From Bacteroidaceae bacterium (GTDB lineage Bacteria > Bacteroidota > Bacteroidia > Bacteroidales > Bacteroidaceae): a DNA stretch of 52,712 nt. The stretch's first letter is position 1. Each line of letters opens with the position of its first letter. A program made the position numbers and the translations under genes. The stretch covers positions 1 to 52,712 of the forward strand of contig JAFNXL010000070.1 of assembly GCA_017379075.1 (NCBI GenBank), written 5' to 3'. The notes below the pieces were generated by a model. The model made no database searches. It saw nothing but the letters and a program-made list of their open reading frames with translations, and had not been told where the DNA came from. Of the stretch, positions 1 through 52,712 are shown piece by piece.

Positions 1-61
1 AAGTGAGCCACGAGTTGGCTTCGCCCTATGGTCCAAACCCGTTTAACAAATAAAAATAAAA

Positions 62-379
62 ATGTACGCAATCGTAGAGATTAACGGTCAGCAGTTCAAG
101 GTAGAGGCAGGCAAGAAGTTGTTTGTTCACCACCTGCAAAATGTAGAGGCAGGTCAGACTGTTGAATTTGAGAACGTCCTGTTGGTAGACAACAACGGAA
201 CAGTAACAGTTGGTGCACCCACAGTAGCTGGTGCAAAGGTAGAGTGCGAGGTAATCAGTCCTCTGGTAAAGGGCGACAAGGTTCTCGTGTTCCACAAGAA
301 GCGCCGCAAGGGTTACCGCAAGCTGAACGGTCACCGTCAGCAGTTCTCAGAATTGGTTATTAAAAATGTAATTGCTTAA
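62..379 (+). CDS. rplU: 50S ribosomal protein L21
   Basis: L21 is a large-subunit protein that binds 23S rRNA and is normally encoded next to L27, as here. The 105-residue protein is full length for the family. It opens [13 protein letters not shown], has the small beta-barrel core, and ends with the basic [10 protein letters not shown] segment and the GHRQQF signature of the L21 C-terminus. The ATG follows an A-rich stretch with no Shine-Dalgarno, which is usual for Bacteroidota. rpmA follows after 26 bp, so the two are one transcript. The promoter lies left of the window or in the first 60 bases. Confidence 0.98.
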
Positions 380-390
380 CAATTTAATTT

Positions 391-396
391 AGGAGG
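391..396 (+). promoter_or_regulatory. Strong Shine-Dalgarno before rpmA
   Basis: A perfect AGGAGG lies nine bases before the rpmA ATG. Bacteroidota genes rarely carry such a site and almost no other gene in this window does, so it fixes the rpmA start and suggests boosted translation of the second gene of the pair. Confidence 0.7.
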
Positions 397-405
397 AACA
401 AGAAA

Positions 406-669
406 ATGGCACATAAAAAAGGTGTTGGTAGTTCTAAGAACGGCCGCGAGTCAGCAGCTCAAAGATTAGGTGTTAAGATTTTCGGTGGACAGAAGTGCAT
501 CGCTGGTAACGTAATCGTACGTCAGCGCGGTACACGCCACTATCCCGGTCAGAACGTAGGCATGGGCAAGGACAATACCCTGTATGCTCTTGCAGACGGT
601 ATCGTAACCTTCAAGAAGGGTCGTCTGGACCGTTCTACCGTATCTGTACTGCCCGTAGCTGAGGCATAA
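406..669 (+). CDS. rpmA: 50S ribosomal protein L27
   Basis: L27 is a large-subunit protein whose N-terminal tail reaches toward the peptidyl-transferase centre. The 87-residue sequence begins [16 protein letters not shown] and contains GVKIFGGQ and the [10 protein letters not shown] motif that define the family. It starts directly with the mature-type tail and has no N-terminal extension of the kind that Firmicutes L27 must have cleaved. It is full length and forms an operon with rplU. A terminator hairpin follows 23 bp after the stop codon. Confidence 0.98.
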
Positions 670-692
670 TCAGAATTACATTAGAAAAAACT

Positions 693-728
693 AAAAAGCA
701 TGTCTCTCTTCCGAGGCATGCTTTTTTT
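693..728 (+). terminator. Intrinsic terminator of rplU-rpmA
   Basis: A stem of AAAAAGCATG pairing with CATGCTTTTT, extended inward by a CTC/GAG pairing, is followed by a T-run. It sits just after rpmA, where the operon should end. Confidence 0.9.
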
Positions 729-840
729 GTTTGCGCATTCACAAGAACGTTCAAAATCGTTAAACGTTCAACCTTTTTCAACCAGCCAATCCGCCTTTAT
801 TCAGTTTGTCTGACACAATAACTACCCTAAAAAAAACCTT

Positions 841-861
841 AATTGCAAATGCAAATGCAAA
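841..861 (+). repeat. Left copy of 21-bp inverted repeat
   Basis: This 21-base tract of AATT followed by GCAAAT words is the exact reverse complement of 3996-4016. The pair brackets the BRO-N and leucine-rich repeat genes. Because it is a simple hexamer repeat, chance or replication slippage is a serious alternative to a mobile-element end. Confidence 0.55.
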
Positions 862-994
862 GACAAAGCATAACTTATTGAAACATAACGGGATACAAAA
901 TTCGTTAAATGCAAAATTTGCAAAAAGGCACTAAAAAGGGGGTATTTACTCTCCCCTTTTCAGCTAATTATACACCTGAAAGTGCCCACTTACA

Positions 995-1417
995 TCACTC
1001 AAGCCCTCTGCGCTGCAGGGTGGCGTGCGCAATCTGCAGGGCGCGGGCCATAATTTCCTCGTCACTCTCGTCGGCTTTTGCCACCATGTATCCCCCATGC
1101 TTTCTGATGGAAGGCAGCACCTCGCTGGTGACCCATCGCTTGAACTTCCGTGCGCTCTCCAGTTTGGATCCGAGGATGAGGGAGTAGAGACCAGACTCGT
1201 TGATGAAGATGGCCTTCTGCGTTCCACCTGGGGTACCCATTTCGTTCACCCCTTTGTCTTCTAAAAATACATGGTCGCGAATAGCCTTTTGTGGATTGCC
1301 ATACCCCAGCGCCTCGGCCACATCTTTGCCGCAGAAAAGCGGTTCGCCATGTTCGCCACTCATAGTCCTGATGTTGCAGAATTCTTTGTGTTTAAAAATT
1401 TGAATGTTAGAATGCAT
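995..1417 (-). CDS. BRO-N domain protein, orphan antirepressor-like
   Basis: This 140-residue protein is almost entirely a BRO-N (phage antirepressor/baculovirus repeated ORF) domain, about residues 5-105. Seen motifs are PLFCGKDVAEALGYGNPQKA, a GTPGGTQKAIFINESGLYSLI block and the helix ESARKFKRWVTSEVLPSIRK. Known BRO-N proteins bind DNA and often continue into a KilA-C or other C-terminal domain. Here only about 35 acidic and basic residues follow, so the effector half is missing or this is a naturally short form. No integrase, capsid or other phage gene is nearby, so it looks like a domesticated or remnant gene. Function beyond DNA binding cannot be told. Confidence 0.85.
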   Translation of the reverse strand: MHSNIQIFKHKEFCNIRTMSGEHGEPLFCGKDVAEALGYGNPQKAIRDHVFLEDKGVNEMGTPGGTQKAIFINESGLYSLILGSKLESARKFKRWVTSEVLPSIRKHGGYMVAKADESDEEIMARALQIAHATLQRRGLE

Positions 1418-1524
1418 ATTATAATGATGTTTATACTGGCCCTCCTTTCGGCCAGAGTTTTAAAGTTAAATACTATACAATATATGTTCTCAGTTGTTGT
1501 AGCAGCATGTCAAAGAGCGCCATC

Positions 1525-1579
1525 GGAACGATGAGCGTTGAACGTTGAACGAATTTCGTTAATTGTTTTGCTCGTTCCG
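1525..1579 (-). promoter_or_regulatory. Leader hairpin of the BRO-N gene
   Basis: CGGAACGATGAGC at 1525 can pair with GCTCGTTCCG ending at 1579, with a small bulge. The loop contains GAACGTTGAACG and the palindrome AACGAATTTCGTT. It lies just downstream of the putative -7 element, in the 5' untranslated region, so it could be an operator or an attenuator. Confidence 0.4.
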
Positions 1580-1585
1580 ACGGTG

Positions 1586-1593
1586 CAAAGTAA
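1586..1593 (-). promoter_or_regulatory. Putative -7 element of the BRO-N gene
   Basis: Read on the minus strand the site is TTACTTTG, one base from the TAnnTTTG consensus. It would give a leader of about 160 nt. No clear TTTG -33 box is present, so it is either weak or regulated. Confidence 0.4.
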
Positions 1594-2022
1594 CCTAGAT
1601 TTTGAAAATATGGCTTTTATGGCAAATATGGCGAATTAATTTTCCATATAAAAACCAAAACGTAAAACCTTCCGATTATCCTTATTATCAACAAGTTGAA
1701 ACGAGTGAAAAAAAATACTCTATTATGAATTTTCTTATGAATTCGCCATAAGAATGCTCATCAACATCAAATTCAAAACCACAATCTTCCTTCAAAAAAA
1801 CGGAAGCAGGCCGAACCGTTCATTTAATGGCCTCATAAGGCCTGTCCATGAAGTGTATCAATTTCTCCAGGCAAAAGCGCACATATTTTGCAGCGAAAAA
1901 TCGAAGAAAGGGAATCGGACATCGGGGCTATGCTTCCCCAGCATTCTCCATCAGCTATGGGCAGGCAAAAGAAATGGCCACCAATTACGGCTGCCATTTA
2001 TCCAATGTATTGAGCTTTAGCT

Positions 2023-3342
2023 TCAATATCGGGTGATGACAAGATTTTCCGGACAATCTAGGAAAGTATTTTCTTCCACTTCACAACCCTTGGGGATGGA
2101 AATGCTCGTGAGGTTGGAACAACCAGAGAAAGCCCATTCTCCAATCTCCGTTACCGATGGAGGGATGGAGATGCTCGTGAGGTTGGAACAACGAGAGAAA
2201 GCACTATGCCCAATCTCCGTTACTGATGAAGGAATGGAAATGCTCGTGAGGTTAGAACAACCAAAGAAAGCACTATGCCCAATCTCCGTTACAGATGGGG
2301 GGATGGAGATACTTGTAAGGCTGGAGCAACCAAAGAAAGCCCCTTCCCCAATCTCTGTTACTGATGGGGGAATGATAGTATTCTTGCACCCACATATAAG
2401 CGCATTGCTCTCCGTATTAATTATGGCATTGCAATCCTCGCGTGAGTCATAAACCTTGTTTTCCTTGGAAACAACGATGTTCGTGAGGCTGGAACAAGCA
2501 GAGAAAGCATGATACCCCATACCCTCTACAGATGAGGGAATGAAGATGCTTGTAAGGCGGGAGCAACCATAGAAAGCACCTCTACCAATCTCCGTTACAG
2601 ATGGTGGGATAGAGATACTCGTAAGATTGGAGCATTCAGAGAAAGCGCTGCTACCTATCTCAGTTATAGATGAGGGGATAACAGTATTCTTGCAGCCACA
2701 TATAAGCGTGTTGCTATCTGTATGAATTATGGCATTGCAGTCCTCGCGTGAATCGTAGACTTTGTTATCCTTAGAAACAATGATACTCGTAAGGCTGGAA
2801 CAACCTTCGAAAGCAAAGTCGCCAATTTTCGTCACCGATGAGGGGATGGAAATGCTCGCAAGGCTGGAACAACCAAAGAAAGCAAATTTCCCTATCTCCG
2901 TTACTGATGGAGGGATGGAGATACTCGTAAGGCTGGAGCAACCAGAGAAAGCACATCTCCCTATCTCTGTTACTGATGGGGGGATGGAGATACTCGTGAG
3001 GTTGGAGCAATCAGAGAAAGCAAATCTCCCTATCTCCGTTACAGATGGAGGGATGGAGATGCTCGCGAGGTTGGAACAACCATAGAAAGCACCTTCCCAA
3101 ATCTGTGTCACCTCCTTGTCAAACTTCAATATGCACAAATTCTTTTCTTGAACATAATTATTTGACACTATTCGCCCTTCGCCAAAGTTTAATAAATTTT
3201 CTAATGGTAAAACTTCGTTATCAAGGGTTGTATAATGAATTTCGTTAGTAGGAATTTTGTTTTTGTCTCCACAAGACACAAGCCCCAGAACGCAAAATAA
3301 AAACACAAGAATGTACTTGTTCATAAATCTGTTCTTGTTCAT
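2023..3342 (-). CDS. BspA-type leucine-rich repeat lipoprotein
   Basis: Surface-anchored repeat protein of 439 residues. The N-terminus is a lipoprotein signal with a hydrophobic run and the lipobox LVSC (acylated Cys near residue 24). Translation could start at the second Met (base 3324) instead. The body is LRR_5 (BspA-like) repeats of 23 residues with the pattern VTEIGxxAFxGCSxLTSISI. I count 12 AF-x-C units. The array is interrupted twice by a near-identical module containing NKVYDSREDCNAII and LICGC, so a block of several repeats was duplicated. BspA-family proteins bind host or microbial surface ligands, but the ligand here cannot be inferred. The gene lies 10 bp after a 34-residue stub of the same family and shares its promoter. 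Confidence 0.9.
   Translation of the reverse strand: MNKNRFMNKYILVFLFCVLGLVSCGDKNKIPTNEIHYTTLDNEVLPLENLLNFGEGRIVSNNYVQEKNLCILKFDKEVTQIWEGAFYGCSNLASISIPPSVTEIGRFAFSDCSNLTSISIPPSVTEIGRCAFSGCSSLTSISIPPSVTEIGKFAFFGCSSLASISIPSSVTKIGDFAFEGCSSLTSIIVSKDNKVYDSREDCNAIIHTDSNTLICGCKNTVIPSSITEIGSSAFSECSNLTSISIPPSVTEIGRGAFYGCSRLTSIFIPSSVEGMGYHAFSACSSLTNIVVSKENKVYDSREDCNAIINTESNALICGCKNTIIPPSVTEIGEGAFFGCSSLTSISIPPSVTEIGHSAFFGCSNLTSISIPSSVTEIGHSAFSRCSNLTSISIPPSVTEIGEWAFSGCSNLTSISIPKGCEVEENTFLDCPENLVITRY
2033..3110. repeat. 69-bp coding repeats of the LRR gene
   Basis: The DNA encoding the leucine-rich repeats is itself repetitive. About 12 units of 69 bp share blocks such as GGGATGGAGATACTCGT and ATCTCCGTTACTGATG, and two longer blocks near 2395-2480 and 2695-2790 are near copies of each other. 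High nucleotide identity suggests recent expansion and makes copy-number change by recombination likely. Confidence 0.8.
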
Positions 3343-3352
3343 ACTATTTATT

Positions 3353-3457
3353 TTATGAAATTATTATCTCAGAGGCCTCCTTTATCTCCATTTCACACTC
3401 GGGGATGATAGCGATACCATCCTTTATGTCATATCCGTATTCTTTGTATCTTGCCAT
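3353..3457 (-). CDS. 34-residue stub of an LRR (BspA-type) protein
   Basis: A complete small frame runs from ATG at 3457 to TAA at 3353. It opens MARYKEYGYDIKDG and continues IAIIPECEMEIKEA before stopping. That order (DG, IIP, then EI plus A) is the usual opening of BspA-type proteins, where IIPEGVTEIGxxAF begins the first repeat; here the Gly and AF positions are degenerate. It is the first frame after an excellent promoter, with a leader of roughly a dozen bases, and the LRR lipoprotein follows after 10 bp. It may be the remnant of a deleted tandem copy, or a short leader peptide setting expression of the lipoprotein. Too short for certainty. Confidence 0.55.
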   Translation of the reverse strand: MARYKEYGYDIKDGIAIIPECEMEIKEASEIIIS

Positions 3458-3477
3458 GGTAGTAAAAGTAATTTACG

Positions 3478-3509
3478 CAAAGTTATGAAATATATTTTAT
3501 CCAGCCAAA
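3478..3509 (-). promoter_or_regulatory. Promoter of LRR stub and lipoprotein
   Basis: On the minus strand TTTG, a 20-base spacer and TAACTTTG match the Bacteroidota primary sigma factor consensus exactly. The -7 element ends about 20 bases before the 34-residue stub. Confidence 0.85.
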
Positions 3510-3633
3510 TGAATCTCGAAGAAACATGATGAACCGAAAGGAAAGAAAACATACAAACTTTTGCAACGAAAACGAAGAAGACAAACCGAAAATCGGGGCT
3601 GTACATTGTGCGCAAATGTGCCGAAAATATACC

Positions 3634-3673
3634 CCAAATGGTGAAATGGGACATTCCAAATGGTGAAATGGGA
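3634..3673 (+). repeat. Direct repeat, 18-bp word with 22-bp period
   Basis: CCAAATGGTGAAATGGGA occurs at 3634-3651 and again, identically, at 3656-3673. No function is evident. Confidence 0.7.
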
Positions 3674-3995
3674 TATGAGGAAACGGGATTCCGGGCATCG
3701 GGACAAGGGTGCAGAGGTGGAGTTTTGGGTGTCGAGGGCAGAGAAATGGGGGGTATGAGGCCTCGTTATACGCCCAAAATCGGGTAAAAGGAGAAAAGGA
3801 ACAATCCATTTTTGCAATTATCCCGGCATGCAAAACGGCATCATATTCAGGTATAAAACAAGGGAAAAACACACTCAAAACCTCTGATTTAGCACTATAC
3901 AGAACATTGATTACCAACACATTGCTATTACATCCTACTCCACTTGAACAACAACTTCCCCACTACGAGAGACGTACTATGCAATGGACTAAGAA

Positions 3996-4016
3996 TTTGC
4001 ATTTGCATTTGCAATT
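3996..4016 (-). repeat. Right copy of 21-bp inverted repeat
   Basis: Exact reverse complement of 841-861. The two copies lie about 3.1 kb apart and enclose the BRO-N and LRR genes. Confidence 0.55.
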
Positions 4017-4236
4017 GCAAAAAATGAGCTGAACAATACCCTTTGGCTGTACCTTGGAAAATCATAGACAAGTTCAAAAAATCTTTACACCCCTCCAGGC
4101 GCATGGCATGGAAAAAATTACGGCATGGCGTGGCCGTAAATTTTCTCTCGCCACGCAAAAAAATATGGCAATCTTTGACAAACAAGTGCGTTCCAATAAA
4201 ATTTTACAAAATAAGCAAAAATAATTCCATTTTTAT

Positions 4237-4267
4237 TTTGTGAATACAAAATAAAGCTATAACTTTG
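4237..4267 (+). promoter_or_regulatory. Strong orphan promoter, plus strand
   Basis: TTTG at 4237-4240, a 19-base spacer and TAACTTTG at 4260-4267 match the Bacteroidota consensus fully. No plus-strand gene follows before 7541; the transcript would cross non-coding repeats and run antisense into fetB. The only small frame is 19 codons from 4365, spanning the 8-bp repeats. Confidence 0.7.
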
Positions 4268-4388
4268 CAGCGGAATTCCAACCAACAAAACAACAACGGT
4301 TAGCTGTTAGTCATTGGCCATTGGCGAAGCAGCAAAATACAAACCAAAAACTAAACATTAAACAATGCAAAAATCAAATCCACCCAAC

Positions 4389-4415
4389 CGTCAAACAGTC
4401 AAACAGTCAAACATG
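4389..4415 (+). repeat. Three tandem copies of an 8-bp word
   Basis: Three successive copies of GTCAAACA-type octamers (CGTCAAA, CAGTCAAA, CAGTCAAA) lie about 120 bp downstream of the orphan promoter. Confidence 0.7.
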
Positions 4416-4770
4416 ACACACTGAACAAAGCTCCTGAAGGACGCGAAGCCGAAGGCGAATAGCCACGGACTTTTAAATCTGCGGAAACAAAAGGGATGAA
4501 CAGAATGGCGTCTGACAAAATTGCGATTAAGCGAGAGCAAATTTCAGCATGACATTTAGAGGCATTTCATAGTTATACTCCCATTTTGGGGATGACAATT
4601 CAATTCTTCTGTCAAATCCGAGAAACCACTACTCATTACTCTAAACTAAAAAAATCTGCGGTCATCTGTCGTATCTGCGTCATCTGCGTGCAATTATTAA
4701 GCGGTGAGCAGTGAGCAATGAGCTATGAGAAGACGAGATTTGGGCTGTGAAACTCGCAACTCCCTAACTT

Positions 4771-5565
4771 TTATCTTCTACCGTCACTCATCACGTTGCG
4801 GATGCGTCCGTAACCGTCGAAGGCTTTACGGGCTGAGAGGCGGATGGAGAGGATGAGCGAAAGCATGGAGGCGGACATGGTGATGACGACAATCATTATC
4901 TGGTACTTGATGGCCACGTTGGGGCTGCTGCCGCCAAGTATCTGCCCAATCATAGTGCCGGGGAGCGCCACAAGCCCCATCACCGCCATGTTGGCTATGG
5001 CAGGGCTGAAAGCCTTGACAATGGCTTGCCGAAGGAAGGGCTGGAAGCAGTCGCCCCGGCTGGCTCCGTTGCCAAGCAGGTAATAGTAGAGGTTCTGCTC
5101 GCGCAAGAGGTTGGTGTAGAACGTGCCCACGGCTATGACGTTTACGGAGAGCATGTTGCCCAAGAGGATGCCGAGAATGGGGATGAAATATTGCGCGCTG
5201 AACACGTTGTCGAGCCGGAGGACGATGCCAAGGAAGTACATGCCCACCAAGAGGCTTGAGGCTACGAAGCCCACAATGAGGGGCACCATGAGCACGCTGC
5301 GCTTCACTCCTGTGCGCGAGAGCGCCGTCTCCGTGGCAATGACAACCATGATGAGCACCCAAAGGCAGTTGACCCAAGGGTTGTCCCACTGGAAAAGGTA
5401 GCGCAGGTACACGCCGATGAAAAGCATCTGAAATATCATGCGCACGGCACCCACGCAGATGCTCTTGAGCAAGCCGGTCTCGTAGCGCCAAATATAATAG
5501 GCGGGAACAAGGAGCAGGAGCAGGCCCACGGCGAGGCTGGCATAGGAGATGTCTATAGAGTGCAT
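4771..5565 (-). CDS. fetB: FetB-type ABC exporter permease
   Basis: Integral membrane subunit of an FetAB (YbbLM, UPF0014) ABC exporter. In Escherichia coli this system exports iron and protects against oxidative stress; that substrate is known for the family, not shown here. The 264-residue protein has about six or seven hydrophobic segments. It carries family motifs in order: GAVRMIFQMLFIGVYLRY, IATETALSRTG, the loop LGILLGNMLS, LGNGASRGDCFQPFLRQAI, and MVALPGTMIGQILGG-like LVALPGTMIGQILGG. The start gives an N-terminal membrane helix at once. It follows fetA by 15 bp in the order ATPase then permease. Confidence 0.92.
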   Translation of the reverse strand: MHSIDISYASLAVGLLLLLVPAYYIWRYETGLLKSICVGAVRMIFQMLFIGVYLRYLFQWDNPWVNCLWVLIMVVIATETALSRTGVKRSVLMVPLIVGFVASSLLVGMYFLGIVLRLDNVFSAQYFIPILGILLGNMLSVNVIAVGTFYTNLLREQNLYYYLLGNGASRGDCFQPFLRQAIVKAFSPAIANMAVMGLVALPGTMIGQILGGSSPNVAIKYQIMIVVITMSASMLSLILSIRLSARKAFDGYGRIRNVMSDGRR

Positions 5566-5580
5566 ATAAAGGGAGGAGGC

Positions 5581-6210
5581 TTATTCTTCTTTGTCTAAAT
5601 TGATAATGCGCGAACAGGAGGCGGCAAACGAGGGGTCGTGCGAGACGGCCACTATGGTCTTGCCCGCGCTCTGCTGCATCTTGAGGAAGCGCAGCACAAG
5701 GTTGCGCGACTCGTTGTCGAGCGCCGAGGTGGGTTCGTCGAGCAGCCAAAGAGTCTTGTGGAGCAGGGCGATGGAGGCCAATATGAGGCGTTGGCGCTGA
5801 CCTCCCGATATCTCGGACATGCGCTTGCGGAGGATGTCCTCTTCAAGCCCAAGGAGGGAGAGATTGTGGCGCAGGGCTTCGTCGGGGGTGCTCCCGGGCT
5901 GCAACTTGCCCAAGCGGAGGGTCTGGGAGACAATGTCCTGCACAAACTCGCCGGGGAAGGAAAGGTCCTGCGGAAGATAGGCCACGGTGCGTCGGATGGC
6001 ATCGCACGTCTTTTCGTTCAAGGGCTCGCCACAGGCGCGGATTGTGCCCTCAAAAGGGACGAGGCCGATGAAGGCCTTGAGAAGGGACGACTTGCCGCAG
6101 CCCGACTTTCCTGTGAGGCAGACAAAGTCTGACGGTGAAATGTGGCAGGAAAAGCGCTCTATGACGCTCTCTTGCCCAAAACGGATGTGCAGGTCATTTA
6201 CTTGAAGCAT
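5581..6210 (-). CDS. fetA: FetA-type ABC exporter ATPase
   Basis: Cytoplasmic ATPase partner of the FetB permease. With the ATG at 6210 the protein is 209 residues, the normal size, and opens MLQVNDLHIRFGQ. A longer frame upstream is rejected because its extra 75 residues are low-complexity and overlap the amidase. Visible motifs are Walker A TGKSGCGKSS (near residue 33), Q-loop AYLPQDLSFPGEF, signature SGGQRQRL, Walker B LWLLDEPTSALD and the switch His in AVSHDPSFAA. The short length and bare ATPase core fit FetA. It lies 29 bp after the amidase and 15 bp before fetB, so all three are probably one transcript. Confidence 0.93.
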   Translation of the reverse strand: MLQVNDLHIRFGQESVIERFSCHISPSDFVCLTGKSGCGKSSLLKAFIGLVPFEGTIRACGEPLNEKTCDAIRRTVAYLPQDLSFPGEFVQDIVSQTLRLGKLQPGSTPDEALRHNLSLLGLEEDILRKRMSEISGGQRQRLILASIALLHKTLWLLDEPTSALDNESRNLVLRFLKMQQSAGKTIVAVSHDPSFAASCSRIINLDKEE

Positions 6211-6239
6211 CGGGGGGACTGATGGTGTGTGTGGGAGTG

Positions 6240-7454
6240 TCACTTCTTCTTCTCGTTTATAATCTTCAGCGCCTCGGCGGTGGTGATGCTCTTCTCGCCC
6301 AAATAGGCCACAATGAAGGCGTCGGGGAACTTCTTGCGGATGGTCTTGAGCTGGTTCTTTATCTTCTGATAGTCGGTGGTTCCGCCATAGAGACACTTCA
6401 GCTTCTTGCCGTCCTTGGCAAAGGTGACGGGCCACACGCCCTTGAGGCGCTTGTCCTTCTGCTTCAGCTCGGCGGTGCAGGAGAAGAGCTGGATGCTGAA
6501 GACGGGCTGTGCCTCCTTGGCATTCTGCTGCTTGGCGCTTGTCTTTTGGGCGGTTTTTGTTTCAGTCTTGGCGGTCTTTTCAGCCTCGGGTTTCTTGGAT
6601 TGTGCCTGCTTGGCGCCTGTATTGGATTCGGCGGACTTTGCCTTCTCGGTCTTCTTTTCAGCGGCTTTTGCCTGCTTGGTGTCGGTTTCCTCGTCTTCCA
6701 CCACAATGGGCGAGCTGCCACCGGAATTTACGGACACTCTGATGGAGTTCTTCACGCCGCTCTTCTTGTCGCGCGTGCTGCGCAAGGTACTGAGCGTCTT
6801 GGTGTGCGTCTTGTTCTGTGTGGTGGTGTAGTATTCCATCAGGGCGTTGAAAATCATGCGTGCGGTCTCCTTCATGCCCTTGTCTGTGGTGATGTATGCG
6901 GCATCGGCGCTGTTGCTGATGAAGGCAATCTCAGTGAGGGCGGCGGGCATGTTGGTGTTGGCGGTGACATAGAGCCGGTTTGTCCTTACGCCACGGTAGA
7001 TGGGGCGTCCCGAAGCCGCATAGTTGTTCTGCAACAGGCGGGCAAGCAGCTCGCTCTTGCTGGCGTTGGGGTTACGGCGCTTGGAACGTCCGTTGTTTCC
7101 CGCATAGAACGTCTCCGTGCCGCGGAGGTTCTTCTTCCTTGCCCAATTGACATGGATGCTGAGGAAGAGGTCTGCCCTTGCGTTGTTGGCAATGCGGCAT
7201 CGCTCGGCCAAGGAGACGAACTTGTCGGTCTTGCGCGTGGTAATGACCTTGATGCCGGGCTTGTGCTTGCGTATGAGGCGCACCACTTCCTGAGATACTT
7301 TCAGGTTTATCTCCTTCTCGGTTATATTCTTCCCCTTGGTGCCTTGGTCGTGTCCGCCATGTCCGGCATCGATTACCCACACAAGAGGACGCTTCCCCTG
7401 CGCAAACAAAAGCAAGGGAAACAACATCAAGAGTATCAAGAGTTTGCTTTTCAT
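6240..7454 (-). CDS. N-acetylmuramoyl-L-alanine amidase with SPOR domain
   Basis: Exported zinc amidase that cleaves the MurNAc to L-Ala bond of peptidoglycan, probably at division. The 404-residue form starts at ATG 7454 with a signal peptide (MKSKLLILLMLFPLLLFAQG). The Amidase_3 domain (about 24-230) shows the metal ligands in DAGHGGHDQG (His32), TEKEINL and SIHVNW (His101), plus the catalytic Glu in LTEIAFISN. A Lys/Ala/Glu-rich linker (about 245-330) follows. The last 80 residues resemble a SPOR domain (VFSIQLFSC ... YQKIKNQLKTIRKKFPDAFIVAY), which in other proteins binds denuded septal glycan. A longer frame begins 87 bp upstream but lacks a signal-like start. Confidence 0.92.
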   Translation of the reverse strand: MKSKLLILLMLFPLLLFAQGKRPLVWVIDAGHGGHDQGTKGKNITEKEINLKVSQEVVRLIRKHKPGIKVITTRKTDKFVSLAERCRIANNARADLFLSIHVNWARKKNLRGTETFYAGNNGRSKRRNPNASKSELLARLLQNNYAASGRPIYRGVRTNRLYVTANTNMPAALTEIAFISNSADAAYITTDKGMKETARMIFNALMEYYTTTQNKTHTKTLSTLRSTRDKKSGVKNSIRVSVNSGGSSPIVVEDEETDTKQAKAAEKKTEKAKSAESNTGAKQAQSKKPEAEKTAKTETKTAQKTSAKQQNAKEAQPVFSIQLFSCTAELKQKDKRLKGVWPVTFAKDGKKLKCLYGGTTDYQKIKNQLKTIRKKFPDAFIVAYLGEKSITTAEALKIINEKKK

Positions 7455-7458
7455 AGTG

Positions 7459-7466
7459 CAAAAGTA
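7459..7466 (-). promoter_or_regulatory. -7 element very close to the amidase start
   Basis: The minus strand reads TACTTTTG, matching TAnnTTTG, only four bases before the amidase ATG. If used, the mRNA would be leaderless or nearly so. The -33 box is poor. Confidence 0.4.
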
Positions 7467-7499
7467 TAAAAAATTTATGATAAATTGGCAGAAACGGCG

Positions 7500-7507
7500 T
7501 ACCTTTG
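7500..7507 (+). promoter_or_regulatory. -7 element of the 70-residue protein gene
   Basis: TACCTTTG matches TAnnTTTG and lies 33 bp before the ATG at 7541. A TTTA about 21 bp upstream is a possible -33 box. It is divergent from the amidase promoter. Confidence 0.55.
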
Positions 7508-7540
7508 TGCCTAATAAACAACAAAGAAAAGAGCAAGACA

Positions 7541-7753
7541 ATGAGCGACGGCAATTTTAACAGGGCTTTGCTGCCCAGCACCCCTTACAGGAGCGGGCTG
7601 AAGATGGGAAAACAAATCATGCACAAACAGGCGAAGGACGCCTTCTCGGCAGTAATGGACAAGCACTTCCCCGACATGGATGCTGAAACACGGCAACGCA
7701 TTGAGGAGGACTTCCAAAAAGCCATCTCCGAAGCCCTTACCCGACAGGCCTAA
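7541..7753 (+). CDS. Small conserved hypothetical protein
   Basis: A 70-residue soluble protein of unknown function. The ATG at 7541 is chosen because it follows a TACCTTTG -7 element by 33 bp; an upstream in-frame start at 7505 would lie inside that promoter. The N-terminal half has NFNRALLPSTPYRSGLKMGK and the rest is an amphipathic, charged helix pair ending ISEALTRQA. It seems to be a short alpha-helical protein. It stands alone between a divergent promoter and a bidirectional terminator. I recall similar short proteins in other Bacteroidales but no named domain. Confidence 0.75.
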   Translation: MSDGNFNRALLPSTPYRSGLKMGKQIMHKQAKDAFSAVMDKHFPDMDAETRQRIEEDFQKAISEALTRQA

Positions 7754-7759
7754 CAAGAA

Positions 7760-7805
7760 AAGAAAAATCCTCTTCCTTGATGAAAAAGAAGAGGATTCTT
7801 TGTTA
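7760..7805. terminator. Bidirectional terminator
   Basis: AATCCTCTTC at 7766-7775 pairs with GAAGAGGATT at 7788-7797, with A-rich and T-rich flanks. It separates the converging 70-residue gene and the DUF1080 gene. Confidence 0.85.
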
Positions 7806-7833
7806 TTTATACCTTGAATAAAGGTCCGCTATA

Positions 7834-8712
7834 TTACTGAACCTTTACGCGTACGTTGCGGTACCAAACGTCATCGCCGTGGTCTTGCAGACCGATGTAG
7901 CCCTCACGCTTTTCGCCACCCATGTTCTTCAGCAACTCGTAGGCAATGGGGAAATCGCCGGTTGCGTTGAACTTGCTGTTGTCAAGCATTTCGTTCCACT
8001 TGGGAGTCCACAAGTGATATTCCAATACCTTCTCGTCGTTCTGGAAGTGGATTACAGTACCCTTGAAGACCAAAATCTTAACCTTGTTCCATTCGCCGAA
8101 GGGCTTTGCGTTCTGGGGCTTTGCGGGAATCATGTCATACAGAGAGGCTGACTGACGGTTGCCGTCCACGCCAAGCTGTGCGTCGATGTGATTCTCGTTG
8201 TCCAAAACCTGATACTCAGAGCTTGACTGCCAAATGGGGAGGTATTCGCCATTGCTCTTTACTTCCTGAGCCATGTAGAAGATACCTGAGTTACCACCCT
8301 TGCTAATCTTATATTCGAGTTCCAAAGTGAAGTTGCAGAACTTGTGGGCGAAAATCAAGTCGCCGCCACCTTCGGCCTGAGCCTCACCGGTGCCAGAACC
8401 CTTCAAGTGGATTGTACCGTCAGAGAGTTCCCAACTTGTGGGCACTGCGTCCTGACCATAACCGCGCCATCCGTCCAAAGAGGTACCGTCAAAGAGGATG
8501 TAGTATCCGTCTGCATCCTGCTTGAGGCTTGCAAGGTCAACCTGCTTGTTTTCAACAACCTCGTACTCGGGTACGGCTACTGCCTCAGCAGCGGGAGCCT
8601 CTCCGGCCTTCTTCTCACAATTCTGACAGGCTTCGCAATTGCAGTTGCACTTCTGTGTGCAAGAAGCCATCATCATGGCTACACATGAAGCCATCAAAAG
8701 AACTTTTTTCAT
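7834..8712 (-). CDS. DUF1080 (3-keto-disaccharide hydrolase family) lipoprotein
   Basis: Exported 292-residue lipoprotein. The signal ends in the lipobox MASC and is followed by a cysteine-rich stretch (CTQKCNCNCEACQNCEK), an odd feature in a mature lipoprotein N-terminus. The DUF1080 domain (about 65-290) is a concanavalin-like fold with LFDGTSLDGWRG, the GGDLIF strand, GNSGIFYM, YQVLDNENH and a C-terminal GYIGLQDHGDDVWYRNVRV motif. Members of this family cleave 3-keto-glycosides made by Gfo/Idh/MocA oxidoreductases; that activity is inferred from family knowledge. A Gfo/Idh/MocA enzyme is present in this window, but 43 kb away. The gene is monocistronic. Confidence 0.9.
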   Translation of the reverse strand: MKKVLLMASCVAMMMASCTQKCNCNCEACQNCEKKAGEAPAAEAVAVPEYEVVENKQVDLASLKQDADGYYILFDGTSLDGWRGYGQDAVPTSWELSDGTIHLKGSGTGEAQAEGGGDLIFAHKFCNFTLELEYKISKGGNSGIFYMAQEVKSNGEYLPIWQSSSEYQVLDNENHIDAQLGVDGNRQSASLYDMIPAKPQNAKPFGEWNKVKILVFKGTVIHFQNDEKVLEYHLWTPKWNEMLDNSKFNATGDFPIAYELLKNMGGEKREGYIGLQDHGDDVWYRNVRVKVQ

Positions 8713-8758
8713 GTCAAATTAAAAAATTAAATGATACAATAATTATTGATTCGTGATG

Positions 8759-8766
8759 CAAATATA
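8759..8766 (-). promoter_or_regulatory. -7 element of the DUF1080 gene
   Basis: The minus strand reads TATATTTG, matching TAnnTTTG, 46 bp before the ATG. The -33 box is not clear. Confidence 0.5.
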
Positions 8767-8905
8767 CAAATTTATCGGCAATGACGGCACATTTACATGG
8801 AAAAATAACAGAAAACAAGGCGTCATACCGCATAAAAAACGGATAGCGCACAATCATTTGTCAAATTTGAAAGCTTATTTCCGGAAATATTTATCACATA
8901 TTTCA

Positions 8906-8913
8906 TAACTTTG
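8906..8913 (+). promoter_or_regulatory. -7 element of the DUF554 gene
   Basis: TAACTTTG matches TAnnTTTG and lies 49 bp before the ATG at 8963. The -33 box is weak. Confidence 0.55.
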
Positions 8914-8962
8914 CATGCAGAAACGGACCGAACGGGCAAAACAAAATAACACAGAAACAAGA

Positions 8963-9670
8963 ATGATAGGAACCATAACAAACGTGGCCACCATAGTGGT
9001 GGGTTCGTGCCTTGGAAGCATACTGAAGAAGAGAATCAGGCCGGAATGGCAACGGGTGATGTTCACCGCAATGGGTCTGGCCGCCGTGGCACTGGGCATG
9101 AATGCCGTTTGTCGTTACATGCCCCAAAGCCAATATCCCGTACTCTTTATCATAAGCCTGAGCATTGGCGGGCTTGCGGGTACCATGATGGGATTGGACT
9201 CCCGTTTCAAATCGATAGTGGAAAAAATGAAAAAGGGAGAGGCGAAAGAAGGCGCCAACCTGGCTCAAGGACTCAGCACGGGCATACTGCTCTATTGCAT
9301 CGGCACGCTAAGCATCCTCGGTCCCGTGAACAGCGCACTCATGGACGATCACACCTACCTCTTCACCAATGCCACGCTTGATCTTGTCACCTCAATGGCG
9401 CTCTCTGCCACCTATGGCATCGGCATGGTGCTTGCCGCTCCCGTGTTGCTGTGTTGGCAAGGTGCGATATACGCGTTGGCAAAACTGTGCGGCAACGTCA
9501 TTTCGCCCGAACTCCTTTGCGAAATGAGCATTGTGGGCGGCATCCTCATTGCCGCTTCGGGGCTTTCCATCCTTGACATCAAGGACTGCAAGACGCTCAA
9601 CCTCCTCCCTGCCCTCTTTGTGCCTGTGCTGTTCTTCGTATTGAAGTCGGTGCTTCAGCTTCCTATTTGA
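8963..9670 (+). CDS. DUF554 family membrane protein
   Basis: A 235-residue polytopic membrane protein of the DUF554 (YdfK) family; the molecular function is unknown. The ATG at 8963 is preferred over an earlier frame start because the first helix with MIGTITNVATIVVGSCLG then begins at once, as in homologues. Family features are the LGMNAV segment, the loop GLAGTMMGLD, GLSTGILLYCIGTLSILGP, LDLVTSMALSATYGIG and VGGILIAASGLSIL. About seven hydrophobic segments are visible. Its last eight bases overlap the end of mltG on the other strand. Confidence 0.88.
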   Translation: MIGTITNVATIVVGSCLGSILKKRIRPEWQRVMFTAMGLAAVALGMNAVCRYMPQSQYPVLFIISLSIGGLAGTMMGLDSRFKSIVEKMKKGEAKEGANLAQGLSTGILLYCIGTLSILGPVNSALMDDHTYLFTNATLDLVTSMALSATYGIGMVLAAPVLLCWQGAIYALAKLCGNVISPELLCEMSIVGGILIAASGLSILDIKDCKTLNLLPALFVPVLFFVLKSVLQLPI

Positions 9671-10670
9671 TTTTCCTTGCGTTCAATGCCCTTGTATAGC
9701 GCCTTGCGTTGGCAAGATGCTGGGCATAGGTGCGTGCAAAATTATGTGTTCCGCTAAAATCTTCCTTGGCACACATATACAGATAGCCATGATGCACGCC
9801 ATGCAAAACCGCGTCTATGCCCTTGATGCTTGGAATGCGGATGGGACCCGGTGGAAGCCCCTTGTTCTTATACGTGTTGTATGGACTCTCCACCTCAAGG
9901 AAGCTGTGATAGATTCTGCGCGCGCCAAAATTACCGAAAGCAAACTTGACGGTGGGGTCGGCTTGCAAAGGCATTCCTATGCGCAGACGGTTGAGATACA
10001 TGCCTGCCACCATAGGTTTTTCTGCATTGTTGGCCGTTTCCTCATCTATGATGCTTGCCAATGTGGACACCTCTATACGTGTCATTTTCAATGAGTCTGC
10101 AAGTCTTTGGCGCTCTGGATTCCAAAAAGCATCATGTTCTCGTTGCATACGCTTCATGAAGCCCGCAAGCGAGGTGTTCCAATAAATCTCGTAAGTATTC
10201 GGTATAAACAGGGCCGGCAATGTATTCACCGAATATCCGTAAGTGGCACAAAACGAGCTGTCTGCAAAAGAGGCTTTCACCTCTGTGGAATCCAACATCA
10301 GATGCTCACCCATGAAATCGGCAAGTTGCCTCATGGTTCGCACACTGGGCAAAGTCAGCCTTATAGGCTCTTGCTGCCCGCTGCGGAGCCGTTTATACAC
10401 GGGCAAAATCTTCTCGTTTGGCGCAACGGCATAACGCCCCGTAAGCACTCGATAACCGTTGAGGGTAAGCAATCTCCAACCGAAAGGCTCTCCGAGTTTG
10501 TGCGAGACAGAATCCTGTGTGTCGTCCGCATCTATATAAATATATAAGGTATCTGAAGAAGGATTTGGCGACTGCTTTAATAGACAGGTCAAAACAACAC
10601 CTGCCAACAGAAGCAGCACGGCAAAGGAACAGGCTGCATAACGGATTCTCTTGTCACTTATGCTAAACAT
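9663..10670 (-). CDS. mltG: Endolytic murein transglycosylase MltG
   Basis: Inner-membrane lytic transglycosylase that cuts nascent glycan strands and is thought to end their synthesis. The 335-residue protein has one N-terminal membrane helix (about 12-33), then the YceG/MltG domain. The catalytic Glu lies in ASIIDEET, followed by the signature VAGMYLNRLRIGMPLQADPT, then SPYNTYKNKGLPPGPI, which is also diagnostic. It ends in a basic tail. Full length. It converges on the DUF554 gene with an 8-bp tail overlap and has its own consensus promoter. Confidence 0.95.
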   Translation of the reverse strand: MFSISDKRIRYAACSFAVLLLLAGVVLTCLLKQSPNPSSDTLYIYIDADDTQDSVSHKLGEPFGWRLLTLNGYRVLTGRYAVAPNEKILPVYKRLRSGQQEPIRLTLPSVRTMRQLADFMGEHLMLDSTEVKASFADSSFCATYGYSVNTLPALFIPNTYEIYWNTSLAGFMKRMQREHDAFWNPERQRLADSLKMTRIEVSTLASIIDEETANNAEKPMVAGMYLNRLRIGMPLQADPTVKFAFGNFGARRIYHSFLEVESPYNTYKNKGLPPGPIRIPSIKGIDAVLHGVHHGYLYMCAKEDFSGTHNFARTYAQHLANARRYTRALNARKIK

Positions 10671-10713
10671 TGGGTTGCGATAAAAAAGAAATACATAAAA
10701 ACTAATGACGAGA

Positions 10714-10745
10714 CAAAATTACATATTTCTTCTCTCACGAACAAA
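10714..10745 (-). promoter_or_regulatory. Promoter of mltG
   Basis: On the minus strand TTTG, a 20-base spacer and TAATTTTG match consensus exactly. It is divergent from the tRNA promoter, whose -33 box starts 17 bp further right. Confidence 0.8.
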
Positions 10746-10761
10746 AAAACGTCTCTATTTC

Positions 10762-10792
10762 TTTCCCGAATATAAAAAAAGCACTATCTTTG
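10762..10792 (+). promoter_or_regulatory. Promoter of tRNA-Thr(CGU)
   Basis: TTTC at 10762-10765, a 19-base spacer and TATCTTTG at 10785-10792. The -7 element ends 11 bp before the tRNA. Confidence 0.8.
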
Positions 10793-10803
10793 CACACGCT
10801 TTC

Positions 10804-10876
<73 letters not shown>

Positions 10877-10894
10877 CAAAACACCGGAATGCTG

Positions 10895-10928
10895 AAAAAG
10901 GATGTCAATCAAGGCATCCTTTTTTTTC
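10895..10928 (+). terminator. Terminator after tRNA-Thr(CGU)
   Basis: AAAAAGGATG at 10895-10904 pairs with CATCCTTTTT at 10915-10924 and runs into eight or more T residues. Confidence 0.9.
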
Positions 10929-10953
10929 GTATATAGGGGCACATCATGATAAA

Positions 10954-10985
10954 ATAAGAGCCCGACACCATTGCCGGACTCTTAT
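10954..10985 (-). terminator. Terminator of ppdK
   Basis: ATAAGAG-CCCGAC pairs with GCCGG-CTCTTAT across a short loop. On the minus strand it is followed by TTTTATC. It lies 33 bp beyond the ppdK stop codon. Confidence 0.75.
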
Positions 10986-11017
10986 CAATTTTGCATATAT
11001 TATAACAACGTATAATA

Positions 11018-13738
11018 TTATCCTTCAATAGCAGCCTGGGCCGCAGCGAGGCGTGCGATGGGCACACGGAAGGGTGAGCAGCTCACATAGTTGAGGCCTA
11101 CCTTATGGCAGAACTTAACTGATGAGGGTTCGCCACCGTGCTCTCCGCAGATACCACACTTGAGGTTCTCGCGTACGGAACGTCCCTTTTCTACTGCCAT
11201 CTCTACCAACTGGCCTACACCATTCTGGTCGAGTACCTGGAAGGGGTCTACCTTCAGAATCTTCTTCTCCAGATATACGGGCAAGAAGCTTGCAATATCG
11301 TCACGAGAATAACCGAAGGTCATCTGGGTAAGGTCGTTTGTTCCGAATGAGAAGTACTCGGCACGAGAAGCGATGCGGTTAGCAGTCAGGGCTGCACGAG
11401 GAATCTCAATCATTGTACCTACCTGGAAGTCTACCTCAACACCTTCTTCTGCGAACAGAGCGGCTGCGGTTTCGCGGATAACCTTCTCCTGAGCCTCGAA
11501 CTCATAAAGGATACCGGTGAGGGGTACCATGATTTCGGGGATGGGGTTTCCACCTTCCTTCTTCAACTGTACGGCAGCACCCAAAATGGCGCGAGTCTGC
11601 ATCTCGGTGATTTCGGGATAAGTGTTACCAAGACGGCAACCACGGTGACCGAGCATGGGGTTAGCCTCGCAAAGGCTTTCAACACGCTGCTGGATGTACT
11701 GTACGGTTACGCCCATAGCTTCTGCCATTTCCTGCTGTCCCTTCAAATCGTGGGGAACGAACTCGTGCAATGGGGGGTCGAGCAAACGAACGTTAACGGG
11801 GCATCCGTCCATTGCCTTGAAGATTCCGTAGAAGTCGGCCTTCTGATAGGGCAACAACTTTGCAAGAGCAGCCTTGCGTCCTTCTGCATTCTGAGCAAGA
11901 ATCATTTCACGCATGGCAACAATCTTTTCTGCCTCGAAGAACATGTGCTCGGTACGGCAAAGACCAATACCTACGGCACCGAAGTTGCGGGCAACCTGAG
12001 CATCGTGGGGAGTGTCAGCATTGGTACGAACTGCCAACTTGGTGTACTTCTCGCACAAAGCCATCAATTCTGCGAAGTCGCCAGACAACTCAGCAGCCTT
12101 GGTCTGAACCTGTCCTGCGTAGATTTCACCAGTTGTACCGTTAATTGAGATATAGTCGCCTTCCTTCAGCACAACTCCTTCAATTTCTACAGTACGTGCC
12201 TTGTAGTCGATATTTAATGCACCTGCACCGGAAACGCAGCACTTACCCATACCACGGGCAACAACGGCAGCGTGAGAGGTCATACCACCGCGTGCGGTGA
12301 GGATACCCTCAGCAACAGCCATACCGGCGAGGTCTTCGGGAGAGGTTTCGATACGAACCATAACAACCTTCTTTCCGTCTTCTGCCCAAGCGGCAGCATC
12401 ATCGGCGAAGAATACAATCTGACCAGTGGCGGCACCGGGAGATGCGGGCAGACCGCGGGTAAGCACCTTGGCACTTGCCAAAGCAGCCTTGTCAAATACG
12501 GGGTGAAGCAGTTCATCCAACTTGTTGGGCTCGCAACGCTGCAGAGCGGTCTTTTCGTCGATAAGTCCTTCACGCAACAGGTCCATAGCAATCTTAACCA
12601 TGGCAGAACCAGTACGCTTTCCGTTACGGGTCTGCAAGAACCACAACTTGCCTTCCTGTACGGTGAACTCCATGTCCTGCATATCGCGGTAGTGGTTCTC
12701 CAACTTGTTCTGGAGCATATCCAACTCCTTGTAGATTTCGGGCATAGCCTCTTCCATAGAAGGATACTTGGCCACACGCTCTTCTTCAGAGATACCGGCA
12801 CGTTCTGCCCAACGCTGAGAACCAATCTTGGTAATCTGCTGGGGTGTACGGATACCGGCTACTACGTCTTCTCCCTGAGCGTTGATGAGGTATTCGCCAT
12901 TGAAGAGGTTTTCACCGTTTCCGGCGTCGCGGCTGAAGCATACACCAGTAGCAGAGGTATCACCCATGTTACCGAATACCATTGCCTGTACGTTAACAGC
13001 AGTTCCCCACTCGGCGGGAATTCCTTCCATCTTACGGTAAAGGATGGCACGGTCGTTCATCCAGCTATCAAATACGGCGCAGATAGCACCCCAAAGCTGT
13101 TCGTATGAATCGTTGGGGAAGTCCTTACCAGTCTGCTCCTTAACAGCAGCCTTGAACTTCTTCACCAATTCCTTCAGGTCTTCAACCTCGAGTTCGTTGT
13201 CGAGCTTAACACCCTTGGCTTCCTTAACTTCTTCAATAATGGCTTCAAACGGATCGATGTCTTCCTTGTTAACGGGCTTCATGCCAAGAACTACGTCGCC
13301 ATACATCTGAACGAAACGACGGTAAGAGTCCCATGCAAAGCGTGCGTTGCCAGTCTTGCGAATCATACCTTCCACAACCTCATCGTTCAAACCGAGGTTC
13401 AGGATAGTGTCCATCATACCGGGCATTGAAGCACGAGCACCAGAACGTACAGAAACCAAAAGAGGATTCTCAACATCACCGAACTTTGAGTTCATGAGGT
13501 TCTCGATGTTCTCAACTGCCTTGAGCACGTCTTCCTTCAACAGCTCTACAACCTTATCCTTTCCAACTTCGTAATATTCGTTACAAACGTCAGTTGTGAT
13601 GGTAAAACCGGGAGGAACGGGCACTCCAATCAAGTTCATCTCGGCAAGGTTAGCACCCTTGCCACCAAGCAGATTTCTCATGTCTGCTTTTCCTTCAGCC
13701 AAACCGTTACCGAAGGTGTAAACTCTTTTTTGACTCAT
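11018..13738 (-). CDS. ppdK: Pyruvate, phosphate dikinase
   Basis: Cytoplasmic enzyme interconverting PEP, AMP and PPi with pyruvate, ATP and Pi. In anaerobes it can run in either the glycolytic or the gluconeogenic direction. The 906-residue protein has the full family layout. An N-terminal ATP-grasp domain opens VYTFGNGLAEGKADMRNLLGGKGANLAEM. The swivelling phosphohistidine domain has GGMTSHAAVVARGMGK, with the catalytic His near residue 470. A C-terminal PEP/pyruvate TIM barrel carries GTMIEIPRAAL, SFGTNDLTQMTFGYSRDD and CGICGEHGG. It is monocistronic with a consensus promoter 66 bp upstream of the start. Confidence 0.97.
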   Translation of the reverse strand: MSQKRVYTFGNGLAEGKADMRNLLGGKGANLAEMNLIGVPVPPGFTITTDVCNEYYEVGKDKVVELLKEDVLKAVENIENLMNSKFGDVENPLLVSVRSGARASMPGMMDTILNLGLNDEVVEGMIRKTGNARFAWDSYRRFVQMYGDVVLGMKPVNKEDIDPFEAIIEEVKEAKGVKLDNELEVEDLKELVKKFKAAVKEQTGKDFPNDSYEQLWGAICAVFDSWMNDRAILYRKMEGIPAEWGTAVNVQAMVFGNMGDTSATGVCFSRDAGNGENLFNGEYLINAQGEDVVAGIRTPQQITKIGSQRWAERAGISEEERVAKYPSMEEAMPEIYKELDMLQNKLENHYRDMQDMEFTVQEGKLWFLQTRNGKRTGSAMVKIAMDLLREGLIDEKTALQRCEPNKLDELLHPVFDKAALASAKVLTRGLPASPGAATGQIVFFADDAAAWAEDGKKVVMVRIETSPEDLAGMAVAEGILTARGGMTSHAAVVARGMGKCCVSGAGALNIDYKARTVEIEGVVLKEGDYISINGTTGEIYAGQVQTKAAELSGDFAELMALCEKYTKLAVRTNADTPHDAQVARNFGAVGIGLCRTEHMFFEAEKIVAMREMILAQNAEGRKAALAKLLPYQKADFYGIFKAMDGCPVNVRLLDPPLHEFVPHDLKGQQEMAEAMGVTVQYIQQRVESLCEANPMLGHRGCRLGNTYPEITEMQTRAILGAAVQLKKEGGNPIPEIMVPLTGILYEFEAQEKVIRETAAALFAEEGVEVDFQVGTMIEIPRAALTANRIASRAEYFSFGTNDLTQMTFGYSRDDIASFLPVYLEKKILKVDPFQVLDQNGVGQLVEMAVEKGRSVRENLKCGICGEHGGEPSSVKFCHKVGLNYVSCSPFRVPIARLAAAQAAIEG

Positions 13739-13804
13739 TTCGAAAAATTATAAAATTATTATAATAAGTTAATACTATATTTTTGATGCGTTTTCACGGT
13801 CATG

Positions 13805-13836
13805 CAAAATTAACTAAATTTCCTTTTTTTGCCAAA
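13805..13836 (-). promoter_or_regulatory. Promoter of ppdK
   Basis: On the minus strand TTTG, a 20-base spacer and TAATTTTG match consensus exactly, giving a leader of about 60 nt. Confidence 0.85.
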
Positions 13837-13876
13837 TTATACGCTCTAAAAAGTGTATTATTATTGATAAATTGTG

Positions 13877-13884
13877 TAATTTTG
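13877..13884 (+). promoter_or_regulatory. -7 element of rlmD-nadE
   Basis: TAATTTTG matches TAnnTTTG and lies 31 bp before the rlmD ATG. The -33 box is unclear. Confidence 0.55.
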
Positions 13885-13915
13885 CCGAAAAGTAACAACA
13901 CAACAGATATTGGAT

Positions 13916-15340
13916 ATGTCAAGAAAGAAAAAAGCTCTACCCCTTTTTGAGGCCGTGGAAATCACTCAAGTGGCAGCAGAAGGCAAAGCGCTGGTGCGCA
14001 TTAATGACCTGGTAGTATTCGTTCCCTATGTGGTTCCTGGCGATGTGGTGGACCTTCAGCTCACACGAAAAAAACATAGCTATGCCGAAGCGGTGGCTGT
14101 AAAATTCCACAAATACAGCGAGCGCAGAACAAGCGCTTTCTGTCCCCATTTCGGAGTGTGCGGCGGATGCAAGTGGCAGATTCTCCCTTATGAAGACCAG
14201 ATTGCATACAAGCAACAGCAAGTAATGGACCAACTGACACGCATCGGCAAGGTTGAACTGCCCGAATGCTCCCCCATCCTGGGTTCCGCAAAGACGCAGG
14301 CTTACCGAAACAAGGTGGAATTCGGATTTGCCAACAAACGCTGGCTCACATCAGAAGAAATTGCCAGTGGCGTACGCTACGAACATCCAGAAGCCGTGGG
14401 TTACCACACCTCGGGTTCGTTTGACAAGATTCTTCCCATTGAGGAATGCCATCTGATGGACGATGTAAACAACACCATCCGAAACGGCATTCGTGACTAT
14501 GCATACGAAAACGGACTTTCTTTCTATGACCAGCGTGAACACACAGGCCTGCTTCGTGGCATGATGTTACGTCTTAGCAACACCGGCGAGCTGATGCTGT
14601 TAATGCAGTTCTGCATCATGGACGATAAGGAGCAGCAACAGGCTGATGCCATGCTGCAATGGATTAGCGACAATTACAAACAGATAAGCAGCCTGCTTTG
14701 GGTGAACAACCAAAAGTTCAACGACACCTTTGGCGACTTGCCCGTGCATTGCTTCCGTGGAACAGACCACATATTCTTGGAAATGGAAGGACTGCGTTTC
14801 AAAGTAGGCCCGAAGAGTTTCTACCAGACCAACACCGACCAGGCATACGAGCTGTACAAGGTTGCACGCAACTTTGCCGGACTAACAGGAAACGAACTGG
14901 TTTACGACCTGTATACAGGAACCGGCACCATTGCCAACTTTGTATCGCGCCAAGCACGCCAGGTAATCGGTATTGAATATGTACCCGAAGCCATTGAAGA
15001 TGCAAAAGTAAACAGCGAGATAAACAATATACATAACACAATGTTTTACGCTGGTGATATGAAAGACATTCTAAACCAAGACTTCATCATGCGTCACGGT
15101 GCTCCCGATGTCATCATCACCGACCCCCCAAGAGCCGGAATGCACAAGGATGTGATAGACGCCATCCTGTTTGCCAACGCACGAAAAATAGTATATGTAA
15201 GTTGCAACCCTTCCACCCAGGCACGTGACATCCAACTACTGGACGCTAACTACCGCGTAACGCGCATTCAGCCCGTAGACATGTTCCCGCACACCCAGCA
15301 CGTAGAAAACGTGGTGCTTCTGGAACGTCGCGAAGAATAA
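13916..15340 (+). CDS. rlmD: 23S rRNA (uracil-C5)-methyltransferase, RlmD type
   Basis: SAM-dependent enzyme that makes 5-methyluridine in 23S rRNA (U1939 in Escherichia coli). I use the ATG at 13916, giving 474 residues; the frame extends two codons to a TTG. The N-terminal TRAM RNA-binding domain covers about residues 10-70. Iron-sulfur ligands Cys76, Cys82 and Cys85 lie in CPHFGVCGGC. The methyltransferase domain has the SAM loop VYDLYTGTGTIANF, DPPRAGMH and the catalytic Cys in VYVSCNPSTQARD. Members of this COG2265 family also include RlmCD and TrmA-like enzymes, so the exact target base is inferred. nadE follows after 30 bp. Confidence 0.9.
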   Translation: MSRKKKALPLFEAVEITQVAAEGKALVRINDLVVFVPYVVPGDVVDLQLTRKKHSYAEAVAVKFHKYSERRTSAFCPHFGVCGGCKWQILPYEDQIAYKQQQVMDQLTRIGKVELPECSPILGSAKTQAYRNKVEFGFANKRWLTSEEIASGVRYEHPEAVGYHTSGSFDKILPIEECHLMDDVNNTIRNGIRDYAYENGLSFYDQREHTGLLRGMMLRLSNTGELMLLMQFCIMDDKEQQQADAMLQWISDNYKQISSLLWVNNQKFNDTFGDLPVHCFRGTDHIFLEMEGLRFKVGPKSFYQTNTDQAYELYKVARNFAGLTGNELVYDLYTGTGTIANFVSRQARQVIGIEYVPEAIEDAKVNSEINNIHNTMFYAGDMKDILNQDFIMRHGAPDVIITDPPRAGMHKDVIDAILFANARKIVYVSCNPSTQARDIQLLDANYRVTRIQPVDMFPHTQHVENVVLLERREE

Positions 15341-15370
15341 TCCTTTCCCCCAACCAACACATTCTGTACT

Positions 15371-17311
15371 ATGAACAAGAATTTCGGATTCGTCAAGGTG
15401 GCAACTGCCGTACCTCGCGTACGTGTGGCTGACTGCGCCTATAATTTGCAGCAGATGCTTGACCTCATCGCACAGGCCGAAGAGGAACGTGCGGCGGTAG
15501 TCTGCTTCCCCGAACTCAGCGTAACGGCATATACTTGCCTGGACCTCTTCAACCAGCAAGTGCTGCTGGAGGCAGCCGAACAGGCCGTGAAAGACCTGCT
15601 CTCCTATAGCACGGGGACAGATACAATTATTATCGTGGGAACCCCTGTGACACACGCCTGCACGGTGCTCGATTGCGCCGCCGTGATACAGGACGGAAAA
15701 CTCCTCGGACTGGTAGGCAAGAAGCATCTCTGCACCCATGACGGATGCTCAGAAAACCGTTGGTTCACATCCGTTGATGAAGTTCCTGAAGGCCGCATTT
15801 GTTTCGCCGGCCAACAAACAGAATTGTGCGCCAGCCAAGTCTTCCGCACTCCACAATTTACCTTCGGCGTAGAAATAGGCCATGATCTTTGGTCGCCCAT
15901 CCCTCCCAGCACACTGCTTTGCATGAGAGGCGCGGAAATCATTTTCAACCTGAGCGCAGACAACGCGCAAAGCGGAAAGGACGCATACATACAACAACTT
16001 GCGGCGCAACAAAGCGCCCGATGCCATGCCGCCTATGTGCTTTCCGGCTGCGGTTATGGCGAAAGCACACAGGACATGGTTTTTCCCGGAAGCGCGCTTG
16101 TTTTCGAAAACGGTAAACTGCTTGCACAGGGTAAAAAGTTCAGCATGGAACCCCAACTAATATGCACAGAAATTGATGTGGAGTGCATAAGAAACATGCG
16201 AAGAAACAATAAAACCTTTACTTCATCATCCGCTGTTTATCGCACTGATAACGTGAAGGAAACGCAGATTGATAAGATTATTGAATTCAGCACAAAAGAA
16301 AGCCGTCTGAACCGACCCGTAGACGCACAGCCCTTCATTCCGCAAGGAGCATTGCTGAACGAAAGATGCAAAGAGATTTTCCGCATCCAGGCTCTCGGAC
16401 TGGCTCGCCGAGTGGAACACACCCGAGCCAAAAGTATGGTCATTGGCATCAGCGGCGGACTGGACAGCACGCTGGCGCTTCTGGTATGCGCACAAGCCTG
16501 CGACCTACTCCGGATGCCACGCCAATCGATTGTGGGCGTCACCATGCCCGGATTCGGCACTACTGACCGCACTTACACTAACGCGCTCGAACTGATGAAA
16601 GGCCTGGGCATCACCATGCGTGAGATTCCCATCAGAGAGGCATGTCTGCAACATTTCAGCGACATTGGCCACGATGTGTCCGTGCATGACGTCACCTATG
16701 AGAACAGCCAGGCACGCGAACGCACACAGATTCTGATGGACGTGGCCAACCAGTCATCTGGGTTCGTTGTCGGCACCGGCGACCTCAGCGAACTGGCGCT
16801 CGGATGGGCCACCTACAACGGCGACCACATGAGCATGTACGGTGTAAACGCTTCTGTGCCCAAAACCTTTGTGCGCCACCTTGTCACATGGATTGCGGGA
16901 CAGGAAGCCTACAAATCCGTGCGTTCCGCACTGCTGGACATCGTGGACACCCCTATCAGCCCCGAACTGATTCCTGCAGACGAAGCAGGAAACATCAAGC
17001 AGAAGACAGAAAACCTTGTGGGGCCATACGAACTGCACGACTTTTTCCTGTACAATCTCCTGCGCCTCAGATTCGGTCCTGCCAAGATTATGTATCTGGC
17101 ACGCCACGCCTTTGCAGGACAATATACGGACGACGTGATTCGCCACTGGCTGCAGACCTTCTGCCGCCGCTTCTTCCAACAGCAGTTCAAGCGTTCCTGC
17201 CTGCCTGACGGGCCGAAGGTGGGAAGCTGCTCGCTCAGCCCCAGAGGCGACTGGCAGATGCCATCGGACGCCATGGGAACATTATGGCAAGAGCAGGCAG
17301 CAGACAGATAG
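15371..17311 (+). CDS. nadE: NAD+ synthetase with degenerate glutaminase domain
   Basis: Last step of NAD synthesis, amidating deamido-NAD with ATP. The 646-residue protein has the two-domain glutamine-dependent layout: nitrilase-type glutaminase (about 1-275) and synthetase (about 335-640). The synthetase half is intact, with the ATP loop SGGLDS (361-366), TDRTYTNAL and GTGDLSELALGWATYNGDH. The glutaminase half keeps Glu48 (FPELS) and Lys117 (GLVGKK). At the nucleophile position, where the family reads VEICEDLW, this protein reads VEIGHDLW, so the catalytic Cys is Gly170 (codon GGC, bases 15878-15880). The segment around Lys117 is also divergent. The enzyme may therefore depend on free ammonia. 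It follows rlmD in one transcript. Confidence 0.93.
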   Translation: MNKNFGFVKVATAVPRVRVADCAYNLQQMLDLIAQAEEERAAVVCFPELSVTAYTCLDLFNQQVLLEAAEQAVKDLLSYSTGTDTIIIVGTPVTHACTVLDCAAVIQDGKLLGLVGKKHLCTHDGCSENRWFTSVDEVPEGRICFAGQQTELCASQVFRTPQFTFGVEIGHDLWSPIPPSTLLCMRGAEIIFNLSADNAQSGKDAYIQQLAAQQSARCHAAYVLSGCGYGESTQDMVFPGSALVFENGKLLAQGKKFSMEPQLICTEIDVECIRNMRRNNKTFTSSSAVYRTDNVKETQIDKIIEFSTKESRLNRPVDAQPFIPQGALLNERCKEIFRIQALGLARRVEHTRAKSMVIGISGGLDSTLALLVCAQACDLLRMPRQSIVGVTMPGFGTTDRTYTNALELMKGLGITMREIPIREACLQHFSDIGHDVSVHDVTYENSQARERTQILMDVANQSSGFVVGTGDLSELALGWATYNGDHMSMYGVNASVPKTFVRHLVTWIAGQEAYKSVRSALLDIVDTPISPELIPADEAGNIKQKTENLVGPYELHDFFLYNLLRLRFGPAKIMYLARHAFAGQYTDDVIRHWLQTFCRRFFQQQFKRSCLPDGPKVGSCSLSPRGDWQMPSDAMGTLWQEQAADR

Positions 17312-17717
17312 TCAAAACCAACAAACAAGCAACGGCCACCACCAAAACGGCCGGAAAGATGCTTTCCACGAGCTAGGACAGTGTTTTTCCGGCCGTAATT
17401 TTTTGTTTTCGGAAAAACACACCGCCAAACAACATGAAAAATCAATTTTACAGGTCAAAAATCCATCTCGCAATAGCGCAGGGCCAATTTTACGAGTGTA
17501 AAATCCATTTTTCAACCCTTTAAGGGATGTTCTAAAAATTATGCCGCGTTGATTTTCGTTCTATTTACTTGTGTGCTTTTGTAAGTTGAAGAAGGAACAT
17601 AACGAGCTATGTGACTAATGAAACTTGACAAAATGACACAGGTAAAAGAAGAAAAGCGGCCGAAACTGAGAACAGCAGAATAGGTAAAACTTAAAATCAG
17701 AATTTTTAGAACGTCCC
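17312..17717. other. Gene-free stretch between nadE and umuC
   Basis: It holds the nadE terminator, then about 110 bp of AT-rich sequence with no recognisable signal, then the MITE-like element at 17521-17720. No coding region is credible. Confidence 0.7.
17347..17405 (+). terminator. Terminator of rlmD-nadE
   Basis: ACGGCCGGAAA at 17347-17357 pairs with TTTCCGGCCGT at 17386-17396, followed by AATTTTTTG. The loop is long (28 nt), but the 11-bp stem is strong. Confidence 0.8.
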
Positions 17718-17720
17718 TTA
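17521..17720. mobile_element. MITE-like element with 18-bp terminal inverted repeats
   Basis: AGGGATGTTCTAAAAATT at 17523-17540 and AATTTTTAGAACGTCCCT at 17701-17718 are inverted copies with one mismatch. Both ends are flanked by TA, which fits a 2-bp target duplication as made by IS630/Tc1-type or some IS5-type transposases. The 196-bp interior codes for nothing recognisable. The right end meets umuC: the umuC stop codon is formed by the last base of the element plus the flanking TA. No parent transposase is present in the window. Confidence 0.7.
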
Positions 17721-18986
17721 AATCTTAACCGTAAGGATTTCGTTGATATTTGTAAGGTAATCGGGGCTGCGGAATTCGCTTTTCACATGCCAGTCGCGTT
17801 TCTGGTTGTCCTCCACCACCAGGCTGACGGTTTTCGGGCCGTAGCGGCAGTTCAGAGCGTCGATAGCCTTCATCAGCGCCATGCGTTGCGGGCGATTGGG
17901 GATGGAGTCGAACAAATCCTGCTGCACGGAATCGGAAGGGCTGATTCGTCCAAGCACAACGCCGGTCTTCTTGTATTGTATGCCCGGCTTGTACATCCGC
18001 TCAAGCATCCTCAGGGCAGACGCCGTGATTTCCAAGCTGTCAGATGTGGGCGTAATGAAAAAGGCGGTGTCTGCGTTTTCGTATTGCTCCTGGTCGTCGC
18101 GGAAACGGTTGCTGCAAAGGAACACCGTGACGGAAGAGGCCACCGCCTGCTGAGCGCGGAGCTTGTTGGCGCAACTGAACGCAAAGCTGGCTACGGATGC
18201 CTTGAGAGAAGCCAAGTCCTCCACGTTCCGGGCGAAGCTGTGGCTGGTGCAGATGCTCTGGTTGCGCACCACCTCCGAGGTGTCTATGCAAGGAACGCCG
18301 TTCAGTTCCAGCCAGGTGCAGTATCCGTTCTTCTGCAAATGCGACTTCACCCAGGAAGCGCTCTTGTCGGCAAGCGCAAGCGGAGTAGGCACGCCATAAA
18401 GGTTCAGTTTCTCTCTCGTGCGGCGCCCAACGCCCCATATATCCGAAAGCGGGAGCATCGACAAGGCCTTCCGTCGCTTTTCTTCGGTGTCAATCATACA
18501 CACGCCCTGGTATCCGGCATGCCGCTTTGCAAAAAGGCTTCCCGCCTTGGCCAACGTCTTGGTAGGCGCAATGCCGACGCTCACGGGAATGTCCGTGTAA
18601 AGGGCAATCTTCCGCGCAATGCCGCGCATGAATTCGGCAAGGTCATACAGTCTTTCATATCCGTCCAAGCAACAGAAACTCTCGTCAATGCTGTAGTTCT
18701 CCACATGCGCCACCGATTTGCGCAGAATCTGCACAATGCGCCTGCTCATGGCCGCATAAAGCCTCATGTTGCCCGAGAAAACCCTCACATCGTTCCTTTC
18801 CACAATATCCTTAACCTTGAACACGGGGTCGCCGCGGCGTATCCCAAGCGCCTTCGCCTCGGGGGTGAGCGCAACCACGCACCCGTCGTTGCTGGAAAGC
18901 ACACACACGGGCTTGCCGGAAAGACCGGGATGGAAAACCTTCTCCACCGCACAGAAGAAGCTGTTGCAATCTATCAAAGCATACAT
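17718..18986 (-). CDS. umuC: Y-family translesion DNA polymerase, UmuC type
   Basis: Error-prone polymerase subunit for replication past DNA damage. The chosen ATG at 18986 gives 422 residues, the normal UmuC size, opening MYALIDCNSFF; the longer frame adds 26 residues that overlap the umuD end. Catalytic acids are Asp6 in LIDCNSFFCAVE and the Asp/Glu pair in YSIDESF. The helix-hairpin-helix region has LPLSDIWGVGRRTREKL and the C-terminus a UmuC-type little finger. It sits 22 bp after umuD, so the two are an operon. The stop codon is made at the junction with the MITE-like element; the C-terminus (EILTVKI) looks near its natural end, so little seems to have been lost. Confidence 0.93.
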   Translation of the reverse strand: MYALIDCNSFFCAVEKVFHPGLSGKPVCVLSSNDGCVVALTPEAKALGIRRGDPVFKVKDIVERNDVRVFSGNMRLYAAMSRRIVQILRKSVAHVENYSIDESFCCLDGYERLYDLAEFMRGIARKIALYTDIPVSVGIAPTKTLAKAGSLFAKRHAGYQGVCMIDTEEKRRKALSMLPLSDIWGVGRRTREKLNLYGVPTPLALADKSASWVKSHLQKNGYCTWLELNGVPCIDTSEVVRNQSICTSHSFARNVEDLASLKASVASFAFSCANKLRAQQAVASSVTVFLCSNRFRDDQEQYENADTAFFITPTSDSLEITASALRMLERMYKPGIQYKKTGVVLGRISPSDSVQQDLFDSIPNRPQRMALMKAIDALNCRYGPKTVSLVVEDNQKRDWHVKSEFRSPDYLTNINEILTVKI

Positions 18987-19008
18987 AGTCCGTCTCGCTC
19001 CATATACC

Positions 19009-19632
19009 TCATTCCGAGGGTTTGTGAATGATATAAGTGACCGTTCCCCAGATGCGGAACTCATCTTCGGCTGTCACTCTGATTTCCGGGAAATCGGGAT
19101 TGGCAGGCACAAGAAAGCCCACTCCGTCCCTCATGACAAAATGCTTGAGGGTGTATTCGCCGTTGAATTCGCAGACCGCCACCTGCCTTTCCGTGGGGTT
19201 GCGGTTGCTCTTGTCCACAATGACAATATCGCCCGAGCGGATTCCGGCATCCCTCATCGAATGCCCCTCCACACGGATAAGATAGGACGATTCGGGATGC
19301 GGACAAAGCATGCGCAGCAGGTCTATGTCTTGCGCACGCTCATCATTGTCAAGCGGTACAGGAAATCCGGCCACAATCCCGATGTCGAAGAACGGAAGGC
19401 TGGCATTTTTCAGCCGGGATGCCGAAAACACACTTCCCCACTCAAGCCGGGGCAAATCCTCCAGCATGACCCTCTGTATGCAAGACTTTATAAAGTCGGT
19501 CTTGTTCTCTTTCCCTTCTATAAACCTCGCCATGACATCAGAAGCCCTAAAAGTGAACAGCCTGCTGTCTGTACGGGGTCGGCCAGCACCTTTTCGGGCT
19601 CCACCCCTCCTATTCTTGCTTTCATCATCCAT
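19009..19632 (-). CDS. umuD: UmuD-like S24 peptidase with N-terminal DNA-binding segment
   Basis: Self-cleaving partner of UmuC. The ATG at 19632 gives 207 residues, longer than the roughly 140 of Escherichia coli UmuD. The C-terminal S24 domain has the nucleophile Ser125 (EGHSMRDAGI) and general base Lys163 (GEYTLKHF). The probable cleavage site is Ala88-Gly89 in GIVAGFPVP, aligning with the Cys-Gly site of UmuD. The extra N-terminal 80 residues are basic (RRGGARKGAGRP) followed by a helical segment with FTFRASDVMARFI and ENKTDFIKSCIQRVM, which looks like a ribbon-helix-helix or similar DNA-binding unit. So it may join repressor and UmuD functions, cleavage releasing both. That is inference. 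Confidence 0.88.
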   Translation of the reverse strand: MDDESKNRRGGARKGAGRPRTDSRLFTFRASDVMARFIEGKENKTDFIKSCIQRVMLEDLPRLEWGSVFSASRLKNASLPFFDIGIVAGFPVPLDNDERAQDIDLLRMLCPHPESSYLIRVEGHSMRDAGIRSGDIVIVDKSNRNPTERQVAVCEFNGEYTLKHFVMRDGVGFLVPANPDFPEIRVTAEDEFRIWGTVTYIIHKPSE

Positions 19633-19659
19633 AATCTCACCTTTTTTGCTTTCACAAGG

Positions 19660-19667
19660 CAAAATTA
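19660..19667 (-). promoter_or_regulatory. -7 element and possible operator of umuDC
   Basis: The minus strand reads TAATTTTG, matching TAnnTTTG, 27 bp before the umuD ATG, with no good -33 box. An ATTAC/GTAAT inverted repeat (19664-19668 and 19687-19691) overlaps it and could be an operator. The leader would be short. Confidence 0.5.
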
Positions 19668-19758
19668 CACATAATTTTTGATATTTGTAATACATTTATC
19701 AAACAAAAAGCAGAGGAAACATCTGCTTTGAAGAAGAGACCAAGAGAAATCGGACAAA

Positions 19759-20466
19759 TCAATGGAAATCCACAACGTTGCAAAAGGCTTCGTAGGATTT
19801 CTCTATGCGTGAGAGTTCAAAAGGCTGCAAACGCAGGGAAAAGGTGCCTTTCAATTCTTCAAGGCCATATATGGACTTTATGAGGCTGGCCACATTGAAG
19901 GAAAACGAATCGCCTCGGGAGATAATAAAATATCCCACGCGTAGAAGAAAAGCGCGGTCCTGTTCGACATAATGCAAAGACTGGAGCAAGATAAAAGCCG
20001 TAACCTTGTTGAACGACTTCAGCAGGAAGGGAATCCAGGAAGACATCTCGTCGTAGCCCAAAACTGTAAACAAATGACGGACAGATTGTACTTGTTCCAA
20101 CATTGGAATCAGGGTCTGCACAGTCTTCTGAGCGTCAATAGGCGACGATTTCAACTCCATGGCGGCATTGTTGAAGCCCTGGTCATAGAGAGAAAAGCGC
20201 CCTTGCTTCATGCCTTCTATAAAAGACTTCAGCATGGTTACTAAAAAAGCTTTTGAATCGTAACGGACAAGGACAATGAAAAGCTCCCAGAAGGAATCTG
20301 GCTGCAATGACACACCTATTCGCTCGCCCAAAACATAGCCGGCCGTGCGGTATTGCGAATTGGAAAGATCATCAAGAAATGCTGTAAGACCAACATAATC
20401 CTTTTGTTCAACAAGCAGCGATAACTTTTTGAACAATACGGAGTTGAAATGTACATCTTTTCCCAT
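19759..20466 (-). CDS. Conserved hypothetical protein
   Basis: Unrecognised soluble protein of 235 residues, apparently all alpha-helical, with repeated patterns of helices such as LFKKLSLLVEQKDYVGLTAF and LIPMLEQVQSVRHLFTVLG. It has no signal peptide, no membrane segment and no catalytic motif that I can name. The fold may be a helical-repeat scaffold. The ATG at 20466 is the first in frame. The gene starts 19 bp after a perfect 26-bp palindrome ending the SRP RNA and tRNA transcription unit, and no separate promoter is visible between them, so it may be expressed by read-through. Confidence 0.8.
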   Translation of the reverse strand: MGKDVHFNSVLFKKLSLLVEQKDYVGLTAFLDDLSNSQYRTAGYVLGERIGVSLQPDSFWELFIVLVRYDSKAFLVTMLKSFIEGMKQGRFSLYDQGFNNAAMELKSSPIDAQKTVQTLIPMLEQVQSVRHLFTVLGYDEMSSWIPFLLKSFNKVTAFILLQSLHYVEQDRAFLLRVGYFIISRGDSFSFNVASLIKSIYGLEELKGTFSLRLQPFELSRIEKSYEAFCNVVDFH

Positions 20467-20485
20467 GTGACTTACTGATAAAAAT

Positions 20486-20511
20486 AAAAGCGAAACCTAG
20501 GTTTCGCTTTT
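20486..20511 (-). terminator. Perfect palindromic terminator after tRNA-Thr(UGU)
   Basis: AAAAGCGAAACCT followed at once by AGGTTTCGCTTTT is a perfect 26-bp palindrome. On the minus strand it ends in CTTTTATTTTT. It lies between the tRNA and the hypothetical gene at 19759-20466. Confidence 0.85.
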
Positions 20512-20516
20512 TCTTG

Positions 20517-20590
20517 AGCCTCTTGTCGGATTCGAACCAACGACCCCGAGATTACAAATCACGTGCTCTGGCCAACTGAGCTAAAGAGGC
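20517..20590 (-). tRNA. tRNA-Thr (anticodon UGU)
   Basis: A 74-nt cloverleaf on the minus strand. The acceptor GCCTCTT pairs with AAGAGGC, the D arm has GCTCAGTTGGCCAGAGC, the anticodon loop TTTGTAA carries TGT, and the T arm has GGTTCGAATCC. It reads ACA and likely other threonine codons. As I fold it, the anticodon stem (CGTGA/TCTCG) has one T-T mismatch in the middle. It lies 4 bp downstream of the SRP RNA, so both come from one promoter. Confidence 0.94.
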
Positions 20591-20594
20591 GGGT

Positions 20595-20690
20595 GGGAAA
20601 GCTACCTGCATCGCGCCGCTACAACCAAGTACCCTTGCTGCGATCAAGCCCTGGGGGATTCCGAGGGAGCATGCCGTACAGGACTTTCCC
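20595..20690 (-). ncRNA. ffs: Bacterial small SRP RNA (4.5S)
   Basis: RNA of the signal recognition particle, which with Ffh targets membrane proteins. The minus-strand transcript begins GGGAAAG and ends CTTTCCC, which pair. The tip carries CCCCCAGGGC - TTGATC - GCAGCAAGGG, matching the conserved asymmetric loop (CAGG opposite AGCA) of the SRP tip, with a six-base TTGATC loop in place of the usual GNAR tetraloop. The length of about 96 nt fits the small bacterial form. A perfect promoter precedes it, and tRNA-Thr(UGU) follows. Ends are estimated from the pairing. Confidence 0.85.
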
Positions 20691-20702
20691 GTTTTTGCGC
20701 TG

Positions 20703-20734
20703 CAAAGGTAATACATTTCATTGATTCGGACAAA
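20703..20734 (-). promoter_or_regulatory. Promoter of ffs and tRNA-Thr(UGU)
   Basis: On the minus strand TTTG, a 20-base spacer and TACCTTTG match consensus exactly. The -7 element ends about 12 bases before the SRP RNA pairing starts. Confidence 0.88.
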
Positions 20735-20780
20735 TATTTACTCGATTTTTTCTTCCGTTATGATTTTATTGCTCGCGAAC

Positions 20781-20811
20781 TTTATTTATATATAAAAAAG
20801 GCGTAAATTTG
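20781..20811 (+). promoter_or_regulatory. Promoter of the ten-gene plus-strand run
   Basis: TTTA at 20781-20784, a 19-base spacer and TAAATTTG at 20804-20811, 23 bp before the DUF4199 start. No other clear promoter is visible between here and the terminator at 30104. Confidence 0.7.
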
Positions 20812-20834
20812 CGTGAATTTTTACACGGACATAA

Positions 20835-21389
20835 ATGACAAACGCAATATTTGACCGCAGCCATGCCCTCACCATCGCATCACAGAATGGAATTCGCCTG
20901 GGGGTGATATGGCTTGCCAGTTTCGGTTGCACCATGTATGCCATGGACGTTCCTTTCCTGGGAACACTGGGCAATTTTCTCGGTCTTTTTTCCATCCTAA
21001 TGGGTTCCCGCATGATACGTGCATACCGCACCGGGATATACAACCTTTCGTGGCTGCAAAGTTTTTGGTTTGCGCTGACATGCTTTCTCAATGCAGCGCT
21101 GATAACCACATTGGGACAATACATATACTTTGCATTTTTGGACAAAGGGCATTTTCTGAACACTATCAGCACACTTTTCCAGAACCCGTTGTATGCAGAA
21201 ACAATGAAACAGAACTTTCCAGAAATAAGCATGGACACCATGCTGGAAACATTGGCGGCTATGAATACCAGGGCCATCATCGTACAGCTCCTGTTCATGA
21301 ATGTCATGGCCACCGGAATCTGCGCCCTGCTGAGTTCCCTTTTCGGCGGTTTTGGAAAGACAAATTCTCAACCAGAAGTAAAATCATAA
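20835..21389 (+). CDS. DUF4199 family membrane protein
   Basis: A 184-residue membrane protein with about four hydrophobic segments. The pattern GIRLGVIWLASFG near the start, the loop LMGSRMIRAYRTG and the later helix NVMATGICALLSSLFGGF fit DUF4199, a Bacteroidota family of unknown function that often sits just upstream of a family 2 glycosyltransferase, as it does here (24 bp gap). The start is the first ATG after the promoter, with a short leader. Confidence 0.85.
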   Translation: MTNAIFDRSHALTIASQNGIRLGVIWLASFGCTMYAMDVPFLGTLGNFLGLFSILMGSRMIRAYRTGIYNLSWLQSFWFALTCFLNAALITTLGQYIYFAFLDKGHFLNTISTLFQNPLYAETMKQNFPEISMDTMLETLAAMNTRAIIVQLLFMNVMATGICALLSSLFGGFGKTNSQPEVKS

Positions 21390-21413
21390 AAACAAACACA
21401 TAGACAACACACA

Positions 21414-22370
21414 ATGGACATTTCAGTTGTAATCCCCCTATACAATGAAGACGAATCGCTTCCTGAATTATTCTCGTGGATAAAACGGGTAATGGAAGAA
21501 AACAACTTCACATACGAGGTTATATTTGTAAACGACGGCAGCACGGACCGTTCCTGGGAAGTAATCAACGGACTGCATGAAAAGAATCAGGAAACGGTTC
21601 ATGGCATAAAATTCAGACGCAATTACGGAAAAAGCCCTGCGCTTTATTGCGGATTTGAGCGCGCAAAAGGCGATGTGGTGATAACCATGGACGCAGACTT
21701 GCAGGATTCTCCCGACGAGATTCCCGAACTGTACCGCATGATAACCCAGGACGGATATGACCTGGTAAGCGGATACAAGCAGAAGCGCTACGACCCACTT
21801 TCAAAGACCATCCCCACAAAGCTATTCAACGCCACGGCAAGAAAAGTGAGCGGCATACACAACCTGCACGACTTCAACTGCGGTTTGAAAGCCTATAGGA
21901 ACGATGTGATTAAAAACATTGAGGTATACGGCGAAATGCACCGTTATATCCCCTATCTGGCCAAGAACGCCGGATTCTGCAAAATTGGAGAAAAGACAGT
22001 ACAACACCAGGCACGCAAATTCGGAAAATCCAAGTTTATGGGTTTGAACCGTTTTGTCAACGGCTATCTGGATCTATTGTCTTTGTGGTTCCTGGACAGC
22101 TTCGGACTGAAGCCTATGCATGTTTTCGGATTCATCGGCACGCTTATGTTTATAGTTGGATTCCTGAGTGTGGTTGTAGTGGGTGCAACCAAGCTCTATT
22201 ATCTGAACAACGGATATGTGCATCCATTGGTTACGGACAGCCCCTATTTTTATCTGGCACTCACCATGATGATTTTGGGCACACAATTGTTCGTGGCCGG
22301 ATTCCTTGGCGAACTCATTAGCCGCAACGCACCCGAACGTAACAATTATCAAATAGAAAAAGAACTTTAA
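21414..22370 (+). CDS. Family 2 glycosyltransferase, polyprenyl-phosphate type
   Basis: Membrane-bound sugar transferase of 318 residues. The N-terminal GT-A domain has VVIPLYNEDESL, NDGSTDRSW and the metal-binding DADLQDS (near residue 92), then FNCGLKAYR. Two C-terminal hydrophobic helices (about 230-255 and 268-295) match GtrB/DPM1-like enzymes that load a sugar onto polyprenyl phosphate. In Bacteroidota it commonly follows a DUF4199 gene. Its stop codon overlaps the next ATG by one base (TAATG), indicating coupled translation. Confidence 0.9.
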   Translation: MDISVVIPLYNEDESLPELFSWIKRVMEENNFTYEVIFVNDGSTDRSWEVINGLHEKNQETVHGIKFRRNYGKSPALYCGFERAKGDVVITMDADLQDSPDEIPELYRMITQDGYDLVSGYKQKRYDPLSKTIPTKLFNATARKVSGIHNLHDFNCGLKAYRNDVIKNIEVYGEMHRYIPYLAKNAGFCKIGEKTVQHQARKFGKSKFMGLNRFVNGYLDLLSLWFLDSFGLKPMHVFGFIGTLMFIVGFLSVVVVGATKLYYLNNGYVHPLVTDSPYFYLALTMMILGTQLFVAGFLGELISRNAPERNNYQIEKEL

Positions 22371-22837
22371 TGCGCCGACTCACACTTCTCTTCACATGCC
22401 TTGCGCTTTTGGCTTCGTGTGATCAGGTAGACTGCACACTGGACAACAGCGTAAGCTATACCTGCAATTTCTATTCAGAAGGCAGCAAAGTAACACTAAA
22501 CGACGTGATTACCGTTACTGCATGCGGTACGGACTCCGTTCTTATAAACAAGATGCAGGGAGTGCCCGGAATAGAACTGCCCATGAGTTACTGGAACGAG
22601 CAGGACACACTTGTACTGCACATCACGGGAAACGGCTACGAAATGAAAGATACAATTTGGGTAAAGAAAAACAACATACCCCATTTTGAATCGCCCGACT
22701 GCCCTACAAAAATGTTCCATTTCATCACCGAAGTGAACAGCACACACACTTTCATCGATTCGCTTTCACTGGTTAATCCTACTGTAAATTATGCTGATGT
22801 TGAAAATATCCAAATACATTTCCGTTCTGCTGATTAG
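22370..22837 (+). CDS. DUF6452 family lipoprotein
   Basis: Exported lipoprotein of 155 residues with a signal ending in the lipobox LASC. The mature protein is all-beta in pattern, with CDQVDCTLDNSV followed by YTCNFYSEG and CPTKMFHF. Family DUF6452 is a Bacteroidales protein of unknown role that is nearly always followed by DUF6048, as here. The next gene starts inside this one: the frames overlap by 47 bp. A role with the DUF6048 outer-membrane protein is inferred from this coupling. Confidence 0.82.
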   Translation: MRRLTLLFTCLALLASCDQVDCTLDNSVSYTCNFYSEGSKVTLNDVITVTACGTDSVLINKMQGVPGIELPMSYWNEQDTLVLHITGNGYEMKDTIWVKKNNIPHFESPDCPTKMFHFITEVNSTHTFIDSLSLVNPTVNYADVENIQIHFRSAD

Positions 22838-23549
22838 TCTTGTGGCAACCACCGCCTATGCACAAACGCAACAAAATGATATTGCGAAAGAAGCAAAGGC
22901 TGTAGCCGACACGATAGCAGCAAACCAAAAGAACAAAAAGACTCCGTTCATATCTGGCGCAGCCATATCCATTGATGTGTGTGGACTGGCAATGAAGGCT
23001 TTGGATTCGCGTTTTGCCAACATGGAAGCTTCCGCACGCCTCAATTTCAAGGAAAAATATTTCCCGATATTTGAACTCGGTCTTGGAGACTGCACACGAG
23101 AAGGCGAAGAAAACAACAATGTATTCAGCACCACCGCACCCTATTTCAGAGTGGGAATGGACTACAACTTCAACAAGAAACACAACGGAAACCGCATGTT
23201 CGGTGGAATACGATACGCTTTTTCTTCCTTCAATTACAATTTCGAGAACCCAGATTTTACGGATGAGGCATGGGGTGTACATGACCCACTTGTGCTGCAC
23301 GACATAAAAGGCAAAGCACAATGGGCTGAGATTGTTTTCGGAGTGGAGACAAAATTGTGGAGCATCGTTCGTCTGGGATACAATGTACGATACAAAATGA
23401 GAATCAAACAAAGCGGAAACAATTGGGGTGACCCTTGGTATGTTCCCGGATTTGGACGTAACGGCGGATCAGCATGGGGAGGTAGTGTAAACCTAACCTT
23501 TGATGTAGGCAAGACCGCACGCAAGAACAAACCGAAACTGGCAATATGA
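22791..23549 (+). CDS. DUF6048 family outer-membrane beta-barrel protein
   Basis: A 252-residue exported protein with a signal peptide ending TTAYAQ. The mature part alternates hydrophobic and polar residues, with aromatic-rich strands such as YFRVGMDYNFN, FGGIRYAFSSFNYNF and VRLGYNVRYKMRI, as in small porin-like barrels. The family DUF6048 has no known function. Two in-frame ATG codons, at 22791 and 22797, both fall inside the preceding gene. It overlaps mntP by 4 bp (ATGA). Confidence 0.83.
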   Translation: MLMLKISKYISVLLISLVATTAYAQTQQNDIAKEAKAVADTIAANQKNKKTPFISGAAISIDVCGLAMKALDSRFANMEASARLNFKEKYFPIFELGLGDCTREGEENNNVFSTTAPYFRVGMDYNFNKKHNGNRMFGGIRYAFSSFNYNFENPDFTDEAWGVHDPLVLHDIKGKAQWAEIVFGVETKLWSIVRLGYNVRYKMRIKQSGNNWGDPWYVPGFGRNGGSAWGGSVNLTFDVGKTARKNKPKLAI

Positions 23550-24121
23550 GCACAATAGAAGTCTGGTGGATTGGCATCGCATTGGCTATGGACTGCTTTG
23601 CGGTAAGTATCTCAAGCGGAATCAGCGCACGGAAAATTATTCCAGGACTGATGCTCACGGCAATTTTGGCATTCGGCCTTTTCCAAGGCGGCATGCTCTT
23701 GGGGGGATACGGAAGCGTTTTCTACTTTTCTAGCTATCTTACCATTGTCGGCAGATGGATATCAGTAGCACTGCTTGGGTTTCTTGGTGGCAAGATGGTA
23801 TGGGATGACATACATCCAAATGAGAACGAAGAAAAGCCCAACATTCTGACTTACAAAAACATTCCCATACTTGCCATCGCAACCAGTATAGATGCAATGG
23901 CAGTTGGTGTATCATTCACTTTCTTACAAGATGTAGATTGGAACTTCATGATGTATGTGTTTGCAGTAGTCGCATTCTCTTCATCACTGCTTTCTGCCCT
24001 CGGCATGGGAATTGGGATTGTCGTGGGAAAGAAACTGCATTTCCCTACATCCTTCATTGGCGGTGTAATCTTGATTTCGATTGCCATAAAAATAGTCATA
24101 GAATATTTCACGGAAATTTAA
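23546..24121 (+). CDS. mntP: Manganese efflux pump MntP
   Basis: Inner-membrane Mn(II) exporter of the MntP (UPF0059) family; 191 residues, six predicted helices. The two family motifs with the acidic metal-binding residues are IALAMDCFAVSISSG at the start and its repeat ATSIDAMAVGVSFTF in the second half. It overlaps the DUF6048 gene by four bases and is followed by apbE after 19 bp. No Mn riboswitch (yybP-ykoY) is visible, so regulation would be through the operon. Confidence 0.92.
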   Translation: MSTIEVWWIGIALAMDCFAVSISSGISARKIIPGLMLTAILAFGLFQGGMLLGGYGSVFYFSSYLTIVGRWISVALLGFLGGKMVWDDIHPNENEEKPNILTYKNIPILAIATSIDAMAVGVSFTFLQDVDWNFMMYVFAVVAFSSSLLSALGMGIGIVVGKKLHFPTSFIGGVILISIAIKIVIEYFTEI

Positions 24122-24140
24122 CAAACTAACATTTAAAGCA

Positions 24141-25178
24141 ATGACAAGTAACAATAAGAAGACGCTTAAAAAGTGGCACATTCCCTTCCTGCTTTTCCTG
24201 ATAATTGGAACATATATGGCACTTTCACGCAAAGGAGAAATTGAAAACGTTCCATATCAACATGCTGAAGGAGCCATTTTCGGTACCGTATATCATGCCA
24301 CATACCAATGTGACAGCAGTTTAAACGGGAAAATATTGAGCGAGTTGCAGGCCGTAGACCAGTCACTCTCTATGTTCAATCCCAATAGCACTATCAGCCA
24401 AATCAATTCGGGAAAGAGCAACGAAACGGACTCATTGCTGAGAACTATATTCTACATTGCACGCGATGTAAGCCATGCCACAGACGGAGCTTTTGACATA
24501 ACGGTGGCTCCGCTTGTCAATGCATGGGGATTCGGTTTCAAACATGGAGCTCTACCCGACTCGCTGCAGGTGGACAGCCTCAGACAACTGATTGGATGGA
24601 ACCGTATCAGTCTTGAAGATAATAAATTCGTTCGTGAAGACCCCCGTATGGTCATAGACCTGAGCGCTGTTGCCAAAGGCTTTGGTTCAGATTGTGTGGC
24701 ACAAATGTTCCATCGTCACGGCATTGAGAACTTCATGATTGAGATTGGAGGAGAAGTCGTTACCAGCGGATTAAGCCCCAAAGGAAAGCCATGGCGCATT
24801 GGAGTAAACAAACCCCAGGAAGATTCCACATCCACCAACAACGAATTGCAGACCATACTTCAGATGAAAAACTGCGCAATGGCCACTAGCGGAAACTACC
24901 GCAACTTCTACATTAACAACGGCAGAAAAATTGCCCATACCATTGACCCCAAAACCGGATACCCAGTGCAACATTCCATACTGAGCAGTACGGTCATTGC
25001 GCCCACTTGTGCTGTAGCAGACGCTTATGCCACCAGTTTCATGGTGCTGGGTCTTGAGAAATCTCTCCAGGTTTTGGACAAACATCCAGAATTGATGGCC
25101 TATTTCATCTTTGCAGACAAAGATGGCAATTACCAGGTATGGAAAAGTCCCGGCATTGAGGCACTCATTGCACAATAA
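24141..25178 (+). CDS. apbE: FAD:protein FMN transferase
   Basis: Attaches FMN covalently to Thr or Ser of redox subunits such as those of Na+-NQR or Rnf. The 345-residue protein has an N-terminal membrane segment (about 12-32) and so acts on the periplasmic side. The ApbE domain shows GTVYHATY, FDITVAPLVNAWGFG, DLSAVAKGFGSDCVA, IEIGGEVVTSG, the GRKIAHTIDPKTGYP metal-binding segment and CAVADAYATSFMVLG. No Rnf or Nqr genes are in the window. The Crp/Fnr gene follows after 4 bp. Confidence 0.94.
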   Translation: MTSNNKKTLKKWHIPFLLFLIIGTYMALSRKGEIENVPYQHAEGAIFGTVYHATYQCDSSLNGKILSELQAVDQSLSMFNPNSTISQINSGKSNETDSLLRTIFYIARDVSHATDGAFDITVAPLVNAWGFGFKHGALPDSLQVDSLRQLIGWNRISLEDNKFVREDPRMVIDLSAVAKGFGSDCVAQMFHRHGIENFMIEIGGEVVTSGLSPKGKPWRIGVNKPQEDSTSTNNELQTILQMKNCAMATSGNYRNFYINNGRKIAHTIDPKTGYPVQHSILSSTVIAPTCAVADAYATSFMVLGLEKSLQVLDKHPELMAYFIFADKDGNYQVWKSPGIEALIAQ

Positions 25179-25182
25179 GATT

Positions 25183-25851
25183 ATGTACACCCAACTCACG
25201 CAACTACCCTTGCTGCAAGGTATGAACGCTACAGAAGTGGCGCAGATACAAAAGCAAGCATTCATATACACAACCGGCTCCAACGTCGCGGTTTGTTCAC
25301 AGGGCGATTTGTGTAACAAACTTTTCTTTCTGTTGAAGGGGTGTGTAATGCGGCACACTTTATCACAAAACAAAGACTTTGAGTTTGAAGAAACGCTATC
25401 TGCTCCTTGCGTCATAGAACCAGAATCGCTTTATGGGTTGCATTGCGTTTTTACCAGCGATTACATCACAACGGAAAGCAGTACGATCATGACTCTCACA
25501 AAACCCGAGTTGGCCAAACTCTTCACTCGGAACGACATTTTCCGTATGAATTATTTGAATCTTCTTTCTGCAAACATACAGCACCAACACAATGTACAGA
25601 TTCATCCTTACACATCATGCATAGCCACACGAATGATTTGTTTTATCAATACACTCTCTTCCGTATCGCACGGAAGCAAGACATTAAGGATAAAAATGGA
25701 CGACTTGGCAGTATATATGAATGAGACCCGACTAAATGTGTCACGCCTCTTGAACAAATGGGCTGATCAGAACCTGATAACATTGCAGCGTAAGGAAATC
25801 CATGTTCCGCGATTGGAGAATCTCACCTCGCACGTACTCTCATCCCAATAA
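25183..25851 (+). CDS. Crp/Fnr family transcriptional regulator
   Basis: A 222-residue DNA-binding regulator. The N-terminal half (about 8-120) is a cyclic-nucleotide-binding-type beta roll with LLQGMNATEVAQIQKQA and GDLCNKLFFLLKGCVM. The C-terminal half is a winged helix with a recognition region VYMNETRLNVSRLLNKWADQ, typical of Bacteroidota Crp/Fnr proteins. There are a few Cys but no Fnr-type N-terminal cluster, so oxygen sensing is not supported. The ATG at 25183 follows the apbE stop by four bases. Confidence 0.88.
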   Translation: MYTQLTQLPLLQGMNATEVAQIQKQAFIYTTGSNVAVCSQGDLCNKLFFLLKGCVMRHTLSQNKDFEFEETLSAPCVIEPESLYGLHCVFTSDYITTESSTIMTLTKPELAKLFTRNDIFRMNYLNLLSANIQHQHNVQIHPYTSCIATRMICFINTLSSVSHGSKTLRIKMDDLAVYMNETRLNVSRLLNKWADQNLITLQRKEIHVPRLENLTSHVLSSQ

Positions 25852-25887
25852 CAAAGACATTTCCAACAGAAAAAGAATTCATTTTGT

Positions 25888-27939
25888 ATGAAAGCGACAA
25901 ATCCTTTTGCAGAAATAAATTACGGCACACTGCATAACACCACTCCCTTCGACCGCATCAGCCTGGAAGACTACGAGGCTGCCATGATGGAAGGAATGCG
26001 CCAGGAAGAAGAAGCCATAAACAAGATTATCGAAGACACAGACGAACCTTCTTTTGAAAATGTTATATTGCCGGAAACCGACTGGCTGCTGTCACGTGCC
26101 ACAACAGTTTTCTTTAATCTGACCAGCGCCCATACGAACGATGATATGGACGAACTGGCGCAAAAGATTACTCCACTACTGACTGCACACACAAACCGCA
26201 TTACGCTGAACGAAAAACTTTTCCGTAAAATCAAGTATGTCTATGAACACCAGGACGGTTTGGATGCACAGCAAAAACGTCTCACCGAAAAGGTTTACAG
26301 TGGTTTTGAAAGAAACGGAGCCAATCTTTCGGGCGAGGACAAGAAAGAGTTCGCCCGTATCACAACCGAACTTTCCACACTCACATTGGACTTCAGCCAG
26401 AAACTACTAAAGGAGATGAATGCCTTCAAACTGAATGTTACAGAAAAAGACCAGTTGGAAGGACTACCGGAAAGACAGCTTGAAGCAGCAGAAATGGCGG
26501 CAAAAGAGTCCGGCCACGAAGGATGGCTCTTTACACTTCATGCGCCAAGCTACATACCTTTCATCACATACGCAGATAACCGCGAACTGCGCAAACAGAT
26601 GTACATGGCACGGAATACGCTATGCCATAAAGGCAATGAATTTGACAACAGCGAAACCGTAGCACGCATCGTGGCACTCCGTACACAAAAAGCACAACTC
26701 TTAGGTTATTCCACCTATGCCCAATACGCCCTCTCCCGTCGCATGGCACAGGACACACAGCACGTCTACGACTTGCTTGACACGTTGCTGGATGCCTGTT
26801 TGCCCACTGCCCAGGAACAAGTCAAAGAGGTTGAAGAACTGGCAAAAGAAACGGAAGGAAATGATTTTATCCTCCAGCCATGGGACTTTGCCTACTACAG
26901 CCACAAGCTAAAAGTTAAACGTTTCAACGTAGACGAAGAACAACTGCGTCCCTATTTTCCATTGGCACAAGTACAGGAAGGAATCTTTTCATTAGCGCAA
27001 ACACTATACGGCATCAGATTCAAGGCTAATGACCAGATTCCCGTATTCCACCCAGATGTCAAAGCCTATGAAGTCATTGACCATGACGGTTCATTCCTGG
27101 CTGTGCTCTATACCGACTTTTTCCCCAGAGCCAGCAAGCAGGGCGGAGCCTGGATGACATCGTACCAGGAACAATACATAGAAAACGACGGCACAGACAT
27201 ACGACCGCATGTCAGCCTCACTGCCAATTTCACACCGCCCACAAAAGACAAGCCCAGCCTGCTTTCATTGGACGAGGTTGAAACCTTTCTCCACGAATTC
27301 GGCCATTGTCTCCATGGCATATTCTCCAATGTGCGTTACCGCGGCCTAAGTGGTACGAATGTGTGGTGGGATTTTGTGGAACTTCCGTCACAAATTATGG
27401 AAAACTTTGCCACCGAGCCGAGGTTTCTACACACTTTCGCACGTCATTACAAAACAGGAGCGACCATCCCCGATGAGTTGGTGGATCGCATTGTACAAAG
27501 CCGAAAGTTCCAAGCTGCATACAACTGCATACGACAAATAAGTTTCGGCATGCTGGATATGGGATTCTACACACGCCAGCAGCCTATTGAAGAACCGGTT
27601 GAGGAATTTGAGCAGAAGATGATGCAACACACACAACTTTTGCCCCATCCCAAAGGTTGCTGCATGGCTGTCCAGTTCTCCCACATCATGAGTGGCGGAT
27701 ATGCTGCCGGCTATTACAGCTACAAGTGGGCTGAGGTACTGGATGCCGACGCCTTTTCCGTATTCCGCGAAGCAGGCATTTTTGACAAGAAAACCGCTCA
27801 ACGTTTCAGAGACTGCATTTTATCGAAAGGTGACACGGAACCGCCAATGGAGCTTTATCGCTGCTTCCGTGGAAAAGATCCTCAAGTAGATGCCTTGCTG
27901 GAACGTACTGGCGTAACCCGTAAATATTATAACAAATAA
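25888..27939 (+). CDS. dcp: M3 family peptidyl-dipeptidase
   Basis: Zinc metallopeptidase of 683 residues, the size of Dcp/oligopeptidase A enzymes, which cut dipeptides or short peptides. The zinc site is FLHEFGHCLHGIFS with the third ligand downstream in ENFATEP. Other family segments are QFSHIMSGGYAAGYYSYKWAE and DFFPRASKQGGAW. No signal peptide is seen, so it should act in the cytoplasm on peptides taken up. The assignment to dipeptidyl carboxypeptidase rather than oligopeptidase A is by overall resemblance. Confidence 0.92.
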   Translation: MKATNPFAEINYGTLHNTTPFDRISLEDYEAAMMEGMRQEEEAINKIIEDTDEPSFENVILPETDWLLSRATTVFFNLTSAHTNDDMDELAQKITPLLTAHTNRITLNEKLFRKIKYVYEHQDGLDAQQKRLTEKVYSGFERNGANLSGEDKKEFARITTELSTLTLDFSQKLLKEMNAFKLNVTEKDQLEGLPERQLEAAEMAAKESGHEGWLFTLHAPSYIPFITYADNRELRKQMYMARNTLCHKGNEFDNSETVARIVALRTQKAQLLGYSTYAQYALSRRMAQDTQHVYDLLDTLLDACLPTAQEQVKEVEELAKETEGNDFILQPWDFAYYSHKLKVKRFNVDEEQLRPYFPLAQVQEGIFSLAQTLYGIRFKANDQIPVFHPDVKAYEVIDHDGSFLAVLYTDFFPRASKQGGAWMTSYQEQYIENDGTDIRPHVSLTANFTPPTKDKPSLLSLDEVETFLHEFGHCLHGIFSNVRYRGLSGTNVWWDFVELPSQIMENFATEPRFLHTFARHYKTGATIPDELVDRIVQSRKFQAAYNCIRQISFGMLDMGFYTRQQPIEEPVEEFEQKMMQHTQLLPHPKGCCMAVQFSHIMSGGYAAGYYSYKWAEVLDADAFSVFREAGIFDKKTAQRFRDCILSKGDTEPPMELYRCFRGKDPQVDALLERTGVTRKYYNK

Positions 27940-27962
27940 ATTAAGGAAAAGAACACGATAAC

Positions 27963-28394
27963 ATGGACAAGAAACAAGCAGACCTTGATAACCGATACCT
28001 GCGCATGGCATGTATTTGGAGTGAAAACAGCTATTGCACACGCCGTCAGGTAGGAGCCTTGATTGTTAAGGATAAAATGATCATCAGCGACGGTTATAAC
28101 GGCACACCTTCCGGATTTGAGAACATCTGCGAGGATGAAAACGACGTAACCTTCCCCTATGTGCTCCACGCCGAGGCAAATGCTATCACCAAGATTGCAA
28201 GAAGTGGCAACAACAGCCAGGACAGCACGCTGTATGTGACCGATTCTCCCTGTATTGAGTGTGCCAAGCTAATCATCCAGGCCGGTATAAAGCGCGTTGT
28301 TTATAAGCGTGCCTACCGCCTTACAGACGGCGTCGACCTTTTGCTCAAAGCCGGCATTGAAGTAACACACATGCCATCCGAAGAAGAGAAGTAA
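27963..28394 (+). CDS. dCMP deaminase family protein
   Basis: Zinc-dependent cytidine-type deaminase of 143 residues. Metal and catalytic residues are in HAEANAI and PCIECAKLI. The N-terminal part has RYLRMACIWSENSYC and ARRQVGALIV-like TRRQVGALIVKDK, with GYNGTPSGFENIC matching dCMP deaminases (ComEB type). It would feed dUMP to thymidylate synthesis. It lies 23 bp after dcp and 29 bp before the S41 protease. Confidence 0.93.
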   Translation: MDKKQADLDNRYLRMACIWSENSYCTRRQVGALIVKDKMIISDGYNGTPSGFENICEDENDVTFPYVLHAEANAITKIARSGNNSQDSTLYVTDSPCIECAKLIIQAGIKRVVYKRAYRLTDGVDLLLKAGIEVTHMPSEEEK

Positions 28395-28423
28395 ACATTC
28401 ATATCATAAATTAAGACCTTAAG

Positions 28424-30064
28424 ATGAACAATAAAAGACGCTTCACACCGCTGCTCATGTGCCTATGTGTCGTGGGCGGTATATTCATCGGCACGCATTA
28501 CGCCTACCGTTTCGGCGACAACACAATAAGCATAGCAAGTAACGGTTCCAACAAGTTGAACCAACTACTTCAACTCATCGACCAAAATTATGTGGACACT
28601 GTGAATCTGCCCGAACTGATAGAAGATGCCATGCCACAGATTTTGAATGAGTTGGACCCCCATAGCAGCTACATTAAAGCCAACGATGCAGAAGAGGCGT
28701 CCGAAGAGTTAAAAGGCTCGTTCTCGGGCATAGGTGTAAGTTTCACCATGCAAAAGGACACAGTCAATGTGATGTCCGTCATCCGTGGCGGCCCCGCAGA
28801 GAAAGTTGGCATACTGGCCGGAGACCGTATTGTCAAGGCCGATACCACACTGCTTGTTGGTGTGAAGGATACTGAAGTTATGAAATGCCTGAAGGGTCCT
28901 AAAGACTCAAGCGTAAGACTGGGCATCAAAAGGCACGGCAAGGACGAACTGACGTGGTTTACCGTGGTGCGTGGCGATATTCCCGTGCAGAGCGTGGATG
29001 CTTCATACATGATCAACGAGAAGACGGGATACATCCAAATCAACAAATTCGGCGAACAGACCTATGCCGAGATGCTTGTCGCTCTTGCCGACCTTACCAT
29101 GAAAGGGATGAAAAACGTCATCATAGATCTGCGCGGAAACACCGGAGGCTACATGCATATCGCCATCCAGATGGCCAATGAGTTCCTGTCTCGCAACAGT
29201 CTGATTACCTATGTGGAAGGACGCAATATTACACGCGAGGAGTACCGAAGTGACGGAAAGGGAAGTTTCCAGAAACTCCCCATCATCGTTCTTGTAGACG
29301 AAGGCAGCGCCAGTTCTAGCGAGATATTCGCAGGAGCCATACAAGACAACGACCGCGGCACCATCATCGGTCGCCGCACATTTGGCAAGGGACTGGTGCA
29401 ACAACCCATGGACTTCCGCGACGGCAGCGTGGTTCGCCTAACCATTGCACGCTACTATACCCCCAGTGGACGTTGCATCCAGAAGCCATATAAAAAGGGA
29501 CATGGAGAAGAGTACGACATGGAACTGCTTGCCCGTTACGAACGCGGAGAATTTTTCTCACAAGACAGCATCCAACACGACGGACCAGAATACAAGACCA
29601 AACTGGGCCGCACTGTCTACGGAGGCGGAGGTATAATGCCCGATTTCTTCATTCCCGAGGACACCGTTCACCTTACATCTTATTATAAGGAGGCCATCAT
29701 GACCGGACTGCTCCGCCAATTTGCGTTCAATTTCACGGACGATCACCGCAAGGAACTGAACAAATGCCAAAACATGGAAGATGTGGTGAAATACCTTAAC
29801 AAGCAGAACCTGCTGGACAAATTCGCACGCTTCGGTGAGAAGAACAAGCTGCGCAGGCGCAATCTGATGCTCAACCGCAGCCGCAAGCTCTTTGAACGCA
29901 ATCTCTATGCCAACATCATCTACAATGCCAAGGGCACACTGGAGTACGTCCAGTACCTCAACCAGGACGACCCTGTGGTGCTGAAAGCACTGGATATAAT
30001 CGGCAAGTCAGAAGCATTTCCGAAAGCACCAGTAGAGGAGAAAAGTAAAAGGCATGAAAAATAA
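28424..30064 (+). CDS. S41 family C-terminal processing peptidase
   Basis: Periplasmic serine protease of 546 residues, anchored or exported by an N-terminal hydrophobic segment (about 7-27). A PDZ domain (about 90-175) includes GIGVSFTMQ and GGPAEKVGILAGDRI. The S41 core has IDLRGNTGGYMHIA, the nucleophile in DEGSASSSEIFAGAI and the lysine base in GRRTFGKGLVQ. Such Ser/Lys tail-specific proteases trim C-termini of exported proteins. The C-terminal 150 residues are helical and charged. It is the last gene of the long plus-strand run; a strong hairpin follows. Confidence 0.93.
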   Translation: MNNKRRFTPLLMCLCVVGGIFIGTHYAYRFGDNTISIASNGSNKLNQLLQLIDQNYVDTVNLPELIEDAMPQILNELDPHSSYIKANDAEEASEELKGSFSGIGVSFTMQKDTVNVMSVIRGGPAEKVGILAGDRIVKADTTLLVGVKDTEVMKCLKGPKDSSVRLGIKRHGKDELTWFTVVRGDIPVQSVDASYMINEKTGYIQINKFGEQTYAEMLVALADLTMKGMKNVIIDLRGNTGGYMHIAIQMANEFLSRNSLITYVEGRNITREEYRSDGKGSFQKLPIIVLVDEGSASSSEIFAGAIQDNDRGTIIGRRTFGKGLVQQPMDFRDGSVVRLTIARYYTPSGRCIQKPYKKGHGEEYDMELLARYERGEFFSQDSIQHDGPEYKTKLGRTVYGGGGIMPDFFIPEDTVHLTSYYKEAIMTGLLRQFAFNFTDDHRKELNKCQNMEDVVKYLNKQNLLDKFARFGEKNKLRRRNLMLNRSRKLFERNLYANIIYNAKGTLEYVQYLNQDDPVVLKALDIIGKSEAFPKAPVEEKSKRHEK

Positions 30065-30103
30065 GACAAGACAAATGCAACATAGCATGTTTATTCCACA
30101 CAT

Positions 30104-30138
30104 TCAGAGGCAAGGCGCAATCCGCACCTTGCCTCTGA
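30104..30138. terminator. Bidirectional terminator
   Basis: TCAGAGGCAAGG at 30104-30115 pairs with CCTTGCCTCTGA at 30127-30138, a 12-bp perfect stem between converging genes (S41 protease and flippase). Confidence 0.85.
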
Positions 30139-30200
30139 TACTATACGGACAATCCGCTGAGAAACGGTAATGTTGAGCGGAACGAATTAACAGGAAAAGT

Positions 30201-31685
30201 CTATCCGCGCTTGATGCGCTTACGCAGCAGTTGGAATGAATAGATGCTGGAAACAATGAACAAAGGAATGCCCACACTGAGGCGGAGCCACAAAAGCGGT
30301 TGGAAGCAGACAACTACATTGACTGCAAGTAACATGAACTGCACCACGGACAATCGAATCGTACCGGCAGAAATGCGGCAACCGTAAAGCCTACCATAGA
30401 CGATCAGCGCCACGGCCAAGTCATACAACGCAGCCACGGAATAGGCGATGCCCACGCCGGCAAGACCACCAAACCTCCAACCCAGCCACACCAGCAGACA
30501 GAAAACGGCATAATAGGCCAGTTCCACACACAAATAGACAATGCTCTTACCCTTTGCCAGCGGGGTATAGGCCACCGGCAGCATTATGGCTCGGAAGAAG
30601 GTGTAGAACGTAGCACAGAGAGCCATGGTGGTCATGGACATGAACTCCCCAGTATAGAGCAAGCGAATGGCAAGGGGCAGGCACAAGGTGAGCAAGATGA
30701 GCAGTGGTGTAACGAGCAGTACACAGACGTCTATCTGCTGGTTGATACACAGGTTCATTCGTTCGGGGTGATTGTGCGTACTGGACAAACGAGGATAATA
30801 ATCGGCCTCCAACGCCACGAATACCATTCCTGCATAACCCACCATTAAGGCAAAGGCAGCACGGTAAAGACCCACATCGTCCATGTTTCCAGTGCTCAAG
30901 ATGACCATGGGCACGGCCATGCCTGCAGCGCTTGCGGCAGTGCCGGAAATGACATAAGGCAGTCCGCGACGCACAAAGGGCCATCCTTCGCGCAGAATGC
31001 GCATACTGAATGGATGAATACGATAAGGAACCAAGCGCACGCTGAACCACAAATGGACAAAAGCCGAGATACCTGTACTGGCTATCAGCGCCAGAATAAT
31101 GCCGCGCAACCCCAGCCAATAGTAGAAAGGCACGGTGCTAAGCAGAGTAGTCACCGCCACAATGCTTTCAATGGTGGCTACAGAACGAACCTTGCGCATG
31201 CCCTTAAGCAGCGAACATTCGCCCTCTGCCACAAGAAAAGCTATCACCATGGGCGTAAGTAGGATTACCTCCAAGCAGTGATCCCATTGATGTTCAAAGA
31301 AAAAATAGGAAAGAACGGGTGAGAGCACGACACTGAGAAGCATGGCGACAACGGCGGTCCAGACCACCCAGGTACGTACGGTGCAAGCAAAATCCTTCAT
31401 CTGCTCCGCGGTTCCGTCCTCATAAAGCTCGCTGGCCTTCTGCGTAGTGTTAATGGGAATTCCGCAGTTACAACAGTTGGTCACAAACTCGGTTATGCTA
31501 GAATAGACGGCAAGCAAACCGTAACCCGTAGTACCAAGCAGGTATGAGGCCAGTTTGTTTCGGACAACCGACACCACAAGCTTGAGGCTCTGCACACCCC
31601 CAAAGATGCCGGTAAACATCAGTACGTGACTGTACGATGCCGTTTTCTTTCCCTTCACGTTATTTTGTTTCGAATCTTTTTGCAT
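30201..31685 (-). CDS. Wzx-like O-antigen/polysaccharide translocase
   Basis: Inner-membrane flippase of 494 residues with about a dozen hydrophobic segments. The start is the ATG at 31685; the frame extends to a TTG 12 codons upstream that I reject. The N-terminal signature FTGIFGGVQSLKLVVSVVRNK and LASYLLGTTGYGLLAVY matches Bacteroidota Wzx proteins of the MOP superfamily, which move lipid-linked oligosaccharides across the membrane. It is divergent from a glycosyltransferase, suggesting shared work in surface glycan assembly. No other polysaccharide cluster is present, so the substrate is unknown. Confidence 0.87.
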   Translation of the reverse strand: MQKDSKQNNVKGKKTASYSHVLMFTGIFGGVQSLKLVVSVVRNKLASYLLGTTGYGLLAVYSSITEFVTNCCNCGIPINTTQKASELYEDGTAEQMKDFACTVRTWVVWTAVVAMLLSVVLSPVLSYFFFEHQWDHCLEVILLTPMVIAFLVAEGECSLLKGMRKVRSVATIESIVAVTTLLSTVPFYYWLGLRGIILALIASTGISAFVHLWFSVRLVPYRIHPFSMRILREGWPFVRRGLPYVISGTAASAAGMAVPMVILSTGNMDDVGLYRAAFALMVGYAGMVFVALEADYYPRLSSTHNHPERMNLCINQQIDVCVLLVTPLLILLTLCLPLAIRLLYTGEFMSMTTMALCATFYTFFRAIMLPVAYTPLAKGKSIVYLCVELAYYAVFCLLVWLGWRFGGLAGVGIAYSVAALYDLAVALIVYGRLYGCRISAGTIRLSVVQFMLLAVNVVVCFQPLLWLRLSVGIPLFIVSSIYSFQLLRKRIKRG

Positions 31686-31710
31686 ACTTTCATTTCTTTT
31701 TTCTAGTCGG

Positions 31711-31718
31711 CAAAGATA
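31711..31718 (-). promoter_or_regulatory. -7 element of the flippase gene
   Basis: The minus strand reads TATCTTTG, matching TAnnTTTG, 25 bp before the ATG. The -33 box is weak. Confidence 0.55.
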
Positions 31719-31762
31719 CAATATTTTATCCTAATTTTATTGTAAAAACAAAGGAAAATATG

Positions 31763-31770
31763 TACTTTTG
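31763..31770 (+). promoter_or_regulatory. -7 element of the GT4 gene
   Basis: TACTTTTG matches TAnnTTTG, 38 bp before the ATG at 31809, and faces away from the flippase promoter. Confidence 0.5.
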
Positions 31771-31808
31771 TCTCCCGAGGAAAACAAACACCCCTCCGCA
31801 CACCTAAC

Positions 31809-32918
31809 ATGAAGATACTTCTCATTGGCGAATACAGCAATGTGCACCACAGTCTGGCCACCGGACTCAGAGCATTGGGACACAGCGTAACCGTGGTTTC
31901 TGACGGCGACGCATGGAAAAACTATCCGCGCGACATAGACATAAGCCGCACCTCCACACACCCTTGGCACACACTGAGCTATCTGCTCCGTCTGCATCGC
32001 TTGTGGCCAAAGCTAAAGGGATATGATGTGGTGCAGCTCATTAATCCCGTTTTTCTGGAGCTGAAAGCAGAACGCATCTGGCCTTTCTATCAGACATTGA
32101 GACGCCACAACGGCAGTCTTTTCATGGGCGCATTCGGTATGGACCATTATTGGGCAAAGGCAGGTTGCGACTGCCACACTTTCCGATACAGCGACTTTAA
32201 TCTGGGCACACAGCTACGACACACGCCAGACACAGAACTCTTCAAGGCCGAATGGCTCACTGGGCCAAAAGGTGAGTTGAACCGCCGTATTGCTCACGAC
32301 TGCGATGGCATCGTTTGCGGACTGTACGAGTATTACGCCAGCTACATGGCACACTTCGACCAAAAGGAAAAACTTAGGCACATCCCCTTCCCCATCATCA
32401 TTGAGCCACACACAGCAAACGAGCGAACACCAAAGCCTATCAGGTTCTTCATTGGTATACAACGCAGCCGAAGCGCATACAAGGGCACGGACATCATGCT
32501 CGCCGCATTGGAAAAACTGCATAGCCGCTATCCCGCACAGACCGAAATCATTAGGGCAGAGAACATTCCATTTGCGCGCTACAAGCAAATGATGCAAGGC
32601 AGTGATGTCATCCTGGACCAACTATACAGCTACACCCCCGCCATGAATGCCCTTCAGGCCATGAGCCAGGGGCTGGTGCTGGTGGGTGGCGCCGAACCAG
32701 AGCATTACCAACTTATGAACGAACCAGATCTGCGTCCTATCATCAACGTACAGCCCACGGAAGAAAGCGTTTTCGAAGCCTTGGAACAACTTGTGCTTCA
32801 CCCCGATTTCATTCCAGGACTGAAGCAGGACAGCATTGCCTATGTAAAGAAGCACCACGACCACATAGCTGTGGCACAATCCTATCTACGTTTTTGGGAG
32901 CAAAGGATGAAGATTTGA
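31809..32918 (+). CDS. Glycosyltransferase, GT4/GT-B like
   Basis: A 369-residue protein with a two-Rossmann GT-B look. The N-terminus has KILLIGEYSNVHHSLATGLRALGHSVTVVSDG, the start of an acceptor-binding domain. The C-terminal half has FFIGIQRSRSAYKGTDIMLAAL and SDVILDQLYSYTPAMNALQAMSQG, the region that holds the nucleotide sugar. The classic EPxGxxxxEA motif is changed to YTPAMNALQAMSQG, as in some Bacteroidota members. The sugar is unknown. It is paired divergently with the flippase. Confidence 0.82.
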   Translation: MKILLIGEYSNVHHSLATGLRALGHSVTVVSDGDAWKNYPRDIDISRTSTHPWHTLSYLLRLHRLWPKLKGYDVVQLINPVFLELKAERIWPFYQTLRRHNGSLFMGAFGMDHYWAKAGCDCHTFRYSDFNLGTQLRHTPDTELFKAEWLTGPKGELNRRIAHDCDGIVCGLYEYYASYMAHFDQKEKLRHIPFPIIIEPHTANERTPKPIRFFIGIQRSRSAYKGTDIMLAALEKLHSRYPAQTEIIRAENIPFARYKQMMQGSDVILDQLYSYTPAMNALQAMSQGLVLVGGAEPEHYQLMNEPDLRPIINVQPTEESVFEALEQLVLHPDFIPGLKQDSIAYVKKHHDHIAVAQSYLRFWEQRMKI

Positions 32919-32941
32919 TTAGCACTATAATATGAGTGCGT

Positions 32942-33394
32942 TTATTTGCACCGCCTTTGCAGGATAAGCCTTACCGGAATGGCATGGCTGGCATCCCCCT
33001 TTACATGATAGAGATAAAAATCGTCATAACAACCAAAGAGAAGGAAGGAGGCGTCTTCGCCGTCCACCACAACGTCACTGATATAATAGGAATTTTCAGT
33101 GTAAGTGTGCAGGGTGATGTCTAATGCTCCATCACGGTCGCGCAACGGTTCATAAGTAAAATTGACTCTATAGTTGTCCTTCTCATCCGTACCAATCCAT
33201 CCGCGAGAGGACTTTTCGCTGAAAGCAATGCACCGGCCAGGCTGATAAGTGAAATAGTCCTGCAAGGGCAATGGGGTCTGTAATTCCCACACTCCACCCT
33301 TCAGTGTAGTAGGTAAAGTCCAATAATTTTCGGAACATCCACCCAGCGTGATAAGAGAAAGTGCGTAAATCAGAATAACAAGCAAGCGTTTCAT
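32942..33394 (-). CDS. Hypothetical lipoprotein
   Basis: Unrecognised 150-residue exported protein. The signal peptide ends in the lipobox LGGC. The mature region is beta-rich, with WTLPTTLKGGVWELQTPLP, GRCIAFSEKSSRGW, YISDVVVDGEDASF and YDDFYLYHVKG, and looks like a small lipocalin-like or single-domain beta protein. It lies 63 bp downstream of the fhs stop codon, beyond the fhs hairpin. Only a weak TATACTTTC promoter-like site precedes it. It converges on the GT4 gene. Confidence 0.75.
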   Translation of the reverse strand: MKRLLVILIYALSLITLGGCSENYWTLPTTLKGGVWELQTPLPLQDYFTYQPGRCIAFSEKSSRGWIGTDEKDNYRVNFTYEPLRDRDGALDITLHTYTENSYYISDVVVDGEDASFLLFGCYDDFYLYHVKGDASHAIPVRLILQRRCK

Positions 33395-33444
33395 TTTTAG
33401 TTGTTTTTTGAGGGTTTATGAAAGTATATATTAAAGAAGTGAAA

Positions 33445-33475
33445 ATTGTGGGTCCGTTCAAGACAGACCCACAAT
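33445..33475 (-). terminator. Terminator overlapping the fhs stop codon
   Basis: ATTGTGGGTC pairs with GACCCACAAT. On the minus strand it is followed by a T-rich tail. The left arm contains the last fhs codons and the TGA is in the loop, so terminating ribosomes would disturb folding. Confidence 0.7.
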
Positions 33476-35125
33476 TTCTCCATCAATCAAATCAATGCGT
33501 TCAGCCTGCGGGCTACGGGGAAGTCCGGGCATGCGCATAATGTCTCCTGCCACAAGCACCAGCATCTCGGCACCGCAGTTCACCACTATATCGCGGATGT
33601 GGATGCTGAATCCCTTTGGACATCCGTAAGCCTTTGCATCGGCACTAAAACTATATTGCGTCTTGGCAATACAGATAGGATAATTCGTAATGCCAAGTTC
33701 CTTGATGCGTTCAATCATCTTCTTTGCCTGTGGACTGAAGGTTACGCCATCCGCGCCATAAATCTTTTGGCACACGGCAAGAGCCTTTTCCTCCACACTG
33801 GCCTCGTCAGGATAAGTGAACTGAAGCGGTGCGCTGGGCTTGTTGTCAATGGTATCCACCACCAGTTGTGCCAGTTCTTCGGCTCCGCTTCCGCCTTCGT
33901 TAAAGGCATTGTTTACGGCAAATCCCACTCCTATGCTGTTGCAATGCTGACGGCAGAAGTCAATTTCCTCGTCAGTATCCGTGGCAAAACGATTGAAACA
34001 CACCACAACAGTCTGTCCAAATGATTGCAGATTGGCAATGTGGCGGTCCAGGTTGCGCAATCCTTCCTTCAGTCCTTCTGGATGAGGCTGTTTGATTTCT
34101 TCCACGGGCACACCACCGTGCATCTTCAGACCCTGGGTTGTGGCAACGAGAATAGTGAGTGCCGGTTGCAATCCGCTCTTGCGGCACTTGATGTTATAGA
34201 ATTTCTCTGCTCCGAGGTCGGCACCGAATCCGGCTTCGGTGATGACATAGTCGCCATAGGTAAGGGCAAGGCGTGTGGCAAGCACACTATTACATCCGTG
34301 GGCAATGTTGGCAAAAGGACCGCCGTGAACCAACGCAGGCGTATTCTCGGTAGTCTGCACCAAGTTGGGATGCAGCGCATCCTGCAACAGCACGCAGATG
34401 GCTCCGGCCACACCCATGTCCTTCACACGGAAAGGCTTGCCGTCAATGGTTGTTCCCAACAAAATGTTTTCAATGCGGCGGCGAAGGTCGTCGGCATCGG
34501 TGGCCAGACAAAGAATGGCCATAATCTCACTGGCCGGAGTGATGTCAAATCCGCTTTCCATCATCACACCGTTGGTCTTGGCGCCCAGTCCAGTAATAAC
34601 CTGGCGAAGGTTGCGGTCGTTCACGTCGAGTACTCGCTTCCACAGCACTTCCTTCAAGGCAAAACCTTCTTCACGATGCTGATAGATATAGTTGTCCATC
34701 ATGGCGGCAATCATGTTGTGCGCACTGGTGATGGCGTGGAAGTCGCCTGTGAAGTGGAGGTTGATTTTGTCCATTGGCAATACTTGGGCATATCCTCCGC
34801 CTGCGGCTCCACCCTTCATTCCGAAGCAGGGACCCAACGAGGGTTCGCGCAACGCCACAATGGCCTTCTTGCCAATGCGGTTCATACCCAATGCCAGACC
34901 TACACTGACGGTAGTCTTGCCAATTCCGGCTTTTGTGGGGGTGATGGCGGTTACAAGAATCAACTTATTACGGGCTATCTTGCTGTTGTCCGAAAGTGAC
35001 TCTGGAACCTTTGCCACATATTTTCCATAATTTTCAAGAGAATCTTGGGGAATACCCACCTTTCCGGCAATTTCTGATACCGGAACCAATGGGGTGCTAC
35101 GAGCAATTTCAATGTCTGTTTTCAT
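33458..35125 (-). CDS. fhs: Formate--tetrahydrofolate ligase
   Basis: Makes 10-formyl-THF from formate, THF and ATP, supplying one-carbon units for purines in anaerobes. The 555-residue protein is the full family size. It has the P-loop [36 protein letters not shown], the IYGADG and [12 protein letters not shown] segments, and the [20 protein letters not shown] block. The start gives the typical N-terminus DIEIARST. It has its own promoter and a hairpin at its end. Confidence 0.96.
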
Positions 35126-35159
35126 CTTGGATGATATTAGTTTTGATACATTCTATGCA

Positions 35160-35167
35160 CAAAAGTA
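35160..35167 (-). promoter_or_regulatory. -7 element of fhs
   Basis: The minus strand reads TACTTTTG, matching TAnnTTTG, 34 bp before the ATG, with a TTTA about 19 bp further up as possible -33 box. Confidence 0.55.
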
Positions 35168-35176
35168 TGATAAAAC

Positions 35177-35207
35177 ATTGATATATTAAAAATAAATCTT
35201 ACATTTG
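35177..35207 (+). promoter_or_regulatory. Promoter of the aldose epimerase gene
   Basis: ATTG, a 19-base spacer and TACATTTG, ending 35 bp before the ATG at 35243. Divergent from fhs. Confidence 0.6.
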
Positions 35208-35242
35208 TGGAGAAAACATTCATTTTTTAAAACATTTGGATT

Positions 35243-36115
35243 ATGATATACGAATTAAACGCCGACAGACTTCACATCAAAGTGTGCTCAAAAGGAGCAG
35301 AATTGCAGAGTCTGAAAAGAAAGGACGGCACAGAACTGCTTTGGCAGGGCGATGCCGAATATTGGGACGGACAGTCTCCCCTGCTCTTCCCTTTCCCAGG
35401 CAAGTCTTGGGAAGACAAACTGCGCATTGACGGTGAGGAATACACCATGCCCAAACACGGATTTGCCTGCAATATGGAATTTGAACTGGTGGAGCAGACC
35501 GACAACAGCATTACGCTGAAGCTTACCGATACGCCCGAAACCTTGAAAATGTTCCCCTTCCGTTTCGAACTGGAGGTTACCTATACCGTTGTAGGCAGCT
35601 CGCTGAATATTGGCTGGAAAGTGAACAACAAGTCAGAGGGCACTATGTACTTCATGATTGGCGCTCATCCCGCCTTCAATCTGCCCGGATTCAATCCTAA
35701 CGACAAGGTACACGGATATATCTACACGGAAAATGCCCCAGACATGCAAAGCAACGTGGTTTTGCCAGACGGATATTGCCATGACGAGATTGAAACCGTG
35801 GAACTGAACGAAGGCCAGTTGCCCATCACAAACCACACTTTCGACTGCGACACCATTCTTGACCAAACAGGCCGATTCAACGAAATCATCCTCTTGTCAA
35901 AAGAAAAGATGCCGCTTGTCCGCGTCAACTTCAACATGCCCGTGCTTGCCATTTGGGCACCTTGCGGTGGTGCGGCTCCCTTTGTCTGCATTGAGCCTTG
36001 GTATGGCATTTGCGACCGCTTCCAGGACCCCAGAGAGTTGAAGGACCGTAACCACGTCATCAGCGTACTGGGTGGCGACGTTTGGAGTAACACCTATACC
36101 ATTACCGCATTATAA
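35243..36115 (+). CDS. Aldose 1-epimerase family protein (LacX-like)
   Basis: Cytoplasmic mutarotase-type protein of 290 residues. It has the galactose-mutarotase beta-sandwich pattern: KGAELQSLKRKDGTELLWQ, PFPGKSWEDKLRIDG, KHGFACNMEFE, IGAHPAFNLPGF with the conserved His, and FVCIEPWYGICD with the catalytic Glu. This subfamily (COG2017, LacX-like) epimerises aldoses or binds sugar phosphates; substrate unknown. The YccF protein follows after 47 bp, with only a poor TAACTTTC site between, so they may be co-transcribed. Confidence 0.9.
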   Translation: MIYELNADRLHIKVCSKGAELQSLKRKDGTELLWQGDAEYWDGQSPLLFPFPGKSWEDKLRIDGEEYTMPKHGFACNMEFELVEQTDNSITLKLTDTPETLKMFPFRFELEVTYTVVGSSLNIGWKVNNKSEGTMYFMIGAHPAFNLPGFNPNDKVHGYIYTENAPDMQSNVVLPDGYCHDEIETVELNEGQLPITNHTFDCDTILDQTGRFNEIILLSKEKMPLVRVNFNMPVLAIWAPCGGAAPFVCIEPWYGICDRFQDPRELKDRNHVISVLGGDVWSNTYTITAL

Positions 36116-36162
36116 CACATCATAAACAAACAAATTAACAAAACAATCATAACTTTCTGAAT

Positions 36163-36540
36163 ATGAAAATTCTTGGAAATATTATTTGGTGGATATGCGG
36201 TGGACTTGAAGCTGCTGTTGGTTACTTTTTAGGTTCTTTGGCCATGGCTATTACCATTATTGGTATTCCAGTGGCATTGCAGACCTTCAAACTGGGTTTG
36301 CTCTGTCTGTGGCCCTTCGGATCCAAGGTGGAAGATTGTGAAAGTTCCATTGGCTGCATCCGCATTCCCCTGAACATCATTTGGATTATTTGTGGCGGAT
36401 TGTGGGCGTGCCTGATGCACATCTTCTTCGGCATTCTGCTTTGCATCACCATCATTGGTATCCCCTTCGGTCGCCAGCATTTCAAGATGGCGGGCCTCTC
36501 GCTCACTCCCTTCGGCAAGAAGGTTACCCTGGGCTTCTAA
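36163..36540 (+). CDS. YccF domain (DUF307) membrane protein
   Basis: A 125-residue inner-membrane protein made of two related halves. Each half has a hydrophobic segment followed by ITIIGIPVALQTFKLGLLCLWPFG or IPFGRQHFKMAGLSLTPFG, the YccF signature. Function is unknown. The ATG gives the usual start NIIWWICGG. A strong terminator follows 23 bp after the stop codon. Confidence 0.9.
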   Translation: MKILGNIIWWICGGLEAAVGYFLGSLAMAITIIGIPVALQTFKLGLLCLWPFGSKVEDCESSIGCIRIPLNIIWIICGGLWACLMHIFFGILLCITIIGIPFGRQHFKMAGLSLTPFGKKVTLGF

Positions 36541-36563
36541 TAGTATATAATGAACGCACGCAT

Positions 36564-36614
36564 AAAGCATCGGCTTGGCTCAGATGAGAAACTTCTGACA
36601 AAGCCGATGCTTTT
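36564..36614 (+). terminator. Terminator after the YccF gene
   Basis: AAAGCATCGGCTT pairs with AAGCCGATGCTTTT, with an inner TCAGA/TCTGA pairing, followed by TTTTATATAT. Confidence 0.85.
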
Positions 36615-36917
36615 ATATATTAGGATGAGAAATACGGACACGATGAAGGTCATGGCGTTTGGCCTTCATGACCGGGAATGATGGTGGGCTTACCCAGGGA
36701 AGATGAATATATTTTTACACGACTGCGAATGACGCTTTACGCCGTTGCCACAAAAAATGTTTTTCATGGCGTGGAAAATATTTTTTCCTCGCGTAGTAAA
36801 AATTTGGTGGGTAAAGTAGAAGAATATGGTGGTGCTAATAATTCTTGAATGTTCTGGAGGAAACAAAACCGCATTTGTTAAAAAACATTAAACGCGTTAT
36901 GTTTTTTGGGTTATTGT

Positions 36918-36948
36918 TTTGTTAAGATAATATAAATTTCTATTTTTG
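36918..36948 (+). promoter_or_regulatory. Promoter of the 1328-residue gene
   Basis: TTTG at 36918-36921, a 19-base spacer and TATTTTTG at 36941-36948 match consensus fully and end 38 bp before the ATG. Confidence 0.82.
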
Positions 36949-36986
36949 CGACGTATTTATTGTCAAACATTAAAATCTAAACAGCT

Positions 36987-39900
36987 ATGTTAAAGAGATT
37001 TTCCATTTTCACAATGTTCCAAGTAATTGCATTAGTCGGAATGCTTGCGTTCGGACAAACAGCAAAGTTCAAAGCGGTTGTCGTGGACGACGCCACCGGG
37101 GAACCACTGCCCTATGCCAGTGTGTATGTCAGCCCCGAAAAGGGAACCATGACCAACGACGAAGGCGAGTTCAGCCTGGTGCTGACAGAGGGAGAGGAAA
37201 TCCGCATTTCGTATGTGGGCTACGAAACGATGCACACCACAGCAGAACAGGCAAAAAGGACTTTCAGGCTAAAACGACTCTCCACGCTGATGCAGGAAGT
37301 GACGGTGTTGCCAACAGAAAAAATCATGACCGAGGTGGCAAAGCGCCTGTATAAAGACTACCGAGGCAAGAAGAGGAAGGAATCGAACTACTTTTACCGC
37401 CTCACCAACACATTCTCCGGCACAACAGAAATGACGGAAGCGTTCCTTCGCGGACGCTCGGCGGTGAACCTTCGCGACATTGCGTTCTACAGCGGCAGAC
37501 GGGTAAGACAGACGCGATACAGCCGCACGGAATCCAACATCGGCTACAGCAATCTGCAACATCTCGTTGACCTGGGTCCCATGACCGTTGACGTTCCTTT
37601 CTGGAAAAGTGCCGTGATGCCCATGTACATGAAAGACAAGGTATCGTGGCAGGCCTATCACATCATTGACGCAGGAAGCGGATTCAGAAGCCATCCCTAT
37701 GCTTATTGTAAGTTTGCCTACAACACAGAAATCAAGGAAGTTGTAACAGGAAATGGGAATCGTATCTATTGCATTGACCTGAAGATGAAGAATGGACTCA
37801 CCTATCCTGCCGTGGAAGGAACTTTGTATGTGGACGCAAAGAGCTATCGCGTACTGAGTTTCGAGGGTAAAATGCGAAACATGGCGCTGGATGTGGGTGT
37901 GGACTTTCATAGCAAGAGCAACTCGGCATCGCCCGTAGTTAAAATCATCTACACCCACGACCGCGGATTCTCCGAGGTGGAAAGTGTGGTGGCAACCATG
38001 GAGGTGGACAAGCTGAAGACCCGATCCGTACTGTACAATATGCGCGACTATCGCTTGCCCTTCGATGATCTGCACCAAATGAAGTCCGACCTGGTAAGCG
38101 CAATTGATGAAGCGGGATACGATTCCACGCTTTGGAGCAACGAAGTGGTTCGCCGCACCGTGGAAGAACAGCAGCTGGCGTGGTTTGCCAACCTCACCCC
38201 GGAAGAGCAGGAAGAATGGATACTGGCTCATGTGGACACGGCATTCAGCCAGAGTGGAAAGTTCCGCCCGCTCGTAAGCCGACTCGACAAGTTCGGAAAA
38301 GTGATTCCGCAAGAAAAGGTCTATCTGCACATGGACAACACTTCCTATATGCTGGGAGACACCATTTGGTTCAAGGCCTACACACGCCAGACCAACACGG
38401 ACAAGCCTTCGGACATTAGCGGTGTCCTGTATGCCGAATTGTGGAACCACGACGGTTATATGCTGCAACGCAAGCAGATTGAAATTAAGAACGGCAGCGG
38501 ACACGGATTCTTCGCCCTGGACAAGGATGGCATGTATGCCGGTTTCTACGAACTGCGTGCCTATACGCGATGGCAATTGAACTGGGGCGTGTTCGAGCAC
38601 AAACATTCGCGCGTATCCGGAGAATGGTTCCCTAACAAGGAGTTTGAAGAAAGATTCTATCGCGACTATGACAAGCTATATAGCCGCACCTTCCCCGTTT
38701 ATGACGCACCTGCCACACCGGAAAGCTTCGACCATACCATGACGCTGCGTGTGCCACGAAGAACCTTCAAGAAAGACCCGGACAAACGCAAACTCGTGCT
38801 CTCCCTCTTCCCCGAAGGTGGCAACCTCGTAAAGGGCGTTCCCTGCCGAGTGGCTTTTGAGGCTTCGTGGAACGACGGACAATGGGTGGAAGGATGGCTT
38901 AAAGTGGACGAGGATTCCATTCCCGTATTCCACAGAGGCAGAGGATACTTTGTCTTCACCCCGACCGACAAGCGTCCAAAAGTACAGTTCACTACATTTG
39001 ACGGCGAGAAAGCAAGCGCAAAACTGCCAAAAATTGAAGATGATGGCGTGGCGCTCCAGGTCATACGACAAGGAGAAAGTTGGAACATTCTCACATCTGC
39101 TGCCGGCAAGTTGAAGCCCAATGAACTGGCCATGACGGTGATGAAACAGGGACACATAGAACGTATCCACCATGCTGTTGGGCAACCTTTGGTCATTCCC
39201 GTTGACTCGCTTGAGGCAGGCGTACATCAGGTTACCGTGTTTGACGCGGAAGGCAGGGTGTATGCAGACCGTCTTTTCTTCAGCTACAAGAAGGAAGACA
39301 TGCAGGCAGGAATACAGATTGAAGGAATTGAACAACAATACGTTCCCTACGCACCGGTCAGACTGACACTTAAATCAAGCACGGACAAGGCGGACATATC
39401 ACTGGCTGTAAGGGATGCCAACCGCACAGACTTGTCGTTTGACAACGGCAGCATCATGACGGAAATGCTGCTGGCCAGCGAGATAAAAGGCTTTGTGCCC
39501 GACCCAGGATGGTACTTCCAGAAGGATGACGACGAGCACCGGAAAGCACTGGATCTGCTGATGATGACTCAAGGCTGGAGACGATTTGACTGGCGCAGCA
39601 TGGCTGTGCGAGGCGTATGGGACCTTACTCAGCCCGATGAAAAGGCTCCCATCCTCATAGGAAAGGTTTACCCCTATGACACCTTCCGCCATTATTCACG
39701 TTTGGAAAGGAAAGGCAACTACGAACTTCAAGACGGACTGCCCCAGCCCATCAGCACCAAAATTCCGCGCGAGGTGAAGGTTCATACAGAGCTGCTCCCC
39801 TTCATCGGTACCGGACACCAGGACACCGTAATGCTGGATAACATTTATGTACAGGAAAAGACAACGCGCGAGGGCAAGTTCCGCATACAGCTGCCTCGCA

Positions 39901-40973
39901 TATATGACCGCTCTGTGCTCTACCTCGACGCCTCCGACACCACAAAATGGACCCGCAGGAAGAAATATACTTGGGTACAACTATGCGACGATTGGGAAGA
40001 CTGGCCGGATGTGGTAAGAAGGAGAAGATTCTACGTTCAACCGCCCGAATTCTATGTCATTGTGGACTTCCCCTACCCCCGCTTCGTCAAGCCATACACC
40101 TTCCATCAGAAGCACTTGATGCAAGTGGGCGGCAATGACCCCGATGCCAGAATGTTGCTCTCGGACGGCACAACCATGATGAGCCAGGTAACAGTGGATT
40201 CGAAACGGAATATCATGAGAAAGTTCAGTGACGAGTTCCCCATCTTCCAGATTGACGCTTACGAGGCCTTCAATATGGCACACGATGCCGGCATACGATT
40301 TGAGCGCACTCAGGTAAGCGATTACGGCCTTGATTTTCCGTATGTACAGGAAGTAAGACACGTAGATCCAGGAATGCACGACTTCGGAACAATCACAGAA
40401 CACCGTATATGGGACGACCGTATAGGAAGCCGTTATTCGTGGTCAGCGACAAGAAGAGCTATAAACGGATTGAGCAACGATCCAGACTCGGTGGAACAAC
40501 GCAAGCAACTGCGATCGCACCACGAAAGCTACCTGAGCGGCATGAGCGACTGGACACGAAGAAGGTACAACCTGTATTCCTATGCGGACAAGTACATTTT
40601 CTATAGCGATTACGCACCGCGACTTGAAGGCAGCCGTCGCTATTGGGGAGCCGATCTGCCCGAAACCGTCATGACAAGAACCAATCTGCCAAACGAAGGA
40701 CGCCGTGCCATCTATCGCAACCGACGCTTTGTCCTGCCCGGTTTTGCTGCCTGCGGCGAATTCTACAATCCAGATTACTCGCAACGCAAGCCCGATGCAC
40801 AGCCAACAGACTACCGACGGACACTCTACTGGAATCCCAACGTAAAGCTGGATGAGAAGGGACAGGCAACCGTAAAATTCTACAACAATGCGCGAACCAC
40901 TCAGATCAGCGTAGATGTGGCCGGACAATCACAAGACGGAACACTGCTGTGGAACAACACCACGGAACAATAG
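36987..40973 (+). CDS. Large exported protein: CarboxypepD_reg and MG2-like domains
   Basis: A 1328-residue envelope protein with a signal peptide (about 1-23, ending LAFGQ). A CarboxypepD_reg-like beta domain (about 28-100) contains VVDDATGEPLPYASVYV and the ISYVGYETM strand. A second region (about 105-370) resembles the DUF5686-type segment, with RLYKDYRGKKRKESNYFYRLTN. A macroglobulin-type MG2 domain (about 450-535) begins EKVYLHMDNTSYMLGDTIWF and contains GFYELRAYTRW. Further beta-rich domains follow to about 1328, with a late ALDLLMMTQGWRRFDW segment and no TonB-dependent barrel. Such proteins are widespread in Bacteroidota, probably periplasmic or surface exposed; function unknown. It is alone under a strong promoter and terminator. 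Confidence 0.8.
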   Translation: MLKRFSIFTMFQVIALVGMLAFGQTAKFKAVVVDDATGEPLPYASVYVSPEKGTMTNDEGEFSLVLTEGEEIRISYVGYETMHTTAEQAKRTFRLKRLSTLMQEVTVLPTEKIMTEVAKRLYKDYRGKKRKESNYFYRLTNTFSGTTEMTEAFLRGRSAVNLRDIAFYSGRRVRQTRYSRTESNIGYSNLQHLVDLGPMTVDVPFWKSAVMPMYMKDKVSWQAYHIIDAGSGFRSHPYAYCKFAYNTEIKEVVTGNGNRIYCIDLKMKNGLTYPAVEGTLYVDAKSYRVLSFEGKMRNMALDVGVDFHSKSNSASPVVKIIYTHDRGFSEVESVVATMEVDKLKTRSVLYNMRDYRLPFDDLHQMKSDLVSAIDEAGYDSTLWSNEVVRRTVEEQQLAWFANLTPEEQEEWILAHVDTAFSQSGKFRPLVSRLDKFGKVIPQEKVYLHMDNTSYMLGDTIWFKAYTRQTNTDKPSDISGVLYAELWNHDGYMLQRKQIEIKNGSGHGFFALDKDGMYAGFYELRAYTRWQLNWGVFEHKHSRVSGEWFPNKEFEERFYRDYDKLYSRTFPVYDAPATPESFDHTMTLRVPRRTFKKDPDKRKLVLSLFPEGGNLVKGVPCRVAFEASWNDGQWVEGWLKVDEDSIPVFHRGRGYFVFTPTDKRPKVQFTTFDGEKASAKLPKIEDDGVALQVIRQGESWNILTSAAGKLKPNELAMTVMKQGHIERIHHAVGQPLVIPVDSLEAGVHQVTVFDAEGRVYADRLFFSYKKEDMQAGIQIEGIEQQYVPYAPVRLTLKSSTDKADISLAVRDANRTDLSFDNGSIMTEMLLASEIKGFVPDPGWYFQKDDDEHRKALDLLMMTQGWRRFDWRSMAVRGVWDLTQPDEKAPILIGKVYPYDTFRHYSRLERKGNYELQDGLPQPISTKIPREVKVHTELLPFIGTGHQDTVMLDNIYVQEKTTREGKFRIQLPRIYDRSVLYLDASDTTKWTRRKKYTWVQLCDDWEDWPDVVRRRRFYVQPPEFYVIVDFPYPRFVKPYTFHQKHLMQVGGNDPDARMLLSDGTTMMSQVTVDSKRNIMRKFSDEFPIFQIDAYEAFNMAHDAGIRFERTQVSDYGLDFPYVQEVRHVDPGMHDFGTITEHRIWDDRIGSRYSWSATRRAINGLSNDPDSVEQRKQLRSHHESYLSGMSDWTRRRYNLYSYADKYIFYSDYAPRLEGSRRYWGADLPETVMTRTNLPNEGRRAIYRNRRFVLPGFAACGEFYNPDYSQRKPDAQPTDYRRTLYWNPNVKLDEKGQATVKFYNNARTTQISVDVAGQSQDGTLLWNNTTEQ

Positions 40974-40980
40974 CATAAGC

Positions 40981-41014
40981 AGGAGGGCCCAACCGCCCTC
41001 CTGTTCATTTTTTT
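40981..41014 (+). terminator. Terminator of the 1328-residue gene
   Basis: AGGAGGGC at 40981-40988 pairs with GCCCTCCT at 40995-41002, followed by GTTCATTTTTTTT. Confidence 0.88.
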
Positions 41015-41021
41015 AGGGTCG

Positions 41022-41185
41022 GCGGGACTCCGGATTGCATTTCTCAGGGCTAAAAAATGGCCGCGGGACCCCAGATTGCATTTCTTGGTGTCAAAAAATG
41101 CCGGCGGGACCCCGGATTGTATTTCCCAGGGCTAAAAAATGGCCGCGGGACCCCAGATTGCATTTCTCAAGGCTAAAAAATGCGC
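41022..41185 (+). repeat. Four tandem 41-bp repeats
   Basis: Units begin GCGGGA at 41022, 41063, 41104 and 41145, each 41 bp long, containing GGATTGCATTTCTC (variants) and GGCTAAAAAATG. Units 2 and 4 share CCCCAGATTGCA; 1 and 3 are more alike at the end. There are no unique spacers, so this is not a CRISPR array. Confidence 0.9.
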
Positions 41186-41215
41186 TCGACTCAGTCGCGG
41201 GGAACAAAAAACACA

Positions 41216-41240
41216 AAAAGGAGGGGCACTCCCTCCTTTT
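41216..41240 (-). terminator. Terminator of the iorA-iorB-paaK-ACT operon
   Basis: AAAAGGAGGG pairs with CCCTCCTTTT. On the minus strand a T-run follows. It is also positioned to stop plus-strand transcripts. Confidence 0.75.
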
Positions 41241-41253
41241 ATTATCAGAGCAT

Positions 41254-41284
41254 ATAGGATATCCGTGTTCATCGGATATCCTAT
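41254..41284. repeat. 12-bp perfect hairpin before the operon end
   Basis: ATAGGATATCCG at 41254-41265 pairs with CGGATATCCTAT at 41273-41284 across a 7-nt loop. It lies between the ACT gene and its terminator and could be an mRNA 3'-end stabiliser. Confidence 0.7.
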
Positions 41285-41293
41285 GTTGTTCTT

Positions 41294-41710
41294 TCAAAAA
41301 TCCTTTTCGGTAAGGAACTGAATCTTGTTTATCAGTACAATCTCCTTGGCACGTTCGGCCGGTTCAGTGCGCATAACCAATACACCCTTTCCCTTCCACA
41401 GGAACGAATACATGTACAATATGCTGACACTGGCGTCGGACAACTGGCGCACGGCATGGGCTGCCATGCCCGGCTGGTCATCAATGCTCAATGCCATTAC
41501 ATCGGCCAACTGTACGTTGATACCATGCTCCCTGAGCAACAGATAGGCATCGGTGGGCTTGTCACAAAGCACGCGATAGATACCATAGTCCATCGTATCG
41601 GCAACGGTTGATGCGATAATCTGGATGCCGGCCTGGCTTAACAGTTCCAGCACCTGAATGAGCGTGCCGCCCTTATTTTCAATGAAAATGGATAATTGCT
41701 TAATTGTCAT
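41294..41710 (-). CDS. Tandem ACT domain protein
   Basis: A 138-residue protein made of two ACT domains (about 1-68 and 70-138), which bind amino acids as allosteric sensors. The first opens MTIKQLSIFIENKGGTLIQVLELL and the second has VMALSIDDQPGMAAHAVRQL. There is no catalytic domain. Its position, 28 bp after paaK in the aryl-acid operon, suggests that it senses an aromatic amino acid or controls one of the enzymes. That is inference; free-standing ACT proteins of this type are common beside paaK. Confidence 0.88.
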   Translation of the reverse strand: MTIKQLSIFIENKGGTLIQVLELLSQAGIQIIASTVADTMDYGIYRVLCDKPTDAYLLLREHGINVQLADVMALSIDDQPGMAAHAVRQLSDASVSILYMYSFLWKGKGVLVMRTEPAERAKEIVLINKIQFLTEKDF

Positions 41711-41738
41711 ACAAAAGAAATGTTTTTAAGTGATTATC

Positions 41739-43073
41739 TTATTGATAGACTTTACGCTTGTCCGAAACACGCACAGCTTTTCCTTCAGAAACCGGTAATG
41801 TTCCCTTGGGTACAAGCTTCACATGAGGGGTGAGAAGAATCTCATCCTTCAACGCACGCTGGATGCGTTTCTGCAGACCTTGCAGACGCTGGTAGTCATC
41901 AGTAAACAATTCCTCAAGTTCAACCTCTACCGTCATGTTGTCGTTGTCATCATCGGTGGTAAGCGTAATGAGGTAGTTGTTCGCAAGCTCGGGGAACTGC
42001 ATCAGAATCTTCTCAATCTGTATGGGGAAAATGTTTACACCACGCAGCACCATCATGTCATCACTTCGTCCACGCATACGGTCCAATCGTACATGATTGC
42101 GTCCACAGGGGCAAGTTCTTCCCAAGACACGGGTCAAATCGCGTGTACGGTAACGAAGCAGAGGCATAGCCTCCCTACAAAGAGAAGTAAGGACAAGTTC
42201 ACCCACCTCACCATCGGGCACAGGCTCAAGGGTTTCCGGGTCTACAATCTCAACGATATAATAGTCTTCCCAGAAGTGCAGGCCATTCTGTTCCGGACAC
42301 TCAAATCCAACGCCAGGACCGCACATTTCGCTCATACCAAAGGAATTGTAAGCCTTAACGCCCATCATTTCCTCAATACGTTTGCGCTGCTCTTCGCTGT
42401 GAGGTTCCGCACCGATGGCAAGCACTCGCAGTTTGGTGTCCTTACGGGGGTCTACGCCACAACTCTGCATCACCTCATACAAACGGGTCACATAAGAAGG
42501 CACAGCATGGAGCGCTGTGGTTCCGAAATCTGTCATGAACTTAATCTGACGCAACGAGTTTCCGGCAGCGGCTGGAATGGTGAGCATGCCCAATCTTTCC
42601 GCACCATACTGGAATCCCAGTCCACCAGTGAACATACCGTATCCACTGGAATTCTGGAACACGTCGTCGGGACGCAATCCCACCATCCACAGATTGCGGG
42701 CAACCTGGTTGGCCCACTCGTCCAAGTCGTTCTGCGTGTGCAGAATCACGGTGGGGTTACCGGTTGTTCCACTGGATGAATGCAGTCGTACACACTCGCG
42801 CAAAGGCACACATGAAATGCCAAAGGGATAAGTGTCTCTCAAATCCTTTTTGGTTGTAAACGGGATTCGGCGCAAGTCATCAAGCGAGCGGATATCCTCG
42901 GGCTTCAGTCCAGCCTGTTCAAACCTCTCTTTATAGAAAGGAGAGTTCATACATCTGCGCACGGTAGCCTGCAGGCGTTCCAATTGCAATGCTTCAATTT
43001 GGGGACGGTCAAGCGTCTCCATCGCCTCGTTGAAATAACGACAGGCATCAGAAGGAAGAGTTTTGTCCATCAT
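41739..43073 (-). CDS. paaK: Phenylacetate--CoA ligase family protein
   Basis: Acyl-CoA synthetase of the ANL superfamily, 444 residues. It carries the AMP-binding loop LHSSSGTTGNPTVI, the YNSFGMSEMCGPG motif, TRDLTRVL with RCPCG-like CPCGRNHVRLDR, and the catalytic lysine region LPVSEGKAVRV near the C-terminus. With indolepyruvate oxidoreductase next door, the likely role is the reverse of its name: aryl-acetyl-CoA plus AMP and PPi giving aryl acetate, CoA and ATP. The start is ATG 43073 or the adjacent ATG. The ATGA overlap with iorB shows translational coupling. Confidence 0.92.
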   Translation of the reverse strand: MMDKTLPSDACRYFNEAMETLDRPQIEALQLERLQATVRRCMNSPFYKERFEQAGLKPEDIRSLDDLRRIPFTTKKDLRDTYPFGISCVPLRECVRLHSSSGTTGNPTVILHTQNDLDEWANQVARNLWMVGLRPDDVFQNSSGYGMFTGGLGFQYGAERLGMLTIPAAAGNSLRQIKFMTDFGTTALHAVPSYVTRLYEVMQSCGVDPRKDTKLRVLAIGAEPHSEEQRKRIEEMMGVKAYNSFGMSEMCGPGVGFECPEQNGLHFWEDYYIVEIVDPETLEPVPDGEVGELVLTSLCREAMPLLRYRTRDLTRVLGRTCPCGRNHVRLDRMRGRSDDMMVLRGVNIFPIQIEKILMQFPELANNYLITLTTDDDNDNMTVEVELEELFTDDYQRLQGLQKRIQRALKDEILLTPHVKLVPKGTLPVSEGKAVRVSDKRKVYQ

Positions 43074-43666
43074 ACTTCTCCTTTAATTTTTCGCATACTG
43101 ATAGCCACTCCCGCGTCGAACGCTTTGAGATTAGCGTCGACAACAGCCTGACCTTTACGTGAGAAAATGGTCTCAATGGCTGTACGAAGTTGCGCAATGG
43201 CAAGAATCTCTATATAGGGTGCAGCCATACCCAGCAAAACCATATTGGCAGAACGGGGACTCATCAAGTCACGCGCTTCCTGCTCAATATCAAAGGAAAC
43301 CACTGTGGGCAGTTTCGCCAGTTCTTCCTGAACATCGGCATGTTCGGGATAGTCAGGGATATTGACAAAAGGCTTGTTATTGGTGACCACTGCTCCGTCC
43401 GCTGCCAACCAGGTAAGATAACGGAGACTTTCCATCGGTTCCATGCTGATGATAAGGTCTGCACTGGCGTATGGAATCAAGTCAGAATATATCACATCCG
43501 TTGACAAGCGCAAATGCGACTGTACGTCGCCACCACGCTGGCTCATACCATGTACTTCAGCCTGTTTCAGGTAAAGGCCGTTCTTGGTTGCGGCCTCTCC
43601 AATGATGGTTGCGATGGAGAGAATGCCTTGTCCGCCCACACCGCACAGGATTATATCTTTCTTCAT
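43070..43666 (-). CDS. iorB: Indolepyruvate oxidoreductase subunit beta
   Basis: Gamma-type subunit of a 2-oxoacid:acceptor oxidoreductase, 198 residues. It opens DIILCGVGGQGILSIATIIGEAA, continues AEVHGMSQRGGDVQSHLRLS and has the family's glycine-rich fold. With IorA it converts indolepyruvate or other aryl pyruvates to aryl-acetyl-CoA, reducing ferredoxin. It overlaps iorA by 4 bp and paaK by 4 bp. Confidence 0.95.
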   Translation of the reverse strand: MKKDIILCGVGGQGILSIATIIGEAATKNGLYLKQAEVHGMSQRGGDVQSHLRLSTDVIYSDLIPYASADLIISMEPMESLRYLTWLAADGAVVTNNKPFVNIPDYPEHADVQEELAKLPTVVSFDIEQEARDLMSPRSANMVLLGMAAPYIEILAIAQLRTAIETIFSRKGQAVVDANLKAFDAGVAISMRKIKGEV

Positions 43667-45264
43667 TTGTTTTCCTCCTTCAGTTTTTTGGCTTCACGGG
43701 CATGACGTGCTGCAGTCTGGATACACTCGCGGCGCGGAATGATGACCGACACGCCGGGATAATCAATTTCCTCTTTCAGAATGCGCGTAATCTCGGGCAT
43801 ATTTTTGGGCAGAGGAACTACCACACGCACATGCTCAGGCTCTACACCAAGACCAAGGCAGATGGCTTCCAGCTTATTGGTACCGGCTGAATCCTGACCG
43901 CCAGTCATACCAGTAGTCAGATTGTCTGATATCACCACCGTAATATTACTCTTGTCATTAACTGCGTCAAGCAATCCTGTCATACCGCTGTGCGTAAAGG
44001 TTGAGTCGCCGATTACTGCTACTGAAGGGAAAAGTCCGGCATCTGCCGCACCTTTTGCCATGGTAATGGAAGCGCCCATGTCCACACAGCTGGCAAGAGC
44101 CTTGAAAGGAGGAAGCGCACCCAATGTGTAACAGCCAATGTCACCGAAAATACGGTAGTCGGGATATGTGGCAAGAACCTGGTTAAGTGCGGTATACACA
44201 TCTCGGTGACCGCATCCCTGACACAACTGGGGAGGGCGTGCGGCAACGTGCTTTGCGGGCTGGAAGGCAATTGTTTTGCCAACACCAAGCGCCTGTGCTA
44301 CATTGTCGGGTGTAAGTTCACCGGTTCTGGGCAAATCGCCATTGAGACGTCCCTTCAGAGGGTAACCAGCACCCAGAATTCCGCGTACCTGCTCTTCCAC
44401 AACGGGCTGTCCGTCTTCTACCACAAGAATTTCATCGTTTTCAGCAGCAAGTTGCTTTACTAAGTCAGTGGGAAGGGGATATTGACTAATCTTCAGTATG
44501 TTGCCGCTTTCGCCAAGCGTTTCCTTTACATAGTTATATGCAATGCCACAAGCTATGATACCTACAGACTTCTCTGAACCCTTGGTTTCTTTTCGATTGA
44601 AGTTTGACTTGGAGGCTTCAATCTCCATCAAGGGTTGCTTTTCTATCAACTCCGCATAGCGTTTGCGGGCAATGCCAGGCAGAAGTACCCAGCGTTCAGC
44701 ACACACATCAAGGGGTTTCTCGTTCGTAGGTTCAACAACATCCACGGCAGCACGGCTATGAGCCAGACGCGTAACGACGCGCATAACAACAGGCTCGTGC
44801 AGTTTTTCTGACAATTCGAATGCTGCCGCCATCATGTCATACGCTTCCTGCTGGTTACTGGGTTCCATGAGAGGCACCATGGCAAATTTTGCATAGAAAC
44901 GGCTGTCCTGCTCGTTCTGGCTGGAGTGCATGGAAGGGTCATCGGCCGCTAACACAACCAGACCACCATGTACGCCCGTTATGGCAGAATTGACAAAAGC
45001 ATCGGCACAAACATTCATACCCACATGCTTCATGCAGACCAAAGCTCGTTTACCCGCATAGGACATACCTAAAGCAGCCTCCATGGCTGTCTTTTCATTA
45101 GCACACCAACGGCTGTGTATGCCACGCTCACGTGCCAGAGCGTCTGCCTGTATAAATTCTGTAATTTCAGTTGAAGGCGTACCGGGATAGGCATACACAC
45201 CGCTTAAACCGGCATGAATGGCACCCAATGCAATCGCCTCGTCACCTAATAAAAGTCTCTTCAT
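43663..45264 (-). CDS. iorA: Indolepyruvate oxidoreductase subunit alpha, no ferredoxin domain
   Basis: Catalytic TPP-dependent subunit, 533 residues. The N-terminal domain has GAIHAGLSGVYAYPGTPSTEI and GMSYAGKRALVCMKHVGMN. The C-terminal TPP domain has LCQGCGHRDVYTALNQV and the TPP motif GDSTFTHSG ... VISDN. Archaeal and many bacterial IorA proteins carry a C-terminal pair of 4Fe-4S clusters; here the chain ends about 90 residues earlier at EAKKLKEENK, without cluster cysteines. Electrons must leave through another route, such as an external ferredoxin. It is the first gene of the operon, starting 90 bp after glgP. Confidence 0.94.
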   Translation of the reverse strand: MKRLLLGDEAIALGAIHAGLSGVYAYPGTPSTEITEFIQADALARERGIHSRWCANEKTAMEAALGMSYAGKRALVCMKHVGMNVCADAFVNSAITGVHGGLVVLAADDPSMHSSQNEQDSRFYAKFAMVPLMEPSNQQEAYDMMAAAFELSEKLHEPVVMRVVTRLAHSRAAVDVVEPTNEKPLDVCAERWVLLPGIARKRYAELIEKQPLMEIEASKSNFNRKETKGSEKSVGIIACGIAYNYVKETLGESGNILKISQYPLPTDLVKQLAAENDEILVVEDGQPVVEEQVRGILGAGYPLKGRLNGDLPRTGELTPDNVAQALGVGKTIAFQPAKHVAARPPQLCQGCGHRDVYTALNQVLATYPDYRIFGDIGCYTLGALPPFKALASCVDMGASITMAKGAADAGLFPSVAVIGDSTFTHSGMTGLLDAVNDKSNITVVISDNLTTGMTGGQDSAGTNKLEAICLGLGVEPEHVRVVVPLPKNMPEITRILKEEIDYPGVSVIIPRRECIQTAARHAREAKKLKEENK

Positions 45265-45289
45265 AACAAAATATAGCTTTCAAAATCAA

Positions 45290-45316
45290 ATCCCCGATGC
45301 ACAATGCACCGGGGAT
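45290..45316 (-). terminator. Terminator of glgP
   Basis: ATCCCCGATGCAC pairs with GTGCAT-type bases and GGGGAT on the other side, followed on the minus strand by TTTGATTTTG. It separates glgP from iorA. Confidence 0.7.
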
Positions 45317-45354
45317 AGGGATATGATTATCGTATATCTATCTCCATTTATGAA

Positions 45355-47919
45355 TTAGACAAACCACTTCACGTAGCAGAAGTCCTGACGGTGAGGCAGG
45401 TTTTCATTCTTGGGATACATACGGTAGCAAACCTTGAAGCTTCCTGCATTGTCAATGCTGTGTGTAGCCTTGAATGTGAAGAGATTGCCTTCGCTAGATA
45501 CCATCTTGAACTGGTCGATGTTGTATACATGGTCAACACCTTCCTTGTCAGTAATCAAAGTAACGAGTTCAATACCAACTGCATCATTCAATCCGGCTTC
45601 ATCTACAACGATTTCGATATCGTACTTGTTACCGGCAATCAGATTGCCATTAACAACAGCTTCTTCCTTCTTGATGCTTACTACGTTGATAGCATCCCAA
45701 GCATTTGCCACATTTTCCTTCCACTCAGCAATTTCAAGAGCCAGCTTGTTACCGTTAGCCTTCAACAAGTTGCTGCGGTCACGCAGGTTGTTGTAGAACT
45801 TGCTATAGTAATCATCCAGCTGACGCTTCATGGTGTAATGGGGAGCAATCTGGGCAATGCTGTTCTTCACAACCTTAATCCAGCCTGCGCTGTAACCCTT
45901 GGCGTTACGAGCATAGTAGAGAGGCATGATCTCATTCTCAAGCAGAGAATAGATGGTAGCTGCATCCAGCTGATCCTGATAAGACTGGTTCTGGTATGTA
46001 CGCTTTTCAGTAAGCGCCCAACCTGCACCTTCGCGGTAGCCCTCAAGCCACCAACCGTCCAATACAGACAGGTTTACAACACCATTCATCAATGCCTTCT
46101 CGCCAGAAGTACCGCTGGCCTCCAGAGGACGAGTGGGAGTATTCATCCAGATATCAACACCAGAAATCAAGCGACGAGCCAACTGCATGTCATAGTTCTC
46201 CAAGAAGATGATCTTGCCCAGGAACTGAGGCATCTGGCTGATTTCATAAATACGCTTGATCAAACCCTGACCTGCACCGTCGGCGGGGTGAGCCTTACCG
46301 GTATAAAGGAACTGAACAGGATAGTTGGGATTGTTAACAATCTTCTCCAGACGCTCCAAGTCAGTAAAGAGCAGATGAGCACGCTTGTAAGTGGCGAAAC
46401 GACGTCCGAAACCAATCAACAGGGCGTTGGGGTTGATCTTCTCCATCAGGCTTACAACACGAGAGGGGTCACCCTGGTTCTTCAACCAGTTGTCGCGGAA
46501 CTGCTCACGGATATAGTTAACCAACTTGGTCTTCAGTTCCATACGAGTCTTCCAAACCTCTTCATCGCTCACGTTGTAGATTGCCTCCCAGATGCTCTGG
46601 TTGCTCTGGTCGCCCAAGTGGTTGGCAGAGAAGTGCTTTGCATAGAGCTTACGCCATTCGTTTGCGCACCAAGTGGGGAAGTGAACACCATTAGTAACAT
46701 AACCTACATGGCTTTCTTCGGGATAATAACCGTTCCAGATGCCAGCGAACATCTTCTTGCTTACCTCACCGTGCAACCAGCTCACACCGTTAACTTCCTG
46801 AGAAGTGTTGCAAGCGAAAGTACTCATGCAGAAGCGCTCGTTGTGATCCTCGGGATTCATACGGCCCATACCAATGAACTCATCCCAAGAAATGCCGAGC
46901 AACTGGGGATAACCGCTCATGTACTTGCCGAACAGACCCTCATCGAAGTAGTCGTGGCCTGCGGGAACGGGAGTATGCACGGTATAGAGAGAAGAAGCAC
47001 GTACCAACTCAAGAGCCTGAGTAAAGCTCATACCAGCCTTAACATAGTCAACCAGGCGCTGTACGTTGCACAATGCGGCATGACCTTCGTTGCAGTGGTA
47101 TACATCCTTTTCGATACCCAGTTTCTTCAACATCAGCACACCACCGATACCGAGCAGAATTTCCTGCTTCAGACGGTTTTCCCAGTCGCCACCATAAAGA
47201 GCGTGGGTGATGCTTCTGTCGAACTGAGAGTTCATTTCATTATCTGTATCAAGCAGATAAAGCTTGATGCGGCCTACATTTACACGCCATACATAAGCGT
47301 GAACATAGTAGTCCATATAAGGTACATCAATTACCAGAGGAGTGCCGTCAGCATTCATTTCCTGTTCGATGGGCAGAGAACCGAAGTTCTGGGCTTCATA
47401 ATTTGCCACCTGCTCACCAGCCATGCTGAGGGTCTGTGTGAAATAGCCATAGCGATACAAGAAACCAACAGCGCACATATCCACATTGCTGTCACTGGCT
47501 TCCTTCAGATAGTCACCGGCCAAAATACCAAGACCACCAGAATAGATCTTAAGAACCTGGTTCAAACCGTACTCCATACACAAGTATGCAACGCTTGCAC
47601 GCTTCTTGTCAGGCTCAACATCCATGTACTGACGGAACTCAGCATAAACTTCGTTCATCTTGTTGATAACAGCCTTGTCCTTGGTAAGCTTCTCCATCTT
47701 CTCGAAGCTCAGACGCTCTAACAACAACACGGGGTTTCCACCGCACTCGTCAAACAACTTGTCGTCCAAACTACGGAACAGACTACGAGCACTGTGATTC
47801 CAGGCCCACCACATGTTGTGAGCCAATTCGGAAAGCTTGCTCAGTTCAGCAGGTACGTTACTCTTTACGGTAACGGGCTTCCAGCTGGGCTGATTCACAT
47901 TACTAGCTTTAATTCTCAT
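45355..47919 (-). CDS. glgP: Alpha-glucan phosphorylase, GT35 short type
   Basis: Releases glucose-1-phosphate from glycogen or maltodextrin. The 854-residue protein opens with the short-phosphorylase N-terminal domain ([23 protein letters not shown]), not the long allosteric extension of E. coli MalP. Family motifs include [47 protein letters not shown] and the PLP region [14 protein letters not shown] with the cofactor Lys. It lies 97 bp downstream of the glycogen synthase on the same strand, with no consensus promoter between them. Confidence 0.95.
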
Positions 47920-48016
47920 CTTTTTTACGATAAATTAAATATTTCTGATATTACTTTTATTCTCAACTTTTGCTTTATGTCCAACTTAACTTATGTTTGA
48001 GCCCGACTATAAGCTA

Positions 48017-49681
48017 TTATTTGCTTTGACGCAACTTGGCATTTTCCAAAGCTATGGCGTAAGCCTGCTTGTAATAGGTAAAGAAGTTTTTCCACAATGC
48101 CTTCTTTGACAAGGCAGAAGCCTTCTTTCTCATGGCGTCACGTTCTTGGTCAGAACATGCCGAGTAACGCAACAAGGCATGGCAAATACCCTGAGCTACT
48201 TCATCGTTGTTATAATCGTTACGCGCTAACACTTCCACACCGTCTTCAAGCGTGCTGATGTCGCCCTTTACGGTTTGTGCCCAAATACCGAATCCAGAAA
48301 GAGAGGTTGTGATGCAAGGCACATGGAATGCTACAGCTTCCAGAGGAGTATATCCCCAAGGTTCGTAATATGAAGGATAGACTGCCAGGTCGTTTCCGAT
48401 GAGCAGATCATAATAAGGCATCTGGAAGATTCCGTCTGCGCCATCAAGGTAACAGGGCACAAAAATCACCTTCACTTTAGACTCTTCCGAATTGCTGATG
48501 TTCAAGGCACGTAAAAGGTTCAGCACCTGGTCATGTTGCATTTCGTGCAGATCGTGTGTGATGACAGGATTGTCCAGTGCTGTATCATATACCTGAGGGA
48601 AATCTAATCTTGCCTGCAAGTCGGCACGAGGACCGGCAACCCAGCCGGGAACCTGAATCAAAGCAAGGACTTCATTTTTCAAATCTGCTGACTGATCCAG
48701 ACAACGACGCATGGCATGAATGAAGACATCGATACCTTTGTTCTTGAATTCGTAACGTCCACTGGTGGCAACAATCAATGTGTCATCCGCAAATTTATGT
48801 CCGGTCAATGCATTGGCCACTTCCAGGATGCGCTTGCGTGCAGCCTTTCTCTTGGAGGTGAATTTTGCACCCTTGGGAACAAAATCGGCCTCAAATCCGT
48901 TCATCAGGATTGCATCGCACTCCTTGTCCAAGAGTTCCTTACATTCCCTACCGGTTACGTCGCTTACAGTAGTAAAGCAGTCCACATGATGTGCGGTCTG
49001 TCGCTCAATACTGTGCTTGGCTTCCATGTTCAGCTCGCGAGACATCTGCGTGCCGTCATAAGCCCAAAGATAATCGTAAAGAGGCTTTCCGTTTCCGGCA
49101 ATGCTTCTTCCGATGCTTGTGGCATGAGTTGTAAAAATGGTGGCAATCTGAGGAACGCTTTTCTGTACATAAAGCACACCCAAGCAGGTCATCCATTCAT
49201 GAGCCTGATACACCACGTCATCTGCATTGTTCAGAAACTCCTTGTAGAAACTCTCCACCACCCTGCCGGCAGCATAAGAGAACATATTGGCTTCGTCATA
49301 GTCGCCATATCCATGCAGGCTGTCTACCTGATAATCGTTCCAAGCCTGGGTATACAACTCATCACGAATGGCAAAGAAGGGATTAAAATCCACAAGCACA
49401 ACAAGCGGTTCGCCGGGAATATTCCATCGGCCGACACGAATGCTGAGTCCTTCTTCTTTTGCTTTGCTTACCCATTTTGTCCATAGTTTTTTATCTTCGA
49501 TGAAAAGAGGGTTTTCTTTCCCTGCCCAAAAATCAGGACCGATAAAAACTACCTTGTCTTTGAGTGCATCCTGCATGGTTTTTGCTCTTGTAGACAAAAC
49601 CGTATAGATGCCTCCAACTTTGTTGCATACCTCCCAGCTACTTTCAAATATGAAGGAAGGTAATGTATTATTTTCTTTCAT
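48017..49681 (-). CDS. Glycogen synthase, GT3 (eukaryote-like) family
   Basis: A 554-residue glycosyltransferase of family GT3, the type found in animals, fungi and Bacteroidota, unlike the GT5 enzyme GlgA. It opens FIFESSWEVCNKVGGIYTVLSTRAK, contains FTTHATSIGRSIAGNGKPLYDYL, HHVDCFTTVSDVT, and the nucleotide-sugar motif YYEPWGYTPLEA with the catalytic Glu. GT3 members use UDP-glucose. Paired with glgP, it makes and mobilises glycogen. Promoter TATCTTTG lies 31 bp before the ATG. Confidence 0.94.
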   Translation of the reverse strand: MKENNTLPSFIFESSWEVCNKVGGIYTVLSTRAKTMQDALKDKVVFIGPDFWAGKENPLFIEDKKLWTKWVSKAKEEGLSIRVGRWNIPGEPLVVLVDFNPFFAIRDELYTQAWNDYQVDSLHGYGDYDEANMFSYAAGRVVESFYKEFLNNADDVVYQAHEWMTCLGVLYVQKSVPQIATIFTTHATSIGRSIAGNGKPLYDYLWAYDGTQMSRELNMEAKHSIERQTAHHVDCFTTVSDVTGRECKELLDKECDAILMNGFEADFVPKGAKFTSKRKAARKRILEVANALTGHKFADDTLIVATSGRYEFKNKGIDVFIHAMRRCLDQSADLKNEVLALIQVPGWVAGPRADLQARLDFPQVYDTALDNPVITHDLHEMQHDQVLNLLRALNISNSEESKVKVIFVPCYLDGADGIFQMPYYDLLIGNDLAVYPSYYEPWGYTPLEAVAFHVPCITTSLSGFGIWAQTVKGDISTLEDGVEVLARNDYNNDEVAQGICHALLRYSACSDQERDAMRKKASALSKKALWKNFFTYYKQAYAIALENAKLRQSK

Positions 49682-49711
49682 TTAATCTTTCTTAACTTCT
49701 TAATTCGGCTG

Positions 49712-49741
49712 CAAAGATATTGATTTTAGATGAAATAGAAA
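49712..49741 (-). promoter_or_regulatory. Promoter of the glycogen synthase gene
   Basis: On the minus strand TTTC, an 18-base spacer and TATCTTTG, ending 31 bp before the ATG at 49681. Confidence 0.65.
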
Positions 49742-49788
49742 AGAAAAACATGCTTTTTAGCAGAAAAGTGGCGTTTTCTTGACATAGG

Positions 49789-49822
49789 TTTGTTATTCTT
49801 TGGTTATTTTTTCTTAAATTTG
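49789..49822 (+). promoter_or_regulatory. Promoter of the cytochrome module
   Basis: TTTG at 49789-49792, a 22-base spacer and TAAATTTG at 49815-49822, ending 21 bp before the ATG at 49844. It probably drives the three genes to the window end. Confidence 0.72.
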
Positions 49823-49843
49823 AACCAAAATTTGCCAAAAAAC

Positions 49844-50251
49844 ATGAAATTAGCATTTCTTTTGCTTTTCTTTTTATATAATATTTGCGTGCAAGGCGAC
49901 ACTCCATGGAAACTCAGTCTAACCTGTCCAGAGGAGAAAATCGACCTTGTCATCGACCTATATGAAGAGAGCGTAGAAGTTCCCACCATGGAAATGTTCG
50001 GACCGATGAACGGATACCTTGGAGGAAACATTTACGGTGTTTGGTATGTTACTTCATTCAAGACAAAAGACAAAAAAGCAGAGATAAAAGTAGCCAATGA
50101 CCTTGGCAGCGAAAATCAGAAAATAGAACTACAACAATTGACCGACAGCACTTGGAGCATGAAATTCATCGGTCATAACGTAGTAAAGCGTGTATCAGGA
50201 AAGAAACTTGTAAAGATTCCTTCCGAATTTATCATGAAACGTAAGAAATAA
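49844..50251 (+). CDS. Secreted hypothetical protein upstream of the cytochrome
   Basis: Unrecognised 135-residue exported protein with a signal peptide (MKLAFLLLFFLYNICVQG). The ATG at 49844 is chosen because the longer frame starts inside the promoter. The mature part is beta-rich and lysine-rich toward the end, with MFGPMNGYLGGNIYGVWYVTS and LTDSTWSMKFIG. It has no cysteine pair for heme and no known motif. It lies 17 bp before the cytochrome-SUMF1 gene, so it is likely translated with it and may be a partner or a chaperone. Function unknown. Confidence 0.78.
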   Translation: MKLAFLLLFFLYNICVQGDTPWKLSLTCPEEKIDLVIDLYEESVEVPTMEMFGPMNGYLGGNIYGVWYVTSFKTKDKKAEIKVANDLGSENQKIELQQLTDSTWSMKFIGHNVVKRVSGKKLVKIPSEFIMKRKK

Positions 50252-50268
50252 GATAACAAGATAAACAG

Positions 50269-51792
50269 ATGTCAAGTAAGAAAAAGTATTTTTGGTTTGC
50301 TGCAAGTGGACTCGTCATCGGAGGAGCCCTCACTATCACCGCAAATCATTTCTATGAGAAAAGTTCAGAAAACGAGTCGTGCATGTCTTGCCACATTCAT
50401 CCCCAGTCGGATAATAGCTGGAAGCAGTCTGTGCACTACAACAACGAAAGCGGTACCGTAACGGATTGTGCGTCCTGCCATCTCCCGCCCAAGGGAACAT
50501 GGAAATATTTCTATGCAAAATCCACAACAGGTCTCAAAGATCTCTGGTCTTATCTGACGAAAGATTCTGCCGAATTGGATTTCGAGAGCAAGAGCGACAT
50601 GGAATATGCCAAAAACATTGTCTATAACGAGTCTTGCGAGAAGTGTCACCACAACATTTTCCCCAAGGGATTGACAGATGATGGCATTTCTGCCCACTTG
50701 TACTACGATGAGAACAAGGAAAAGCTCGACCTTCAGTGTATCAACTGCCACTTGGATGCAGGTCACTACGACCCCAATTACAAGCACGAAAAGATGACAG
50801 GAGCACCCATTGACACATCTGGTGTGGCGTATGACAGCGCAACCGTGGTCAAGGAATTCAAGAACTTTACTGAGACCGTACCCACCACCCACATGTCCAT
50901 CAACATGGTGGCCATCCCCGGTGGAACCTTTGAAATGGGAAGCAACGAAGGCGATGCGTACAGCCAAGCCGACGAATATCCCAAGCATAAAGTTACCGTA
51001 TCACCCTTCTTCATGGCAGAGCTTGAAATCACTTGGAACCAGTATTGGGCATTCTATCTGCAAACCATGTCTGAAGGACGCACACCTCCTGAAAAGATTT
51101 ACGCGAACAACACTCGTCCCGATGTGGATGTAATCAGCGGCCCCACTCCACCGTTTGGCGCACCCGACCAAGGTTGGGGAATGGGCGACCGTCCCGCAAT
51201 TACCATGACACATTATGCAGCACAGACCTTCTGCCAGTGGCTTTCGCTTAAGACGGGAAAGAAATACCGCCTGCCGACCGAAGCTGAGTGGGAATATGCT
51301 GCCCGCGGTGGTACAGACACCCCCTATTTCTTTGAAGGAAAACCCGGAAGCTACACCAACGAAGGTTTTTGGGCAGAGTTCTTCGGTGCAGACACCACAA
51401 CCATCAATGGTTTTGCAATCTATGCCAACAACAGCAAGGCTCGCACACAGGAACCCACCAAGGTTATGGCAAACCCCTTCGGTTTGAAGAACATGTTGGG
51501 TAACGTAATGGAATACTGCCAGGACTTCTACGCAGAAGACGCATATAGCAAAGTCAAGGACGGTGCTGTGGATCCCAAGGGTCCCGAAAGCGGCGAACAC
51601 TTTGTTGTGCGCGGAGGTAACTATCAGGACGATGCAAAAGACCTGCGTTGTGCGGCTCGCCGTCGCTCGGATTACGAGACATGGCTCAAGACCGACCCAC
51701 AGAAGCCCAAGAGCATCTGGTGGCTGTCTGACATGAAGGGCATCGGCTTCCGCGTTGTATGCGAAGTGCCCGAAGGCGTACAGGCCAAATAA
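50269..51792 (+). CDS. Tetraheme NapC/NrfH-type cytochrome fused to SUMF1-like domain
   Basis: A 507-residue, membrane-anchored periplasmic protein. One membrane helix (about 7-27) precedes a multiheme domain with four CxxCH sites: Cys38-Cys41, Cys67-Cys70, Cys123-Cys126 and Cys157-Cys160. This resembles NapC/NrfH quinol dehydrogenases, which pass electrons from menaquinol. Residues about 205-500 form a SUMF1/FGE-type domain: MVAIPGGTFEMGSNEGD, RLPTEAEWEYAARGG, NVMEYCQDFY and VVRGGNYQDDAKDLRCAARR. The formylglycine enzyme's copper-binding Cys pair, expected right after GGNY, is absent, so FGly synthesis is unlikely. Role uncertain: perhaps docking of a partner. The exported oxidoreductase follows after 81 bp. 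Confidence 0.9.
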   Translation: MSSKKKYFWFAASGLVIGGALTITANHFYEKSSENESCMSCHIHPQSDNSWKQSVHYNNESGTVTDCASCHLPPKGTWKYFYAKSTTGLKDLWSYLTKDSAELDFESKSDMEYAKNIVYNESCEKCHHNIFPKGLTDDGISAHLYYDENKEKLDLQCINCHLDAGHYDPNYKHEKMTGAPIDTSGVAYDSATVVKEFKNFTETVPTTHMSINMVAIPGGTFEMGSNEGDAYSQADEYPKHKVTVSPFFMAELEITWNQYWAFYLQTMSEGRTPPEKIYANNTRPDVDVISGPTPPFGAPDQGWGMGDRPAITMTHYAAQTFCQWLSLKTGKKYRLPTEAEWEYAARGGTDTPYFFEGKPGSYTNEGFWAEFFGADTTTINGFAIYANNSKARTQEPTKVMANPFGLKNMLGNVMEYCQDFYAEDAYSKVKDGAVDPKGPESGEHFVVRGGNYQDDAKDLRCAARRRSDYETWLKTDPQKPKSIWWLSDMKGIGFRVVCEVPEGVQAK

Positions 51793-51873
51793 GAGGAACT
51801 GTATTATACATTATATATATAATAATAAAGAAAGAAATTACCATTTATTCCCAATTTAATAAATTTATTAACA

Positions 51874-52712
51874 ATGGAAAACAAGAATTTTAACAGAAGA
51901 CAATTTCTGTCATGCGGTGCCATGATTGGCGCAGCAGGCATGGTAGCCCCTGCTATTCTGAGCAGCTGTGGCGGTGGTGCCAAGGAAGAAACCGGCTATA
52001 CTCCCCTGAAAGCACCCGGAGAATATTACGTTCCCGAATTGCCCGACAAGGCAATTGAAGGAAAGGCTCTTAAGGCTGGTGTTATCGGTTGCGGTGGCCG
52101 CGGAACCGGTGCCATCCTGAACCTTCTCGATGCAGCTGACGGTATCACCGTTGTTGCTCTGGGTGATGTATTTAAGGATCGTGTTGACCACGTTCGCAAC
52201 GTGCTGAAGAACGACCGCAAGCAGGAAGTACCCGAAGACAAGTGCTTCGTTGGATTCGACGCTTACCAGAAGGTCATTGACTCTGGCGTGGACATGGTAG
52301 TTATTGCCACTCCTCCCGTATTCCGTCCCGAACACTTCAAATATGCCACCGAAAAGGGTGTTCACTCTTTCCTGGAGAAGCCCATCGCAGTGGACGCTAA
52401 GGGTTACCGCACCATCATGGCCACTGCCAAGCAGGCTGTAGCCAAGGGACTGAGCGTTGTAACCGGTACACAGCGTCACCACCAGCGCAACTATGTTGAG
52501 GCATTCAAGAAGATTCAGGAAGGTTACATCGGTGAAATCACCGGCGGTAACGTATACTGGAACCAGGGTATGCTGTGGTACAGAGAGCGTCAGGAAGGCT
52601 GGACCGACATGGAATGGAACATCCGCGACTGGGTAAACTGGAAGTGGCTGTCTGGAGACCACATTGTTGAGCAGCACGTTCACAACATCGACGTATTCCT
52701 GTGGATGACCGG
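51874..52712 (+). CDS. Tat-exported Gfo/Idh/MocA oxidoreductase, 3' end outside the window
   Basis: Partial: about 279 codons, cut by the window edge. The N-terminus has a twin-arginine signal NRRQFLSCG and a lipobox LSSC (Cys about 32), so a folded, cofactor-loaded lipoprotein is exported. The Rossmann fold has the motif GVIGCGGRGTGA, binding NAD(P). Family residues are the EKP lysine in FLEKPIAVDA, the segment VVTGTQRHHQRN and the active-site region GDHIVEQHVHNID. Exported relatives oxidise or reduce sugar carbons, including C3 of glycosides. With its neighbours it suggests a membrane-connected redox function on a glycan or glycoside. Substrate unknown. Confidence 0.9.
   Translation, partial: MENKNFNRRQFLSCGAMIGAAGMVAPAILSSCGGGAKEETGYTPLKAPGEYYVPELPDKAIEGKALKAGVIGCGGRGTGAILNLLDAADGITVVALGDVFKDRVDHVRNVLKNDRKQEVPEDKCFVGFDAYQKVIDSGVDMVVIATPPVFRPEHFKYATEKGVHSFLEKPIAVDAKGYRTIMATAKQAVAKGLSVVTGTQRHHQRNYVEAFKKIQEGYIGEITGGNVYWNQGMLWYRERQEGWTDMEWNIRDWVNWKWLSGDHIVEQHVHNIDVFLWMT

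Follow-up and report, generated by a model that had tools for sequence, protein, structure and literature searches.

A tetraheme-SUMF1 fusion protein paired with a putatively exported Gfo/Idh/MocA oxidoreductase in Bacteroidota suggests sugar oxidation outside the inner membrane

Related systems

Tetraheme cytochromes of the NapC/NrfH type (PF03264), represented by NrfH, NapC and TorC, consist of an N-terminal helix and four CxxCH heme motifs, hold a Lys/Asp pair at the menaquinol site, and usually carry electrons outward from quinol. The Lys/Asp pair has been named as K82 and D89 in NrfH (PMC4683180). The fusion protein described here shares the helix, the heme motifs and the Lys/Asp pair; however, it carries an FGE domain, its partner is a Gfo/Idh/MocA enzyme (Gfo) rather than NrfA, and its first heme motif is CxxCHxH and not CxxCHxM. 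In fold and sequence family, the FGE/SUMF1 domain of the fusion resembles FGE, PvdO and GldK/PorK (PF03781), but it differs in having a loop of its own (D-x-x-[ST]-G-[PA]-T), an attached cytochrome, and neither of the two copper-binding cysteines that follow the GGS motif in FGE.

The glycoside 3-dehydrogenases of the Gfo/Idh/MocA family (BT_2158, DgpA and glucuronide-3-dehydrogenase) resemble the enzyme of this locus in their Rossmann domain, EKP lysine and sugar-acting solved relatives, and differ from it in that the present enzyme is partnered with a heme-SUMF1 protein. Similarly, 3-keto-D-glucoside 4-epimerase 6wn6 and the putative sugar isomerase 3kws are TIM barrels of the same family as a further protein of the locus, which unlike them has a twin-arginine signal with a lipobox and adjoins a heme-linked Gfo. 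The GMC glucoside 3-dehydrogenase with its gluconate_2-dh3 subunit links extracytoplasmic sugar 3-oxidation to the respiratory chain, as the module proposed below would do, though it is a flavoprotein where the module has an NAD enzyme and a NapC-type cytochrome. DgpA is reported to be purified with near-equimolar NAD(H), to require an outside oxidant, and to follow a ping-pong mechanism with 3-oxo-glucose as the oxidant (PMC11239390). The fusion is not described among the papers listed by a literature search that covered few subscription journals, nor does the term sulfatase-modifying factor occur in those listed for one of its queries; PMC8238504 and PMC11334425 do not contain the words NrfH, SUMF1 or Gfo in their main texts. 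The gene set described here suggests that sugar oxidation takes place outside the inner membrane, with the electrons entering respiration.

Organization and inheritance of the locus

The stretch of DNA analysed (the window) is an entire contig of 52,712 nucleotides, which stops within the gene for Gfo. Three open reading frames on the + strand, at 49844-50251, 50269-51792 and 51874-52712 (the last open at the contig end), are separated by 17 bp between the first gene and the fusion and by 81 bp between the fusion and Gfo. Together with the Pfam matches, they confirm the layout given in the first-pass annotation, in which three co-directional genes with these gaps place a tetraheme-SUMF1 fusion before Gfo. 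Contig C19 of the same genome shares exactly 141 bases with the window end, completes Gfo, and continues into a gene for a TIM-barrel protein with a twin-arginine signal and lipobox. The consensus promoter assigned to the genes does exist as a sequence, TTTG-N22-TAAATTTG at 49789..49822 (+), found by pattern match and presumably of the Bacteroidota type, but it is weak evidence because the pattern with an 18-23 base spacer has 9 matches on the two strands of the window.

The first gene (49844..50251, +) encodes a small secreted protein of 135 aa with a sub-threshold CE2_N match and no family above the cut-off in the profile search. As it is present in only 32 of 63 related loci, the protein is accessory and not core; the initially proposed composition of the module therefore holds for the fusion and Gfo, loses the small secreted protein, and is to be extended by the TIM-barrel protein.

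Within the genus, the fusion and Gfo occur together in the same 41 of 139 genomes, and neither occurs in the other 98. Gfo is co-directional and at most 400 bp downstream of the fusion in 61 of the 63 related loci, with the TIM-barrel gene present too in 58. Across 40 fusion loci of an order-level sample, Gfo is the next co-directional gene in 35 and lies within the locus in 38; the fusions L251 and L255 (2/40) are without a neighbouring Gfo, as are both Alistipes loci (L075 and L077), whose genomes carry Gfo elsewhere. The expected pairing of fusion and Gfo across relatives is thus borne out by the related and the order-level loci alike, and the cytochrome is, as anticipated, not tied to NrfA, which is absent from all 41 genomes of the genus that have the fusion and is rejected as its partner.

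The Gfo/Idh/MocA enzyme and its TIM-barrel partner

The window encodes the first 279 residues of Gfo (51874..52712, +), including a twin-arginine signal and lipobox, and the remainder lies on C19. The GFO_IDH_MocA model scores 46.6 bits on this portion (cut-off 24); on a complete relative (L035), PF01408 scores 45.2 bits (cut-off 24) and the C-terminal domain model 33.7 (cut-off 27). Gfo is probably an exported lipoprotein, because a permissive regular expression recovers the twin-arginine pattern in 61/61 relatives, followed by a lipobox in 59/61; the Tat export claimed at first is likewise probable by these patterns, though the Tat-signal model scores 18.5, under its cut-off of 22.7.

The lysine of the EKP motif in the Rossmann domain, K169, is invariant. 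Among the solved relatives of Gfo are inositol 2-dehydrogenase, glucuronide-3-dehydrogenase, DgpA, sugar 3-ketoreductase and aldose-aldose oxidoreductase, and a score of 26.7 with the BT_2158 model (NF058561), whose cut-off is 750, places Gfo outside that model. Membership in GFOR or GH109 was also considered, and neither family was recognised among the structure matches at E 0.001.

The TIM-barrel protein has 3kws (8e-112) and 6wn6 (5e-23) as solved relatives, and a 3-keto-disaccharide hydrolase domain is present in one fusion cluster (L127). The TIM-barrel gene lies at most four genes away in only 19 of the 40 order-level loci, which counts against a sugar-oxidation module.

The tetraheme domain of the fusion

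The fusion protein (507 aa; 50269..51792, +) is composed of an N-terminal hydrophobic helix, a NapC/NrfH-type tetraheme domain and a C-terminal FGE/SUMF1 domain. Cytochrom_NNT (PF03264) matches residues 3-170 with 86 bits (cut-off 24.1), and the four heme motifs on the + strand are CMSCH (residues 38-42, 50380..50394), followed by H44, CASCH (67-71, 50467..50481), CEKCH (123-127, 50635..50649) and CINCH (157-161, 50737..50751). Four CxxCH motifs are present in 58 of the 63 related loci, the other five being contig-cut or split ORFs, and cytochrome c assembly genes are present in the genome. The CxxCHxH form of heme 1 is seen in 39/39 order-level fusions, where NrfH (2j7a) has CxxCHxM. The NCBIfam models for NrfH, TorC and NapC all score the fusion below cut-off; with 60 bits against 134.2 for the NrfH model (TIGR03153), the protein is not NrfH proper.

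In the alignment to NrfH (2j7a), the segment from K84 to D91 (50518..50541, +) is the counterpart of the menaquinol site, with K84 and D91 aligned to the K82 and D89 mentioned above, and the K...G..[DN] pattern is kept in 37/39 order-level fusions. The suggestion that the tetraheme domain may be linked to menaquinone gains support from these NrfH-type residues. The structure model of the fusion is poor (mean pLDDT 59.8), and neither the hemes nor the loop of the SUMF1 domain can be placed from it.

The SUMF1 domain and its heme-free relatives

The FGE/SUMF1 domain spans residues 212-467 (50902..51669, +; PF03781, 1.3e-39), with 136.8 bits for FGE-sulfatase against a cut-off of 23.3. Of 55 fusions, 53 lack a cysteine after the GGS motif, one has it, and one is without the GG motif; because the copper cysteines are missing, the domain is not an ordinary FGE, and sulfatase maturation is unlikely to be its role. 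GldK is the best NCBIfam match, but at 105.6 against a cut-off of 350, and an identity as GldK/PorK of gliding or the T9SS is rejected.

In other Bacteroidota the SUMF1 partner is mostly a stand-alone, heme-free protein. In a 395-genome sample, Gfo is present in 36/36 genomes with a SUMF1 match compared to 64/395 overall (P about 7e-34), and the two genes are adjacent in 32 of the 36; some of the stand-alone clusters also contain GMC and Gluconate_2-dh3 genes. Trees split fused from stand-alone SUMF1 by a single branch, with known errors in their labels (L254, a fusion cut by its contig end, appears as stand-alone, L252 is called unlinked only because of the distance limit, and L216 and L253 are represented by an opposite-strand paralogue). 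Judged from these sequences, the constant unit is SUMF1 with Gfo, to which the tetraheme anchor was added once. The initial picture, in which SUMF1 does no more than dock Gfo to the cytochrome, has to be revised, since the widespread pair without a heme domain makes SUMF1 the primary partner and the cytochrome the add-on.

Proposed function

The reading we favour, tentatively and at somewhat less than an even chance, is a periplasmic sugar-oxidation module in which Gfo works with bound NAD and the fusion relays the electrons to menaquinone. Gfo would fold with its NAD in the cytoplasm, be exported by the Tat system and be tethered as a lipoprotein. Its substrate would be a sugar or glycoside, oxidised most likely at C3 to a keto product that the TIM-barrel partner would rearrange or cleave. 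The SUMF1 domain would bind Gfo, the bound NADH would be re-oxidised on site, with its two-electron hydride passed on as single electrons, and the attached tetraheme domain would hand these to menaquinone in the inner membrane. In favour of the module are the co-inheritance and adjacency of the fusion and Gfo, the pairing of SUMF1 with Gfo in the 395-genome sample, the absence of NrfA, the aligned menaquinol-site residues, the sugar-acting solved relatives of Gfo and of the TIM-barrel protein, the hydrolase domain in L127, the cytochrome c assembly genes, and the near-equimolar NAD(H) and outside oxidant of DgpA. The lack of a certain hydride-to-electron switch in the fusion counts against it, as do the usual outward flow in NapC/NrfH proteins, the common SUMF1-Gfo pairs that have no heme domain, the few fusion loci that have no neighbouring Gfo, and the poor structure model.

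A serious rival, though an unlikely one, is a closed redox cycle in which Gfo re-oxidises its NAD on a second sugar or on its own keto product, and the tetraheme-SUMF1 protein serves the same pathway otherwise, such as by anchoring or assembling the enzymes. Precedent is found in the ping-pong mechanism and near-equimolar NAD(H) of DgpA, a Gfo relative reported to recover its NAD through the reduction of a second sugar (PMC11239390), which counts against the sugar-oxidation module. The aldose-aldose oxidoreductase among the solved relatives is also consistent with a closed cycle, as are the heme-free SUMF1-Gfo pairs, which are common enough that Gfo is evidently able to work without this cytochrome. 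However, none of the 139 genus genomes has Gfo without the heme fusion or the reverse, and the residues of the hemes and the quinone site are conserved, so hemes that carry no electrons for this pathway are hard to explain; the absence of GFOR and GH109 structures from the match list likewise argues against the cycle.

Somewhat less probable again is that SUMF1 is itself a redox catalyst like PvdO, a dihydropyoverdine dehydrogenase, delivering electrons into its own tetraheme domain while Gfo and the TIM-barrel protein act earlier or later on the same compound and pass none to the hemes. The fold of the fusion model is closest to PvdO (E 8e-13, the best match) and FGE, PvdO is also among the sequence matches of the domain, and the missing copper cysteines set it apart from an ordinary FGE; but the model behind the fold match is of low confidence, a score of 92 with the PvdO model (NF051459), whose cut-off is 500, does not support PvdO membership, and stand-alone SUMF1 proteins have no attached electron acceptor.

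Within the sugar-oxidation module, a covalent flavin is a very doubtful candidate for the relay, in which ApbE would place FMN on Thr293 of the SUMF1 domain and the FMN would pass the hydride of Gfo-NADH to the tetraheme as single electrons. Such a flavinylated fusion would be an extracytoplasmic NADH:menaquinone oxidoreductase on the FGE fold, and we know of no respiratory entry point built on that fold. The loop DVISGPT (residues 287-293; 51127..51147, +) resembles the motif that ApbE flavinylates, D-x-x-[S/T]-G-A-[S/T] (PMC12052999). Among 105 distinct fusion ORFs, the D, G and T of the loop are kept in all and S/T in 99, and the exact motif is found in 5. Also in favour, 7 of the 18 stretches with a stand-alone SUMF1 gene contain an ApbE gene, and no ORF in those seven stretches or in L133 has the usual target motif. 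Against the flavin, proline takes the alanine position in 97 of the 105, the window included, stand-alone SUMF1 proteins fit less well than the fusions, and none of 42 fusion loci scanned has ApbE. A link between the fusion and an additional ApbE copy was considered and is not informative, as genus genomes have ApbE whether or not they carry the fusion (126/139 genus genomes, mostly in one copy, including 39/41 fusion genomes).

Least probable of all is an outward flow from menaquinol, in which the tetraheme would feed a reduction in the periplasm, either of a keto sugar via Gfo or by an unlinked reductase, which would match the usual NapC/NrfH direction and the conserved NrfH-type quinol site, but would require menaquinol (menaquinone about -74 mV) to reduce NAD (about -320 mV) uphill or a reductase where NrfA is absent and no other periplasmic one is recognised in the C19 operon.

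Implications

If the sugar-oxidation module is correct, the electrons of a bound nicotinamide would go straight to menaquinone, and the re-oxidation of an NAD enzyme after export would be accounted for. A branch of the FGE/SUMF1 family that is still an orphan would gain a function, and the NapC/NrfH cytochromes would gain a new class of partner. The fusion and Gfo are found as a conserved gene set in relatives of gut Bacteroides; with such a module, some gut and other Bacteroidota would be able to oxidise sugars outside the inner membrane without prior import.

Gene order and domains of the module

The module is real and conserved, joining known families in a new combination of which no description was found in the literature searched. 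Its three genes share one strand with gaps of 17 and 81 bp, and ORF analysis agrees with the positions given in the first-pass annotation: a small secreted protein of 135 aa (49844..50251), a 507-aa fusion (50269..51792) and a Gfo/Idh/MocA oxidoreductase (Gfo, 51874..52712). The proposed tetraheme-SUMF1 fusion was confirmed, with Cytochrom_NNT at residues 3-170 and FGE-sulfatase at 212-467, both well above the Pfam cut-off. The window is an entire contig that ends within Gfo; its final 141 bases recur exactly at the start of another contig of this genome, C19, which supplies the rest of Gfo and, 13 bp on, a TIM-barrel gene (TIM). A near-identical relative (L035) has the same order without a break, and a gene further along C19 is taken to be an oligopeptide transporter. 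The third and fourth proteins (Gfo and TIM) carry a twin-arginine pattern and a lipobox at the N-terminus, features found together by a permissive regular expression in 59 of 61 Gfo and 52 of 58 TIM proteins.

No family scores over cut-off for the small first gene, which is treated as accessory; it is present in 32 of 63 related loci, precisely those with a divergent gene presumed to be glgA. The divergent genes adjoining the module (window 45355-49681) are taken as glycogen phosphorylase and synthase, and the synthase-like gene is conserved in exactly the 32 loci that have the small secreted gene.

The fusion has four CxxCH motifs and a single hydrophobic helix at its N-terminus, and the genome encodes proteins for cytochrome c assembly. 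In NrfH, K82 and D89 have a quinol-related role assigned in earlier work. The heme-domain profile finds NrfH (2j7a, 2.7e-07) and aligns these residues with K84 and D91 of the fusion; PMC4683180, where that work is cited, names both as conserved NrfH residues. The heme domain is intact in 39 order-level fusions; 37 of them have K...G..[DN] after heme 2, and all 39 have CxxCHxH at heme 1 instead of the CxxCHxM of NrfH. From the motif, we infer a His-ligated heme 1 of lower potential.

Another SUMF1 fusion with CxxCH motifs is found on contig C16 of the same genome (L258:3832-7821), with NPCBM, HZS_alpha and a C-terminal FGE domain; the portion that was read contains two CxxCH. Upstream is a melibiase-type gene, and about 2 kb downstream there is a match to cytochrome c assembly.

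Co-inheritance of the fusion and Gfo

One scan of named public genomes returned 63 fusion-encoding loci with Bacteroidota titles, mostly gut or rumen Bacteroidales. The anticipated conservation with an adjacent Gfo is borne out, as 61 of the 63 have a co-directional Gfo within 400 bp downstream and 58 carry TIM in addition; the three Gfo loci without TIM are cut by a contig end no more than 1.8 kb from the fusion. Neither gene is present at the fusion locus in Alistipes L075 and L077, whose genomes encode Gfo elsewhere (66 and 65% identical). At L075:5776-7422, the fusion is separate from Gfo, and a gene for a DUF2961 protein comes next. The fusion ORF is split or stop-interrupted in L065, L078 and G053, through assembly error or decay.

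Across 139 genomes of the genus, many of them incomplete, the fusion (E at most 4e-168; next-best match 4e-24) and Gfo each occur in 41, and the sets are identical. Invariable pairing of the cytochrome with an NrfA-type reductase, which the first-pass annotation named as refuting its reading, is not seen, NrfA being present in 3 of the 139 and none of the 41. Order-wide, 41 of 295 genomes match at 1e-30. The order-level locus set comprises 40 of 48 listed matches, leaving out the window, G485, second copies (G792, G824), fragments (G764, G686) and weak SUMF1-only matches (G590, G544). In 35 of these 40, the next gene in the same direction is Gfo, and 38 (all except L251 and L255) have it within the locus, whereas TIM lies within four genes in 19; the Gfo link is thus nearly constant and the TIM partner variable. 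In L216 and L252, from one family, the usual Gfo is separated from the fusion by Gfo paralogues.

SUMF1 and Gfo as the constant unit

Of 395 evenly sampled Bacteroidota genomes, the fusion query (1e-40) matches 36, three through tetraheme fusions (G000, G485, G483) and the others through the SUMF1 part; 29 extracted stand-alone proteins span 314-422 residues, with starts that appear signal-peptide-like by eye. Gfo (1e-60) matches 64 genomes, including all 36 (P about 7e-34); 32 of the 36 have both genes no more than 1.5 kb apart, one pair divergent, and the exceptions are G387, G272, G320 and G509. The constant unit is therefore SUMF1 plus Gfo. In quick trees, built without bootstraps, the fusions fall on one side of a single SUMF1 branch, apart from one contig-cut fusion that carried the wrong label, which implies a single gain or loss of the heme domain. 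The Gfo tree places the 55 fusion partners together in a fully supported group of 62 rows, whose other members are labelled unlinked (four) or stand-alone (three). In L130 and L133 (the latter assigned by gene order and length alone), stand-alone SUMF1 adjoins YceI and a PSCyt1/DUF1549/DUF1553 and DUF1501 cluster instead of Gfo, with ApbE too in L130; both genomes encode Gfo elsewhere.

Proposed function and electron transfer

The relatives of the Gfo profile with solved structures are inositol dehydrogenases, glucuronide-3-dehydrogenase, DgpA, aldose-aldose oxidoreductase and sugar 3-ketoreductase, which it matches chiefly across the NAD domain; by score, it falls outside the BT_2158 family. 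TIM is closest to 3kws and a 3-keto-D-glucoside 4-epimerase. Fusion cluster L127 encodes a 3-keto-disaccharide hydrolase domain and a nucleoside-symporter-like transporter, and GMC oxidoreductase with Gluconate_2-dh3 occurs in stand-alone clusters L131 (by Pfam) and L139 (by similarity). These neighbours and relatives point to sugar 3-oxidation. DgpA shows that enzymes of this kind can retain NAD and depend on an external oxidant (PMC11239390), and PMC10628242 describes related steps of oxidation, elimination, hydration and reduction.

Gfo would oxidise sugar with bound NAD while SUMF1 probably holds it at the membrane, and the tetraheme domain would carry electrons to menaquinone. Sugar is a poor donor to NAD on its own, and the step from NADH to menaquinone is downhill, so a menaquinone link would pull sugar oxidation. 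The most serious rival is a redox-neutral Gfo cycle, given that most sampled genomes with a SUMF1-Gfo pair use it without hemes. A second rival makes the SUMF1 domain itself catalytic, as in PvdO, and a third has electrons flowing outward.

The weak step of the menaquinone route is conversion of hydride to single electrons, for which SUMF1 loop residues 287-293, as an ApbE target, are an improbable candidate. In 105 distinct fusion ORFs, of which some are nearly identical to one another, the loop reads D-x-x-[S/T/A/I/V]-G-[P/A]-T; five have the exact ApbE motif, as defined in PMC12052999, and proline replaces alanine in 97. The stand-alone loop, mostly D-x-x-[T/S/A]-[R/L/M]-P-[S/T], fits more poorly. 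Of 18 stand-alone stretches, seven encode ApbE: five have it on the same strand no more than three genes away and two on the opposite strand, and three are Pfam-confirmed. None of 42 scanned fusion loci encodes it, and no ORF of those seven stretches or L133 carries the usual motif. The loop aligns to a variable FGE stretch ahead of the substrate-binding part and has pLDDT below 50 in the structure model. The fusion is separated by ~25 kb from the sole ApbE found in the genome (window 24141-25178); no Rnf or Nqr subunit was identified among eight ORFs examined near this ApbE and at other places in the window. The core claim of the module is testable using purified proteins.
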